From positions 28,730,983 through 28,794,982 of the forward strand of contig NC_058337.1 of the NCBI RefSeq assembly GCF_905475395.1: DNA of 64,000 nt. The letters run 5' to 3'. Positions 1 through 64,000 of this stretch are shown in pieces. The DNA comes from Chrysoperla carnea. Its lineage: Eukaryota; Arthropoda; Insecta; Neuroptera; Chrysopidae. Both the position numbers and the translations under genes were made by a program. Under the pieces are notes generated by a model. It did no database searches and was not told where the DNA came from. It was given only the letters and a program-made list of their open reading frames with translations. How positions within the stretch are numbered: the stretch's first letter is position 1; every line of letters starts with the position of its first letter.

Positions 1-240
1 TATACTATTTTTGTTATCCACAGATTTTATTTTATTAGATCCCAGACTTAATTTAATTTTTTCTAGATAAGACCTTCAGAATCACCCACGGTACCCGACT
101 CGTTACAGTATCATCAAGAAATTTGGATTATAACCATTTATTACAGTCCATTGAAATGTTACATTTCTTTGGGTTTAACTTGTAAAAAAAATGTAAAGAT
201 GAAAAAAAAACTATATGCATTAAATCATTCAAATTAATAT

Positions 241-320
241 AGAATGTTCGATTTACATCTTGGCATATAAATATCACGAGTATGACAGAGTACACGCGTT
301 AAGCATCTAAGTAAGAGGTA
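241..320 (+). repeat. Solo terminal arm of the CAGAATGTTCG inverted-repeat element
   Basis: About 80 bp starting AGAATGTTCGATTTACATC are nearly identical to the terminal arm of the complete element at 31982-32296, through the shared AAGTAAGAGGTAT at the inner end. No second, inverted arm is found nearby, so this is a truncated or solo copy. It lacks a 5 bp AATGC present in both arms of the full copy. The 350-760 stretch that follows is locally richer in CG dinucleotides but shows no recognisable gene. Confidence 0.7.
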
Positions 321-1430
321 TAAAAATAAATGAGTAACTGTGCTTAATTTCAAGTCAGTCGGGTGTATGCTTTTCAAGCCCGTAGCAACGTGCGGGGTAG
401 TACGGCCGATACCCGTCCTAGCGACTTGTGGGCCCGTACGGCCGAAGTGCATAAAAAGTGTAAAAATTGCAATTTATTGTTTATTATACATTGTCTAAAA
501 AGTCGCAAAAGTGAGAAGTTATGTTGATATTGAAGAAGTATCAATGGATCTGCGCGGTGACTTAAAATTCTAAGTTCCAAAATATCAAAAATTCACTGAA
601 AAATCCCCCAAAAGTCATAAGAAGTGATTAACTTGATTATCCTGCCCGTCTTTTGTTATTTTGTGTCCGTACTACTAGTTAGGTCTGGCTACGGGCCTAC
701 GGCTCTGGTTTTAAAAATCTCGTGACGAATTAGTGAGTCAGTCGGTGGTATTTCGCTTATATATGTAACTAACCCATTTCCGGAATTATTGCAAATATCT
801 ATATTTTTTTAGAGTTATTCTACATTTAATTTGTAATATCAAAGGTAATTTTTTATTTAATTTAAAAAATAAATAAAAGTCTTACTAATTATTACATTCG
901 AATTTCACTTTTAGTAAGGACCAAAGACTGTTCTTAATAGGTAAATATAAAAAAAATTTATAAAATTTTCCCATAATTTTACAAATTTTGTTTGAAATAC
1001 GTAGAGGATTCAAAATTCATTAAACATTTAACCTTGTCCATCCATTTAATACATTTAATATGATTAATTAATTTGATTTATAATGCTAGTCCCAGTAAAA
1101 GGCCCGAAAATTCCACTAATCCGACACTACCGAATGACAGTCCGAATGCTCGAAAAGTAATTTTTATTATGGGTCCTGAAGGGGATATATTTTAACAAAA
1201 TGCATAATACAGCCCACAGACATGCTCTCTTCTTAATTTGAACGACACTGTCTGGTTTTAATAATGTCGGATTAGAAAGGCTCTATACTGTTTTGGTAAT
1301 ATCTATGCTTTTTTGCACCAAAAACATAAAGTTGTTTATTAAATAGTTAGTTAAACGATTGCGTTATGGAAAGTTAAGACTGTTTTATTTATCGAATATT
1401 AATCGTAAATCTAATCTTCAGTCCATTTTA

Positions 1431-2117
1431 TACCCTGTATATATGAAATATAAATCATGGTATACTAATTTCATTCCCAAGTTTGTAAGGCTTAGAAATA
1501 TTGATGGTACGAAAAAAATTTTGGTATAGGTGATCATTTTTATTATTACCTAATTAGTTCATTTCCGTTTGTCGTATATCTCAAAAAAGAAGAGATATCA
1601 ATCTGAAATTTTTGTAGCGTGAAAAGGGCGTAAAAAGTTTGAGTTCGTAACTGAGCAACATAGGTCAATAGGATCTTGGGTTCGTAGGAACGGATTATCC
1701 ATCTTCTAAACCATTAGAGATAGAACAAAACTTTAAATATAAAAAATGTTCCGTATAAAAAAATAAACAAATTGTTCGAAATATTTTTTCATTACAAATT
1801 ACGACAAAATTTTGGTGTCCATTTTCTCCAAAACTAGAATGCTAAACTATATGTATAAGATAAGGAGTTTAAAATTTACAGGTAGCTCCAACTAGTAGTA
1901 TTGTTAAAGATTCTCGAAAAACGAAGAAAAGTTCTAGAAAGTAATTTCAATAATATTCGAAATTTTCGAAAACAGAAGTACTCAGAAAGGTCGGCATAAT
2001 AGTATTGGCTTTTTAAATCCCTCTAATTTTTAAAAAATAATGCAAACACTGAGATTCAACACTTTCGATACAGGGTATTTCAACAAGTAAGTCAGTCAAA
2101 GTTTGTTTCCACTTATT
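1431..2117 (-). mobile_element. Family A interspersed element, copy A1
   Basis: On the minus strand this copy begins with a diverged GTGGAAACAAAC end and runs to the conserved ATATATACAGGGTA-type end. Family-wide blocks are visible: the ATTGACCTATGTTGCTCA tract, the lysine-codon-like GAACATTTTTTA tract and the AACTTGGGACTAAAC tract. Its first half differs from most copies and instead matches copy A2, with a shared CTACCTG...TTTTGGAGAAAAT segment, so A1 and A2 form a subfamily. No coding capacity is apparent, so the element is presumably non-autonomous. Confidence 0.75.
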
Positions 2118-4596
2118 TAAAAAAATTAAGTCAATATTACTATTGACAGGACTCATCACACACTCTTCTTGATAATTACCTTACCATGCAGTATTTTTCG
2201 TTTGAATCTTCACAAGATATCACCAAGTTTCCGATTGGAAATATGCTGTCTATTACAGAGCATTTTTTAGAAAATCTCGGTTGATAGTTCACAAAAAATT
2301 TCTTAACACAATTTAACCTTTATCGATAACTTCAAAATTTAAAATGTTTTTTATATCAGCTATATTCATTAACTAGTTTAATACCCAACGTTGCCCGAAT
2401 CTTTCCTACCTGATATCCCATACCTGAAAGTTTCAAAGCTTTCTAGAACATTCTGCCATCTTTTCTAAAATGACATAAATTTGTATTTCCTTTGAACTTT
2501 CAGGTATTGTTTTCACTCTCAAAAATTCAACAAATGCCTCAAAAATTTTAAAGTGTCCTATTCATGATGAATTGTAAATTTCGGATTTCCCATGTTATTT
2601 CAAGTGCTTTTCTCTGTTAAATGGTGACAATTTCTATAAAATGTTGGCAAAACAGTCTTTTTTCATTTGAAAAAGACATTTAAGAAGTGAATCCCTGAAT
2701 TATCTTAAGGAACAATATGTTCATTTATTTGAATCCAAAAATTACGATTCCAGTATCAGACTTTCTTATAAGGGCTCTCCGTTAGAGTGATAGTAAAACA
2801 CTTATTATTTGTCAAAATAAATTTAGCATTTTTTTAAATCTCGTGTTTTGACGAAGACAAAAAAAATCTCTTAACTATAGTCATATTTCCGAAATTAATT
2901 CTTCGCCGTTTTGGTGTTAAAATAGTTTAAGCACGTTCTTTGCTTCTCAAAAAAAATGATTCCTTATCTTTGAAAAAAAACTCCGAAGAAGGTTAAAAGG
3001 AAGACAAAATGACCAAAAAAAATTATTTAAAAATCAATAGTTTTTATTTCGTCAGAGATATCACATATTTTATTTACAAAACAATTAATATATTTAGTTA
3101 ACAAAAAAAAAATCATAATAAAATTTTCAAAAAAAAATTTCACAAAAAAAAAAAGTAAATAATTTTTTCCCATCTAAAATATCTGAACAAAAAAAAAATA
3201 CAAAAAGGAAAAAACATAAATTATTTATCTATTTTAAAATAAATTTCTTTTAATTGAAACAAAAATAACAATCAATTAACATTTTAATAATATGATAAAT
3301 ATTATTATTAAGAAAAAAAATTTATCAATAAATCGATAATAAAAAATAAAATAATAATATTGATTTTTGTTCGTTTAGTTTAAATAATAAATATATGCCT
3401 AATTAATTCATTATTTTAGACTTTCAACATTATTTAAAACAAATCACAGAAAAAATAGTTAGCTCAAAAATATTTTTACATTTTTAAAAATTTTTTTGGG
3501 CCAAGGAATTTTTCTGGCCTTTAGTAAACTTCTTCTCGCTGAATAGAATATTTTATCCTTTCTTTAAAAATGCAAAAATAACATTGATTAAAGAAAACTT
3601 TTTTTCTGTGAAAAAAATTTTCTAAATAAAAAAAAAATTGCACATTTGAGATCATACAACAAGAAACAGAAAAATTATTCTAAACGGAAAAAAACTACAT
3701 ACTTTTTTCGAATATAATTTTCAAAAAATAATTCTATCTATTGCACAAAAAAAAAATTTTAATTACCCGCTTTGTTTTTTATTTATTTTTTCCAAAAAGA
3801 AAATTATACTATAAATTTGATAGAAAAACTATAGTTCAGAATTTTGTTTGTAAGAAAATATGCACCAATATTGTTTTAAAATCACATTAAACTATTTAGA
3901 TTAGGATTTTCAAGCTTTAAAAACCGTTAAACAATTGACAATCACCGTTTTTTCAAATAATGTATATATTAATAAATAATTTAAAATAAAATATATAATA
4001 TAATAAAGGTAATTGCCAACTTAAAACGTATAAAACAAGAAAATTGTCCCAACATTTAAAAAATAAATTACAGAATTAAAATTTACAAAAATAATTTCAA
4101 AAAAGAAAGAAAACAGCTTTTTTAAAATGAGACAATTAACTAATTTATTTACAAAAAAAAAAAAATTAACTAGGTCTGTTTTACCTTTTACAAACCGTAA
4201 TTATTGTCAATCTACTTAGAAAAAAAATATATTATTATATATTTTTTTTATAAATTTTTTTTTTAGTATTTTTCTTTTTTTTAATTAAAAAAGTATAAAT
4301 TTTCTCGCTCATCACAAACAAACAACATACTCACAATTATTTACAAGTTACCACGCATGCGTTCAAACAAACAGACAAACAACACAATATTAAAAATAAA
4401 TTTGCTTTTTTGGCATCATTTTAAAGCCAATTTTTTTTAAAGACATTTAAAATTTTTTTTTAATAATATTTACAGTAAAACCTATTTAATACAAGGTACA
4501 TAAAGAGAGTGTTTTAAATAGTTTTGTTGGGGGGATGAATGAGGTTTTGATGGGTAGTGAAATGGACTGGATTCACTGTTGAGTGCTGGGTGAATC
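2118..4596. other. AT-rich 3' flank of C/EBP, no gene seen
   Basis: This stretch is very AT-rich, with long A and T runs especially from 3000 to 4560, and has no open frame worth calling. The part next to 4597 should hold the 3' untranslated region of C/EBP. The first AATAAA downstream of the stop on the minus strand is at 4144-4149, which would give a 3' UTR of about 450 bases. That is only a candidate, because such hexamers are frequent in this composition. Confidence 0.4.
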
Positions 4597-5832
4597 TCAC
4601 ATATGCTGTTGATGTTGTAATTGAACACTTTCAAAATGTTTATTAATTTCACGATGTATATGTTCCGGTAATACGCCAACATTACTAAATAAACTGCGCA
4701 AGACATTTAATTCTTCAGTTAATAGTTCAATACGTTTTTGTAATCGTTCATTCTCTTTCATTAATAATTTCACTTTTTCCTCTGTTTCACGTGAGCGTAC
4801 TTTTGCTTTTTCGCGACTTTTACGTACAGCGATATTATTACGTTCACGTCGACGACGATATTCATCACTTGATTTATCTGTTGGTTTCATTTGTTTACGT
4901 CCGTTTACACCGTTATGGTGGTGTCCAACACCCGTACCACCACCAGGTGAATGATGATGATGATGGTGATTTGTTAAACCAGAACCCACTAAACCATTAT
5001 TCCCAACTAATCCACCTTGCTGATGAGCTTGCATCATACCAGACACTTTATTTTTTTGTAATGCTGCAACACTATGTGGCAGCGTTGGTAACTGTTGAAT
5101 ATGGTTAACCGTTGCATGAGGTGATATTTGTGAGAAACTATTACCTGTTGCATTTGATATATAATTCGTTTGTCCAGATTGTTGCATATAAGGACTAGTT
5201 GGTAATACCGTATTTGTAACACATTGTCGTCGGAATTCGGTTGGATCTAAAGGTTCTTCTTTAATACTGGGTACATCTGATGAGGCAATTGAACTATTTG
5301 AGTCACTATTAGTTGAAGCTCCTGGATTACTATTTACATTATATGTAGCTGTTCCTGCCCCGCTGTGAACCGGTTGAGGCATGTAAGCTAAGGCATTACG
5401 ATAATTTGATAAACTACCATTAGAATTTGTCGTTTGTTGTTGTTGTACCTGAGGTTGTAACCGTGTATGCGTTAAATTTTGTAAATGTTTCGATGAATTT
5501 TGTAAGATATCCGTAAATAGTCCATCATTGAATTGTGAATCATCAATTAAATTTTGTAAGTCCAAACTAATTTCCGGAGAATTTAAATCACTTAAATCAC
5601 TACTTCCATTATTGTGTTGTTGTTGTTGATGTTGAAATTGTATCGCTAGATGGTGTTGTTTTAGCAAAGCCGTTGTTTGTTTCGAATTTGCATTATTATT
5701 TAATGTTGTTAAACTATTGTTATTATTATTATTGTTATTATTATTCACACTTGAAATTGTTATTGATTTTTTGCTATCATTATTTGGAGCCATTGTTCCC
5801 GTTTGTCCATCATACATTTGTGGGGAATCCAT
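4597..5832 (-). CDS. C/EBP: C/EBP family bZIP transcription factor (slbo-like), single exon
   Basis: A CCAAT/enhancer-binding protein: a nuclear homo- or heterodimeric bZIP activator. The 411-residue frame is complete in one exon, as in vertebrate C/EBPs and Drosophila slbo. The basic region is at about 325-344 ([20 protein letters not shown]). It is followed by a leucine zipper with leucines at 357, 364, 371 and 378. An N-terminal block at 88-112, with the [15 protein letters not shown] core, matches the conserved transactivation element of the family. IKEEP at 190-194 matches the I/V-K-x-E-P regulatory motif that is SUMO-modified in vertebrate C/EBPs. Low-complexity tracts are ten Asn (30-39), a Gln/His stretch (66-74) and six His (289-294). 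The start has A at -3 and G at +4, a good context. It could be any insect C/EBP paralogue, but the family call is very firm. Confidence 0.96.
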
Positions 5833-5866
5833 AATTTAATACAAACATTAAATTAACACAACACAT
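5810..5866 (-). promoter_or_regulatory. Candidate upstream ORF overlapping the C/EBP start
   Basis: On the minus strand an ATG at 5866 opens an 18-codon frame in a different register, ending in TGA at 5810-5812. It overlaps the first 23 bases of the C/EBP coding region. Its ATG has T at -3, a weak context, whereas the main ATG has A at -3 and G at +4. Leaky scanning would therefore be expected if this leader is transcribed. Vertebrate C/EBP alpha and beta mRNAs carry a small out-of-frame uORF that controls which start is used; whether this one is equivalent is inference. Confidence 0.45.
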
Positions 5867-6575
5867 GAAATTTCAAAAAAAAAAAACATTAAACAAATTT
5901 TTCACAACAAAAAAAATAAATAAATCACTTTTAATTGTTGCACTTAAAAGTAAAATTCACTTAAATTTTTTTTTTTTTTGTTTAAATTTAAAATTCACTT
6001 TTATTTATTGTTGTGTGGTGTATGGAATTTCCTTGTTTGTTGAATCAAATCTTGGAGTCAACTAAATAGTTGTGTGATCTCCAAGCTAAATTCGTTGATA
6101 CTAAATAAAATTTAAGTAAACAGCGTACTTTCTATAATATCAAAAGAGTTGCATATATCGCTCGCGCAGTTATGTGTGCACTCATACTAGCTAGTGGTTT
6201 ATGTTTTAACTATAAAAAACAAACTTAAGTGAATGGTTTTTGTGTATGTGCATTTGACAAACATTGACTCAGTAATATGAGACAGACTTATATACATCAT
6301 ATACATTTATCTCACTTTAATAAGTATACTTATGTATGTATAATATTTTAAACTATCATTTTTGGATGAATTTTTTACCTCCGTACATGTACTATTAGTA
6401 GACGTAAAATGTGTCCACCCGAAGAATCAACGTTGAATTAGGGTACTTTCGGTAGTGAAAAATAAATTATGAAATTTGAAGAAAAAGTTAAAATAAAAAT
6501 ATGCTTAAATATTCTGATTTCGAGTCATATAAGCACATTTTTCTTTTATAATATTAAAATTAAAAATCGTAATTT

Positions 6576-6824
6576 TTAAACTGTTTAACACGTGACCTAA
6601 AACGCGGGCAAGCCCTCATGTGATGTCATATCGGTATGAACCATAGACCATCAGTTCAGTGTAGACAGCTGGGTATAATATATCCATAGATAATAAATAT
6701 TTATATTTATTATAATTAGTTGTCTATGAATATATCTGATGAATATTAACTGATCTGTGTTATTTCGTATAATGGAACCGATATTACGTCACCAAATTGG
6801 ATGCCCGCGTTTTTTACAGTTTAA
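6576..6824. repeat. Foldback/MITE palindrome upstream of C/EBP
   Basis: The ends TTAAACTGTTTAACACG (left) and a matching inverted CGCGTTTTTTACAGTTTAA (right) enclose about 249 bp. The homology continues inwards through ACGCGGGCA, then ATGTCATATCGG against an inverted CCGATATTACGTCA. The centre is itself a small hairpin (TATCCATAGATA against TCTATGAATATA). The whole unit folds on itself. It lies about 740 bp upstream of the C/EBP start. Confidence 0.6.
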
Positions 6825-7036
6825 AAAAGGTTTAAAATTTAATTTCAGTTTTTGGCAAGAAAGCTTATGTATTTTTCCAAAATAAATTTTTGTGGCTTTT
6901 TATTAGCAAAATCAACATTGAAGTACTTTTTCAACTATGAAAATGACGAATACCCTATTTGCAACAGAGCTTTTCATTAAATCGAGATTTATTTTGATAT
7001 CTATAGAGATTTGAACGAAGGCTCCAGTATCCTATG

Positions 7037-7208
7037 CAGTTGCGGATCTATAATTTTGGCCAGGTGGGGGAGGGGGTAGATATTATTTTCTTATTTTTTA
7101 TTTAGATTTTTACCCATTTATTTTGAAGTTAAACTATATACAATGACATGTTAATAATCCATACGAGGGGGTTAATAAAGACCTCCCCTCCCGTGAATCC
7201 ACCGCTGT
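7037..7208. repeat. Possible diverged short inverted-repeat element
   Basis: CAGTTGCGGATC near the left end and GAATCCACCGCTG near the right end are imperfect inverted copies, each followed inwards by a G-rich or C-rich run (GGTGGGGGAGGGGG against CCTCCCCTCCC). This resembles CAGTGGCGGATC-type transposon termini but is strongly diverged. Confidence 0.35.
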
Positions 7209-7270
7209 TCCTATGTAAATTACCAAAGATGATTAATTGTAGGAACTTTATGCCTTAATCAATTTTTTGT

Positions 7271-7317
7271 ATTATGAATAGGCATTTCGACTACAATGTA
7301 GTCATCATCAGCATAAT
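7271..7317 (-). ncRNA. Hammerhead-ribozyme-like motif, copy 1
   Basis: The minus strand reads: stem I ATTATG, then core CTGATGA, an extra T, stem II GACTAC-ATT-GTAGTC, core GAAA, a 2 bp stem III with loop GCCT, cleavage triplet ATT, and closing CATAAT. Stem I (6 bp) and stem II (6 bp) are perfectly paired. The order and conserved nucleotides are those of a minimal type I hammerhead. One unpaired T between the core A and stem II is a departure from the canonical motif. Minimal hammerheads are known from Penelope-like retroelements, so this is probably a relic of such an element. Catalysis is not shown. Confidence 0.55.
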
Positions 7318-7584
7318 TTATTTGATGATAATAGTTTTTCATGTTTCATTAACTAATTTTGTCTACAGAATATGTTAAAAGTAAGTCAACGATCTCACTG
7401 ACAATACGTTAGAAAACTCTGGATTTACAAATACAAAAACTAACATACATAACATATTTCACTTCATTATGATCCCACATTCTAATTTTATTATCCATAT
7501 ATAGAGGTAGTGTGGCGTTCACACGACATTTTTTTGACGGTGCGCGGCATTATAAGAACGACGTCGATATGAATTTACACGCTG

Positions 7585-8130
7585 CTATAATAGAGTAAAT
7601 AACGTTGTGATTCACGACGTCATGTCATATGAAAAAAAAAAATGCATTTTTTTCTAAGGAAAATTTGTATATTTTTTATGTTCAACAGGTAAATAACCAG
7701 ATAAGACGTTTTAATAATATTGTTTTTTTTGTTGTTGTTCTAAAGTAATTAAAAGAATAACAACGTTACTAAATTTATGATGCACATTTTGTTTTCTTGC
7801 AAAACATAATAATAACAACAATTGAATAAAAATATATATAAATATTTAACTAGTTCAAGATAGAAGTCACGTTAACATGACAATTTTTAAATTTTTGTAT
7901 ATGAGAAAAATTTACTCATACGTGATTCGAATTTATTTTTATAAATATTTAGGTCACTAATTTATTTGTTCCTTTTTGTTTTTAAACAATCGTGATTTTA
8001 CATTGTATAATAGTTTTATTATAAATATGTAGTTCATTGATTTGACGATAGATGGATTAGTTGAGATTTGAGTATTGGATAGCTATGATTATTGACACTA
8101 CTATTACCATCTATTATTATCTCGACAAAC
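7585..8130 (+). repeat. Family I dispersed repeat, copy 1
   Basis: A direct repeat of the segment at 10085-10565. Shared blocks in the same order are ATAACGTTGTGATT, ACGACGTCAT, CAGGTAAATAACCAGATAAG, GAAGTCACGT, ATTTAGGTCACTAATTTA and a final TTGAGTATTKGATA. The divergence is substantial with several indels. It has no coding potential and the element class is unknown. Confidence 0.65.
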
Positions 8131-9419
8131 TTCTTTTAAAAATCTGTATTTTTTATCTGTCCACTCATATACCAAAGAGAATCTAGTTGAGAGTTTCTTT
8201 CTATTCAACAAATTTATATTAAAATGTATATAGAAATCAGCAATTTAAAATGCCTTTAAAGGATAAAATTTGATGGTGAAGAAGAGAGATTCAACTATCA
8301 ACAAAAACTATGTACGTACAAATTTTTAGTATCCCCAATACGCTAAATACTTTTTGAAGTTTACTCCTTAAGAATTCTTAAGTTTACTCCTTAAGAATCG
8401 ATTTTCATAATCATATAAGGCGTCCGATATGAAAAAATATGAGTAAAATTTATAGTAATCGAATTATTTCGTTACGCAAACGATCGTACGCACCCTTTAA
8501 CTTTTTAGTAATGCGTGTGTATAACTTGTATACTTGTGTGCTGTTGACAAAGCATCTATTGTTTCAAACTGAAAATAACCTGACGAACACAGAACATTAA
8601 ATGCATCACTTGAGGAGTGGTCGTGTGTCAGAGCTGTCACACACAATTTTTTTAGTTTAGATGGTTTGGAATTTCGAAAAGGCATCGGTTGGAGGACGTA
8701 TTTGGGCGTTTTTAGATTTTTACTGCAATCAAAATCTCAGAAATTACGCTTTCCTTTTTATAAAGCACACGTTGAAGCATTTGCATCTTGTTCAAACGAG
8801 TAATAGGTTCGGTATATTTTTTTTATTTTAATTTTGGAGTTTACACTTACGGAAAAAATTTATTAGCATTCCCGATTAAAAGAGAAACACTGTCATAATA
8901 TCAGTTTGTGGTATAAAAACAATTTTCTTCCTTACATCGTTTTAAAATGTTTGTTGATAGAAAGGTGATTATAATTACATATAGGCTAGATCGTCATAGT
9001 TTTTAGATTTCTTGATGGCAATGTTTGTATTTCGATATCAAAAAACACACACCTGAGTGATAATCGAAACTGTGAACGGTGAACCCCAGAATTCTGGATT
9101 AGTTATGTTTTTTGAGCCATCAGGGAGTTGTACATCTCTTCATTATCTGATTTCTTGCTTTTCTTTTCTTTATTCGTTTTTCAACCATTTTACAAACTTT
9201 CAACTTTCAATGTCTTGTAAACTTTTTGTAAAATTCTCTAGGACATTATCTTTTATCAACAAGAATAATTTCTAATGTTATGTCTGATATGAAAAAACAA
9301 ATTACTGTTTAATTAATTTAACTGGTCAGAACTCGCGTCAACCGTTCGATAACCTCTACATAATTTTATATAAATTTATTTTTCAATGCACTAACTAATT
9401 TAAAAAAATTTTGATTACT
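8131..9419. other. No gene seen; one short tandem duplication
   Basis: The only structure I can support is a 23 bp tandem duplication at 8357-8399, with unit AAGTTTACTCCTTAAGAAT. The short frames here have no coding character or family resemblance. Confidence 0.4.
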
Positions 9420-9934
9420 TGATTATTTAATGATGTCGCCTTTCGGCCACCATTGATTGGGTTTTCGAAAATTTCTAAAATTATCGATAGTATTTTCTAG
9501 AATTTTGTTTCATTCCAGAAGAATGTTTTACAACACCACTAGTTGAAGCTACCTGCAAATTATCTTTTATAGTTTTGGAGAAAATAAACACCAAAATGTT
9601 GTCCTAATTTGTGCCCTCACGGATACAGTGACGCTACGAAAAAATGTTTCAAGCAAAAGTTGTTTAATTTTGTATAAGGAACATTTTTTATATTTAAACT
9701 TTTGTTCTATCTTCAACGATTTAAGAGATTGGTCTTACAGACCCAAGACACAATTGACCTATGTTGCTCATTTTCGAACTCGATCTCTCTTTTTATGTCC
9801 TCTAATAATGAACTAATAAGGTGATTTTATGAACACTTATTTTGTTCGTAGCATGAACATTTTTTGGCGTTACAAACTTGGGACTAAATTTAGTATACCT
9901 TGATATATATTACATATATATACAAGGTATAAAA
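9420..9934 (+). mobile_element. Family A interspersed element, copy A2
   Basis: This copy shares the variant first half of A1 (CTACCTG...TAGTTTTGGAGAAAAT...ACACCAAAAT) and then the common second half: CCCTCACGG, ACGAAAAAATGTTTCAA, CCAAGACACAATTGACC and TACAAACTTGGGACTAA. It ends in ATATATACAAGGTATAAA. The PuACGGAC-rich spacer found in other copies is deleted. Confidence 0.75.
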
Positions 9935-10084
9935 ATGAATTGTTTTGTGAGTTAAACAACATTTACCATATATATCTGCCTCACTTTAATTAGTATACCT
10001 AAATACGTAATAATATTTTTTTTCACTATTATTTTTGGACAAATTTTGCCGGTGCGTAGCATAACTAGCATAGCATAAACTATA

Positions 10085-10565
10085 AAATAACGTTGTGATT
10101 TACGACGTCATATCATTTAAAAAAGATTAATGTACCATTTAAATTTGGAAAATGATTGCCTTTTTTTGTTCACAGGTAAATAACCAGATAAGACGTTTTA
10201 ATTTTATTGTTCATAATGTACATGTTACGTTTGTTTAGGAATTATGGCGTATCTAAAAAAGTGTATAATGCATTTTGAAAAAACAAATGAATAAAACATA
10301 ATAAATCAGTTCAAGATTGAAGTCACGTCAGCATGGCAGTATTTGTGTATTAGAAAAATTTACTTATTTTACGTGATTTGAATTTATTTTTATTAATATT
10401 TAGGTCACTAATTTAAATGTTCTTTTTGGTTTTTTAATAATCGTAATTTTTGTAATAGTTTTGTTACAAATAAGTAATTGCATTACTTAGCAGCAGATGG
10501 CTCAGTTTTCGGTTTGAGTATTTGATACATAATGATACTAACAGTACTATCTATATTCATCAAAT
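10085..10565 (+). repeat. Family I dispersed repeat, copy 2
   Basis: A direct repeat of 7585-8130, with the same block order and several indels. It keeps CAGGTAAATAACCAGATAAG and ATTTAGGTCACTAATTTA. The two copies lie about 2.5 kb apart in the same orientation, with family A copy A2 between them. Confidence 0.65.
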
Positions 10566-13500
10566 GAAACTACGTAAAATAATAGAATGTTTAGAAGTAT
10601 TTTTCGAGATATTTTTAAAATCTCAAAACAAAATTCACCAAATAATTTTTGGAATTACATAATTTGGATCATTGGATCAAAATTACCCCATGTACCAACT
10701 TTCATCAAATTTGGAAACCAGAAAATTATTGTTACTTTCGCGATTTATACTTCTTTTATCTTCTCTTTGAATAAAAAATCATTTTCTAGCGTATTTATGA
10801 GCCAAAAAATAGAAAAATTTAGTCCCTTTGATCACTGGAGTAGTTTCGGATATATCGACTAAAATCTTAACGATAATATTCCAGAGCCATTTCTTTTGCC
10901 GATACCTCAAAGAAGATTGTGGTTCTACATCAAAATCAACTAGATTTTCGTGCCCATGGATTACTTAGAGTAATTAAAACCCAAAAACATAAAAATCTAA
11001 CGCATTAAACGATTAGATGTGTATTTTTTGAGATAATTCCAGAATCGTCTCGTAATAAAAGTTTTCGTAAGGTTTTAGGCAATTGCTAATAACTAATTCC
11101 ATATACTTAAAATGAATTCGATTTGATTTTTGGGTCAAAATTATCCTAAATCACAAAAGTTTTTTGTGATTTATTCAAAGGTATATTCGAGAAAATTTGT
11201 TTGTGTTCGATTTGAATAAAAATATTTTCTGATTAGCTGAATAGCTTCTGAGGTATCGACCAAAATCTTATTCATGTCTATATAGTTTATTTTTGGTAAT
11301 TAAGATACCAAAAACATAAAAATCCGATTCATACTTATGGTGATTAAATGAATAATTTTCGAATGGAATAAAAATTTTTAAGAATATTGGAAAAATCGGA
11401 AAACATTTGTTGTTTTCGATTTGATGAAAACTAATCTTTTTAAATAATTTTATCCCAAAAAATTCAGGCTCTGTCGGACGAGAAGTTCATAGATACCGGC
11501 TAAAATCATATACTACGACTGATATCTCAGACTCCTAGAGCATCTTATACAGTCGATATCTCAGAAACTTGTTGTTTCATCGAAAAAACACCTAGATGTT
11601 TAGATTTTTAAGTTTTTACTTTCCTTCGTTCTTAGTACAGTTTACGTTAGTTAGTAGTAATTGATTCTCAAAAATTAGCTCATTTGTCTTAATCTATTCT
11701 AAAAAAAATTAATTTCAAACCAGGTAAAAGTATCCTTAACCAATCAATTATCTTCCTTATTAAACCAAAAATTGAAAAAAAAACTGAGTCCGGTGAGATT
11801 TTTTGCCTTTAATTATGCAGGATTAAAAGATTTATGAAAAATTTTGAGTACTGAATGGATTTTCCTTCTCATTCATAAAAAATAAATTACTTCATACTTT
11901 TTATCGTTTTAATAACAGATTTTCTGATTATTTTAATCATTCAATTTTATTATACTTATTTAGATAAGATGATTATTTCATTAATAAACAATTTTTATTT
12001 CTTTTAATTAAATTTAAAGATAAACATGTAAACTGATTTAACTTCTCTAAGTTAAGATACTACTGACATCTATAAATAATTGACATGTCAATAAAACTAC
12101 ATAACCTAATAGTTAAAGTAAAAAACTTCAAATAAAAACAAATAAAATTATATTTATTTCAAGAGGATTGTAAACATATATATTCTATGATTGTAAAAAA
12201 ACTACAAAAATTAAATTAAATTAAATTAATTATCTTTATAGTTCAAGAATTAATATAAAAATTATATTTTACGAATTTGAACGAAACTACCCGATAGTTT
12301 TATTTCCAAACATGTAATCATTAGATTTTAATATGATAGGCATGAACATGTGAGGTCTCAGATACGTGCATTTATTAGTTGATTAAAGCTGTTTGTGACA
12401 AAACACTAAATTTATAGTAATTTTTGTAAATACATGAAATTGTTTATTCTGTCAAAAACGGTTATTGTTTGTTTAATGTAACCACAAAAAAATATTAATT
12501 ATAAAAAACATTTGAAAAACTATTTCATGTAAGTACTATTAGTTGTATTTAAAGTCCATATTAAATCTATTTCCTATTTTTGTTTATTATTTTTCTATAA
12601 AAAAAATACAATTTGTCATATTTTTTCATTGTGCCGGTTCATTTAAATTTAAAATGACAATTCGTAATAACAATTAATATTTTAATTATATTTAATTTAA
12701 TTAATAAACATATTTTAATTAAGATGAACATTTATAGTGTGCATTTAAAAAAGAATAAAATATCTTCTATCTAAAATTGATAAACCTTGGAAATTCACGA
12801 GTATATATTTTACAAATATTTATTTGTAAAAAAAAAAAAATAATACAATTATTATGTGGGTGGTTTCTTTTTTATTAACTATGAAAATGCAACTATTTTT
12901 CTTTTTTTATTGATAGTAATTTTCATGTGGGAATTTTGCTTAATTGCATCTCTTTTGCTTAATTGAAATAGTAATGAATTAACAATGAGTGAAAAAAATT
13001 AATTTATGCAATTTAAATGCGCTGAAATGGCAAATAGTTTTTTGTTAAATGTATTTGTATCAATTCTTAACCCCCCGCAAAGAAGTTATAGCCGATAAGT
13101 TTTTCGCGAAATTGGTAAATACAAAAAACTTAAAAATCTAAGTTTTTTGGTTTTTAATTATTTAATTAGTTTTCTTGTTTTTCTACCATTATTTTCTGGG
13201 TTTGACTGGAAAATAGTAACTAACAAATCTTTGGCTCTTTAATTGTTTGACGAGTGTAATAGTAATCTATCTCAAAGTAGATCGAATAATATCTGATAAT
13301 CTGTTTAAAGTCAAAATTTTTTTCTAAAGTGATGTGATGGCGCGAACACTGGCTATGTGAATGAATAAGGGCACACGCATTTTAACAGGTTTCGTTTGCA
13401 TAATATGAGAACCGTTAGCTGGTAGCCTAAAGATCGAGGTAATTCATTTTTTGGCGGTTGCTAAGGTAAGGTGCTCTTTTGCCTTGTGCTATAAACCGTC

Positions 13501-13847
13501 AAGAATCAATTTTTTGAATCAAGTAAATCTATTAAAAGGTCTATTATGTGTGTTTTTCGTTAGTAGTTAAAGTTGGAAATTTTCAACAACAAAAACTATT
13601 TTAAAAGCTGCAAAACTGTGCTATAAAAAATTAAATTTTGGAGCTTACCAAAATCTCAGTTGTTAAAATGATAATTTGAAATAAGAATATAGTTTAAAAA
13701 ACTAAAAAACACGCTTGTTGTTTGTTCTAAGTATATATGTATAGTATGGTTATCGGTAGTGTAATAAATGTATATAACTGATGATATCCTATGCATGGGT
13801 ATGATATTAGAAAGTTATATACAAACATACTAACATACATACATATA
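10566..13847. other. No gene seen; degenerate repeated motifs
   Basis: Between 10840 and 11560 a loose motif recurs three times (TATCGACTAAAATCTT at about 10850, TATCGACCAAAATCTT at about 11253, ATACCGGCTAAAATCAT at about 11489), and CCAAAAACATAAAAATC occurs at about 10979 and 11309. This suggests an old, degraded repeat. From 11600 to 13840 the sequence is AT-rich with no frame, RNA gene or clear repeat that I can support. Confidence 0.35.
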
Positions 13848-13924
13848 CTCAGTGTCACAAAAAATGCAACCGATTAGGTACATGTAATACTATATGTAAT
13901 CCGTGCATTTTTTGTGACACTGAG
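13848..13924. repeat. 77 bp hairpin element, family E copy 1
   Basis: CTCAGTGTCACAAAAAATGC at the left is matched by its exact inverted copy at the right end, a stem of at least 21 bp. Pairing continues imperfectly inwards. The unit sits within ACAT-type microsatellite sequence (ACATACATACATA on both sides). A related unit is at 34683-34762. Confidence 0.7.
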
Positions 13925-14164
13925 ATACATACATACATACAGGTGAAGCTAATATAAGCGTGTTAAAATTGATGGGATTTGTTTTTACAGCGTTTTCAAA
14001 ATAACACATTTCTTTGCCCCACCCTGTATGTTTAAACAGCAGATTAAGGGCCAATATTTGTTGAAGCTTGAGAAAAGATTGTTGACCATTGGACCTAAAT
14101 TTGCAACACAACCCAGTTTTGATTTAACATCGAATGATAACATCGTTTGAAGCTTATCCCTATA

Positions 14165-14603
14165 CATTATAAATGTAAAAGTAAAGTTGTTTCTTTGTTA
14201 CGCTTTCACGCAAAAACTACTGAATGGATTTGAATGAAACTTTATAATAATATAGCTCATACATCAGAATAGTACATGAGCTATAATTTATAAAGATATA
14301 TTAAAATAAGTAAATTTGTCTTTGACATTTCACTGCGCTATCTATGAACATCATTTTAAAGCTAAATTTAAGGTTTCTGTAAAAATGTTGAACGAGATAC
14401 AATTTATGGCCATCTGTCCTAATATAATCAATTAATTATGACTAATTTACTTTTTAAAAAAATTAAAAAATGTACATATATTTTACCTGTGTAAAACCAT
14501 CCCTATCCCTATTTCGAGTGTTATGGAAGGGCGATAAATAAGAGAAAGGGAAGTGAAGGCTATAAAGCGATAAAGCCAGGGGAGCGGGTGGGTATCAAGT
14601 TAG
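14165..14603 (+). mobile_element. Helitron-like non-autonomous element
   Basis: The left part, ATAAATGTAAAAGTAAAG...TTACGCTTTCACGC followed by AAAACTACTGAATGGATT, matches a 5' region typical of short insect Helitrons as I remember them. The right end, GCGGGTGGGTATCAAGTTAG|T, resembles the reverse-oriented end at 37989, where it reads ATCAAGCTAG|T. A CTRR-like terminus before T fits the Helitron target preference. There is no helicase, so the element is non-autonomous. Confidence 0.5.
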
Positions 14604-14807
14604 TATTTCATAAAGATGCGTATTTCTTAATTTGATAAAAATTTTTTAAGTTTTCAATGAAAATTACATAATTTTCTAAATAAACAATTGCCTTAACTTA
14701 AGATAAAATTAACTTTAAGATTTTCCAACGATAATAAACTCTTTATAGTGTTCAGAATACACCATAATTTTTTCAAATTTTTCATTTAATATTTAATACC
14801 TTAACAA

Positions 14808-15387
14808 AACAAGTGAAAACAAACAATTGACTGAGTTAATTGTTGAAATACCATGTATAGACAGTGTTGATGACTCCATCACATTACATATACATGCATG
14901 TTACACATACATAACTGATAGTTCCATAATTACACACTATACAATTTACGCCTAATTTCCGCCCTCACGGGTAAACAGTGATATTTACGAAAAAATGTTT
15001 CAAACAAAAGTTGATTATTTTTTTATAAGGAATATTTTATACATTTAAACTTTTGTTCTATCTCTAACGGTTTACAAAATGGGTCTTACGGACCCAAGAC
15101 CCAATTGACCTATGTTGCTCATTTACGAACTCGACCTCACTCTTTACGTCCTCAGTACGCTATAAAAATTTTAGCTTGATATCTCTTTTCATTTTTGAGT
15201 AATCGTGATGATAGACGGACAGACAGACGACAGACGATAGACAGGCAGACAACCGGAAATGGACTAATTAGGTGATTTTATGAACACCTATACCAAAATT
15301 TTTTGTTAAGCATCAATATTTTTAAGCGTTACAAACTTGGGACTAAACTTAATATACCTTGGTATATTTCATATACATAGTATAAAA
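14808..15387 (+). mobile_element. Family A interspersed element, copy A3
   Basis: A near-full-length representative. It starts ACAAGTGAAAACAAACAATT. The middle has CCCTCACGGGTAAACAGTGA, ACGAAAAAATGTTTCAAAC and CCAATTGACCTATGTTGC. A run of GACGGACAGACAG-like units follows, and it ends ATTTCATATACATAGTATAAA. The A2 and A3 central blocks are clearly homologous. No frame of any length is maintained between copies. Confidence 0.85.
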
Positions 15388-16477
15388 AATGAGTGTGAGA
15401 TACTCATTTTTTACCATTTTACAACAATCTAAAAACGACACAAAAATACTTATTTTCAGTGTTTCAGTGTTAAATTAAGATTATAAATATTGGAAATAGA
15501 CTTCCGAGAGTGGGAGTTTATTATAGGAAATTTCCTCCTCTTTAAGAATCTTTTTTTGAAATTTCTTAAATATTAATATTTTGGGAAATATTGGTGAAAA
15601 ACAAAATATCTTTTTTTATTCATCTTTAATTGTTTATAACTTTGCTGAAAAATGCTTCTGGACTTGTTGCCTAGAGAATTTGGACTTGTTGCTTAATCAG
15701 ATTTTAATTTTTTTTAATGAGTTTTTTTTTGTTTTAATTTTTTCTCTAAAAGGATATACTAAGATTGGCGTAGACGTTGTTTTTAAAGAGGTAATTGTTC
15801 ACAAGTAAATTATCGGTAGAAGTATTTATTGTATAATTGTAATATAATCTGATCATATGACTTGAACTTGACCATTGCTTCAATTATAATTAATAAATTG
15901 CCTTGTTTTAAATTTAAATTAATTTTTGTAGATATACTATTTCAGATTGTCTGTTATTTATGTTAGTTTAGTTATACTGCATTTAAAACATTGCAAATGA
16001 TAAAAATTCATTCAAGTCCATTATAATTTAATATGCGTGTAGTTTAAGGCTGTTATCTACAAATTTTTAAAACAATTTTAAAACATAAAAATCCGGGCTT
16101 TAAAATTGGTTTTGCAACAGGATAATTTAAAAAAGACTCTTTTTTTAAATGAATGACTTAAAAATATCAAATGTGGTTGGTATGATATTAGGATCAATAA
16201 ATCTATCCGAACCTCTTTTATAGCTTTGTAAAAAAAATTCTGGAACAGATACTGTGACGTTAGAGGCTACTACGGGCATATGCTACCATAGCTATTCTAT
16301 GATAAATTTTGGTTTGCCAGAAAAAGGTGCAAACAAATCTTTAAGGCTTTTATCTTAATTGTTTTTATAGTTATTCGAAAGGAATTTCTCTCTGTTGCTT
16401 GTTACATGAATAAGCTATTATTAAAAAAAAAATATAGTGTCCGAAAATATATATTAAAGTTACTTTATACATTACAG
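15388..16477. other. No gene or repeat recognised
   Basis: AT-rich sequence. A 75-codon frame at 15581-15808 is composed mainly of Phe, Leu, Ile and Asn and has no recognisable motif, so I treat it as chance. Confidence 0.35.
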
Positions 16478-17095
16478 TATGCATCAAATCTGGTAATTCT
16501 GTTTTTTTGCAGACTTGTTTATGATGTTATTCCAATGAATAATCCAAGTTTGCGAGCTCGAGCGCCGAATGCAACTTTGCCAAAAGTCGAAAAATCCGTG
16601 AAAATTTCGAAATTTGGCGATTATAACCCTAAAGGACTAGTTTTTGGACAAAACCTTTTCAGAACGTTTTTAAACTAGACTAAATTTGCCACAATATGCG
16701 CCTAGAATTGACTATGTAGACCCAATACTTTCTGAAAAAAACCCTTTCAAAAAGTTCTTCAAAAACTACCCGTTTAGGGTTATAATTGCCAAAATCAGGA
16801 AAAAAACCGAAATTTTTACGTCGATAAATTTTGAAAGGCTTTATCTCGGAAAGTATTGAGTCTACAGAGTCCATACTTGGCGCATATTGTAGCAAATTTT
16901 ATAAAAACAAAAACAAAGATTTTATCAAAAAACTAGTCCTTTAAGGTTATAATCGCCAAATTCCGAAATTTTCACGGATTTTTCGATTTTTGACAAAGTT
17001 GCGTTCGGCGCTCGAGGTCACAAACTTGGATTATTTTTGGAATAACATCAAAAACAAATCTGCAAAAAATCAGAACTATCGGATTTGATGCATAC
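16478..17095. repeat. Foldback element, ~618 bp
   Basis: The left arm starts GTATGCATCAAATCTGG and the right arm ends GGATTTGATGCATAC. Arms of about 250 bp align in inverse orientation through CTCGAGCGCCGAAYGCAAC, AAATCCGTGAAAATTTCG and GGCGATTATAACCYTAAAGG to ACAATATGCGCC. The middle carries a further inverted copy of the ATTATAACCCTAAA motif. The 90-codon frame inside (16406-16678) is a by-product of the repeat. Confidence 0.8.
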
Positions 17096-18347
17096 TACCC
17101 CATACTTTCAAACGACAAGGTTATTGTATTAATAATAGATGGAAAGTTTCCGTTTGGTAGGGAAGTTCAAGTTATTGCTTTATTGTGCCTAATTTAATCA
17201 ACCGGATAAAATGAGATTAATATTTTTGGTTTAGGTGTTGAATTAGAATTTTAGCTCTTTCAACCTTTAATATTATAAAATTGGGCACTATAAACCAACA
17301 ACAACATACCAATTTTCAATTGTCTCTCTAAAAGTTTTGGAGACATGCTCAGGAAACTTTTTTTGCTTTACGGCGTGCGACGGACAGTTATTTTATTGTA
17401 CGTTTTTGTAATCTGCGTACTCGGAAACGTTAAACCCCAAAATTTGATGAGAGGCTAAAATTTATTTTGTTCTGACTCGATAAGAATAACTTTTATTTAT
17501 AACAGAAATTAAAATTAGCTCAACGACTAAACTACTTCTCCTTACATTTTGATATATCGTAATGAAATTTGGCAGAGGTATATATAAGACCAAACTCTTC
17601 GATTTCGTCATGATGGAGCTTACGTGAGGTCCAGATGGGGCTCAAAAGAGATCTTCTTTGTACCCAAAATAACTTTAGTTACAAACATCTCCGAAAATTT
17701 TTACAGAATTGTAGATATTAAATTTAAAGAACATAAAATTATCTAAAAATAGGTTTTTTCCAAAATAAGCTAAAAATCTGACAAGCAGCTGACAAATTTC
17801 TTTAACACAACAACCACCTTAATTAACTGAAAGTCATTTTAATTATATCAATTCCTAAATAATGTTTTTCATTTTCATTCCATAGGTTGGGTAAGCTTTA
17901 AAACTTTTTAATTTTATTTTCCGTATTTCGATTAAAATAATATATACCATAAAAAATTATCATAAATATAAAAGAGATGATTAAAACATTTTTGTGACCT
18001 TCAGATACGGAATTCATCGTCATTTCCTTGATTGATTTACATCAATTTAACATATTTGATAAGTTTTAAAGGTAAAAACGTTTTGAATATCTTTACCCGT
18101 GGTTACTTATATTATCCTGTCAAATTAAATAATAAAATATGAGTGAGAAGGTACAAAACTTCGACCACGGCTGAAATTTGGTAGGATTGTTCAAAACATA
18201 ATCATAAATGAAATCTAAAAAGTTATCATCGATCCGAGACATGGAAAAAAAATTTATTTATTTATTTTATTCAAGGTCATAAAAACGGGTTTTTCGTGAT
18301 TTTCAGTTGTATATCAGATAATTAAATATGAAAATGTCTCAATACTT
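17096..18347. other. No gene seen
   Basis: Non-coding in all frames. The stretch around 17540-17720 has the feel of an old transposon fragment, but I found no second copy in this window. Confidence 0.3.
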
Positions 18348-18515
18348 TTTTCCCTAAGAGCCACCATTTCATAGCTAAGAACACTCTCCATTAAATTACC
18401 TTTCAAAAAAATCCAAATTGGCTCATCCGTTTAGGCGCTACCATATGCCACAGACAGACAGGCACACATAGCGGTCAAACTTATAACACCCTTTTTTGGT
18501 TTGGGGGGTTCAAAA
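18348..18515 (+). repeat. Family J repeat tail, copy J1 (partial)
   Basis: Shares AAGAACACTCTCCATTAAAT, a CCACAGACAGACAG run and CAAACTTATAACACCC...TTTTTGG with J2 (36088-36453) and J3 (50622-50838). The terminal AACTTATAACACCC followed by a G-rich GGGGTT resembles the 3' tails of widespread insect repeats that I remember from Lepidoptera. The class is uncertain. Confidence 0.65.
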
Positions 18516-18527
18516 ATAGAGCAATTG

Positions 18528-18800
18528 TTTTTAAGGTAGTACGAGCGCCAGTGCAAGTTTAGACTTGTGGTTGAAATTATTTGTACCTTGTTTTCAAAAT
18601 TGATGATTAATTTTGTTATAACTTCATAAATATAAACGAAAAATAAGAATAAAATTTTTCCATATATGCCTTGGTTTTCGAAATATCGAAATCTAAATAA
18701 AACAAAATTTTCAATTTTCGATATTTTGAAAATTACTCCTAACATCGAAAATTTTCATTCTTATATATATTGTCAGTTATAAAATAATTCACCATCAAAA
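18528..18800. repeat. Family G foldback repeat, copy G0 (partial)
   Basis: Starts AAGGTAGTACGAGCGCCAG, the same terminus as copies at 37555, 49110 and 54354 (there AAGGCAGTACGAGCGC). It contains the shared TTTTGTTATAACTTCAT and, inverted, TTCACCATCAAAATT blocks. It directly abuts the J1 tail. Confidence 0.6.
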
Positions 18801-18951
18801 TTATAGAAATTTTCTATATCTACCTTTTTTATTTAAAACTTTTTTCCATATCTTCGTATATTTTCGAGATATTTTCAAAAAAGTGATTTTGGGGGTAGTT
18901 TTCAATGTTTTTCTACCCCGCCAATAGAATTCAATATTTTTTTAACTATGT

Positions 18952-19260
18952 ACATTTCAAAAGACCCCACACACAATACATTGATTTTTGGTTTCGGTTA
19001 AAATTTTTTGAAAACTATGAAGTAAGATATTGATATTGTTTTTTATAGACTCAACCCTAAAAAAACTTCCCTTCCGAGCTACGGGTCCATGTAGGCATAA
19101 GTTTTGAAGGGCTGTAGTACGGAATTGAAGTGTTTGTGAAGGTTGAGCCCATAAAAACTTTTGATTTGGATGATCAAAACTACCTTATTCGATAATTTGC
19201 AAAAAATTTAAACCGAAACCTAAAATCAATGTATAGTGTGCGGGGTCTTTTATGTCAAAA
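18952..19260. repeat. Foldback element with AGACCCC arms
   Basis: The left arm ACATTTCAAAAGACCCCAC continues through AATACATTGATTTTTGG and TTTCGGTT. The right arm carries the inverse of each block and ends GGGGTCTTTTATGT. Arms are about 65 bp. An interior GAGCTACGGGTCC recalls the GCTACGGG of the element at 28093-28570, and both start with an AAARGACCCC motif, so the two may be related. Confidence 0.7.
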
Positions 19261-19499
19261 TAAACTTAATATTAAAAAAATGCAGGCTTCCGTTTTGATG
19301 GTAGTCTTTTCATTTTATTGGACTAAAAGGCATCATCAAATTATAAAAAAAAAATTTTTTTTTTGTGTTGGAATATGATGAGCGTTGTGAGTGTTTGTTT
19401 AACTGTGTATATAGTAAGTGCAAAAATACGCACAAATGTTGTTTGATAGAGATCAAACAATATTTGTTTTTTGAAAATGCATATATTTTACACAGTGAT

Positions 19500-19640
19500 T
19501 ATTCACATTCCAGACGTTTGTTTTCAGATTCTCAAAATATCGCAATATGGGCTTTGGCCGAGACCCTATTCCCATAAGATTAGCGTATAGGGTCCTTCAT
19601 ATAGAGCAACACTATATCATACTTATTGTGGTCGTTGGTC
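19500..19640 (+). repeat. Family P fragment, copy 1
   Basis: AAAATATCGCAATATGGGCTTTGGCCGAGACCC...ATAAGATTAG is similar to 26515-26590 (AAAATATCGCCATACATGAGC...CATGAGATTAG). It is a two-copy, diverged dispersed repeat of unknown class. Confidence 0.45.
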
Positions 19641-19656
19641 TCGTATAATAAATATA

Positions 19657-20208
19657 ACAAGTGAAAACAAACAATTGACTAAGTTAATTGTTGAAATACC
19701 ATGCATAGTCAATGTTGATTTCTTTATCACATTACACATACAAACATGTGACACATACATAACTGATAATCAAGTATAGTACATATTATAAAATTTCCCC
19801 CTAATTGGCGCCCTCACGGGTAAACAGTGATGCTTACGAAAAAATGTTTCAAACAAAAGTTGTTTAATTTTTGATAAGGAACATTTTTTACATTTAAACT
19901 TTTGTTCTATCTCTAACCGTTTACAAGAACCCAAGACCCAATTGACCTATGATACTCATTTACGAACTTGACCTCACTTTTTACGTTCTGAGTACGCTGT
20001 AAAAATTTCAGCTCGATATCTTGTTTCGTTTTTGAGTTATCGTGTCTACAGACGGACGGACGGGCGGACAACCGGAAATGGACTAATTAGGTGATTTTAT
20101 GAACACCTATGACAAAAATTTTTTCCTAGCATCATTATTTTTAAGCGTTACAAACTTGGGATTAAACTTAATATACTATGTATATTTCATATATACATGG
20201 TATAAAAA
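19657..20208 (+). mobile_element. Family A interspersed element, copy A4
   Basis: Full length, starting AACAAGTGAAAACAAACAA and ending ATATATACATGGTATAAA. It is the closest relative of A5 (21284-21837), which lies 1.1 kb away in opposite orientation. They share private changes such as GCATAGTCARTGTT and TAATCAAGTATAGTACA, so one probably derived from the other or from a recent common source. Confidence 0.85.
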
Positions 20209-20633
20209 CATTATTTTTAGTTGACTCTGTCGTATGTTATAAAATAGTGGTATTTATTTACACGCAAAATAATATTACACAATTGATTTGTTTATAGATA
20301 CTGTATGCTTGTAATGTTATAATAAATATGTAACAAAATAATAAAAAAATGAGGTCATTTTAATTACGGTTTTACTGTAGGTACTACTATAGTATTGTAA
20401 TACATCAAATTTTTACCTCTACATAATATTATATGATGTTCCGTCATAAACACTTTGTAGTATGTATAGGGGACTCCTATAGGAAATAACGACTGGATCA
20501 ATTGGGTATTGGATCAAGTCTGGGAGAAGATTATTGTGGATAAGACCAAGTTCCTAAACCTGGACTAACTTCAAAACGATAACATTATGCTTGGCAGAGA
20601 TGTCAAGTTTTCGACCATGCCTCGATGTAAGAC

Positions 20634-20925
20634 TGGTTAGTAGCCGAGCTTGTTAAGGCGTCTTAACTTGTTTTCACTACTGGTAGGGAGGTTGCGGGTT
20701 CGAATCCAGGTGAACAAAAATGTTAATGGGGCGGTAAATTGATCATACTGTCATAATGTGGATAAGAACGAACAGACCGATTCCACACACATCATAAAAT
20801 TAATTGTTTTTCGAATGTAGTTTAAGAAATAAATAATGATTAAAAATAATGATGTGGGTGGCCTCTGTTATAGACGTGGTCTGAGAAACGAATGTTAAAC
20901 CCCATTATTATTATGTAAGTAAATA
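20634..20925 (+). mobile_element. tRNA-derived SINE
   Basis: The head has an RNA polymerase III A box TAGCCGAGCTTG (20641-20652) and a B box GGTTCGAATCC (20697-20707), spaced as in Ser/Leu-type tRNAs. The T-arm and acceptor pairings are too broken for a functional tRNA. A unique body follows, ending in an ATTATTATT-type simple repeat tail near 20920, as SINEs have. It lies between the inverted pair A4/A5. Confidence 0.6.
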
Positions 20926-21283
20926 AAAATTTTACGTTTCTTCAGACCAGTCGCGGTTTTTAGGCTATCTTGTCTAGATCTTACATGAATTACTTAAACT
21001 AACCCGTTATTACAATTATAGGTAGCATCGTAGATATAAAGAATGGACAGAGCGTTCCCTATCCAACTGTAAATTAAATAATGGGAGAAACTTGAGAGAG
21101 GGACAATGCGATCATGCGACAAGTAGTTATATAGACAGGTATTGGACGCACGGCGGTAAGCTTGTCACTTTCTACTTATGGTCAGTTTATTGAGAGTTAT
21201 AACCCAAATTTGAACCTACATTATCCAATAATTGCATATTTCTTACATCAGTATATGCAGGTAGATATCTATTGTATATTCTT

Positions 21284-21837
21284 TTTATACCATGTATATA
21301 TGAAATATACAGAGTATATTAAGTTTAGTCCCAAGTTTGTAACGCTTAAAAATAATGATGCTAGGAAAAAAATTTTGTCATAGGTGTTCACTAAATCACC
21401 TAATTAGTCCATTTCCGGTTGTCCGTCCGTCTGTAGACACGATAACTCAAAACGAAAAAAGATATCGAGCTGAAATTTTTACAGCGTACTCAGGACGTAA
21501 AAAGTGAGGTCAAGTTCGTAAATGAGCATCATAAGTCAATTGGGTCTTGGGTCCGTAGGATCCATCTTGTAAACCGTTAGAGATAAAACAAAAGTTTAAA
21601 TGTAAAAAATGTTCCTTATCAAAAATTAAACAACTTTTGTTAGAAACATTTTTTCGTAAACATCACTGTTTACCCGCGAGGGCGCCAATTAGGCGGAAAT
21701 TTTATAATATGTACTATACTTGATTATCAGTTATGTATGTGTCACATGTTTGTATGTGTAATGTGATAAAGAAATTAACACTGACTATGCATGGTATTTC
21801 AACAATTAACTCAGTCAATTGTTTGTTTTCACTTGTT
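21284..21837 (-). mobile_element. Family A interspersed element, copy A5
   Basis: Full length on the minus strand, from ACAAGTGAAAACAAACAA at 21837 to the ACATGGTATAAAAA end at 21284. By eye it is very similar to A4. The overlapping plus-strand frame at 21162-21383 is incidental. Confidence 0.85.
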
Positions 21838-21863
21838 TCTTTACTCTTTCGGATATTCAACTT

Positions 21864-21882
21864 TTAGGTTAGGTTAGGTTAG
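21864..21882 (+). repeat. Short interstitial TTAGG tract
   Basis: Three full TTAGG units plus TTAG, immediately followed by AGTGGCTGTCC. TTAGG is the usual insect telomere repeat. With fewer than four units this is no telomere; the AGAGTGGCTGTCC continuation suggests the edge of a dispersed element. Confidence 0.6.
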
Positions 21883-22446
21883 AGTGGCTGTCCTGGAGTG
21901 GTACTTTGGGTTGGTATTTGGAGCTGTTTAAAAACAGCAGAAATTCAACCTTCCACTCACATCTAAAAAATATCAACAATCGTTAACAACCAAATTAGTT
22001 AATTAATTTTGATTAAGGCTTCTGTAAGGATGGCAAGCCAAAACTTGATTCATTAACCTTAGCCAAAGTTAGTAGTTTGTCCAGTACAAAATTTTTTAGA
22101 TTTTGATTAAAATAAAATATAGCGTTAACCTAGGGATATTTAATTTCATGTCAAAAACATGAAATTTTTCAATAGCTTGTGAACCGTCATATTTATAATT
22201 AAAGTACATATAATTCACATGTAACGGGCGGACCGAGCCGATAAAGTATAAAACACATTCGTATCTTAAAAACTGTTATAAGAGTGCTCTAAAAACTATT
22301 ATTTAATAAAGCAAAGAATTAGAAAAATTTGCTCACACACTACGTCTAAGTATTACGTACTGTAACATGACTGTTGTCATAAATAGTGCACGTATATATA
22401 AGCATTTTTTATGAACTTGACAATGAAGAACCACGTGTAAAATTTG

Positions 22447-22690
22447 ACAAACCTAGGCTTGGCTTATTAGATTGATTCATGCTCAGATAATGGCTGCAAA
22501 TCAAAATTTGATTTATAAGTCTTGTTCATTGATTGGATACAATTACAAACCCAGCCTTGGTTTATTAGGCATGTGGAAAGTTTGGGCAAAAAATGGAAAA
22601 CCTCGGCATGGTCTATTAGATTGATAGAAGCTTGAGGAAGACTGGAAAACTGAGATTTGGTTAATTAATCTTGGTCAAAAATAGACGCAC
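22447..22690 (+). repeat. Minisatellite, five units of ~49.5 bp
   Basis: Units start at about 22447, 22497, 22546, 22596 and 22645. Each opens ACAAACCTAGGCTTGG, CAAATCAAAATTTG, CAAACCCAGCCTTGG, GAAAACCTCGGCATGG or GGAAAACTGAGATTTGG, and continues TTWATTAG. The period is regular while the sequence is strongly diverged, so the array is old. A similar phrase at about 22030 (GCCAAAACTTGATTCATTA) may be an outlying unit. Confidence 0.65.
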
Positions 22691-24284
22691 CAATAGAGAC
22701 AGGCACCCAGAACAAAAATGATCAAATTGAGTGTCTATCTTACAGACTTAATCTTATATTTTGCTCTTTTTCTTACACATTGCTTTTATTCTTCTATAAT
22801 TAACTACCTTTTCCTCGCTTACTTAGTGTTGCACTATGATATTGCTCTGTTACAGGGTATTTTTTAATTGATATTAGAAAACTGTACTACGAGATTAATC
22901 CCATTACGACGAATTTGGATCCGATCTCTCTTTGGATCTCTCAATCACAAACCACTTGGTTGCGTAGTGAGGCAATCGATAACAATGTACTCTGATGTGC
23001 TCTTCCCCGTTTCTTCTCCAAAGTGAAGAGCTAAGTAGGCACTTCACTGCGCAAGTGTGAACGTGAGCGTAAGTGCTCTGTGAACTTATAACAATAAATA
23101 ATAATAACTTTATTGAAAAAATACTTATTGATTAATAAGGCTCGGATAAAAACTGGCAGAAGAGAGGTTATAAGATAGAATTATTTGAATATTTAAAAAA
23201 AATTCGTTAATTTGTATTTCTATGGTTTTTACAATTTTAAAACAATACCTTCAAATGTAATTGTGGTCTATTTGTAAACGTAAAAAGTAATACATACTTT
23301 TATTTTAACAATTAAATATATTCATTTACATCTTAATTTACAACAATAAATAATAATAATAAATATTTATTGATAAAAATACTTGTTGATTAATAAGAGC
23401 ATAAAGATATATTATTTTAATACCTTGAAAAATAATAAATTTATTCAAGTTTACAATTACTGTTATTAAATACCAACCAATTATTATTATATAACATTGT
23501 GGCGTCTTAATGTCATTTTAGAAACGTATAAGATTAGCGACACGCCCCGACTTCGCACGAGTACAATTTTTTGTTGATGAAGAAAATTTAACGTGTGCTT
23601 ATCAAAAATCCTTATCCTCTCAGACGTATCCTTGACCTGAATCGGACAAAGAAAAAAAATCTAAACCTGATTTGATTACAAGAAGTTCTATTTATCGTTT
23701 TTAAATAATAATACAAGTTAAAAGAAATATAATTAATATAAAGTTCAATTTTTGTTTTAATAACGAGATGTTCTTTTGTAGAGGGCTGTGGGATCCAGTT
23801 ACCAGGGTATCCCAAGAGGTAATTGCTCTTTTGCAAATTGTTTAAATCTGCTACACATCAAATGTTCATTGATTCTATCTAGATTGATATCGAAAAACCA
23901 CAACTTTATCGCAAGCAGAATGTAATCGAAATTGCTTTTGGAAACAGAAAATTAGATGAGGAAGTTTAGACGTGGAGGGAAATATAAAATTAGGAATTTC
24001 TCCGGTTAATGACGTTAATATATATTTTTTTGTCAATTTTTGTCTTTTATAGCAATAAGGCGAATCATTTTGATAAATTGATAAGATAGTAGGTGTGTAA
24101 ACATTTTTGTAGATTAAGACGCGTAATTAATTTATCATTAATTCACCGAATCTTAGATTGAAACTTGATATAATAGTTCAATTTTGCCAGTCATATAATT
24201 ACGTAAGGCCAAAATATCCAGAATTAATTCGAGGGAAATCTTTGATTAAGATATTTCCCGTCTATTGGATATCTAATGAGCCTA
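22691..24284. other. No gene seen; one ~55 bp direct repeat
   Basis: CAATAAATAATAATAAC...TACTTATTGATTAATAAG at about 23091-23140 recurs at 23343-23398 in the same orientation. At about 23535-23575 the phrase CACGCCCCGACTTCGCACGAG resembles the ends of insect RTE-like repeats, but it is too short for a confident call. Confidence 0.35.
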
Positions 24285-25050
24285 CAGGGTGGACCATTTT
24301 AATCTATTATGGCTAAAAGCTCGTTTTGCAGTTAAAATTTGCATCGTTTGATGGGGTCATCATGTTCTGACATCATATTGGACCTTTTCTCCATGTTGCT
24401 TTAATAGTCAATTTAAATCCTAAAAGGTAAGAGATTAGAAAGTTGATCCTCATAAAACATTTTTTTCGTAAATCGTTAGCTATCGGCGGAAATGCGAATT
24501 TAAAATATGTCATTATTGTATTTAATCGAAAGAAAAGATGCTAGCTTTAGAACATTTTTTTAGACAAAAGTCATCACGGACAATAAAGATCAATCGTCTG
24601 TGTTAATAACTTTTAAGTTCAGATAATTTTCTAAATCGTTTGAAGATCAAGGAAAAATTATCTTGAAACGAGAATTCGAAGTAAAAGTTATTGACACAGG
24701 CGAATATCCTCTATTGCCGTTGTCAACTTTTGGCTAAAGAATTTTTCTATAACTAGCGTCTTTTTTTTCGATTAATACAATAATGGCATATTTTTAAGTC
24801 GCATTTCCTCCGAAAGCTATCTCTTTTCGATAAAATGTGAATAAAAAACGTTAGTTTTCTTATAAGGATCAACTTTCTAATTTGAAGTATTATTATATCT
24901 CTTACCTTTTGTGATCTAAATTGGCTATTAAAGCAACTTGGAGAACTGGGTTCAATCTGATGGCCCCCATCAAACTGCAACTTTAGTTTAAATTTTTTTT
25001 AAACTACAAAATGAGCTATTAACCATAATAGATTAAAATGGCCCACCCTG
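24285..25050. mobile_element. Family D foldback MITE, copy D1
   Basis: Ends are CAGGGTGGACCATTTTAATC and an inverted GATTAAAATGGCCCACCCTG, each flanked by TA, which fits a Tc1/mariner-type target duplication. Long arms continue inwards (TATTATGGCTAA, CATCAAACTGCAA inverted, and a GGTAAGAGAT block). The centre contains CAGGCGAATRTCCTCTATTG-like sequence shared with D3. No transposase is present. Confidence 0.85.
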
Positions 25051-26133
25051 TAACAATCTTTGTTCAATCTTTGTAACAATTTATTGTAGAAAATTTTTCG
25101 ATTTATTTACAGATTTACTTATTTCAAAATAAAAAAACATGTATGTATGAAGTTAAAAATTTGAACAAAAAATATAATTGTTTTATAAATAACTGTTAAA
25201 AAACTAATCATAAGGTCAATCGAATGATAACCTTTAAATTTAAATCGGTTGAGTTATTAAACAGTTGATTTATAATTTATTTATTTTTAAATATCTTCCA
25301 TGACATAATTTTAATGAAGAAAGTTCATTAACGACTAAAATTAATGAATACTTTAATATACGATATAGTGTATATTACATAAGAATTTTAAAGTGGATTA
25401 TTAATCGATACAAAAGTCAATTAACTCACATTAATTGGAGATAAAGTCCACAGCGCACTTATTAATCCATTGATTTATAAAGGCTTGTATACACTAGTTG
25501 TTTGGTTTGAACAATTTTTTAATATTGCCGTTTTTTTGGAACTTAAGTAGGTATTATGTGGAAGTACAGTGCGGGAAGTTCTAGCGATGATTTGACTATC
25601 TTTAACTTGCATATAGTCTGTAATATTTATTAGTCTTGGTTTGATGAACACTTATTAGATTAGAAATTAAAAAGCGTTTTTTGATTAAAATAGTAACATT
25701 TTTTGTTCGAAAACTTTTTTCACAGAGCATACAGTTTAATCAAAAAGGGACTGACAAGTTTTACCCGAAATTGATAAGTTCTACCCAAAATTGTTGTTTC
25801 GTTTAGTTGTTTCTGCGATATCTAGGCAATCTTCGAAAAAAAATTTTCCAATAAAATCAATAAAAGTGGTTTCTTTTTCTTTAAAGGTCATTTTTGTTCA
25901 AATTGAATGAACAAACGCACAAAATGCTAGATTTTTGTTATCAATTACTGTCTAAATTATTCTGTTTACAAAAAATATGTTTCATACAAAAAATGTTTCC
26001 GTATTTATATAGAACAACTTTTTAATTTAAAGCGTTCATTTAATGTTTCTCAGTTATTAACCAGAGAGAGATTTTAATTGAATCTGAAAACTTAGATCGA
26101 ATTCGATACCGGTACTTATACCGCAGCTAGTAT
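25051..26133. other. No gene seen
   Basis: AT-rich sequence without a supported frame or a second copy elsewhere in the window. Confidence 0.3.
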
Positions 26134-26312
26134 CTTAATACTAGCTGCGAATTTCTCTACTATTTTATGCATGTATTAAACATGAAAACTTTCCTCTTGA
26201 ATCACTCTATCTATTAGAAAAGCTCATCAAAATCCGTTGCGTAGTTTTAAAGATCTAAGCATACATAGGGACAACAACAGCGAGAAGCGTTTTTGTTTTA
26301 TACTATGTATTG
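26134..26312 (+). repeat. Family K (RTE-like tail), copy K1
   Basis: TACTAGCTGCGAATTTC at the start, then AATCACTCTATCTATTAGAA, ATCAAAATCCGTTGCGTAG, TTTAAAGATCTAAGCATACA and an end TTTTGTTTTATACTATGTATTG. All blocks recur in K2 (29205-29518). The ACTAGCTG...AAAATCCGTTGCGTAGTTTTAAAG layout is that of short RTE/BovB-like 3' fragments common in insects. Confidence 0.6.
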
Positions 26313-26399
26313 ATGTTCCGTTGAATTTAACATTTTTCGTTTGAAGCCTTTTGCTCGATTAAAATTTATCGTGTTTTAAGCATATGTCAACTTAAAAAA

Positions 26400-26600
26400 G
26401 ACTCTGTATATCTGTACACAGTATTTATTAACACTCCAACGACCATAACTCAGAAACGTTCCCATTTGGATCGTCGGACGCATTGAGACTTAATCAGGAT
26501 GTCAAAGTCTATAAAATATCGCCATACATGAGCTTTGACCGATACCCAATTCTCATGAGATTAGTGCGGTCATATATACGCTACTAACTGTTATGTCCTA
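26400..26600 (+). repeat. Family P fragment, copy 2
   Basis: Diverged counterpart of 19500-19640, with shared AAAATATCGCMATA and GAGATTAG blocks. From 26601 to 28092 I see no gene; the 85-codon frame at 26829-27086 has no recognisable motif. Confidence 0.4.
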
Positions 26601-28092
26601 TTATTGGAATAGTATCTGATGGTTCAATGCAATTCTTTTTTCAAAATTTCAAGGGTCTTAGATGTAACAAATTTCACCCTCGAATCTCAACGTGAATTGG
26701 TATGTTTGCAATGGGGTAAACGGCTGATATCGAATTTGCCACATTACCCATAAAAATGTAAAAGTAGATTTGATACCATAATAAAATTTTGATTAAAAAA
26801 CGAACAAGTTTTAAACATTCAAAGATAAGTGGCCACCTTTTTCTTGCAAAACCGAGTTTTATATGTAATCTCTGTGGCGCTACTCAACAATGACGTCACT
26901 TTTAATAAGTTCGCATTTTTCATACTTCTAAAGATTAGCCCATTTCACTTTTCTATCCGTGTTGTGAGATTTCTTCACCTGAAGATTGATCCTTATTGTA
27001 TGATTATGATTTATGCCACCATACTTTATCATTTAGCTATTGAAAGTTTAAAATTTTATCCAGTTTCACTTTGTTCCTCGATTTAACCGTTTATTTCATT
27101 ATTAAAATAAATGTTCGGAACAAAATTTATAAAATGAAAGGTATTTTGTGGGTTTTCTAATCAGTGTTTCAGTGTTAGTATTTTGGTGTACCTGTAGTTT
27201 TGGTGACCTGATATATGTGCAGAATCGACCAAAAGATTTTTGAAGAATTTTCAATTTGATATTTTCTGTTAACTCTTTTCTTTCCACGTATATCTCCCAA
27301 TTCATTTGGTAATCTATGCTGATGTGACATTCAAGAGAATGAAGTATAAAAAACTTTTGTGGATGTGTTTTATTTCCGTTTAATGCTCAAGCTCATCCAT
27401 TTCCGCAGATTTATCAAAAACCGACGATATTTTATTATATCAACATCGGCTTTATCTGTTCAAATACCGTTCGTATGACACTCTTTAAATTTAATTAAAA
27501 TTCACAATTTTTGAAATCGGTGGTTATAAATATAAAGTAATTTTAACAATTAAGTTAATTTTCTGTTAACTATGCACATTTTGTTGTCAGTTATTTGATT
27601 AAATTTTTATTTTACGGTGATGTTTTATTAATTACAATTATTTTTCATTTATTTGTGGTATTTTGTAAATGTATAGCTTAGCGGTTTTTATCAATAATTA
27701 TTTTATATTAATACTAAAGTACTAATTATTATATCAGCGTTAAAATTTAATAATTAAAGTGATGTCGCAATGTGCACACGATTTGTAAACCGCCAATAAC
27801 AGTTCTTTTTGTGTATATGAGTGTGCAGTATGCATGATAAAGCTAACGATATGAAGTGGGAATAAAACGAAATCGATTTGAACGTTGTTCACGAAGCAGA
27901 GGATATCTATGCAAGATATCGAATAGCATATGGGAAATTATGTTTCCCTTGTTGATTTTCCACAATAAATTAGCTTTTGTCCTAAATTTGAAAAATTGGC
28001 TTATACGTTACATTAATATCTGATTTATACCGTATTATTAAAAGCACTAATTGCATTATTAATTTAGTATTTTCAAAAAAAAAAAAACAATT

Positions 28093-28570
28093 CAAAGGAC
28101 CCCGCAATATTAGATATCAAAATGGCTTCTTTTTTCTAACGTACACTAAAATGTTCTTAGGATCAATCTGATCAAAAGCTCTCACGACCACAAAAAGTAA
28201 AAGTAAAGTTTTTTACGAGTAGTTTTCGAGCTACAAGCGATCAAAGCTACGAATATATTAGTTTTAGTATATGACTAGGAAAATGGCTTTCTGTGAAAAT
28301 TTATTAACCCGCCCTCAAAATTTTCTTCAGATTCTTCTGATCAAAAACTGTCACACCCACAAAACTTTTAACGAGTATAGTTTTCAAGCTACGGGTAATC
28401 AAAGCTACATATACATTATAGTTATATAGCCCGTAGCTTGAAAACTACTCTTTAAGAATTTTTGTTGCCGTGGGCGCTTTTGATCAGAATGATCCAAAGA
28501 ACATTTTAGGGCGGATTAAAAAAAGTTTCACAGAAAGCAATTTTTCTATCTAATATTGCGGAGTCCTTTA
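28093..28570. repeat. Three-module foldback element
   Basis: Starts AAAGGACCCCGCAATATTAG and ends with the inverse CTAATATTGCGGAGTCCTTT. Inside there are three versions of one ~130 bp module (TTCTGATCAAAA ... CACAAAA ... GAGTAGTTTTCRAGCTAC). Two face the same way (from about 28110 and 28280) and one is inverted (ending about 28545). So the unit can fold into alternative hairpins. Confidence 0.75.
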
Positions 28571-29204
28571 CTTCAAAAACAGTGTAGTGTCATGACGTCT
28601 TGAATGACATCACGACTTGTCAAACAACCATTTCTGTTTATGAAAGTTTTTAATAAATGTAAATAAATAATCATTTTTGTGTATGACAATGACAATATAT
28701 GAACCTGCTTCGTTCTATTAATGTGTAAGAAGCGTTTGACATGGCGTGACGTAACACTTTCTGATTGCTGTTTGCTTCCATGTGACTGAAAGCCTAATTT
28801 TACTAATTTTATTTTCTAAAAATAATAATATACCTTATTTATTATAAAAAATAATTTTGTGTAATGTTATCTACATATCATGATTAATCATTAGAAACTC
28901 TTATCCATCCAATTTATTCTTAGAGACCAAAAGGCTATTGTCGTATTTTATGAATGGAGTAAAATATTTTGTCGCGTGTGAATATTTAAATTTAAAAAAA
29001 AATCTGGTATAAATCTCTTTTTTCGGTGGAAGAAGGAAATAAAAAGCAACTGAAAATTTGTGTCCATTTTCTATTATTTTAACGTTTGTATGTTTTAAAA
29101 AAAGTGGTAGGCCCTTCGTCACCTCATATTAGCTTTTATAACTAAATTTCCAAAAATACCGGTTAAAATCAAAGCCAATATTTTAATTTGATTTTGATTT
29201 ATAA

Positions 29205-29518
29205 ACCAACTAGCTGTGAACTACCCGCTTCGCTGGGCAACTTCAATTTTAAATAGATTATTGTGTTATAACCTTCACTTCATATGCCGTCACTTATCTT
29301 CCTTTTGTTCACAATTTCGTTTAACCTCTAAAATCTTCAGTGTTTCTCTACTGTATTATGCATGTATTTTAAATAAAAATCTTTCTCTAGAATCACTCTA
29401 TCTATTAGAAAATAGATAACATCAAAATCCGTTGCGTAGTTTTAAAGATCTAAGCATACATAGGTACGCAAGGACAGGTAGCGGGAAGCGATTTTGTTTT
29501 ATACTAGGTATTGATATT
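29205..29518 (+). repeat. Family K (RTE-like tail), copy K2
   Basis: Longer than K1: AACTAGCTGTGAACTACCC then GCTTCGCTGGGCAAC, and the shared blocks TCACTCTATCTATTAGAA, AAAATCCGTTGCGTAG and GGAAGCGATTTTGTTTTATA. The CTAGCTGTGAACTACCCGC head is diagnostic for this class of insect retroposon tail. Confidence 0.65.
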
Positions 29519-30349
29519 ATTTCAAGTTCACTAAAATAATAATTTTGCTGGTAAAAATTGAGAACGATTTATAATATTTAATATATTTAAATACAGGAAT
29601 TATCGATTTTAATGAAATATTTCCGCTTTTAGAAAAAAAAAGAATACTCCCCTATTGTCGTATACACATACATACCAGCTGTTTATATCACTCCCTTGGA
29701 ATCTCATAGTTAAACTTCCCTTAAACAATAGTTAATTCGATTTAATTAGTCTATACTTTATACTGAGCAGCGTAGAAAATGGGATGGATAACTTTAAAAT
29801 ATTTTTCTAACAATTCATTCCTTATTTTATCTAATGCGTTTTTTATACAGTCAAGTGTAGACGAAGTAGATTTCAGCGTATTTTAAACTTTTTGACGATT
29901 GACCCATTATTTGTCTTTAAATCGTACAACAATCCAATTATTAGAGGTTATGTTTTCCACATAAAAAAACACGATATTTTATGATTTGAACTCAAACATA
30001 AAGTGAGTTAAGCTGCAACTCATTCAATGTTTTTTGAGGTATGCAAGAAAAAAAATCCTCGAACAACTGATTTTCCTGCCTTACGACGGTTAAAAAATAT
30101 TTTTTGTTTTATCGAAAAATTAAATTTCATTCGATGTATTTTTGTTGATGCATTATTTTTTAAAGAAGTTGAAATTCAAAACAAAAATCTTAGAGTGTCA
30201 AATTTGGAAAGTTAATTTCAGTTTTGTAATAATATCATCTAGTTAGTCATACTGAGTGAATTTTCTCCTGATAACAGAGAGGAATAAGACAAAAAAACAG
30301 CCAATCTGCTTTAATAATCCAAGTGAAGTTTGTTCACCGGGATTTTCTT
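29519..30349. other. No gene seen
   Basis: AT-rich spacer with no supported frame, RNA gene or dispersed repeat. Confidence 0.3.
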
Positions 30350-30907
30350 TATTTGGATGCAAGAAATGACCTATGAAAAAACCATTAAAAAATTATGTGC
30401 GCAAAAAAAAATTGTTCAATGTCGAAGGTCCCGAAAATAGGTTTTTTTTTTTCAAATATCGCGTAAACTATTAAGCTTTTGACATAGGTTTAGTTATTAT
30501 AAAAAAGGTTCTGAACAAAATACCCGTATAAGCAATAGTTCTCAAGACATTTGGCTTAAAAAATATTTAAAAAAAAATTATTTTTTTTAAATATTTTTGA
30601 TTTACAAAATATTTTTGAAATTTTTTGTGTAGTAGAGTAAGCAACATACTTTTTCTCTGTAAGTTACTTACATTTCTCAGTTAAATGTTTCGAAAACTAT
30701 TGCTTCCTCGGAAATTTTGTAAGAAACTTTTATATGTAAAATTAACTCGCGGATAAATTTTATAATAGCTAAAACTGCTATAAACTTAATTGTTTACGAG
30801 ATAGATACTTGAAAAAAACCTATTTTAGCCACTTTCATTGAACAATTTTTTTGCGCATATGATTTTATTAAAGGACTTTTTATAGGTTATTTCTTGCATC
30901 CGAATAG
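30350..30907. repeat. Foldback element, ~558 bp
   Basis: The left end TATTTGGATGCAAGAAATGA is matched inversely by TTATTTCTTGCATCCGAATA on the right. Arms continue through TTATGTGCGCAAAAAA against the inverse TTTTTTTGCGCATATGA, and ATTGTTCAATG against CATTGAACAATT. The interior is AT-rich and imperfectly paired. Confidence 0.75.
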
Positions 30908-31158
30908 ATACTCCTATAGAATTTTTAATTGGAATTTTTAAGCATAAAAGCTTCATTTGTCTGGGCTTTGAAAGATAATATAGCTAACAATTTTCTACCG
31001 ATGAAGGTAAGCGTTATTATAATAATAATAATAATAAAATTTATTTAAAAAAAACTATGTAAATTGTGAAATAATATAGTAAATACTATGAATTTTGTGT
31101 TTATCTGGTTACGTACGTGGTACCAGCAATTAGGTACGAATGCCATTATATATATATA

Positions 31159-31977
31159 CAGGGCGTTCTGTTATTAACTGCAGATCGTTGGCCTACAGAA
31201 TAAGCTCATAAAGACGAAGGAAAAAGTCATTTACCAATTTTTGATCTGAGCCCTAATTTGGGCGCTACAGGTATGACAAAAATTGATAAATTGGTAAATT
31301 CACTGGCTATCATTCGATAACCAGTAGCCAATGATAATCAGTAGATATTAAAAAATGTCATTTGATAATATTCAACTAAAGAAGGGGTATGAACTGATTT
31401 CAATTGGTTTATATTATTTTGAAAAAAACATTTAAAAAAAACTATTATATTATGCCATTGGTTTGATCAATTCCCACTTTTTTTTATTATTATATTTTTG
31501 CAAAAAAACATGAGATTCTTAGTAAAAAAACAAATAACGTCACAAAGAAGGCGTTTCTTGTTTATTTACGCTAAATTAAAAAAACGTCTTTTTGTGACGT
31601 TATTTGTTTTTTACTAAGAATCTCATGTTTTCTTGCAAAAATATAATAATAAAAAAAAGTGGGAATTGATCAAACCAATGGCATAATATAATAGTTTTTT
31701 TTAAATGTTTTTTTCAAAATAATATAAACCAATTGAAATCAGTTCATACCCCTTCTTTAGTTGAATATTATCAAATGACATTTTTTAATATCTACTGATT
31801 ATCATTGGCTACTGGTTATCGAATGATAGCCAGTGAATTTACCAATTTATCAATTTTTGTCATACCTGTAGCGCCCAAATTAGGGCTCAGATCCAAAATT
31901 GGTAAATGACTTTTTCCTTCGTCTTTATGAGCTTATTCTGTAGGCCAACGATCTGCAGTTAATAACAGAACGCCCTG
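31159..31977. mobile_element. 819 bp near-perfect palindrome with TA flanks (MITE/foldback)
   Basis: The left arm (31159 to about 31556) and right arm (about 31582 to 31977) are inverted copies separated by only about 25 bases. The termini CAGGGCGTTCTGTTATT...AATAACAGAACGCCCTG are each next to TA, as for Tc1/mariner-type insertions. By eye mismatches are very few; one example is TTTTTGATCTGAG against the inverse CTCAGATCCAAAA. Neither arm holds a useful reading frame. Such long perfect arms suggest recent formation or ongoing gene conversion. Confidence 0.9.
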
Positions 31978-31981
31978 TATA

Positions 31982-32296
31982 CAGAATGTTCGATTTACAT
32001 CTAGGCATATAAATATCACGAGCATGACAGAATACATGCGTTAAGCAATGCATCTAAGTAAGAGGTATTATATACATGTGTTGAACATTCGATATGCGTT
32101 GAGATAGTTGTAAGATGCTTGGAGAGTTGGAGTTTCTGAATTGAATAGATGAACTACAACAGTTAAGCCACGATACAAGTCACTTTTGCAATTTCATATA
32201 ACACCTATGATACCTCTTACTTAGATGCATTGCTTAACGCATGTACTCTGTCATACTCGTGATATTTATATGTCTAGATGTAAATCGAACATTCTG
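31982..32296. mobile_element. 315 bp MITE with ~87 bp terminal inverted repeats
   Basis: The left arm 31982-32068 starts CAGAATGTTCGATTTACATC. The right arm 32210-32296 is its inverse, with about four differences. The interior, about 140 bp, is unrelated. It begins four bases after the end of the preceding palindrome, the junction reading CCCTG-TATA-CAGAATG. The right flank is TGTATTA, so a GTAT repeat brackets the terminal ACAG...CTGT. A solo arm lies at 241-320. Confidence 0.85.
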
Positions 32297-33701
32297 TGTA
32301 TTAATATCACGTGGTTCATATTAGAACACAATTAGAAACATATTAACTACAATGAGGTAATGCAATTCGGTAACCTGTTTGATTGTGGGATGTATTATTG
32401 GCAAGGACAATTCGATTTTTTTGTATAGTCAAGTTTGACTTGGCTCATCAGGTTAGGTAAAAAATATCAATAATCAAAAACTATTTAAAATATTCCAAAA
32501 TATAATATCAAATGATTTTAAAATCAAATTTTTGACCACAACCACAAAATAATCTTGAGTGTCGTCAATAACGAATTTTCGGCAAAAACTTCTTTTTTTT
32601 TAACGTTTATATATCAAAAACGGTGAGGTTTGGTGAAAATTGTCAAAAGTCATAAAATACTCAAAATTTTATTTTTTTGCTTCCATGCCACATTTACTTA
32701 TCTTGCTTAACACATTTTTATCAGTGGATGACGGCTTATAGTTAACTTGATGTAAAGAAAACAACATTCCTTCAAAATTTTTGTTTGAAAAATTCTTCTT
32801 GTCAAAATGTCTTTGCATTTTTAGCATGTAAGCTGACTGAAGTTTTAATAGCGTATTTTACGGCTGTGTTGGTTGTTAGAGCTTTGAAGTTTCTAAATAT
32901 TTAAATAGCTGCACTTAATTAGTATGTAAATAAAGTTTTGTTCTAGTTTTTAAAAAAAATTTACCTAGCGTGCCAATTTAGGAAATTTTGTTCTTTCACC
33001 TTTTTCCTCTATACATTTCTACGATATTCAATTTAAATCACACAGACAGACGTCTAATTTATTATATACAAAGTTTACAAAACTCTTTAAGATTTACTAA
33101 CAGTGATTTGTTAAATGAACCTGAAAATCACGAAGCCAGGTATGTATTAAATAATATGTCGTCGCATGGAGTATTAGTAAATCATATTATACTCATATAA
33201 AAAAATGCAGGGGGAATAATTCCCTACTTCTCTTCCTCCTAGCATACGTCGTTTATTAACATAATAATATTGAGGAAGTTAACTAACAAATGACAAATAA
33301 ATATTAATAATACATAATAACAAATTGTAATATTCAGACTGAAATAACTGTAGTGGTATTTAATCGATTTTGCTGTCTTGTACACTTGTTTCTAAAAATT
33401 AATAAACATGTACGCTCAGTAGTAAACAATCAGGTTGGTAATTGACGTGGAAAATTTAAAAACCTTAGAGGATTTTGAGATTATAGAAAAATCAAGAAAT
33501 GACTTCTTTTAAAATAGCACAAAGAACCGTTGATCAATTCGATTTCCATAAAAGACACTCGAGCCATTGTTATAATTATAGCTTCTATTTCCTTTCCCAC
33601 CAAACTTACGTTGATTAATCCTTCAAAAGGTAGGTAAAAAAAATCATAGTCTATACTTGTAGACAAGCGTATTGGAAGTTCTGACGCTTAAACATTTAGT
33701 A
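32297..33701. other. No gene seen
   Basis: AT-rich spacer. Frames of 60-70 codons at 32988-33200 and 33481-33666 show no motif and are treated as chance. Confidence 0.3.
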
Positions 33702-34345
33702 AAACAAGTGAAATAAACAATTTACTGAGTTAATTTTTGAAATGCCATGTATAGATAATGTTAGTTACGCAATCGTTTGTTTTTTTACGTAATGTAAGTA
33801 AATAAAGATAGCCACTCTTACACAGAAAGTAATAAATGTATATCTTTTCTTCTCACTTCCTCATGGTAATAAACAAACACATACATGTATACAAAACATG
33901 TATACTTGATACAATATAATACATGTATACATACTATATTTATTCTAACCTAATTTGAGCCCTCACGAGTAAACAGTGCCGTTTTCGAAAAAATGCTTCA
34001 AATAAAAGTTGTTTATTTTTTTATAAGAATCATTTTTTGCACATACTTTTTTGTTTTATCTCTTCACAAGAAGGACCTTACGGACCCAACACCCAATTGA
34101 TTTATCTTGCTCATTTACGAACTCAATCTCATTTTTTACGTCCTGACCACGCTATACAAATTTCAGATTGATATCTCTTTTCGTTGTTTTTAAGTTATCG
34201 TGTCCTCAGACAGCTAGACAACCAGAAATGAACTAATTAGGTGATTTTATGAACACCAATACCAAAATTTTGTTTGTAGTTTCAATATTTTTAGTAACTT
34301 GGGACTAAACTTAGAATACCTTGGTATATTTCATATATACATTTG
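33702..34345 (+). mobile_element. Family A interspersed element, copy A6
   Basis: Starts ACAAGTGAAATAAACAATTT and keeps CCCTCACGAGTAAACAGTG, CCAACACCCAATTGATTTA, ACTAATTAGGTGATTTTATG and the ATTTCATATATACAT end. It carries about 90 bp of extra sequence after the first 60 bases (a TACGTAATGTAAGTAAATAAAG region) and ACATGTATAC repeats. Confidence 0.8.
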
Positions 34346-34682
34346 TATATGTTTGACGATGTAAACTTTTGTTTATTTTTTTATGAAAAAAAGTTCTGTA
34401 TGGCCTAGAACGCGATATGAAATGATCAAATTTCAAATTTTGCATTCGTATACGAGGTTTGTCAAAGAATGTAAAGCTCAGGACCTTTATTTTTTTACAA
34501 TATCTACAATCTTTATTAAGAAAAATTCCTACAATAGGTTACAGGCACAATAGGACTATTTGACAAAAAAAGATGAAATATCTGACAATAGAAATTGTGT
34601 ATTTACGTAATTTAAAATATTACGTAATGTTATTTTGTAATCATGAGAGTAAATACCTACAGTAATAACTTACAAACACAGT

Positions 34683-34762
34683 ACACTTTGTGTCACAAAA
34701 ATCGCCCGGATTTAGATAGAGATGATATATACTTAAACACGAGTTTTTTGTGACACGGAGTG
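34683..34762. repeat. 80 bp hairpin element, family E copy 2
   Basis: CACTTTGTGTCACAAAAATCG at the left and its approximate inverse ACGAGTTTTTTGTGACACGGAGTG at the right. The TGTGTCACAAAAA core of the arm is shared with copy 1 at 13848-13924, while the 35 bp centre is unrelated. Confidence 0.6.
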
Positions 34763-36087
34763 AGTGTAAGTAATTAAAATATTATATGCTGACGCAAGTT
34801 TCACTTCCATTGCATTTGGAACCGCAAAGAACTATGTGTTTAAAAGAAGCAAGTCTTATTATTGCGACACTGCTTTACAGCAGGCTAACAACTACATTTT
34901 TTTAAATCCCTGGCCACCGAATAGTTTGAGACTTGCCACAGCTCCTCTCAAAGAAGTTGGACTTTCTGAAGTTTCCACCATAATTTGTATCTGAGTACCG
35001 CAACTCTTGTCATGAAATTCAGTTTTTAATAGTACCATAGTTAATTCCACTCAATCAAACTAGGAGAAACACTAACAAAACTGTTTATACCGACGCCATT
35101 TTAACAGTGTGTGGGTTTCAGTGCCAGGTGGCAGAAAGTGGAACTAAATTTAAATGATTTGGCTAGGCAAGGAGTTAAACGTTATCGATCCAAGTCATTT
35201 GCCTAGCTATTATAGATGGGCTGTTAATTAAACGGCTAAATATGCTAGTTGGCTGTGATATATATAAGCAAACAAAAAATACCATTCTAGAGGGATTCTA
35301 GAGAGCGGTGAGGAAAGTACGGGCGGAGACTCTAAATTTTACTATCATTAATTTTTCAATATTCTAAAATACAAAATGTAATTTTTTGTCGAAAACTTTA
35401 CAATTTTGTATTTTAAACGTACCATCGTAAATATTTAAAATCGTAAAAGTTAGAGAAAACATTTTTCTGCGACTGTAGTTATTTGGGACATAATGTATAA
35501 TAATGAGAGTCTATTGTATCATATTTTGTCATATTTAAAAGAAATTAATACTCTTATGGAAAATAAATTTTTACTAACAAGCTTATTGTCTCTCTTTTTT
35601 CATCATTTTAAAATGGTTTAATTTGTTTGAAATTTGAGTGTACACATAGAAGGTATATGTAAAGATTCGTTTTGCGTGGTAGTATTTTTCTTGTATCAAT
35701 TCAAACGTAAAAAATATTGCGTGCTTAATGAAATTGATAATGACAAGAAGGCAATATTAATAAACAATAAATTGACAAATATTCTTATATAATGAGCTCT
35801 AACATGAGCTGGCAACGTGATGACCATTCACGATGTTAATACAGCGAAGGCACGTTTCATTTGTCGAAATGTCTCTCCTAAACACCAAGTGGGGTCTTTT
35901 AACTATTTACAATGAATGAATTCACGTTGTTGGTGTTACCAAAAGCATGGTTGACTATGCGACCACTCCATAAAGTTTATCATAAACTAATTTGACGGTA
36001 AAATAAGATTTGAAATATGGAAAAATTTGGTCGTATACGAACAATTTTAATAATGAAGATAAAAGGTATATTATTATACACAATTTC
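34763..36087. other. No gene seen
   Basis: Mixed-composition spacer. Around 35800-35960 the GC content is a little higher, but no frame, splice pattern or RNA fold is evident. Confidence 0.3.
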
Positions 36088-36453
36088 TTTACAAGTGAAA
36101 TTTACAAAATTTAAAAAACCCCCGACCAATTTTTTTGGTACAGAACTCTAAACCCGCACTTGAAACAAATTTAAGAACATTCTCCATTAAATTACCTTTT
36201 TCCTTAGAGCCTTCTCAAAGCTGAATCGATTGTGAGGATCATCGCCACTTTTTTAGTTGTAACGAGTACGGAACATTAAACTTGCATTGGAAATATATCT
36301 AAGAACACTCTCCATTAAATTATCTTTAAAACGAAACAAAAAAAAACAAAATCGGTTTATCCGTTTAGGATTGAGAGCTATGATGCCACAGACAGACAGT
36401 CAGACACATACATAGCGGTTAAACTTATAACACCCCTTTTTGGTTCGAGGGTT
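36088..36453 (+). repeat. Family J repeat, copy J2 (longest)
   Basis: Opens CAAGTGAAATTTACAAAATTTAAAAAACCCCCGACC and contains two tandem AAGAACAYTCTCCATTAAAT segments. A CCACAGACAGACAGTCAG run follows, then AAACTTATAACACCCC-TTTTTGG and a closing GAGGGTTAAAA. J1 and J3 align to parts of it. Confidence 0.7.
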
Positions 36454-37554
36454 AAAAATTTATTTATCTAGTTTTAGTATAGAATAATAATTATTTATCA
36501 AAGCATTTCACTGGGAAACAAAAACTAGCAGAAAGGTTTACCTCGGTGTTTCTTCTTCTTTTAATACGAGAAGGGTTTCATAGTCCAATTTTAACGCCAA
36601 GTATCTCAAGTTTGTATAATTAGCGATACTATTATTTATTTTGATATTTTTAGTCGTTAATGAATTTTAGAATTATGGGAAAAAGTTAAGAATAAAAATA
36701 TTTTCTGTTATTCTAAAACGTTTTTAACTATCAAATTAGCAGTAATTATGATATATGATGTATTCATTGACGCCTATTGTGTGCAGAACAGTTTATAGCG
36801 CCTTTCATGCGAATATAATTATTTAAAGATACAGGCAATATTATTACTTACATAATAATCAAACCTTACAGAGAATCCATAATCGAATTTTTACAAAAAA
36901 AAAATGTATAAACGGGCGATTAATTGAAAAATACCTATAATTTAAAATTTTTTGTATTTATTTCAATTTTACACATATATTTGATTTCGAAAGTTATCAG
37001 TATAACTGTCATATTAAAATATTAAAACTTCATAATAAATAGTTCAAAGATTGACAATTAATTATAATACCGGATATTGAAGTATTTAATTCTTTAGGGG
37101 TAGTATTTAATTCTTGATGGTTATTTATTAATGACATAAAAATTTAGTTGTTCATGCAATGGCCTATATATAGCGATATAAACTATGCACTTATTTTGCA
37201 TGACTTATGTACAGGTTATTAACTTATAAGTTATAATTTCTGAACTTATTAAATTCGCAAATACCTGCTGTAAAGAACAATAAACTGGGTGAGGCATTTT
37301 AATTGATCACACTTAAGACACTTTACTTATATTAAGACTAAACGGTCAATGAAAAATGTTAATTAATAATTAAATAATATAAAATATCTTATCAATTGAT
37401 ATAAATGTAATTTATTCTACAGTAGATTCTAAATATAATTTTTTTACGTTTAATATATAAATAGTCTTTGTTTCTTTTTGTTCAAATGATTACATTGACT
37501 CATTACAGATAGACTTTTATAAATAAAATACACTAAGTTTATTATTTAAGGATG

Positions 37555-37930
37555 TACGAACACAAAAAAAAAAAAAACGTTGTGCCCGACTAAGTAAGGA
37601 TGTATGAGCACGGTAGTAGGGACACAATTTTAAAAAAATTATATTTTCAATTTTGATGGTGAATTATGTTATAACTTGACAATATAAGACGAAAAGTAAG
37701 AATTTTTAGGAATCTGGAGGAATTTTAACAATATCGAAAATTGAACATTTTGTTTAATTATTAAGCTTTCGAAATTTCGAAAACCAAGACAGATATTGAA
37801 AAATTTTATTCTTACTTAACGTCTACATTCGTGAAGTTCTAACAAAATTCATCATCAAAGTTGAAAATAATGTACAAATAATTTCAACCCTAAATATAAT
37901 ATTGCCTTGGTGTTCGTACTACTTTAACAT
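37555..37930. repeat. Family G foldback repeat, copy G1
   Basis: Has the shared TGCCCGACTAAGTAAGG and GAGCACGGTAGTAGGG at one side and GTTCGTACTACTTTAAC at the other. The inner arms TTTTGATGGTGAATTATG and the inverse CATCATCAAAGTTG pair with each other. It is homologous to 49110-49479 and 54354-54692. Confidence 0.7.
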
Positions 37931-37988
37931 ACTTTTTAGCGAATTTTCTGTAAGAAAAATCAACTATTTGGATTGAAATATAAAATAA

Positions 37989-38200
37989 CTAGCTTGATAC
38001 CCACCCGTTTCGCAGGGTTTAAAAGTAAAAATTGGTAAAGCCCACCGCGTTATAGCCTACACCTCCCTTGCTTTCACTTATTCCCTTTCCATAACGAAAG
38101 AATGGTAGCGATTGTTTTACACAGGTAAAATATATGTACAATTTTTTTAAATGTAAAACAGTCATAATTCATTGAGTATATCAGAAAAGATGGCTATGAA
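37989..38200 (-). mobile_element. Helitron-like 3' end, reverse orientation
   Basis: On the minus strand the sequence ends ACGGGTGGGTATCAAGCTAG|T, matching the end of the element at 14165-14603. Homology between the two continues upstream of the terminus (GTTATGGAAAGGG, GGCTATAACGCGGT, ATATTTTACCTGTG). The far end could not be located. Confidence 0.5.
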
Positions 38201-38699
38201 TTGTTTTACATTGACTATTTTTAGTCTTTCAACGAAAATTATTTCGAACATGATCCGTTAATTCGGAACGTAAAATATTTTGAAAGCTTGCATCTTCTGA
38301 AATATACATCTGAGGAGAAAAGTTATTTGAAACTTTTAATTCTTTTTAAGACCTATTTAACGACATAGAATACGATAATGCATGCTTTCGCGAAAATTTT
38401 TTCCCAATAATTTTCAAGATAATAAATATGTGTTGTATAAAATTGAAGGTATTTTAGAGGTACTTAAAAGGAGGTATTTATGGTGCGTGTAGTAAGGCAT
38501 AAAGTACAAGACTTGAAAAAAAATTGTAAATAAATTGGTCGTGTTTGGTATCAAATGAAAGATATTGATGAAAAAATTACAACAATGTGTACACATTACC
38601 TATGTATTAAATATGAATTTCAAGCAAAACGTTTAAAATAAAATGGAAGTTAAACAAATTAAACTCGACTACACACAAGATGAAAATAATATTAAAAAC

Positions 38700-38940
38700 T
38701 AAATTCGACAACGTATAAGATAAAACAAGTATATGATATGGACATCTTTTTTTAATTTGAAACGTTTTGGATTAAAGTTGAACCCCGAGGTCTTCTTCCT
38801 TTCATGCTAAATTACAGTTGAAAATCATGATCGATATAGTGCATTCCTACAAAAGAGATGTTTAGAAAATATATGACGTCCTGATCAAGATTTTGTACAA
38901 TCTATTTGTCCGCGTGGCAAAGCCGCGGGGCATATACTAG
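38700..38940 (+). mobile_element. Helitron-type 3' terminus (hairpin plus CTAG)
   Basis: A GC-rich hairpin CCGCGTGGCAAAGCCGCGG starting at 38910 is followed after GGCATATA by CTAG at 38937-38940 and then T. That is the Helitron 3' end pattern: a short hairpin about 10 bases from CTRR, inserted at A|T. The 5' end is not identified, and no Rep/helicase sequence is seen upstream. Confidence 0.55.
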
Positions 38941-39119
38941 TAAATTAATAAACCTGTAAGATGTTAGTCTGTTCGCTCACAAAAAATACACAGGTAAATG
39001 TTTGCATATCACAATGCCGTCACATTTAGATTCTAAACTAATGAACAAATTTTGATGAAAATTCTTCAAAATAAATAAAAAGGTATTATACATTTTGCAT
39101 TAAATAATTTAATTTAGGT

Positions 39120-39600
39120 GCTTACTTAGATAACAAATTCCCACTTTCGTTTTTGTTTTTTTGCGAAAGGGTTGTTAATTCTATTGGTATTCAGATGTTT
39201 AGGAGAACTAGCCCGATAATCTCTCCTGTCCCATTGAGGCACGCAACTGATAGAAAACGATCTCTCTGCGATAGTTAGGCTCGCCGGAAAAGTTGTCAGT
39301 ATTTGTAAGAACATTTTTATATTAGGGCACAAATTAGGGTCGCATGCGCTTCGATGAGAAGCTATCGACTCTGGAATAGTGGAATTGTTCTGTTTTGCAT
39401 TTGGCCATCCAGAGTCGGTATTCATTTATAACAGTTGATTCACTATCATTAATGAATCGCTGGTACATCTGAACCACTTTTTTCACAGCCTGAATATCGA
39501 TATTCAAGTCTTTGACACCAACATTTGGTTCATGTAGTAAAACTCCCAACCGAAATTGGTCGAGTACTTCCGGAGATAATCTTTTGCTCTAAGAGTCTAA
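39120..39600 (-). pseudogene. hAT transposase C-terminal fossil
   Basis: Minus-strand conceptual translation around 39250-39360 gives PNIKMFLQILTTFPASLTIAERSFS. This matches the hAT dimerisation domain (usually P-N-I-x-x-L-L-x-I-L-x-T-x-P-x-S-x-x-x-x-E-R-S-F-S). The preceding part lies in another frame at 39334-39549, so at least one frameshift separates them, and the frame is lost soon after RSFS. A CCCGTCACTAG end at about 39879-39889 could be one terminus. Dead element. Confidence 0.65.
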
Positions 39601-40518
39601 GTCATTGATAACGGAATCTAATAGAGATGTAAATTGATTTCCAAAAGTACTACCTCTACCGATTTCGCTATAATTTTTTTCGATTTTTGATATGTACATG
39701 CTTTGAAACGAATTTTTAAACAAAATAAATGTTCCCCCCAAAAATTATCAGATGGGGGTTTAGTATAAAAATTAGGAACAATAGACTAACTATTTGAAGC
39801 GAGTCATTTTTTTAAATATTTATTAAATCATTAGTCTATTTAGGTGATGGGCATGTCCATCGTGCCCATATGGGTGGACCCGTCACTAGTAATAAAGGAT
39901 TAAAGTTGGAGCCATAGCTTCCGGACTCCACATAAAAAAGCACATCTTGATATAAATAAGTCAATGATTTTGATAATAATTATAATATGATCGTGTGTGA
40001 AATAGCTTCCATGTGTATGTAATATAATATGCTAGACATGTATATTTAGAATATTAGTTTTATAATTTTCATTATATTTAATGATGAAGACATGCTAATG
40101 AAGAAATTTTAAATGTACTTTTATTAAAAAAATAAAACTACGTATTCTTCTCTGCTATTATAGTCTTTTCAAATCACATAAATATGATTAAAGGTCAGTG
40201 AGACATGTGTAAACACATTATTATAATGTATCATAAAATAATGTTTTAATATTTATGATTCATATTAGCACAACAAAATTATATCAAAAACCATGGTAAT
40301 AATAAAGAAAAAATTGTTGCATCTTTAAAATTTTTCGCAATTGTTGATTAGGTTGTAAAAACTTCGTACTAAAAAAATCAGCCACTCAGGAAAGGGGTCT
40401 TTTTTGGGGGGACAGTTTGGTGTTTTAATTAGTTTTTTACAAATCACTAAAAAACCTATGCATCAAATTAAAAAAAAGGTCAAATAAAAGTTCTAGCTAA
40501 TTTAATTGTGCACATTTT

Positions 40519-40790
40519 TATACCATATGTATATATGAAATATACATAGTATACTAAGTTTAGTCCCAAGTTTATAACGCTTAAAAATATTGATGCTACG
40601 ACCAAAATTTTGGTAATGGAATTCATAAAATCACCTAATTAGTCCATTTTCGGTTGTCTGTCCGTCTGTCTGTCAACACGGTAACTCAAAAAGGAAAAAT
40701 TATATCAAGCTGAAATTTTTACAGCGTGCTCAGGACATAAAAAGTCGAGTTCGTAAATGGGCAACATAAGTTAATTGGGTCTTGGGTTTT
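40519..40790 (-). mobile_element. Family A interspersed element, copy A7 (truncated)
   Basis: Contains only the conserved second half, from ATACCATATGTATATATGAAA (the family 3' end) to ATTGGGTCTTGGGTT, where homology stops abruptly. Truncation removes the first half of the element. From 40791 to 41276 no gene is seen. Confidence 0.75.
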
Positions 40791-41276
40791 TATAACTTTT
40801 CGTCTTTAAGAAAGGGTAAATTTTTTGTTTTATTCATATAATAATGTAAACCTCCGTCTGTTTTCTTGTAATATGTCGTGTACAATAACAATGGATGAAA
40901 TTTGTTTACGTTGGGAATAGATTTTTTTTTATTTAAAAGGTTGTATTATTCCAGCGCGGTATAATACGGCTCAAGGCAAGGGTTTTTAAAAAGTCAAATA
41001 TTTCTTTTGTAACCTTTTATTTTCTTTGCACTGCAACAAAATGTACCAACTATGCAAGAAAGTATATTTTGTCTCCCTAATTCTAATTGTATGCTTTTTA
41101 TAGCATTGATTATTTAGGTGGGCCTTAAATGTCGCAAGTTATTGAATTCCACTCACAATGAATATTTGTCAATTTTAGATTTTCCGAACATTAAAAAATT
41201 ACCCAGGCTCTGTGAAAGAACCCGGTTATAATTCAATTGAAATGACGGACAAAACTATTTTCGTCTTGCATTCGTC

Positions 41277-42420
41277 CAGTGCCGGGTTAAGCCAGCGCGG
41301 GGCCGGTATCAAATTCTGTTTAGGGGCCCTTGGTTTGCTTTAGATTCTCAAGTTTAGGGTATTAAATAAAACAAAACTGTTACAAATAAACTTTTCTGTA
41401 TTTAATATGGGCAAATTTAAATATAACACTTTCAATATCGACTTCTTTAAGCAAATCATGCTCTATATTCAACAAAGTGAGACGTTCTTGGCCCATCGTG
41501 TTCCTTAATTCATTTTTAATACGTTTTAATGTTGAAAAAGAATGTTCGTCACTGCAGTTAGTGATCATGAGAGACAAGTAAATGGTCAAGGCAATTTTTA
41601 AGTTTGGGGAATACGATTCTAAAGAATTATTTAATTAAAGTTTATAAAATGGCTGTTCCAGACTCTCCTGTTACTGTCAATAAGAGTAGCCACATCTGTT
41701 TCCAACAACTCTGCGAACTGCACTAATTCGCCACCTAGACTGTTCTCCAAATTATCTTCGTAAGCACTGACCATACTTGAGGATTTTTCCAAAATCTATT
41801 CTTTTGTAAGAGATTTTAGCTGTCGAAATACTTCAAAAACACTAGTAATCTTATGATATGCTTTCATAAGTTTAGTTAAAGCAAACAGTAGGTTATCAAT
41901 AATGACAATAAACACCTGAACTTGTCCAGGTGTTTGATTTTCAGCAAAGTCGTCGAGTGTAGTAGAGCCGCTAAAATGGTCGTACTTTTTATTTCGCTTG
42001 ATTCGTCTTGTCTGAAATATCTAAAAATGTGGATCGCATTGTTTGAACGTAGACATATAATGATTCATAAAGGGCGTATCCCGTACTAAGGTCTTGATCA
42101 GATCAGACGACTGCAGCGAAGCACTAGTCGCTTGCAAGTGTTCTAGGATTCCGTTCCACGTGATTGTCATTATTCCCGTTTCTAACTTATTCATCGTTGA
42201 AACTAGTCCATAAGCTTTATTACGCAACTCCGCTTTTTGATCCACGTTATTGAAAATGTCTTGATATGATATGATAAAACCACATAAGGCATGCAAGATA
42301 TTTTACGCTCCTATCTAAATTTTTTTTTATTACGGTCAGACAGGCGTTGGAGCGCAAGGCCCCAAAATTCACGGGGCTCGTAGCATTTGCTACTCTTGCC
42401 ACGGGACTAATCCGGCATTG
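41277..42420 (-). pseudogene. Degenerate hAT transposon with ZMYM-like transposase remains
   Basis: Termini are CAGTGCCGGGTTAAGCC (left) and an inverted GGACTAATCCGGCATTG (right), 13 of 17 positions matching. The flanking octamers CATTCGTC and CACTTGCC differ by three transitions, as an aged 8 bp target duplication would. The minus strand encodes transposase pieces. 41380-41589 gives the C-terminal dimerisation motif (SFSTLKRIKNELRNTMGQERL). 41790-41900 gives a broken FEVFRQLKSLTKE stretch with an in-frame stop. 42021-42296 gives a middle part (DIFNNVDQKAELRNKAYGLV). Stops and frame breaks show it is inactive. Confidence 0.75.
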
Positions 42421-42945
42421 CACTTGCCTCGAATCCGTCACTGGGTAAAATCCGATCTAATAAGGGAGTTTAAACAACTGTGTGTTTAATAAAGTGTAAT
42501 ATAATTTGTTAGAACAATACATGTGTATAATATGATAATTTGTTTATTTATGTCTTCTCGCATTTAGCAATCGAAACAATCAATTTATTCTCTTAATAAA
42601 TACAAAAACCATTTTATATTTAAAACGGTCATTAACGACTTATCTGTTGATTGGTCTTAATGCTCTGGAAATTAAAGCTTCATGTATATTATTGTTCTTT
42701 ACTCGCTATAAAAATCTTACAATATAATAAATAGTATTTTCTCTCTCGCACAATAAAAAGAATACATGTTGTGTTTTAAAAAATTAGGTATAAGTCTAAA
42801 CAAATTAGGAATTTGTCATTTGTTGATTTTCACTAAATTCTAAAACAAAAATAGTAGGTTTTTAATTTTTTTAAAGAATTTTCGGGACCCGTACTCTGAC
42901 AGCACCTGGAAAATTATATAATTTATAAATATGATGTGCCATATA
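42421..42945. other. No gene seen
   Basis: AT-rich spacer between the hAT fossil and family D copy D2. Confidence 0.3.
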
Positions 42946-43338
42946 CAGTGTGGGCCATTTTAATCTATGCATCTGAATATCTCGCCAGTGGCGCCACCTA
43001 TTATAAAATGACCTTAACAAAAATTGTAGAGTTTGATGACGAGCATCATGTTCTGTCATCAGATTGGACCTAGTTCTTCGGGTTCCTTTAATAGCCAATT
43101 TAGATTCTAAACGGTAAGAGATAGAACGCCACTTTAAATTATAACTTGTTTTCTTTCGATTTCTTACCATTTAGGATCTAAATTGGCTATTAAAGAAACC
43201 CGAAGAACTAAGTCAAATCTGATGTCAAAACATTATGCCCCCCATCAAACTCTACAATTTTTGTTAAGGTTATTTATTAATGGGCGATGATGCATCTGAC
43301 GAGATATTCAGGTGCATAGATTAAAACGATCCACCCTG
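42946..43338. mobile_element. Family D foldback MITE, copy D2
   Basis: Termini CAGTGTGGGCCATTTTAATC and the inverse GATTAAAACGATCCACCCTG are both flanked by TA. The whole 393 bp is one long hairpin centred near 43135. Paired blocks include TTTAATAGCCAATTTAGAT with its inverse, and CAAAATTGTAGAGTTTGATG-type sequence with its inverse. The 99-codon minus-strand frame at 42871-43170 is a consequence of the repeat. Confidence 0.85.
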
Positions 43339-43384
43339 TATATATAATGCGTCCAATTTGTTGGTTTGTCGAAAAATGTAAATT

Positions 43385-43876
43385 TTGTCCAAGATTATAG
43401 TACCTACCTTTATTAAGATTTCTAATAATAATAATACATGGACAGAGATAACTGACCAATCGCACGCAACACAATATTTAAGGCACGCCACCGATCACAA
43501 AGTTGACTATGAAGTATTTTACAAACGAACGCGTGTGATCCTGCGAATGCGTGCTCGTTTGTTATTGTATTTTCTTCGTGGACTAGAATTTCTAATGCCG
43601 CATAGTTTGTTAACGTATAGCATAAAGTGTTTTACGTTGATAGTATTTAGTATTATTATTTTCCCAATAAGCACGAAGTCAAAATTATTTGTCTCTGGCC
43701 TCATTAAATATTTCTTTAGAAAAAATGGCACGTTGATACAGAAAGATTCGCCACCTCCTGTACTAGGAGAGAGACAAAGCCTGGAAAACAGACCTTTCTA
43801 TTTCTTAAATAACCCCTGTTTAATCCATCTCTTTAACTTTTTACACTATCTGTTAAACGTATTTCATTTCCCTTAG
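43385..43876 (+). other. Unassigned 163-codon open frame with GC-richer 5' part
   Basis: The longest plus-strand frame in the intergenic part. Its first third (43440-43580) is richer in CG dinucleotides, with CCAAT at 43459-43463 and ATATTTAA shortly after. The rest is hydrophobic AT-rich sequence without any motif I recognise. It starts only 45 bases after MITE D2 and lies 340-830 bp upstream of the FATP start. It is more likely promoter-proximal DNA or an untranslated first exon of FATP than a protein gene. Confidence 0.2.
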
Positions 43877-44015
43877 TTCTTTGGGCACTGGCGAATTTAC
43901 CAGCCAAAAGTTAATATGTATTCATACTCACCACGGTACAATGACCAATGATTTATTACACACGCTGTATAAATATTTGATAAAATATATACTCTAAAAC
44001 CAGTGTATAAAAAAC

Positions 44016-44048
44016 TATAAAAATATTTATATCTGAAACTTTATCAGT
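44016..44048 (+). promoter_or_regulatory. Candidate FATP core promoter (TATA plus arthropod initiator)
   Basis: TATAAAAA at 44016-44023 lies 30 bases upstream of the A in TCAGT at 44044-44048, which matches the arthropod initiator. A second TATAAAA is at 44006. Transcription from 44046 would give a 167-base leader before the ATG at 44213. TATA-like strings are common in this composition, so only the spacing gives weight. A pyrimidine tract ending TTTCATTTCAG at 44126 could alternatively be the acceptor of an upstream untranslated exon. Confidence 0.35.
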
Positions 44049-44195
44049 TTTAAAATTACTTTCATTGCGATTAGTGTTTATCTTGTAATAATAAAAAATT
44101 AATTTTGTTTTTTTTTTCATTTCAGTTTGCAACTTGAAGATTTAATAATGCAATAACAAAATTTAAAAAAAGTTTTTAAAAAAACAGTAATATTT

Positions 44196-44216
44196 ATGTG
44201 CCGCCGTAAAAAATGA
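44196..44216 (+). promoter_or_regulatory. Candidate uORF whose stop overlaps the FATP start
   Basis: ATG at 44196 opens a six-codon frame (M-C-R-R-K-K) whose TGA occupies 44214-44216, sharing ATGA with the FATP start at 44213. A still shorter ATG-CAA-TAA lies at 44148-44156. The ATGA overlap is a layout that allows termination-reinitiation. Whether the leader includes it depends on the true transcription start. Confidence 0.4.
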
Positions 44217-47200
44217 CTTCAAAACATAATAATGAAGATTCATCAGTATCACTGAACGTTGTTTCAATATTAGGTGCATTTATTTTGACAATATGCACCT
44301 TTTATTTTTGGGGTTTCTTAATGGCACTGTTATTATTTGTACCATACGAATTATTAATTAGAAATAAAGAATGGTTTTATATTTTTTATAAAACATGTCC
44401 AAGAGATTTCAAGTGAGTACTACAATTTTTTATTTATCTAATTTAAAATTATTTATCTCATATTAGCCATGGAAAAGTTTACACTTATTCAAAAGTTGAT
44501 ACATTTCTAAACGAATGTCAGGAGAGATTAAATTGGGTTTTGAACATTTTTTTTTGAATTCTTTTTGAGAAACTTTTCAATTTTAGACTTAATATTTTTT
44601 TATGAAATTATTAGAATAATTGACGTAGTCAGATCTTAAAATACAAAATAAAGTTGCATTAAAATTAATTACTTTAAGAAAGTTATAATTTAGTAATTAA
44701 AATCATACTAATGAACTAAAATAAAATTTTTAGCTAATGAAGTTAGTTTTTGTTAAAATTTATAAATGCTTTTGATTTTAATTTTGAATTTTTCCTAATT
44801 AGTTAAATTTACTTAATTAAAAATCGTTATTATTTTATTAGCTTTGTTATAAAATTTATATTTAACAATTTTTATATTTTAGAATTAAACATTAAAATTG
44901 ACTTTTCTTTTGATATTTCATGTATTAATTAGTAATTTAGAATTATAATAAAGCGGGCCATTTTAATTTATAATGGCTAATTGCTCGTTTTGTAGTTAAC
45001 CAATCAAAAAATAACTGATACAAAAATTGTAGAATTTCATGTTCTCGCATCACATTAGACCTAGTTTTTCGAATTGCTTTAATAACTAATTTAGATTCTA
45101 AACGGTAAGAGATAGATTGACAATTTAAATTAGAAATTTGAACCTCATAAAAAATAATAATTTTTGTTTAAAACATTTTTTTTGAAAAACGTTAGCTTTC
45201 AGAGGAAATTCGACTTAAAAATATGTCATTATTGCATTTAATCGAAAGAAAATACGATAATCTAGGTCATGGACACAGGCGAATGTACTCTATTGCCCTG
45301 GACTCTATTTACCGTGTTTTCTTTCGATTAAATGCAATAACGACATATTTTTAAGTCGCATTTTCTCTCAAAGCTGACGATTTTCGAAAAAATGGTTTAG
45401 ATGAAAAATATTAGTTTTTTATGAAGATCAACTCTCTAATTTAATTATTTGATTATTAAAGAAACCGTAAGCACCAGGTCCAATTTGATGTCAGAATATG
45501 ATGGCGCTATCAAGCTCTGCAACTTTTGTCCAAGTTATTTTTTTTATTGGAACTACAAAACGAGATATTTGGATGTGTAGATTAAAATGGCTCAGCCTGT
45601 ATGATTCATAAATATTCAATTTGACAATCTATTTTTAAGATTTATTTCTTAACACATTTTCGAACAAAATTTCGTTTTTAAAGAAAATACTTGAAATAAA
45701 AAACCAAACTTTAACCAAACACACTGCCTCTTTAGTCCAACTAAGAATTGAATAAAGAAACATTTGTAATTTTGAACTATCGATAAATATCGTATTAATA
45801 AGTTTATTCGAAATACTATTTGATATGGAACCTGAAAATGAGTCAATGTTTTATCTAGTATTTTACAGTTTAGTTCAGCACAAAGAAAGCACTCACGGCA
45901 TGTTTATTGTCTGATTCAACAGTAGTAAATCATTATTTTTCAATTTATGCAATTGTTATTACATATATGACATTCAAATAGTCAGTCATACCAATTTAAA
46001 TATTACCATTTGTTTTTAGCAGCGAACGATACAATTTTGATGTTTGTTTATTATGGACTAAGAGATAGAGACGTGTTCTGCTCGTGATTTTACCCGCCAT
46101 TACCGAAAAAAGGTTTCCCCCCACACACCGTTTGCATAATGACAACAACATTGGAAGGACATCTTAGGAAGGACTACATATCACGAGCAGAACACGTCTC
46201 TATCTCTTAATCCATAATTAAAATGTCAAACACGGCTCCTTTCACAGATTTCGAATCTGATTTTTTTATAGTTCTGTTAATGAGAAAATCGTTCGATTTT
46301 TAATTTATAAGTTTAAAAAAAATTAAATTTGCACTTTAAGTGATTTTTTTGCAAAAATATCAGGTTATTGGCCTATAGATCTTAAACTACGAATATTACG
46401 GCAAAAAGTTTTGGATGAAATTTATTGGAAATGATATGTTATACAAATTTGCTTATCACCATTTTTAATATACCGTGAACCGTTAACTTTATATTTAGCA
46501 ATAACCATATTAAGAAAATTTTGTATCGGTATAAATAAAAACCTATGCATTATACAGAAAAAAATTTCGAATAAAAGTTATAGAAAGTGTTATTCTGTAT
46601 GAAGATGGCTGCTGAAGCTCACGCCCCTGCGTTCCGCAATTTGGATTTACATTCGGAGGCTACCCCTAAATATGTTCCAAGACGAAAAAAATTTCAGCAG
46701 TAAATTGCATTATGAAACTACTTTTTTTGCTCTGGCTATTGGGGTATTAACTTCAAATTAAAAATTTAGTTATAAAGATGTGAAAAATTAAAGAAAATTT
46801 AATCCAACAATTTGGATAAGCAGAATGTTTAAAGTTGGTTTTTATTTGTAAATCTTAAAAATAAACTAATGCAATATAAAAACAGATTAATATTGAAAGA
46901 ATTTTATCGATTTCATGCTCAATTTATCTTCTCTGCGGCAAAAATATCCTTAAAATATTAACTTAATTGCTAAGAACTTGCTAATTTACTTTTTATTGTT
47001 TTGGGAATCATTCGATATTTAACGGTAAAAAGTATTTTAACACCTTTTATTTACTAATTTCTAATGAATACAAATTAAAAACAAATAATAAAATTAATGG
47101 CAGGATCATTCTTAATTTTTTACACATCATAAAATAATCAGTCATTATAAGTTATGAATAGTACCTAATCATGATTTTCATAAAATTCAAATTATTTACA

Positions 47201-50200
47201 ACTACAAACACTTAAAAAACAACTCTTGAGCAGCGCAGCTCCATCGCTATGGTCACATTTCTCCTTCAATATATATTTCTTATAAAAAGATGTTTTTTTT
47301 TTTAATTCATGCCTTTTCCAGTTCTTTGCCAGTTTTGAATTTATTCCTCTAGCTTAATTTAGAGAGGCTGGAAAAGCCTCCTATAAATCCCGAAAAATAT
47401 AATATTTCGATATAACGAGGGGGAAAGGGTTAGGAATTTGCACCCTTTTAAAAGACACATCCTGACTCAACCTACATACCGATTTTCTACCCTTTAGCTC
47501 AATTTACATAGGCTATAATGAAGTTTAAAGCCATAAAAACGTCGAAAAATCGATTTCTTCCCTTGCCATCCCCCTTCCCCAAATTACTGAAATTTAATGA
47601 CATCAATCTGCCTAGTAAATAACTCTATATGCCGAACTTCAGCTCATTCGGGCTAAAGCGAGCCCTTTACATATAGTACACGATCCGAATTAAGGGCAAT
47701 CTTCACCCATCTACTTACCGAATGAAAGTTATTTTTTATGAAATGTAAAATATTTACAAATATCCCTGTAGTGGGTTGCCTAAAAAAATATGGTCAAGAC
47801 AACTTTTAATAAAAATATCAAAACTTTTGAAGCTTGTAAACTTTATTTTTGACTGATATTTTGTGGACTATGATATAGCACCGCATTTGTAATCAATTTA
47901 TCTTTATTTAGATATGCGAGACAATGAATTTACAGATGAACGTAATTACTATTCACAACTTGTATAAATGCGATAATGAACGAAAAGAGGCAGACAACAT
48001 AGCTGCAGCATATTCTTTAAGGCTTTTACTTTCGAGTAGATCATAATTCGTTAGATATATAAGTCAGTGAAAAATTTCAAAAAATTTTACTCTTGATATT
48101 TTTACTAGAAGTAGCCTTGACCACATTTTTTTAGGAAACCCATTGCAGGGATATTTGTTAACATTCTATATTTCATAAAAAATAACTTTCATTCGGTAAA
48201 CAGATGGGTGAAGATCGATCCTAATTGATATCTTAGACTATAACCACATTCTTCCTCGTGACCTTCAATACAATGTATAAATCTACATTTTCAGGGAAAA
48301 TATGACTAAAAAGATTTATTTTGAATATTATGGTAAATACAAAGTCTAAAGTATCATTTAACTTGATAACAGAAAACAATGATATTTTTTATACGAGTTA
48401 ATCTTTACGGGCGAGAAATTCTTTAAGATGATAAATTATTTCAAAAATTTTATAATAAAGCTAAAATATTGCCGTTTATCCCTAATAATTCCAGCTATGA
48501 CCGATATCAATCAACAACCCTCAATAAAAATACCTCTCAATATGGCACATAATTAATCATATTATTATTTATATAATTATTTTTAATTTTAGGATTATAG
48601 TTCGATATCTGAAATTTAATATTTCGTATTTTTTTTGGCATCGACAAACTCGAACAATTACCAATCAATTTAGAAAGATTGCAAGCAAATATCCGAATAA
48701 ACCTGCATTTATTATTGATGATCGACAAATGACATTTAATGAGGTAAGTTTGGCAAATGCTTAAATCATGAAAACGATGGGGTAATGTAAAAAAATCAAG
48801 GATAAAAAAATGCTGAGAATGGTCCAAAATATAAAATTCAATAGTTTTTTAAATTATAAATAGAGAGAATGTGGTATCTGATAGTAGGGTATTTCGGTCC
48901 CACCGTATGGGCTTAATCCGAAAAAGCACAAGAGTACGCATGAATGTAACTTTGTTGAGTACACTCGGGCAAAAATTTTCCACTGGCTCTCATAAAAATC
49001 TACTGACGAGTAGTTAATTCCTAGGTCAAATGCTTCATTTCCTACAGTAAAAATGTTTTATGTTACTTATGTCACGTTGAATAAAACCACCGGCCGCTTC
49101 TTAGATAGATGGATGATATATTTTCATAGATTTATCCAAAATTAGCAGGTGGAAATTAAAAAAAAAAAAAAAAAAAAACTATTTAAATTAAAGTTAAAAC
49201 CTTAATAAATTATGAGAAAAAAACACGATGTGCCCGACTAATTAAGGAAGTAAGAGGACACTACTGGTGGATTATGTTATAACTGAAAATTAAGAATTTT
49301 GTTTAATTATTTAGCTTTCGACATTTCGAAGACCAAGGCAGATATCGAAAAATTGTATTCTTATTTTTCGTGTACATTCATGAAGTTATAACAAAATTCA
49401 TCATCAAAGTTGAAAATAAGGTACAAATAATTTTAACCCCAAGTATAAACTTACTTTGGCACTCGTACTGCCTTAACATTGATGGCGAAAATTTGCATAT
49501 TGGAAAAGAATAAGTCTTGCGGTTTTACGAAGCAGAACATATTTCCCCCTTTGCCTACTTTGCTTAAAAGTTATATTGTTATTAAAAACATCTTAAAATG
49601 ATTCCGACATTATTTAAAAGGAATTGAAAGTTCGAATCTCGATATCTTCATGCAATACATTCGTCTAACAGGTTTAAATTGAATTTATTTTCTATTTTCT
49701 TATCTCTTTTTGCAGGTGGAGTTATTTTCAAATCAAGTAGCACGCTATTTTCAAGAACAAGGCTTTAAAAAGGGCGATAGTGTTGCATTGTTTATGGAAA
49801 ATAAGCCAGAATATGTGTGTTTTTGGTTAGGTTTATCAAAAATCGGTGTAATTACTGCATTAATTAATAGTAATTTACAAAAAGATACATTATTACATTC
49901 AATAACATGTGCAAGTTGTATTGCTGTAATTTACGGTACAGAATTAAAAGCTCAATTCCAAGAAATTCAATCTCAATTGAAAGATGATATTAAAAGTTAT
50001 GAATTTGATGACATCGTTACTGTTAAAACAACATTTACAAAAGATTTACTGGCAACATCAAGTGATTCGTTAGATTGTTTAAATATATGTGGACCATCCG
50101 ATAAATTGGTATTCATTTATACATCTGGGACAACTGGACTACCAAAGCCCGCGGTTATTAGAAATTCAAGGTTTGTTTTGACATTTTTCTCTTCAGTAAT

Positions 50201-53200
50201 TTATCTTTTTAGATATTTACTATCTATGTTCAATCGTAACAAAATAAAATTTCTAATTCGCCCAATCAATGTCTAGAAAATTTTTATGTATTATAAATAC
50301 ATATTTCGACTACAATGTAATCATCATCAGTATGAACTATCTAATAGTAATTGTTATTCTCCTACGAGATGTTACTCGTCACTAATTTGGTGACTGAACA
50401 CCTTTCAGGAGAACTATGACGATAAGATAATACTAAATATACCGGAGCAAGTCTTAAAAAAATTTCAAAACATCGAAAAAAGTCTCTTTTCCCATTTCGA
50501 CATAAGACGATTTTAACCCAAAAGATACACAAATCGAGTTCGTTTGATCATTGGATAGTTTCTCAGTCCAATATTCCACAAGGAAAGTAATTTTTGGATA
50601 TATTTCAGGCAATTTATTAACAAGTGAAATTTACATTTAAAAAATCCCCGACAATTTATTGGGGTACGGAACCCTATACAAGCACTTGAAACATATTTAA
50701 GAACATTCTCCATTAAATTAATTTTTCCCTTAGAACCTTCTTCAAACTGAAACATAGCTAAGAACACTGTCCATTAAATTACGTTTCAACATAGCGGTTA
50801 AACTTATATTACTCTTTTTTTGATTCGAAAGTTGAAAAATATTGGTTTAAAAGGGAAATCAATTGGATTTTCGTGATATAAAAATAAATGTTTATTGTTT
50901 TAGGTATTATTTTATGGCAGAAGCATTTCGTTCATTAGCTGCGTTAAGAACCAATGATATCATTTATGATCCATTGCCATTATATCATTCAGCTGGCGGT
51001 GTCTTAGGTGCTGGGCAAGCACTTTGTTATGGTATTACTGTTGTCACACGTAAAAAATTTTCAGCATCTAATTTTTGGAAAGATTGCATTAAATATAATT
51101 GCACGGTAAGATTTAAACTTTATTTATTTATTTTTTTTTTTTTTTTTGCTTAAGCATTTATTTTTAATTGATGTTTTTGAGTAACAATCAATCTTCTTAT
51201 ATTTATTTATTTATTTGACTGAACTGTAATTAAAAATTTTATTTACTTTTAACATAAAATCTTTTTTATTTAAAGGGTTTTCCATTTAAAATGATAGAAT
51301 TTTAAACTTAAATTAAACAACTTATGAGGGTCCTCTTTTTTCTCTATGTATCAGGGCCCTTGTCCACCTAGCTACGCCACTGGTATGAATCAATCATATA
51401 AGAAAATGAGCATCATTAGGGAATTTTAAAAATTCTTATGAACAACCTGAACACACTATGAAACCGAGAACGGCATATTCTTGCTCACGCTTTAATTTTA
51501 ATCCAGAAAATATGCATTTTAGGTAAGCCAATACATTGGTGAAATATGTCGTTATTTGTTGACACAACCCGAACGCCCCGAAGATAAACAACATAAAATT
51601 CGTCTAATGTATGGAAATGGTCTACGTCCACAAATATGGGAAGCATTTATAAAACGATTCAATGTAAAAATTATTGAATTTTATGGTGCCACTGAAGGAA
51701 ATTCAAATATCATGAATATTGATTCAAAAATTGGTGCTGTAGGATTTGTACCTACCATACTTAAAATACCATATTTAAAATCATTATATCCAGTGAATTT
51801 GTTAAAATGTGATGAATATACTGGTGAAATAATACGTGATAAAAATGGTTTTTGTATACCATGTAAAGTGGGTGAACCAGGTGTGTTTGTTGGATTAATT
51901 AATCCAAAAAAACCATCATCCGCATTTGAAGGCTATGCCAACAAACAAGATAGTGAACGTAAAATAATTCGAGATGTACGAAGAAAGGGTGATATGTACT
52001 TTAATTCTGGTGATATTTTAGTTAGTGATAAATTTGGTTATTACTATTTTAAGGATCGAACTGGTGACACATTTAGGTGAGTTTGATTTGAATGAATATT
52101 GTTCTAACTCTTTTCTTTTTTTTAATAATAAAGTAAATATTGCAATCGAGTTGGAGTGTAAGTGGGTTTCCTGAAAATCTAAATATAAAGTTATCATTTA
52201 TAATAATGAGATGGTGATAAAAACCTTGAGATCTATTCATGCTCTCGGATAGCAATCGTTCGAAGCTTTCCGAAAAAGCATTTGTAGGTATGCAGGTTTA
52301 CTTTTGCTAATTACAGGCTACACTTGAATTAATCTATATAATTAGAATTTAATTAGAAGTTTCCCTATAATTGCTTCTCTTTGAAAGATTTCTATAGACA
52401 CCATACTAGCATCCATTATAACGAATTGGCTTTGGTTGATTCGCAAAAATAATGAACGTTTATCCTTTTACACCACAACTATTGCAGGGGCGTTCACAAG
52501 CCAGTCTACCTACATTAGTCGGTCAATCTTTAATAACGTCTCTGATTTATTATATCTCGCTTATTGTTCTTGAAAAACTTCAAATAATTCAGGAAGTAAT
52601 GGCTGGGGAAGATTGAGTCCATTTTTAGGTATCGTTTTTTAAGAGAGTCAACCGCTGGGACAATTGCTAAAACTCAACCTGAGTTGATTTTTTTATCATT
52701 GTAGATTTCTTTTTTTTTGTATTGATTTAGTCGATACTTGACGAAAATTCAACTTTCATCTTGTTATTACGTCGTAGTGATACACGGCTACACTTTTTTC
52801 AGTCAGATTCTAATACATTTGAGATTTCATTTATATTATTTTGTTTTTTTAGGTGGCGTGGTGAAAATGTTGCGACATCTGAAGTTGAAGCTGTTATTAG
52901 TAATGTGGCTGGCTTAAGCGACTGTGTTGTTTATGGTGTAGAGGTAAGGAACAACTATTTCGAATATGTTAAGAAATTTAACCGAAGAATGACATTCTAC
53001 GCAGAATCTGAGTTGAGAAATCTAATGAAAAAGCTTGTAGCTCCAATATTCCTATTCATTCTAATTTGAGATGTTCATTCATCTCTCATAAACTATAAAC
53101 CAGAGTTGACTTTTAAATGATCCTGAATGCTTAATCTCACCATTACAAATATAATGGAATCGATAGAAACCTACCATTACTTACAGTTTCAAATTAATTG

Positions 53201-53664
53201 TTTTAATAGAGTTAGGCTATAAAAAAATATTACATATCCTATCAAAATCTAATCATATATGCATTGATGCTTTATTTTTTGTTCAACCGTATTGATTCCG
53301 ATGTAATAAACATAAAACCAGAAATTGTTTATTACAATGTAAATTTTTTTTTTAGATTCCAAATGTTGAAGGCAAAGCTGGTATGGCAGCAATTGTTGAT
53401 ACAAATAAATCAATTGACTTAAAAGTGTTGTACGAGGGTGTGAAAAAACATTTACCAGCGTACGCACGTCCATTATTTATACGAATTATGAATGAAGTAC
53501 CAATGACTGGTACATATAAATTAAAGAAACGAGATTTACAAATTGAAGGCTATGATATTACAAAAATAACAGATGATAATATTTATTTTTTATATAATAA
53601 CGAATATACATTGTTAACAAAAGACTTATACGATAGTATTTTAAATGGACAAGCTCGATTATAA
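44213..53664 (+). CDS. Fatp: Long-chain fatty acid transport protein / very-long-chain acyl-CoA synthetase (FATP, SLC27A family)
   Basis: A membrane acyl-CoA synthetase that takes up and activates fatty acids (fatty acid + ATP + CoA). Seven exons join in frame to 653 residues, the usual family length: 44213-44412, 48593-48743, 49716-50170, 50904-51105, 51523-52076, 52853-52943, 53356-53664. All introns have GT/AG borders. There is an N-terminal membrane segment at about 16-48. The AMP-binding P-loop [10 protein letters not shown] is at 252-261, YHSAG lies in exon 4, the second motif FYGATEGN is at 389-396, and the FATP signature [14 protein letters not shown] spans the exon 5/6 join near 514-527. 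The protein ends QARL. Introns hold several MITEs but all exons are intact. The start is the first ATG of a hydrophobic N-terminus typical of the family. The paralogue (FATP1/4-like or other) is not resolved. Confidence 0.95.
44951..45599. mobile_element. Family D foldback MITE, copy D3 (in FATP intron 1)
   Basis: Degenerate left end AAGCGGGCCATTTTAAT and right end ATTAAAATGGCTCAGCCTG followed by TA. Interior blocks shared with D1 are ATGTCATTATTGCATTTAATC, AAGTCGCATTTTCTC (inverted) and GGTAAGAGATAGA. It is inserted about 540 bp into the first FATP intron. Confidence 0.8.
46050..46218. mobile_element. 169 bp MITE with 39 bp terminal inverted repeats (FATP intron 1)
   Basis: ATTATGGACTAAGAGATAGAG then ACGTGTTCTGCTCGTGAT at the left is repeated inversely at the right, with one visible mismatch (GACTAAG against GATTAAG). 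The ~90 bp core is distinctly GC-richer than its surroundings, with a TTTCCCCCCACACACCG stretch. Only one copy is present here. Confidence 0.75.
47690..48222. repeat. Foldback element in FATP intron 1
   Basis: Left arm blocks CTTCACCCATCTACTTACCG, ATGAAAGTTATTTTTTATGA and TATCCCTGTAGTGGGTTGCC recur in inverse order and orientation on the right (GCAGGGATATTTG, TCATAAAAAATAACTTTCAT, CGGTAAACAGATGGGTGAAG). Arms are about 135 bp around a 265 bp centre. Confidence 0.75.
49110..49479 (+). repeat. Family G repeat, copy G2 (in FATP intron 2)
   Basis: Begins GATATATTTTCATAGATTTA, then AGCAGGTGGAAATTAAAA with a 20-base A run, GTGCCCGACTAATTAAGG and inner inverted blocks. It ends GGCACTCGTACTGCCTTAA. 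It is colinear with G3 (54354-54692) in reverse orientation, so the two are full-length siblings. Confidence 0.8.
50290..50336 (-). ncRNA. Hammerhead-ribozyme-like motif, copy 2 (in FATP intron 3)
   Basis: The minus strand has CTGATGA, an extra T, stem II GATTAC-ATT-GTAGTC (one G-T pair), GAAA, a 2 bp stem III with loop ATGT, cleavage triplet ATT, then TATAAT. The extra T and the loop ATT are the same as in copy 1 at 7271. Stem I (TTCATA against TATAAT) keeps only three contiguous pairs, so this copy is weaker. It lies antisense in a FATP intron. Confidence 0.45.
50622..50838 (+). repeat. Family J repeat, copy J3 (in FATP intron 3)
   Basis: ACAAGTGAAATTTACATTTAAAAAATCCCCGAC, two AAGAACAYTSTCCATTAAATTA segments and ATAGCGGTTAAACTTATA. 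The GACAGACAG run of J1 and J2 is deleted. It is inserted close to the acceptor of exon 4. Confidence 0.7.
51340..51381. repeat. hAT-like terminal sequence in FATP intron 4
   Basis: GGGCCCTTGTCCACCTAGCTACGCCACTGG reads, inverted, as CAGTGGCGTAGCTAGG, a common hAT-type terminus. No partner end is seen in the 417 bp intron, so this is a fragment. Confidence 0.4.
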
Positions 53665-53791
53665 TTTTCTTTTATATCATAAATAATTAAAAAACACACA
53701 AATCAATTTTGTTATTTAATTTTTGTTCTGTTTTGTTTTTTTTTTTCTTATCTTTTTTTTATGATACTGATGTTTTCATTGATTAATGTAC

Positions 53792-53797
53792 AATAAA
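53792..53797 (+). terminator. FATP polyadenylation signal (candidate)
   Basis: AATAAA 128 bases after the FATP stop, with a second one at 53854-53859. T-rich sequence lies around both. This puts the FATP 3' end about 350-400 bases from that of the convergent BBS2 gene. Confidence 0.5.
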
Positions 53798-54202
53798 TTG
53801 ATAAAAAAGAAACATAAATTTTAAGTTTTATATATAGAAACCTATTTTTTATTAATAAAATTGTGTTTTAAATATTTGACTTCTTCAATAATAATTCCTG
53901 CACCTTTCAAACGCTTTCACATATTTAAAATTCTTATGGGGAAAAGTGAAATAATCTACCAAATATCGTAAAATGTTTTTGCGAATGTTAAAATTCAGAA
54001 ATAATTTTTAAAGAATCTCAAGCGCAATAAACTATTTATGTTTTTTACGTCTGATTTAATAAAAATTATGAATTAATATATTAATCATTGAAGATTATTT
54101 CGAAAATTCGACATTTTCAAATGATTGTACCATGGTGACAAAAGAAATTCAACACCGAAAGCAGAATTTCGCTTCGTAAGTGTTCCATTTATATTTTTAA
54201 AC

Positions 54203-54208
54203 TTTATT
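54203..54208 (-). terminator. BBS2 polyadenylation signal overlapping the stop codon
   Basis: On the minus strand the stop is embedded in GCTTAAATAAAG, so AATAAA overlaps the last base of TAA. If used, the BBS2 3' UTR would be only about 15-30 bases. No other AATAAA follows directly on that strand before the FATP 3' end. Confidence 0.45.
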
Positions 54209-57200
54209 TAAGCATCTCCCAACCGCATTATTTTAATTAAAGCATCCACATTATTGTTTTTAATTGCTATTTTACAAGCGTTTACAACATTGCTTGCATA
54301 TTTTCCAACTGAAAAAAATTATAGACACAATGAAAATGACATTAAAATTTATTGTTAAGGCAGTACGAGCGCTAAGACAATTTTAGATTATTGGTTGAAA
54401 TTTATTCAACTTTGATGATGAATTTTGTTATAACTTCATGAATATAGACAGACGAAAATAAGAACAAAATTGTTCGATATCTGGTCAAGTTATAACATAG
54501 TTCACCATCAAAATTGAAAATATATATTTTTTTAATTTGTGTCACCACTACCGTGCTCATACATCGTTAATTAATCGGGCACAAAAGGTTTTTTTTTTTT
54601 TCAATAATTTAATAAGGTTTTAACTTTAATTTGAATAGTTTTTTTTTAATTTCCACCTACTATTTTTGGAAAAATCTATGAAAACACATCATTATTTTGG
54701 ATATATATAAAGACAATGGATATTATCTTTTATCTCATGTAGAATAATTCATAATAAATTTGTAATTTAAATTACCCCGTAATCGAGATGAACGTTGAAT
54801 AATTAAATTAATTTTTTTAATTGTATCCTGGCATTCGTTGTAATTTGATAATCGTATATTATAACCAGTGATTAATTCTTCGTTTATAATTTTTAATTGA
54901 TTATAATGCTTTGCAGTTTCCTTTCTAAAAATAAGACATAGTAGTTATGCAATTTAGAGAAGATAATTATTAAATCTTAAAATGTTCGTCTTACAAATCA
55001 TTTAAACGAGCATCTTCTGCACGCAATACCAATTCTCTGATTTGTCCCAATTTATCAGCAATATCAGTACCTAAATGTAATTTTACATTTTGTAGTTGGA
55101 TTAATTTATCAAATAGACTGCGTAATAATTCTTCATCTTTTGGAAATGATGCTTTCACCTTTTTATTAAAAAAAAAAAGGATAGTTACTTGAAGAGGAAT
55201 TTTAAAAGAGATTATAGTAAAATATAAAAAAAAATGGTAATTCATTACAAGAAATATGTACTTGAAAAATGTTTTTCATGGACACAATTTTTCGTAAAAA
55301 AATTACGTTGATTATCTTTTAAAAGATACTTCTTGTAATGAATTACCAATAAAGAAATTTACCTGCAATTCACTAAGATTTAAAAATACTGCTAGAGATT
55401 GTATCAAATCTGTTGCTAATAACATATCTTCAGTACTTATACGAAATTTACCAGAAATGTCTACTTGAATTCGTAGCAATGATTTCGTACGTAATGCAAT
55501 CATTGTTAATATAAAATCTGGCGCTTTTAAATAAAAAAAAATATTATTTTACTCTTTTTTTTTTCAACCTAGGACTGTATACCCTAGTTATAATAGCAGA
55601 ATTTTATCAAATAATACATAACGTTAAATTAATGGTAGTTTCAAATTCACTTCAGGATTCTTTGCAAAGGTATGCTTTTTCGGCTATGGGAATATAGTGT
55701 ATTGAAAAAAACCAATATTTTAACGTATTCTATCATTTAATAAAGCCCTGCTATTATAAATTAAACCACTCTGTATAAACTTTGAAATTTGTATACAGAA
55801 ATATTGTCTGCAAGACAACACAACTCCCAACTTAAACCGACTATTATGGAAAGGCTGGAAATTTATAATTTTCAAATCCTAAATAAAAAGTTAAAATCTA
55901 TTAATATTTATAGGGTTTCCATATTTTTAATATTTTTTTCAAAAATGCAAGCCCTTGTGGAAATATTTCAGCCAAAAGATTTAAAAGGTCTTACTAATAC
56001 AAAAAAAAGAGTTTTTCAGAATTAGTAAAACTTTCTAAGTCTTTCGTTTGAAATATTTCCACAAGGAAGTTTCTAACTTTGTTATGTTTTTGTCTAAATT
56101 GTATCTTACTTTTTTCTGGATCCAATCCCATATCTGGTTCCACATCAATTGGCAAAAGAAAATTTTGATTAATCCATATACAAATTCTGGGTAAACGTTC
56201 ATTTACCCGAAATTCAACATAACTATCAAATAATTTCGATTGTGTATTCAATTTTCTAGTATATTCCAGAACTTCATCATCCGTTAATAAAGCATACATA
56301 GAAAATTTGGGTAATTGTCTTGTCAATTCAAATACGTGATATTGTATGCTATCTGGATAACCGACAAAAGCCTTAAACAAAAAAATGTTGGAAAAAATTT
56401 TCTGAGGGTATTGAAATTTATTTGGTGATTAGATGTACAGTTTACAAACAAATCAAATATAGGTAATAAATAATTACTTTAATATGAATATCAACAGGCA
56501 CATCTTTTGGCGGATAAATTGGTATTCGAATCATACTTGCTAGTTGTGTATTTTTAGGGTGTACAACTAATGTCTCTCCTTCAAATATACCTTCAGCGAA
56601 AATCATTACAGCCCGAATAATTGTTGAATTATTTGTTGAAATTGATATATCCACATGTGGCTTGCTTGTTTTTAGTTCGGTGGAAATTCCTTAGAATTCA
56701 AATATACGTATAAAAAAAAAATGCTTTGTTTATAAAAGACGTAAAATAAATGTTTATACCAATTTGAAGACGTGTATTTGCTGGTATTACACCGACATTA
56801 TCCTGAATAATTCCTGTTCGATTTGATTGCCCTTCTAAATCATTGTTAAATTTTAAATTTCCTTCATAATGCCGTAACTCTAGCAATAATGTTTGTTTTC
56901 TCGTAAATAAATCACTGATAATCTCATTCTCGCTTAAATGGCTTGTACTAGTTACAATCATTGTTGGACTTGTTGCGTATCCACGTACTAAAAGATATAC
57001 CGTAAAAGTTATTTTAAAAAGGATTTGACTTAAAATCAATTAATTGGATTTTGATAAAAACGTTTTTTAATTCGTTCTCGTGCCCGATGTAGTCTAGAAT
57101 ATGTACGACTGAATTTCCTTGCCTCATGATTTGCCGTTAAGTTTTCGATTGTAATCTGAAAAGATGGCTTCCTATTCTAAGCTAATTTGTGAAAGTAAAA

Positions 57201-60200
57201 TTCTTATTTTTACATAAGAATGATAGTTATTTTTGTATATATTTTTACCTTCGCCTTCAATTGTTATACAAATTAAATCAGCTTTTCCAACACCACGATA
57301 ATCAGCTTCCACAATACCAGCAATTGATTTTCCAAAATGTTCTTTATATAATACCTCACCTGTTTGTATCGTACGTACATCAATTTTCCCATTTGACCAT
57401 CCAGTTATTAATTGTTCAGATCCATGACCCAATAAATCAAAGCTCCGTATTGCAATGGCATTATTTTTCGACTAAAACATTGTAAATTTTATATTTACCG
57501 AGCTATGCTAAAATAACAAAAATTTTACTTGAGGATACACGAACGCTAATTAATTTATACGCACAAAGATTTTTTAAATGAGCGTTTAAATAGCAAAACA
57601 TAATGCCGAACAGAGTTTTTAAAATTACATCGCTTTTTAGTTAACATATAGTGGATTGCTAAAAATACACTTTAAATAATTTTACGTCATTTTTAACGTT
57701 CGCGTGTATTTAGACTCAATAAATATTAAACCTTAACACGCCAAAGTCGAATATCTTGTTCATAAACACCAATTGTTCCGTTACCCACACCATAGGCAAA
57801 TCGATGATCAGGTAATATTGATAACGTGTTCACAGTTTCAGTTTCATGTAATTCTGATATTACGTTTGTATTTTTGAAAACACGTATGGTAAAATCTTCT
57901 GAACCTACAACCAACTAAAAATATTGAAAATTAAACCTCATTAAAATATGGTCGACGACTGTTTTGATACAAAAAGGACTGGAAAAGTGTGCGAAAGTTT
58001 CATATTCGTTTATAAAGAATTGCAAAATTTATAAATAAATAAAAATAAAACAGGATTCCTATTTTTGGGAATAGCTCAAAAACTGCATACTACAAGGAAA
58101 ACATTCAGGAATAAACTACAGCTCCGTGAGGATGAATAATGCTGACAGGTACTACTATAAGCAAATGAAGCTAAAAAATTCTACAGAGGTCAGAAGCGAT
58201 ACAAATCACAAAAAGCTGCTTTTTCGAGACTTTTCACAAAGTAAATGAGTCTAAAGTTTTGGAAATAAACATGTGGAATTCAATTGGCAATGCCCAGACT
58301 ACAGACATTGCAACACCCATTTTAATTACATCCTAGTTTTTCTAATTGTGGTTATCCATAATCTTGCTTGTCAAATTTTGTTTTTTGCGAAATTCTTCTG
58401 ATCAAAATGAGCTTGTTGTTTTTCAACCATTTTGCCGCACGACTGGCTCCTCTAAGGGGAGTCATCTCCCTGATGATTCGATAACAATAATTTTCGCTAG
58501 TGTCTTAAACATCCGTTCTGGATAGATCCCCTCTCCTTGACTCCTTTGTCTCGCCAACTAGCTGTATAAATGAAATTAAAATCCAAGTACCTCACTGAAA
58601 ATACTTACTTTATTTTCGCCGTCGTTATTAAAATCATAAATAATCATATCAGTGACATTATCACCAATTACAGTCCAAAATATTTCATTACCACTATGAT
58701 CAAAGCCATGTATTGAACAATTACCACCAACAAATATCAATTGATTTTTATTATTTGGTGTAGTACTTAGACCAAAATTTCCAACGGTAATTGCATTTAC
58801 GCCATTTACACATTCTTTATAAAATATGTCTCTATTATCATGCACATTATATACCAGAATGTGCGATGGCGAACCTACCAATAATTATTTGCTTGAATAT
58901 TAATGGAATTTATTTTTTAAAAACAAAGCTACTTTAAGGCTAACAGGATAACTGTAAGTTCAATCATAGCTTGTCGATCTCTCCACAGGAAGATAGAAGA
59001 CATTGGCGTACAGTTACACTAAGCCTCAACGTCTAAGCGGAACGTCATTGGAGAAGGATGCTGATCAGTTCAGTATTGAACTAAACAATACTTTAACAAC
59101 ACAACCAAAAATTACTTGTAAACATCATTATTTCACACAAATTTTGGCTGAGATTTATCGTCGATGGAGTATTTGGGACATCCCATTCAGCACTACCCCC
59201 GCGACGGCGTAGTGTGGAATATTTTCAAAATGTGACGGATACCGATGAAATAAAATACTCTAAAACCAAAGGTTCTTAAACTTAATTGCCCACCACCACA
59301 CTTTCTAAAGTTCAAAAAATAGCTTTCACACGCTGCGTTTTTCTTTATCTACTACATGCTACCCAAATGTCTTGTGAATATTGCTTCGTCCGTGGCGCAT
59401 ATCCACACGGACACATCCTGAAATTTTCAATGTTTTTGTCTGCTTTGTAAATCCAGACTGGCTATAATATGTATGGTAGGTATTTGTTTAAATAATGTAA
59501 TAACTAATGGATGAAATCAAATAAATTGATGGAATTGATTATATATTCACTATACATTATTCAAAGTCTCCAGCATCGATAAGAGAACGTTATCTCTTCT
59601 ACTACCCCTTCAAAGGCTCGGATACTCAAGTAGAATCGTTCCGTTCTAGAGCAAATAAAGGGGCGTTATCGCTCAATTTGAGAAAGATTACTCTAAATGG
59701 ACCAAAAAATCAGTTCTTCTAAAATGCAGCACCCTTCACAGGGCTGTCGGTTCTATGGGCTTTGGATCCATGGCTGCTTTCGGTATTATACAAAGATGCT
59801 GCTTATCCTCCCTCAATTTTGTTTCTTATGAAACCTGGTCATGACAAGTGCAATGAACTAATCGTAGAGGTTTTTAATGAAACTCAGTACACTCCCCCAG
59901 ACAACCTTGACGTAGCCGTTGATCCGTATTCAATAGCACATATTTAAATAATACATACTTATATAGATACAATTTCAGGCGAACTTAAAGATTAAAAAAA
60001 AAAATGCTTCACGGGTTATTTCAGAACGAGGAATAGTACGATAGTCAAGGTATCGTATTAAAACCAAATAAATGATACATGTGCTCTATACGTGTTTTGT
60101 ATTATTTTTTGAGAAAATAACGTAGGTAACTATTAAAAATGTATAAACTTTTACAGTTCTTTTAAAATTTGTTTGGAGAGAAAAAAAATCTATAAAAATA

Positions 60201-60652
60201 GAAATAAGTCTATAAATGAGTGAAACTTTGTTGTCATTTGCAAATAAATGATTATATTTTGTATAGGCAAAAGCTGCTACACATTTGTATATACATTACC
60301 TATAATAAGCATATCACGTTCATCATTTGGTAAAACTTTTGCAGCTAAAATAGCCGTAATTGTTTGTGACATGTTTAAAAATGCCACTTCTTTGTTTGCA
60401 TGTGACCATGTTATACGTCCCGTAGCCAGAGCTGATCTTCTATGTGGACTATGTATTAAAATCTAAAAAAAATGATTTGTTGCTTTTTTTCTTTTCTTTA
60501 AATTTTTAAGTGATTTATCCAACCTTATCGGAGTTTGTAACGGCTGTTAAACATGGATGTGTGCCATCATATTTGCCAATTGTAACTTTTCCGATTAGAA
60601 TTGTATGATTTAAATCAATTGTAAAAACAGGTCTAATGTTTAGAGACGACAT
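54208..60652 (-). CDS. BBS2: Bardet-Biedl syndrome 2 protein homologue, BBSome subunit
   Basis: A BBSome core subunit, with an N-terminal beta-propeller and C-terminal coiled-coil and platform regions, for membrane-protein traffic in cilia. Twelve exons join in frame to 746 residues (human about 721): 60524-60652, 60300-60462, 58609-58874, 57732-57914, 57249-57471, 56760-56987, 56478-56689, 56110-56371, 55363-55523, 54995-55158, 54776-54924, 54208-54308. All borders are GT/AG. Landmarks are [11 protein letters not shown] near 25-35, LITGWSNGK in exon 5, GVIPANTRL in exon 6, VPPKDVPVD-like YPPKDVPVD in exon 7, [11 protein letters not shown] in exon 8, RAEDARL in exon 10 and KIMRLGDA at the C-terminus. 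The start at 60652 has A at -3; an in-frame ATG at 60676 with poor context would add eight residues. No broken exon is seen. Confidence 0.95.
54354..54692 (-). repeat. Family G repeat, copy G3 (in BBS2 intron 11)
   Basis: Reverse-oriented sibling of G2: TTAAGGCAGTACGAGCGC at one end, GTGCTCATACATCG, ATTAATCGGGCACAAAAGG and TTAATTTCCACCTACTATT towards the other. It fills most of the 467 bp last intron. Confidence 0.8.
55236..55347. repeat. Small perfect inverted repeat in BBS2 intron 9
   Basis: GGTAATTCATTACAAGAA (55236-55253) and its exact inverse (55330-55347), separated by about 76 bases with weak inner pairing (TTTTAAAAGA). It could fold in the pre-mRNA just upstream of the splice donor of exon 9. 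Confidence 0.6.
55954..56065. repeat. Small foldback repeat in BBS2 intron 8
   Basis: CTTGTGGAAATATTTCAGCC and an inverted GTTTGAAATATTTCCACAAG flank about 70 bases. Pairing extends through AAAAGATTTAAAAGG and CTTACTAAT to a ~20-base loop. It lies next to the donor of exon 8. The apparent extension of the exon 8 frame on the minus strand into this repeat is not coding. Confidence 0.65.
57536..57712. repeat. Possible MITE in BBS2 intron 4
   Basis: ATACACGAACGCTAA at the left and, inverted, ATACACGCGAACGTTAA at the right, a terminal match with a 2-base indel. The interior of about 140 bp is AT-rich. The element fills most of the 260 bp intron. Confidence 0.35.
58990..59960. other. BBS2 intron 2 interior, unassigned
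   Basis: The largest BBS2 intron (58875-60299) is richer in GC here than elsewhere in the window. It contains plus-strand frames of 69 codons (59003-59212) and about 74 codons (ending 59947, with [18 protein letters not shown]). Neither matches a family I recognise. AAAGGTTCTTAAACTTA at about 59267-59283 resembles a hAT terminus (GGTTCTCAAACTT type). A transposon relic is the likeliest reading. Confidence 0.3.
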
Positions 60653-60713
60653 TTTATTTAAAATTGTGTTAATCATATAAACATTTGACAAACACAGTAT
60701 ATAATTCAATTGC

Positions 60714-60726
60714 GTATCTTAGCAAC
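60714..60726. promoter_or_regulatory. X-box-like RFX site upstream of BBS2
   Basis: GTATCTTAGCAAC fits the X-box pattern RYYNYY-N-RRNRAC at all but one position. It lies about 62 bases upstream of the BBS2 start codon. X-boxes bound by RFX/DAF-19 factors close to the start are a known hallmark of ciliary genes in nematodes and insects. Position and gene identity support the call. Confidence 0.55.
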
Positions 60727-60807
60727 GCATTCAAACAAAACAAATAACGTTTTTGCAAGCTATCAGATGTTTTTGTGATTAATACCCTTTTACCGGTTAA
60801 TGTTTTT

Positions 60808-60960
60808 TACTTGACCCAATTGCCCAATTTTGCTGATTTACGAACTCAAAATTACTCTAACATATGCAGAACACGCTATAAATTTCCAGCTTACAATCTC
60901 TTTTGAGTTATGATGTCTAGGCATGCAGATGAACAGCTGAAAATGGGGCACATGCCTACT
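60808..60960 (+). mobile_element. Family A fragment, copy A9 (highly diverged)
   Basis: ACTTGACCCAATTGCCCAATTTTGCTGATTTACGAACTC, AACACGCTATAAATTTCCAGC and TTTTGAGTTATGATGTC follow the order of the family A middle part. Many substitutions make it the oldest copy seen. Confidence 0.5.
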
Positions 60961-61563
60961 TACAGAAACATTTTTTTTAAATTTTGCAGAAATCGAATGC
61001 AAAAATCATGTTGATTGCTTGTTTAAAATCTAAACAATCAGATTTAGACGTATATATGTCACCGTAATATTGTAATTTCCGTCAGATTGTAAACTGATTA
61101 TAGTAACAGTTAGAAAAAACTTCTAATTATCTGTTTACGGCTCAGATGATGATCTACAGTGGCTAATACATTCTCACGAGCCATGAGACGACGAATTTTG
61201 GGAATGTGGAGATAACTTATCCATTGTTAAAATGTTGGAAAAACAAAGAATGCGGTTGAAAATATTGACACGAATATCGCCAACAGCTCTCAAATTTGGA
61301 CAAAATTTCAAGGAAGAAAATGAAACATTTGATTTCATTCATAAAAGTTGCCTACACGTTTCAGTTTCAAATAAAGTAAACCCTCTCGAATCTTTTTTAT
61401 CATTTGTTTTATGATGAAACTGTTCGCGTTTTTTAACTTTTTAATCATTGATAAGTCATTTTAATGCATAGAAAAGCATTAAAAAACGTTAATATAGACG
61501 GGCATTTTAATGCATTGACATCCCATATTAAGTTATTAGTGGATTTATTTTCCAAAAAAAATT
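60961..61563. other. No gene seen
   Basis: Spacer between BBS2 and family A copy A8. A 60-codon frame at 61232-61414 has no recognisable motif. Confidence 0.3.
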
Positions 61564-62085
61564 AAACAAGTGAAAATAAACAATTGATTGAGTTAATTGT
61601 TGAAATACCATGTATAGACAGTGTTGATTACACTGTCACATTACACATGCATACATGTCACACATACATTACTGATATTCCCTCACGGGTAAACAGTGAT
61701 ATTTACGAAAAAATTTTCCAAACAAAAGTTGTTTATTTTTTTATAAGGAACATTTTTTTCTTTTTAAACTTTTGTTCTATCTGTAACGGTTTACAAGGTG
61801 GGTCCTACGGATCCAAGACCCAATTGACCTATGTTGCTCATTTATCAACGCGACATCACTTTTTACGCCCTGAGCACGCTATAAAAATTTCAGTTTGATG
61901 TCTTTTTCGTTGTTGAGTTATCGTGTTCACAGACGGACAGACAGAAAACCGGAAGTGTAATAATTAGGTAATTTTATAAACACATACAAAAATTTTGTTC
62001 ATAACATCAATATATTTAAGCGTTAAAAACTTGGGACTAAACTTAGTATAACATGATATATATTACATATATACATGGTATAATA
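61564..62085 (+). mobile_element. Family A interspersed element, copy A8
   Basis: Starts ACAAGTGAAAATAAACAATT, keeps CCCTCACGGGTAAACAGTGA, CCAAGACCCAATTGACC, GACGGACAGACAG and AACTTGGGACTAAAC, and ends ATATATACATGGTATAA. It has a short deletion before CCCTCACGG. The 104-codon frame at 61584-61898 runs through the element and is incidental. Confidence 0.85.
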
Positions 62086-62949
62086 AACAGTCGATTTTTT
62101 TAATCCGTAAACTCGAGAGTTTTAATCCTGAAAAATAAAAGTTTCAAAGAACATTAATATTATAACAAATTTAATTAATGAATTTATCTTATACCAAATA
62201 TACAATTTCGAGCAAGCAATATTTTAAAAATGGAAAATTTTCTTACAGAAAATTTTTTAACTGACTTATAATGCGTACTTTATTATAACTAATACAATAA
62301 ACAGTAATCAGGAAGGGAAATTTTTTAAGTATTTATTAGTATTTTTATAAAAAGTTTTTTTCGCTTGTTGCTGAAGTAGTTAGCAAGAGCCGGAAAGATA
62401 TCTCTTAGAAACACAGAAAACATAAAAATAATTAGAGAAATTCAAAAATTGGAATCGCTATCAATTTCTAAAAATGTTCGGCAATTTTCTAATATTTTTA
62501 GTGTTTTTTTGTTGCCAGAATCGATTTTTAAATTGATGTGGATTCAGTTCTAGGATAGCAATTCAGGAAATTCACACCTAGAAGGAAATTCACACCTCTA
62601 TTGTCTAACAGGTTTTTGATTCACACACTGTAAGACTAGATACAATAATTGATCGAAACAATTTTAATTGAAACCTTTTGAAGAATTTCAATGTTACTAT
62701 TGCTAGCAGTTCCCCATAAATTCACTCAGGTTTAAGAATTGTTTTTATACACTAGCAAGCACTTTATTTATTATCTATTTTATTATATAATTTTAAGTTT
62801 AGTTTGTTTTCCTTAGAGCATATATGTTTGCGCTTTGTAAGCTTTCTAAGTGTATTCCCAAATATATCACTTCATTTGCCTATGGAAAACTGTCATAGTT
62901 TATTTGTTAGATGGGCAGCAAAAAGAAAAAGCCAATGTGGGCCCTTAAC
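62086..62949. other. No gene seen
   Basis: AT-rich spacer downstream of the zinc-finger gene. No polyadenylation signal can be assigned with confidence. Confidence 0.3.
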
Positions 62950-63194
62950 ATATAAGGGCCAACCACGAATACGGGGTTAAATATTTTATGACAAATATCA
63001 CATGCCAACCGTTTTCTCAATTATGAATTTTTGTTTGAAACTTGTTTATGTTTGACTAAACTGCGTCTATTACTAAATGCTTTATAACAAATGCCATATG
63101 AAAACCGTTTTATTCCAGAGTGAATCAGTTTATGTTGAATTAAATCGCCTTTCCGAGTAAATGTTTTACTACAAATATCACATAAAAATGGTTT
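62950..63194 (-). pseudogene. Decayed C2H2 finger relics beyond the zinc-finger stop codon
   Basis: In frame after the stop at 63195-63197 there is one intact finger (C-D-I-C ... H-x-x-x-H, about 63110-63190). A second finger has lost its first Cys (SYGIC) and last His, and a new stop follows at 63021-63023. Further on, in another frame, ACDICHKIF (about 62965-63000) is a third finger relic. These were part of the array before it was shortened. Confidence 0.7.
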
Positions 63195-64000
63195 TTATTT
63201 ATTGTGAATACGTTTATGGATAATTAAATTATATTTAGTAGTCAATGTTTTATTACAAATATCACATTCAAATGATCTTTCTCTATTGTGATGAATACGT
63301 TTATGTTTATCTAATTTACTTTCATTGGTAAATGATTTAGAACAAATATCACAAGAAAATGGTTTTTCTTTATTGTGAATGCGTCTATGTGTAACTAAAT
63401 AACTTTGTGTATTAAATGATTTATTACAAATATCACATGAGAACGGTCTCTCTCCTGTGTGAATCACTTTATGCCTAATCAAATTATTTTTTTGATTAAA
63501 AGCTTTATTACAAACATCACATGAAAATAGTTTTTCTTCATTGTGAGTACGTTTATGTATATTTAAATAACACCGATAGATAAAGGTTTTATTACAAATA
63601 TCGCAAGCAAATGGTTTTTCTTCATTATGAATTCGTTTGTGTTGAGATAAATAGATTTGCCGAGTAAATGTTTTATTACAAATATCACACGAAAATAGTT
63701 TTTCTTTCGTATGAATTCCTTTATGTTTAGCTAAAAGACTTTGTGCGTAAAATATTTTATTACAAATATCACAAGAAAATTGTTTTTCATCCGAGTGACT
63801 ACGTTTATGTGTAAGTAGACTACTTTGATGGTAAAAGGTATTATTACAAACATCACAAGAATACGGTTTTTCCCCAGAGTGAATTCGTTTATGTTTTATT
63901 AAGCTGCTTTCATCATTAAATGTTTTATTGCAAATATCACATGGATATGAAATTTCTCCAGTGTGGACTCGTTTATGTTTTGTTAAACCTTTTTCATCAG
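63195..64000 (-). CDS. C2H2 zinc-finger protein, 3' part (partial, runs off window)
   Basis: A tandem C2H2 array, most likely a nuclear DNA-binding factor. The frame is open from the window edge to TAA at 63195-63197. It holds the end of one finger plus nine complete ones of the form F-x-C-D-I-C-N-K-x-F-x5-L-x2-H-x3-H. Linkers are variants of TGEKP such as NKEKPF, NEEKPF, TKEKLF and SGEKPY. One junction between fingers eight and nine has an extra residue (RIHHNRERSF). There is no Met in the visible frame, so the start and any effector domain (for example ZAD) lie beyond the edge. The array ends with HKRIHNK then stop, where a further linker would be expected. Orthology cannot be decided from fingers alone. 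Confidence 0.88.
   Translation of the reverse strand, partial: DEKGLTKHKRVHTGEISYPCDICNKTFNDESSLIKHKRIHSGEKPYSCDVCNNTFYHQSSLLTHKRSHSDEKQFSCDICNKIFYAQSLLAKHKGIHTKEKLFSCDICNKTFTRQIYLSQHKRIHNEEKPFACDICNKTFIYRCYLNIHKRTHNEEKLFSCDVCNKAFNQKNNLIRHKVIHTGERPFSCDICNKSFNTQSYLVTHRRIHNKEKPFSCDICSKSFTNESKLDKHKRIHHNRERSFECDICNKTLTTKYNLIIHKRIHNK

Follow-up and report, generated by a model that had tools for sequence, protein, structure and literature searches.

Does the minus-strand segment at 7271-7317 of the analysed window, a 64,000-nt stretch of the Chrysoperla carnea genome, represent a hammerhead ribozyme, and what brought it there? The initial annotation had proposed, from the letters alone, a hammerhead of Penelope origin. 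We are highly confident that the segment is part of a decayed solo pLTR of a Penelope-like element (PLE), and that the motif is the minimal type I hammerhead of that pLTR with an extra nucleotide after A9.

Two hammerhead copies in the window

All parts of the predicted hammerhead were located in the window sequence, as annotated. Read on the minus strand from 7317 to 7271, copy 1 consists of ATTATG / CTGATGA / T / GACTAC-ATT-GTAGTC / GAAA / TGCCTAT / T / CATAAT. The predicted stem I has 6 bp, the core CTGATGA (7311-7305) is followed by the extra T at 7304, stem II has 6 bp, GAAA lies at 7288-7285, and stem III has 2 bp with the loop GCCU. The triplet AUU at 7279-7277 places the predicted cut between 7277 and 7276. 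Copy 1 was recognized as a minimal type I hammerhead by motif scans, together with a repeat-profile match at 7314-7253. The same scans found copy 2 on the minus strand at 50287-50335, with its core starting at 50330. Copy 2 has just three continuous stem I pairs, and its helix III is self-complementary (AUAUGUAU, with a G.U pair). The relation between the two copies that had been suspected was borne out by an alignment of 81 nt with 80% identity, in which 1/27 compared positions changed in the core and 15/47 in the flanks (Fisher p 0.007).

Each copy lies in a minus-strand pLTR relic. The relic around copy 1 (7250-7340) was delimited by the 81-nt match to copy 2 and by a match to the pLTR of a PLE locus, L108, described below; this is the detectable part of the repeat only, and by eye it possibly extends to about 7214. 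The relic around copy 2 (50247-50399) was delimited by a profile match with E 2e-24. Identity to the L108 pLTR was 77% over 74 nt (7320-7250) for copy 1 and 75% over 123 nt for copy 2. Comparison of the window with the ORF parts of L108 and of a second locus, L109, gave no match, and a regular-expression scan of limited sensitivity detected no PLE domain in the window. Because no PLE coding sequence was found in the window, the two copies are regarded as solo pLTR relics. A second pLTR arm was searched for at both copies and was not found.

Copy 2 is antisense to a fatty-acid-transport-like gene, whose AMP-binding frames flank it on the plus strand (49683-50276 and 51523-52080), and it is apparently intronic, with the splice site judged by eye. 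Copy 1 lies on the sense strand of a bZIP ORF (4597-5835, C/EBP-like by eye), about 1.4 kb upstream. This position, an intact core and a perfect stem I, which is a private change of copy 1 where the repeat family has a C.A mismatch, would suit recruitment of copy 1 to act in cis as a ribozyme on the transcripts of this C/EBP-like gene. However, the self-complementarity of loop III is interrupted in copy 1 by a C.C, its predicted fold contains a rival hairpin that sequesters the core, and more than two thousand similar relics are present in the genome, so that we consider recruitment very improbable. Both copies in the window are probably inert, carried along as passengers.

Several other features were noted in the window. 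An inverted repeat at 31155-31981, with 375-nt arms that are 99% complementary and 77 nt apart, looks like a young foldback or MITE-like element. Members of a dispersed repeat family, several hundred bases long, occur in both orientations at 14785-15379, 19647-20198, 21276-21860, 33929-34341, 61556-62073 and other places. Open frames on the minus strand at 39129-42302 resemble by eye fragments of a hAT-type transposase. An array of 84-bp repeats at 63036-63998 (minus strand) appears by eye to encode C2H2 zinc fingers.

Genome-wide copies of the repeat

The strict motif was absent from 300 simulated windows (first-order Markov, both strands). The core together with a stem II of at least 6 bp occurred nine times in the same 300, or about 0.03 per window, and this combination alone is therefore not very rare.

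The host assembly (559 Mb, 337 contigs) was searched with a 27-nt core pattern, which includes the extra nucleotide by construction. With up to three mismatches, 2,214 matches were obtained and none with the reversed control, so the further genomic copies that had been called for do exist. A 23-nt piece of the 5' flank, with up to two mismatches, gave 1,846 matches, again with none in the reversed control. Since the first set of loci had been selected by the core, 20 loci were fetched through the flank alone. Sixteen of them align through the hammerhead core, nine of these 16 with CTGANGA and GAAA intact, and T occupies the extra-nucleotide position in 15 of the 16. Identity to the consensus in the flank-selected copies was 0.939 for the core, compared with 0.945 and 0.907 for the flanks, with 152/158 at the ten most constrained core positions; in 17 copies found by the profile only, it was 0.878 against 0.821 and 0.866. 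The dispersed copies decay nearly or fully neutrally, with little or no added conservation of the core, and copy number alone therefore proves nothing about a ribozyme.

Covariation within the single repeat family was set aside as uninformative, because the copies are too alike and were selected by the core; of 82 copies, 62 carry a C.A mismatch at pair 4 of stem I. For the longest 5' part of the repeat just three matches were obtained; two of them were fetched, and by eye neither contains an RT frame. Regular-expression scans of 10 loci of about 9 kb around ordinary copies, limited in sensitivity, found no PLE domain. Motif scans of viral contigs gave no match, and those of bacterial and archaeal genomes gave three, all within bacterial reading frames and, by eye, without a full stem II.

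The source Penelope-like element

The genome was searched with a PLE RT probe, which matches RVT_1 of Pfam and is taken to be of PLE type from the motifs of the family. It gave at least 151 matches in the genome (about 150 scored of 297 candidates; best E 2.6e-45). The matches listed include open frames of up to 891 aa, several of them in inverted head-to-head arrays. At the centres of two such arrays, L107 and L108, the pLTR profile was found with E 2e-56 and 2e-57, and both carry, upstream of the ORF, the hammerhead CTGATGA-T-GACTAC-TTG-GTAGTC-GAAA.

In L108 the core starts at position 2916, and an open RT frame begins 141 nt further downstream. Counted from the core start, a short end of the repeat lies at +86, a long end at +135 and the ATG at +142. 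The predicted cut follows +37, leaving 49 nt to the short end, 98 nt to the long end and 104 nt to the ATG. The ORF matches RVT_1 of Pfam (E 7e-16) and runs by eye into a GIY...YVG motif at the edge of the locus, ending in SGIYCIGCQNCSKKYVG; the Pfam GIY-YIG model gave no match over this cut-off domain. The pLTR of the window repeat is shared with a PLE that has a predicted PLE-type RT, and the Penelope reading of the motif is supported. The expectation of Penelope sequence near the motif held at L107 and L108, where the hammerhead precedes an RT frame, and failed in the window, where no coding part was detected.

Three other approaches to the element were abandoned. A genome search with PF01541 detected a single GIY-YIG gene, which by eye resembles SLX1. 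The exclusion of PLEs that this seemed to give was overturned by the RT probe, and we regard the result as a failure of sensitivity because the PLE ORF contains GIY...YVG (by eye). RVT_1 as a genome-wide PLE finder (150 of 3,448 candidates scored) was not PLE-specific. A short open frame beginning at loop II was also rejected, its frame differing by eye between subfamilies and the true ORF starting further on.

Some of the PLE loci look recent. Positions 1-4801 of L108 form a head-to-head inverted array with 98.9% identity over 4.45 kb, by its look a recent insertion, and a near-perfect head-to-head inverted array with a spacing of about 2,817 bases at G000:C3:88808388-88821942 gives the same impression. 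A further locus, L105, carries about 300 bases on the hammerhead-side end in which a piece from the start region of the PLE pLTR is followed by tRNA-type-like sequence with a box B-like GGTTCGATTCC (by eye).

Inverted pairs, arm ends and target duplications

Seventy loci surrounding core matches, among them two overlapping pairs, were fetched and profiled for copies of the repeat. A single match was found in 41 and two or more in 29, and in 27 of these 29 the copies are inverted head to head, as recounted by eye. The arms have two alternative 3' ends, '...AAAAATCGAAATTTA' and '...CTTTGATAATATTTATA', separated by 49 nt, and the outer end precedes the ATG of the source element by 6 nt.

The outer flanks of the 27 inverted pairs were examined for target duplications, taking the best of the possible choices of ends. 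A flank repeat scoring at least 8 was found in 8/27 pairs, compared with 17/702 mismatched pairs treated alike (Fisher p 8e-7). The duplications in these eight pairs are 9-13 bp long, four with one mismatch. By the best-scoring ends, seven of the eight combine a short-end with a long-end arm and one combines two long-end arms. No convincing duplication was seen in the other 19 pairs, apart from one that the script overlooked and that was recognized by eye at L063. A MITE or Helitron with long inverted arms was rejected as an explanation, because the arms are two 5'-truncated pLTRs. At the level of the family, the repeat shows the inverted pLTR pair, the optional tail and the target duplication of a PLE.

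These arrangements also bear on the possibility that the copies are not pLTR fragments and belong to non-autonomous retrozymes, small type I hammerhead elements that move as circular RNA. The copies are short, coding-free and very numerous and carry a type I hammerhead, and insect retrozyme-like repeats are on record in passages of PMC7229834. Neither window copy, however, is in a tandem repeat of 170-400 nt, and the only tandem seen among 30 loci measures 79 nt (L030/L031). Moreover, an ORF-bearing PLE has this very sequence as its pLTR, and in their ends, inversion and target duplications the copies follow the PLE pattern. We regard a retrozyme origin as extremely unlikely.

Comparison of four PLE families

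We scanned 14 PLE-linked loci (L107, L108 and L110-L121), 12 of them stretches upstream of RT matches hand-picked from those listed, for a full motif consisting of the core, stem II, a self-complementary helix III and at least three pairs of stem I, with 0, 1 or 2 extra nucleotides permitted before stem II. The full motif was found in six of the 14 loci, representing four families, and not at all in 4 Mb of simulated sequence (one strand). It was absent from the other eight loci, which neither support nor contradict the result, since in most of them no long open frame is present where one would be expected. In the four families, 141, 107, 90 and 130 nt separate the core from the first ATG of the open frame downstream. 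The hammerhead of family A sits in the same pLTR as the window repeat, and the ORFs of families A and B are 48% identical.

Stem II reads GACTAC/GTAGTC, GATTGC/GCAATC, GACT/AGTT and GATC/GATC in the four families, and helix III reads AATACGTATT, ACCGGT, ATGATCAT and TGTATACA, all fully self-complementary. Changes on both sides of a pair were seen between families at pairs 1, 3 and 4 of stem I (pair 4 being C.A in family A), at pairs 3 and 4 of stem II, and throughout helix III. The compensatory changes that had been called for are therefore found in stems I, II and III when families are compared, and the predicted helices appear to have been kept by such changes between relatives. One locus, L113, has GAAU instead of GAAA, with a matching U.A pair at 15.1-16.1; for this kind of variant less efficient self-cleavage is reported in parts of PMC3088659.

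By their sequences, these motifs would be type I minimal hammerheads, with CUGANGA, GAAA, three helices in order and NUH. The predicted core departs from the canonical one in the insertion beside A9. Exactly one extra nucleotide separates A9 from stem II in each family (T, G, T and T), and the suggestion that the extra T marks the lineage of the window repeat did not hold, as the insertion is shared by all four motif-bearing families. De la Pena and Flores reportedly described in 2001, to judge by the title, an extra core nucleotide in a viroid hammerhead. That nucleotide reportedly occupies the same position. We make no claim that an extra nucleotide after A9 is unreported.

The comparison also bears on a rival reading, in which an unrelated high-copy repeat resembles a hammerhead by chance and its copy number multiplied one coincidence. 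The core with a stem II of at least 6 bp arises by chance about 0.03 times per window, copies of a single family are not independent, and the dead copies have little or no raised core conservation. However, the complete motif recurs in four PLE families, with stems that differ and in similar positions before the ORF, and simulated sequence did not yield it once; because of this four-family comparison we reject the chance reading, which has hardly any probability left.

Rfam models and predicted folding

A covariance-model search had been recommended as a check. The Rfam hammerhead models reported no match to the window copies, even at E 10, and a permissive scan missed all four complete PLE hammerheads given to it (L108, L110, L111 and L113). 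Because these complete relatives were missed too, the silence of Rfam on the window copies says nothing, and Rfam was discarded as an arbiter. The Rfam release used is insensitive to the present hammerhead subtype, a gap in the library.

For the isolated window copies, the folding program favours other structures. The hammerhead was the minimum-energy fold of the monomer in none of eight sequences tried, and in four dimers tried it was 13-28 kcal/mol above the best dimer fold. Such non-minimal predicted folds would fit a need for protein and would equally fit inactivity. The self-complementary helix III, by analogy with known hammerheads, points to dimers.

A model for the living element

The preferred reading, that of a PLE pLTR with its own hammerhead, suggests how the relics may have been formed. 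The transcript of the living element would cleave itself at the pLTR, aided by dimers that form through the self-complementary helix III and possibly also by a PLE protein, on the analogy of the Anolis PLE. Reverse transcription would begin at an internal site, some 49 or 98 nt to the 3' side of the cut, and may be primed on both cleaved target strands. The 5'-truncated products would then be joined in head-to-head orientation, so that most of the relics, those in the window included, consist of the pLTR alone.

A more specific version can be put forward as a speculation that we hold to be unlikely, although far from negligible. The extra nucleotide and the self-complementary helix III would be one design, in which the ribozyme is active only as a dimer held by the PLE protein; the cut, the starts at 49 and 98 nt and the short and long arms would then be coupled, with one start for each target strand.

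The role of hammerheads in Penelope elements is termed unknown in a passage of the review PMC7761336. In the present genome, several PLE families combine open RT frames with hammerheads that differ between them, and the ends and target duplications of about two thousand relics preserve the start points of reverse transcription. The order of cleavage, dimerisation and two-strand priming can therefore be tested by sequence and by experiment.

Comparison with known systems

Minimal type I hammerheads of PLEs were reportedly treated by Cervera and De la Pena in 2014 and by Lunse, Weinberg and Breaker in 2017. Their presence in PLE pLTRs is described in parts of two reviews (PMC6155905, PMC7761336). 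In the same passages, the known PLE hammerheads share with those described here the location in the pLTR, the minimal form without a stable helix III, a possible cleavage as dimers and an occurrence in thousands of copies in animal genomes; the four families here differ in the one extra nucleotide between A9 and stem II. Dimers have been proposed for newt, Aedes and PLE hammerheads, according to sections of PMC6155905, PMC3088659 and PMC7761336. The repeat-type hammerheads of Aedes aegypti likewise have a palindromic stem and loop III that allow a dimeric hammerhead, but they are linked to no element in the text of PMC3088659 considered here, whereas ours are PLE-linked; the Aedes RNA that was assayed showed no cleavage, by the same text.

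PAc, a Poseidon PLE of Anolis carolinensis, offers the closest view of a mechanism in the portions of PMC11167929 drawn on here. It has a hammerhead at the border between pLTR and ORF, and its reverse transcription starts internally at two adjacent sites, as is suggested here from sequence. Both target strands are cleaved and extended in PAc, and we propose the same here. The start is 85-92 nt 3' of the cut in PAc by the numbers of that paper, compared with a predicted 49 and 98 nt here, and the ORF of PAc begins 26 nt ahead of the cut, at stem II, while the ATG here is 104 nt after it. The PAc hammerhead cleaved RNA only with protein present; mutants of it left insertion in vitro unchanged, and no RNA-seq ends were found at the cut (PMC11167929).

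The Penelope elements of Adineta vaga resemble the present family in the arrangement of the insert. According to parts of PMC3846280, which do not deal with ribozymes, they share inserts completed by an inverted pLTR, a tail that one of the inverted pLTRs may carry, a pLTR length of about 200 bp, head-to-head junctions and solo pLTRs. The tail is 31 bp there and 49 nt here, and the target duplications are 8-10 bp there and 9-13 bp here. The window element thus belongs to a known kind, the hammerhead-bearing PLEs, of which it is a well-supported new member.
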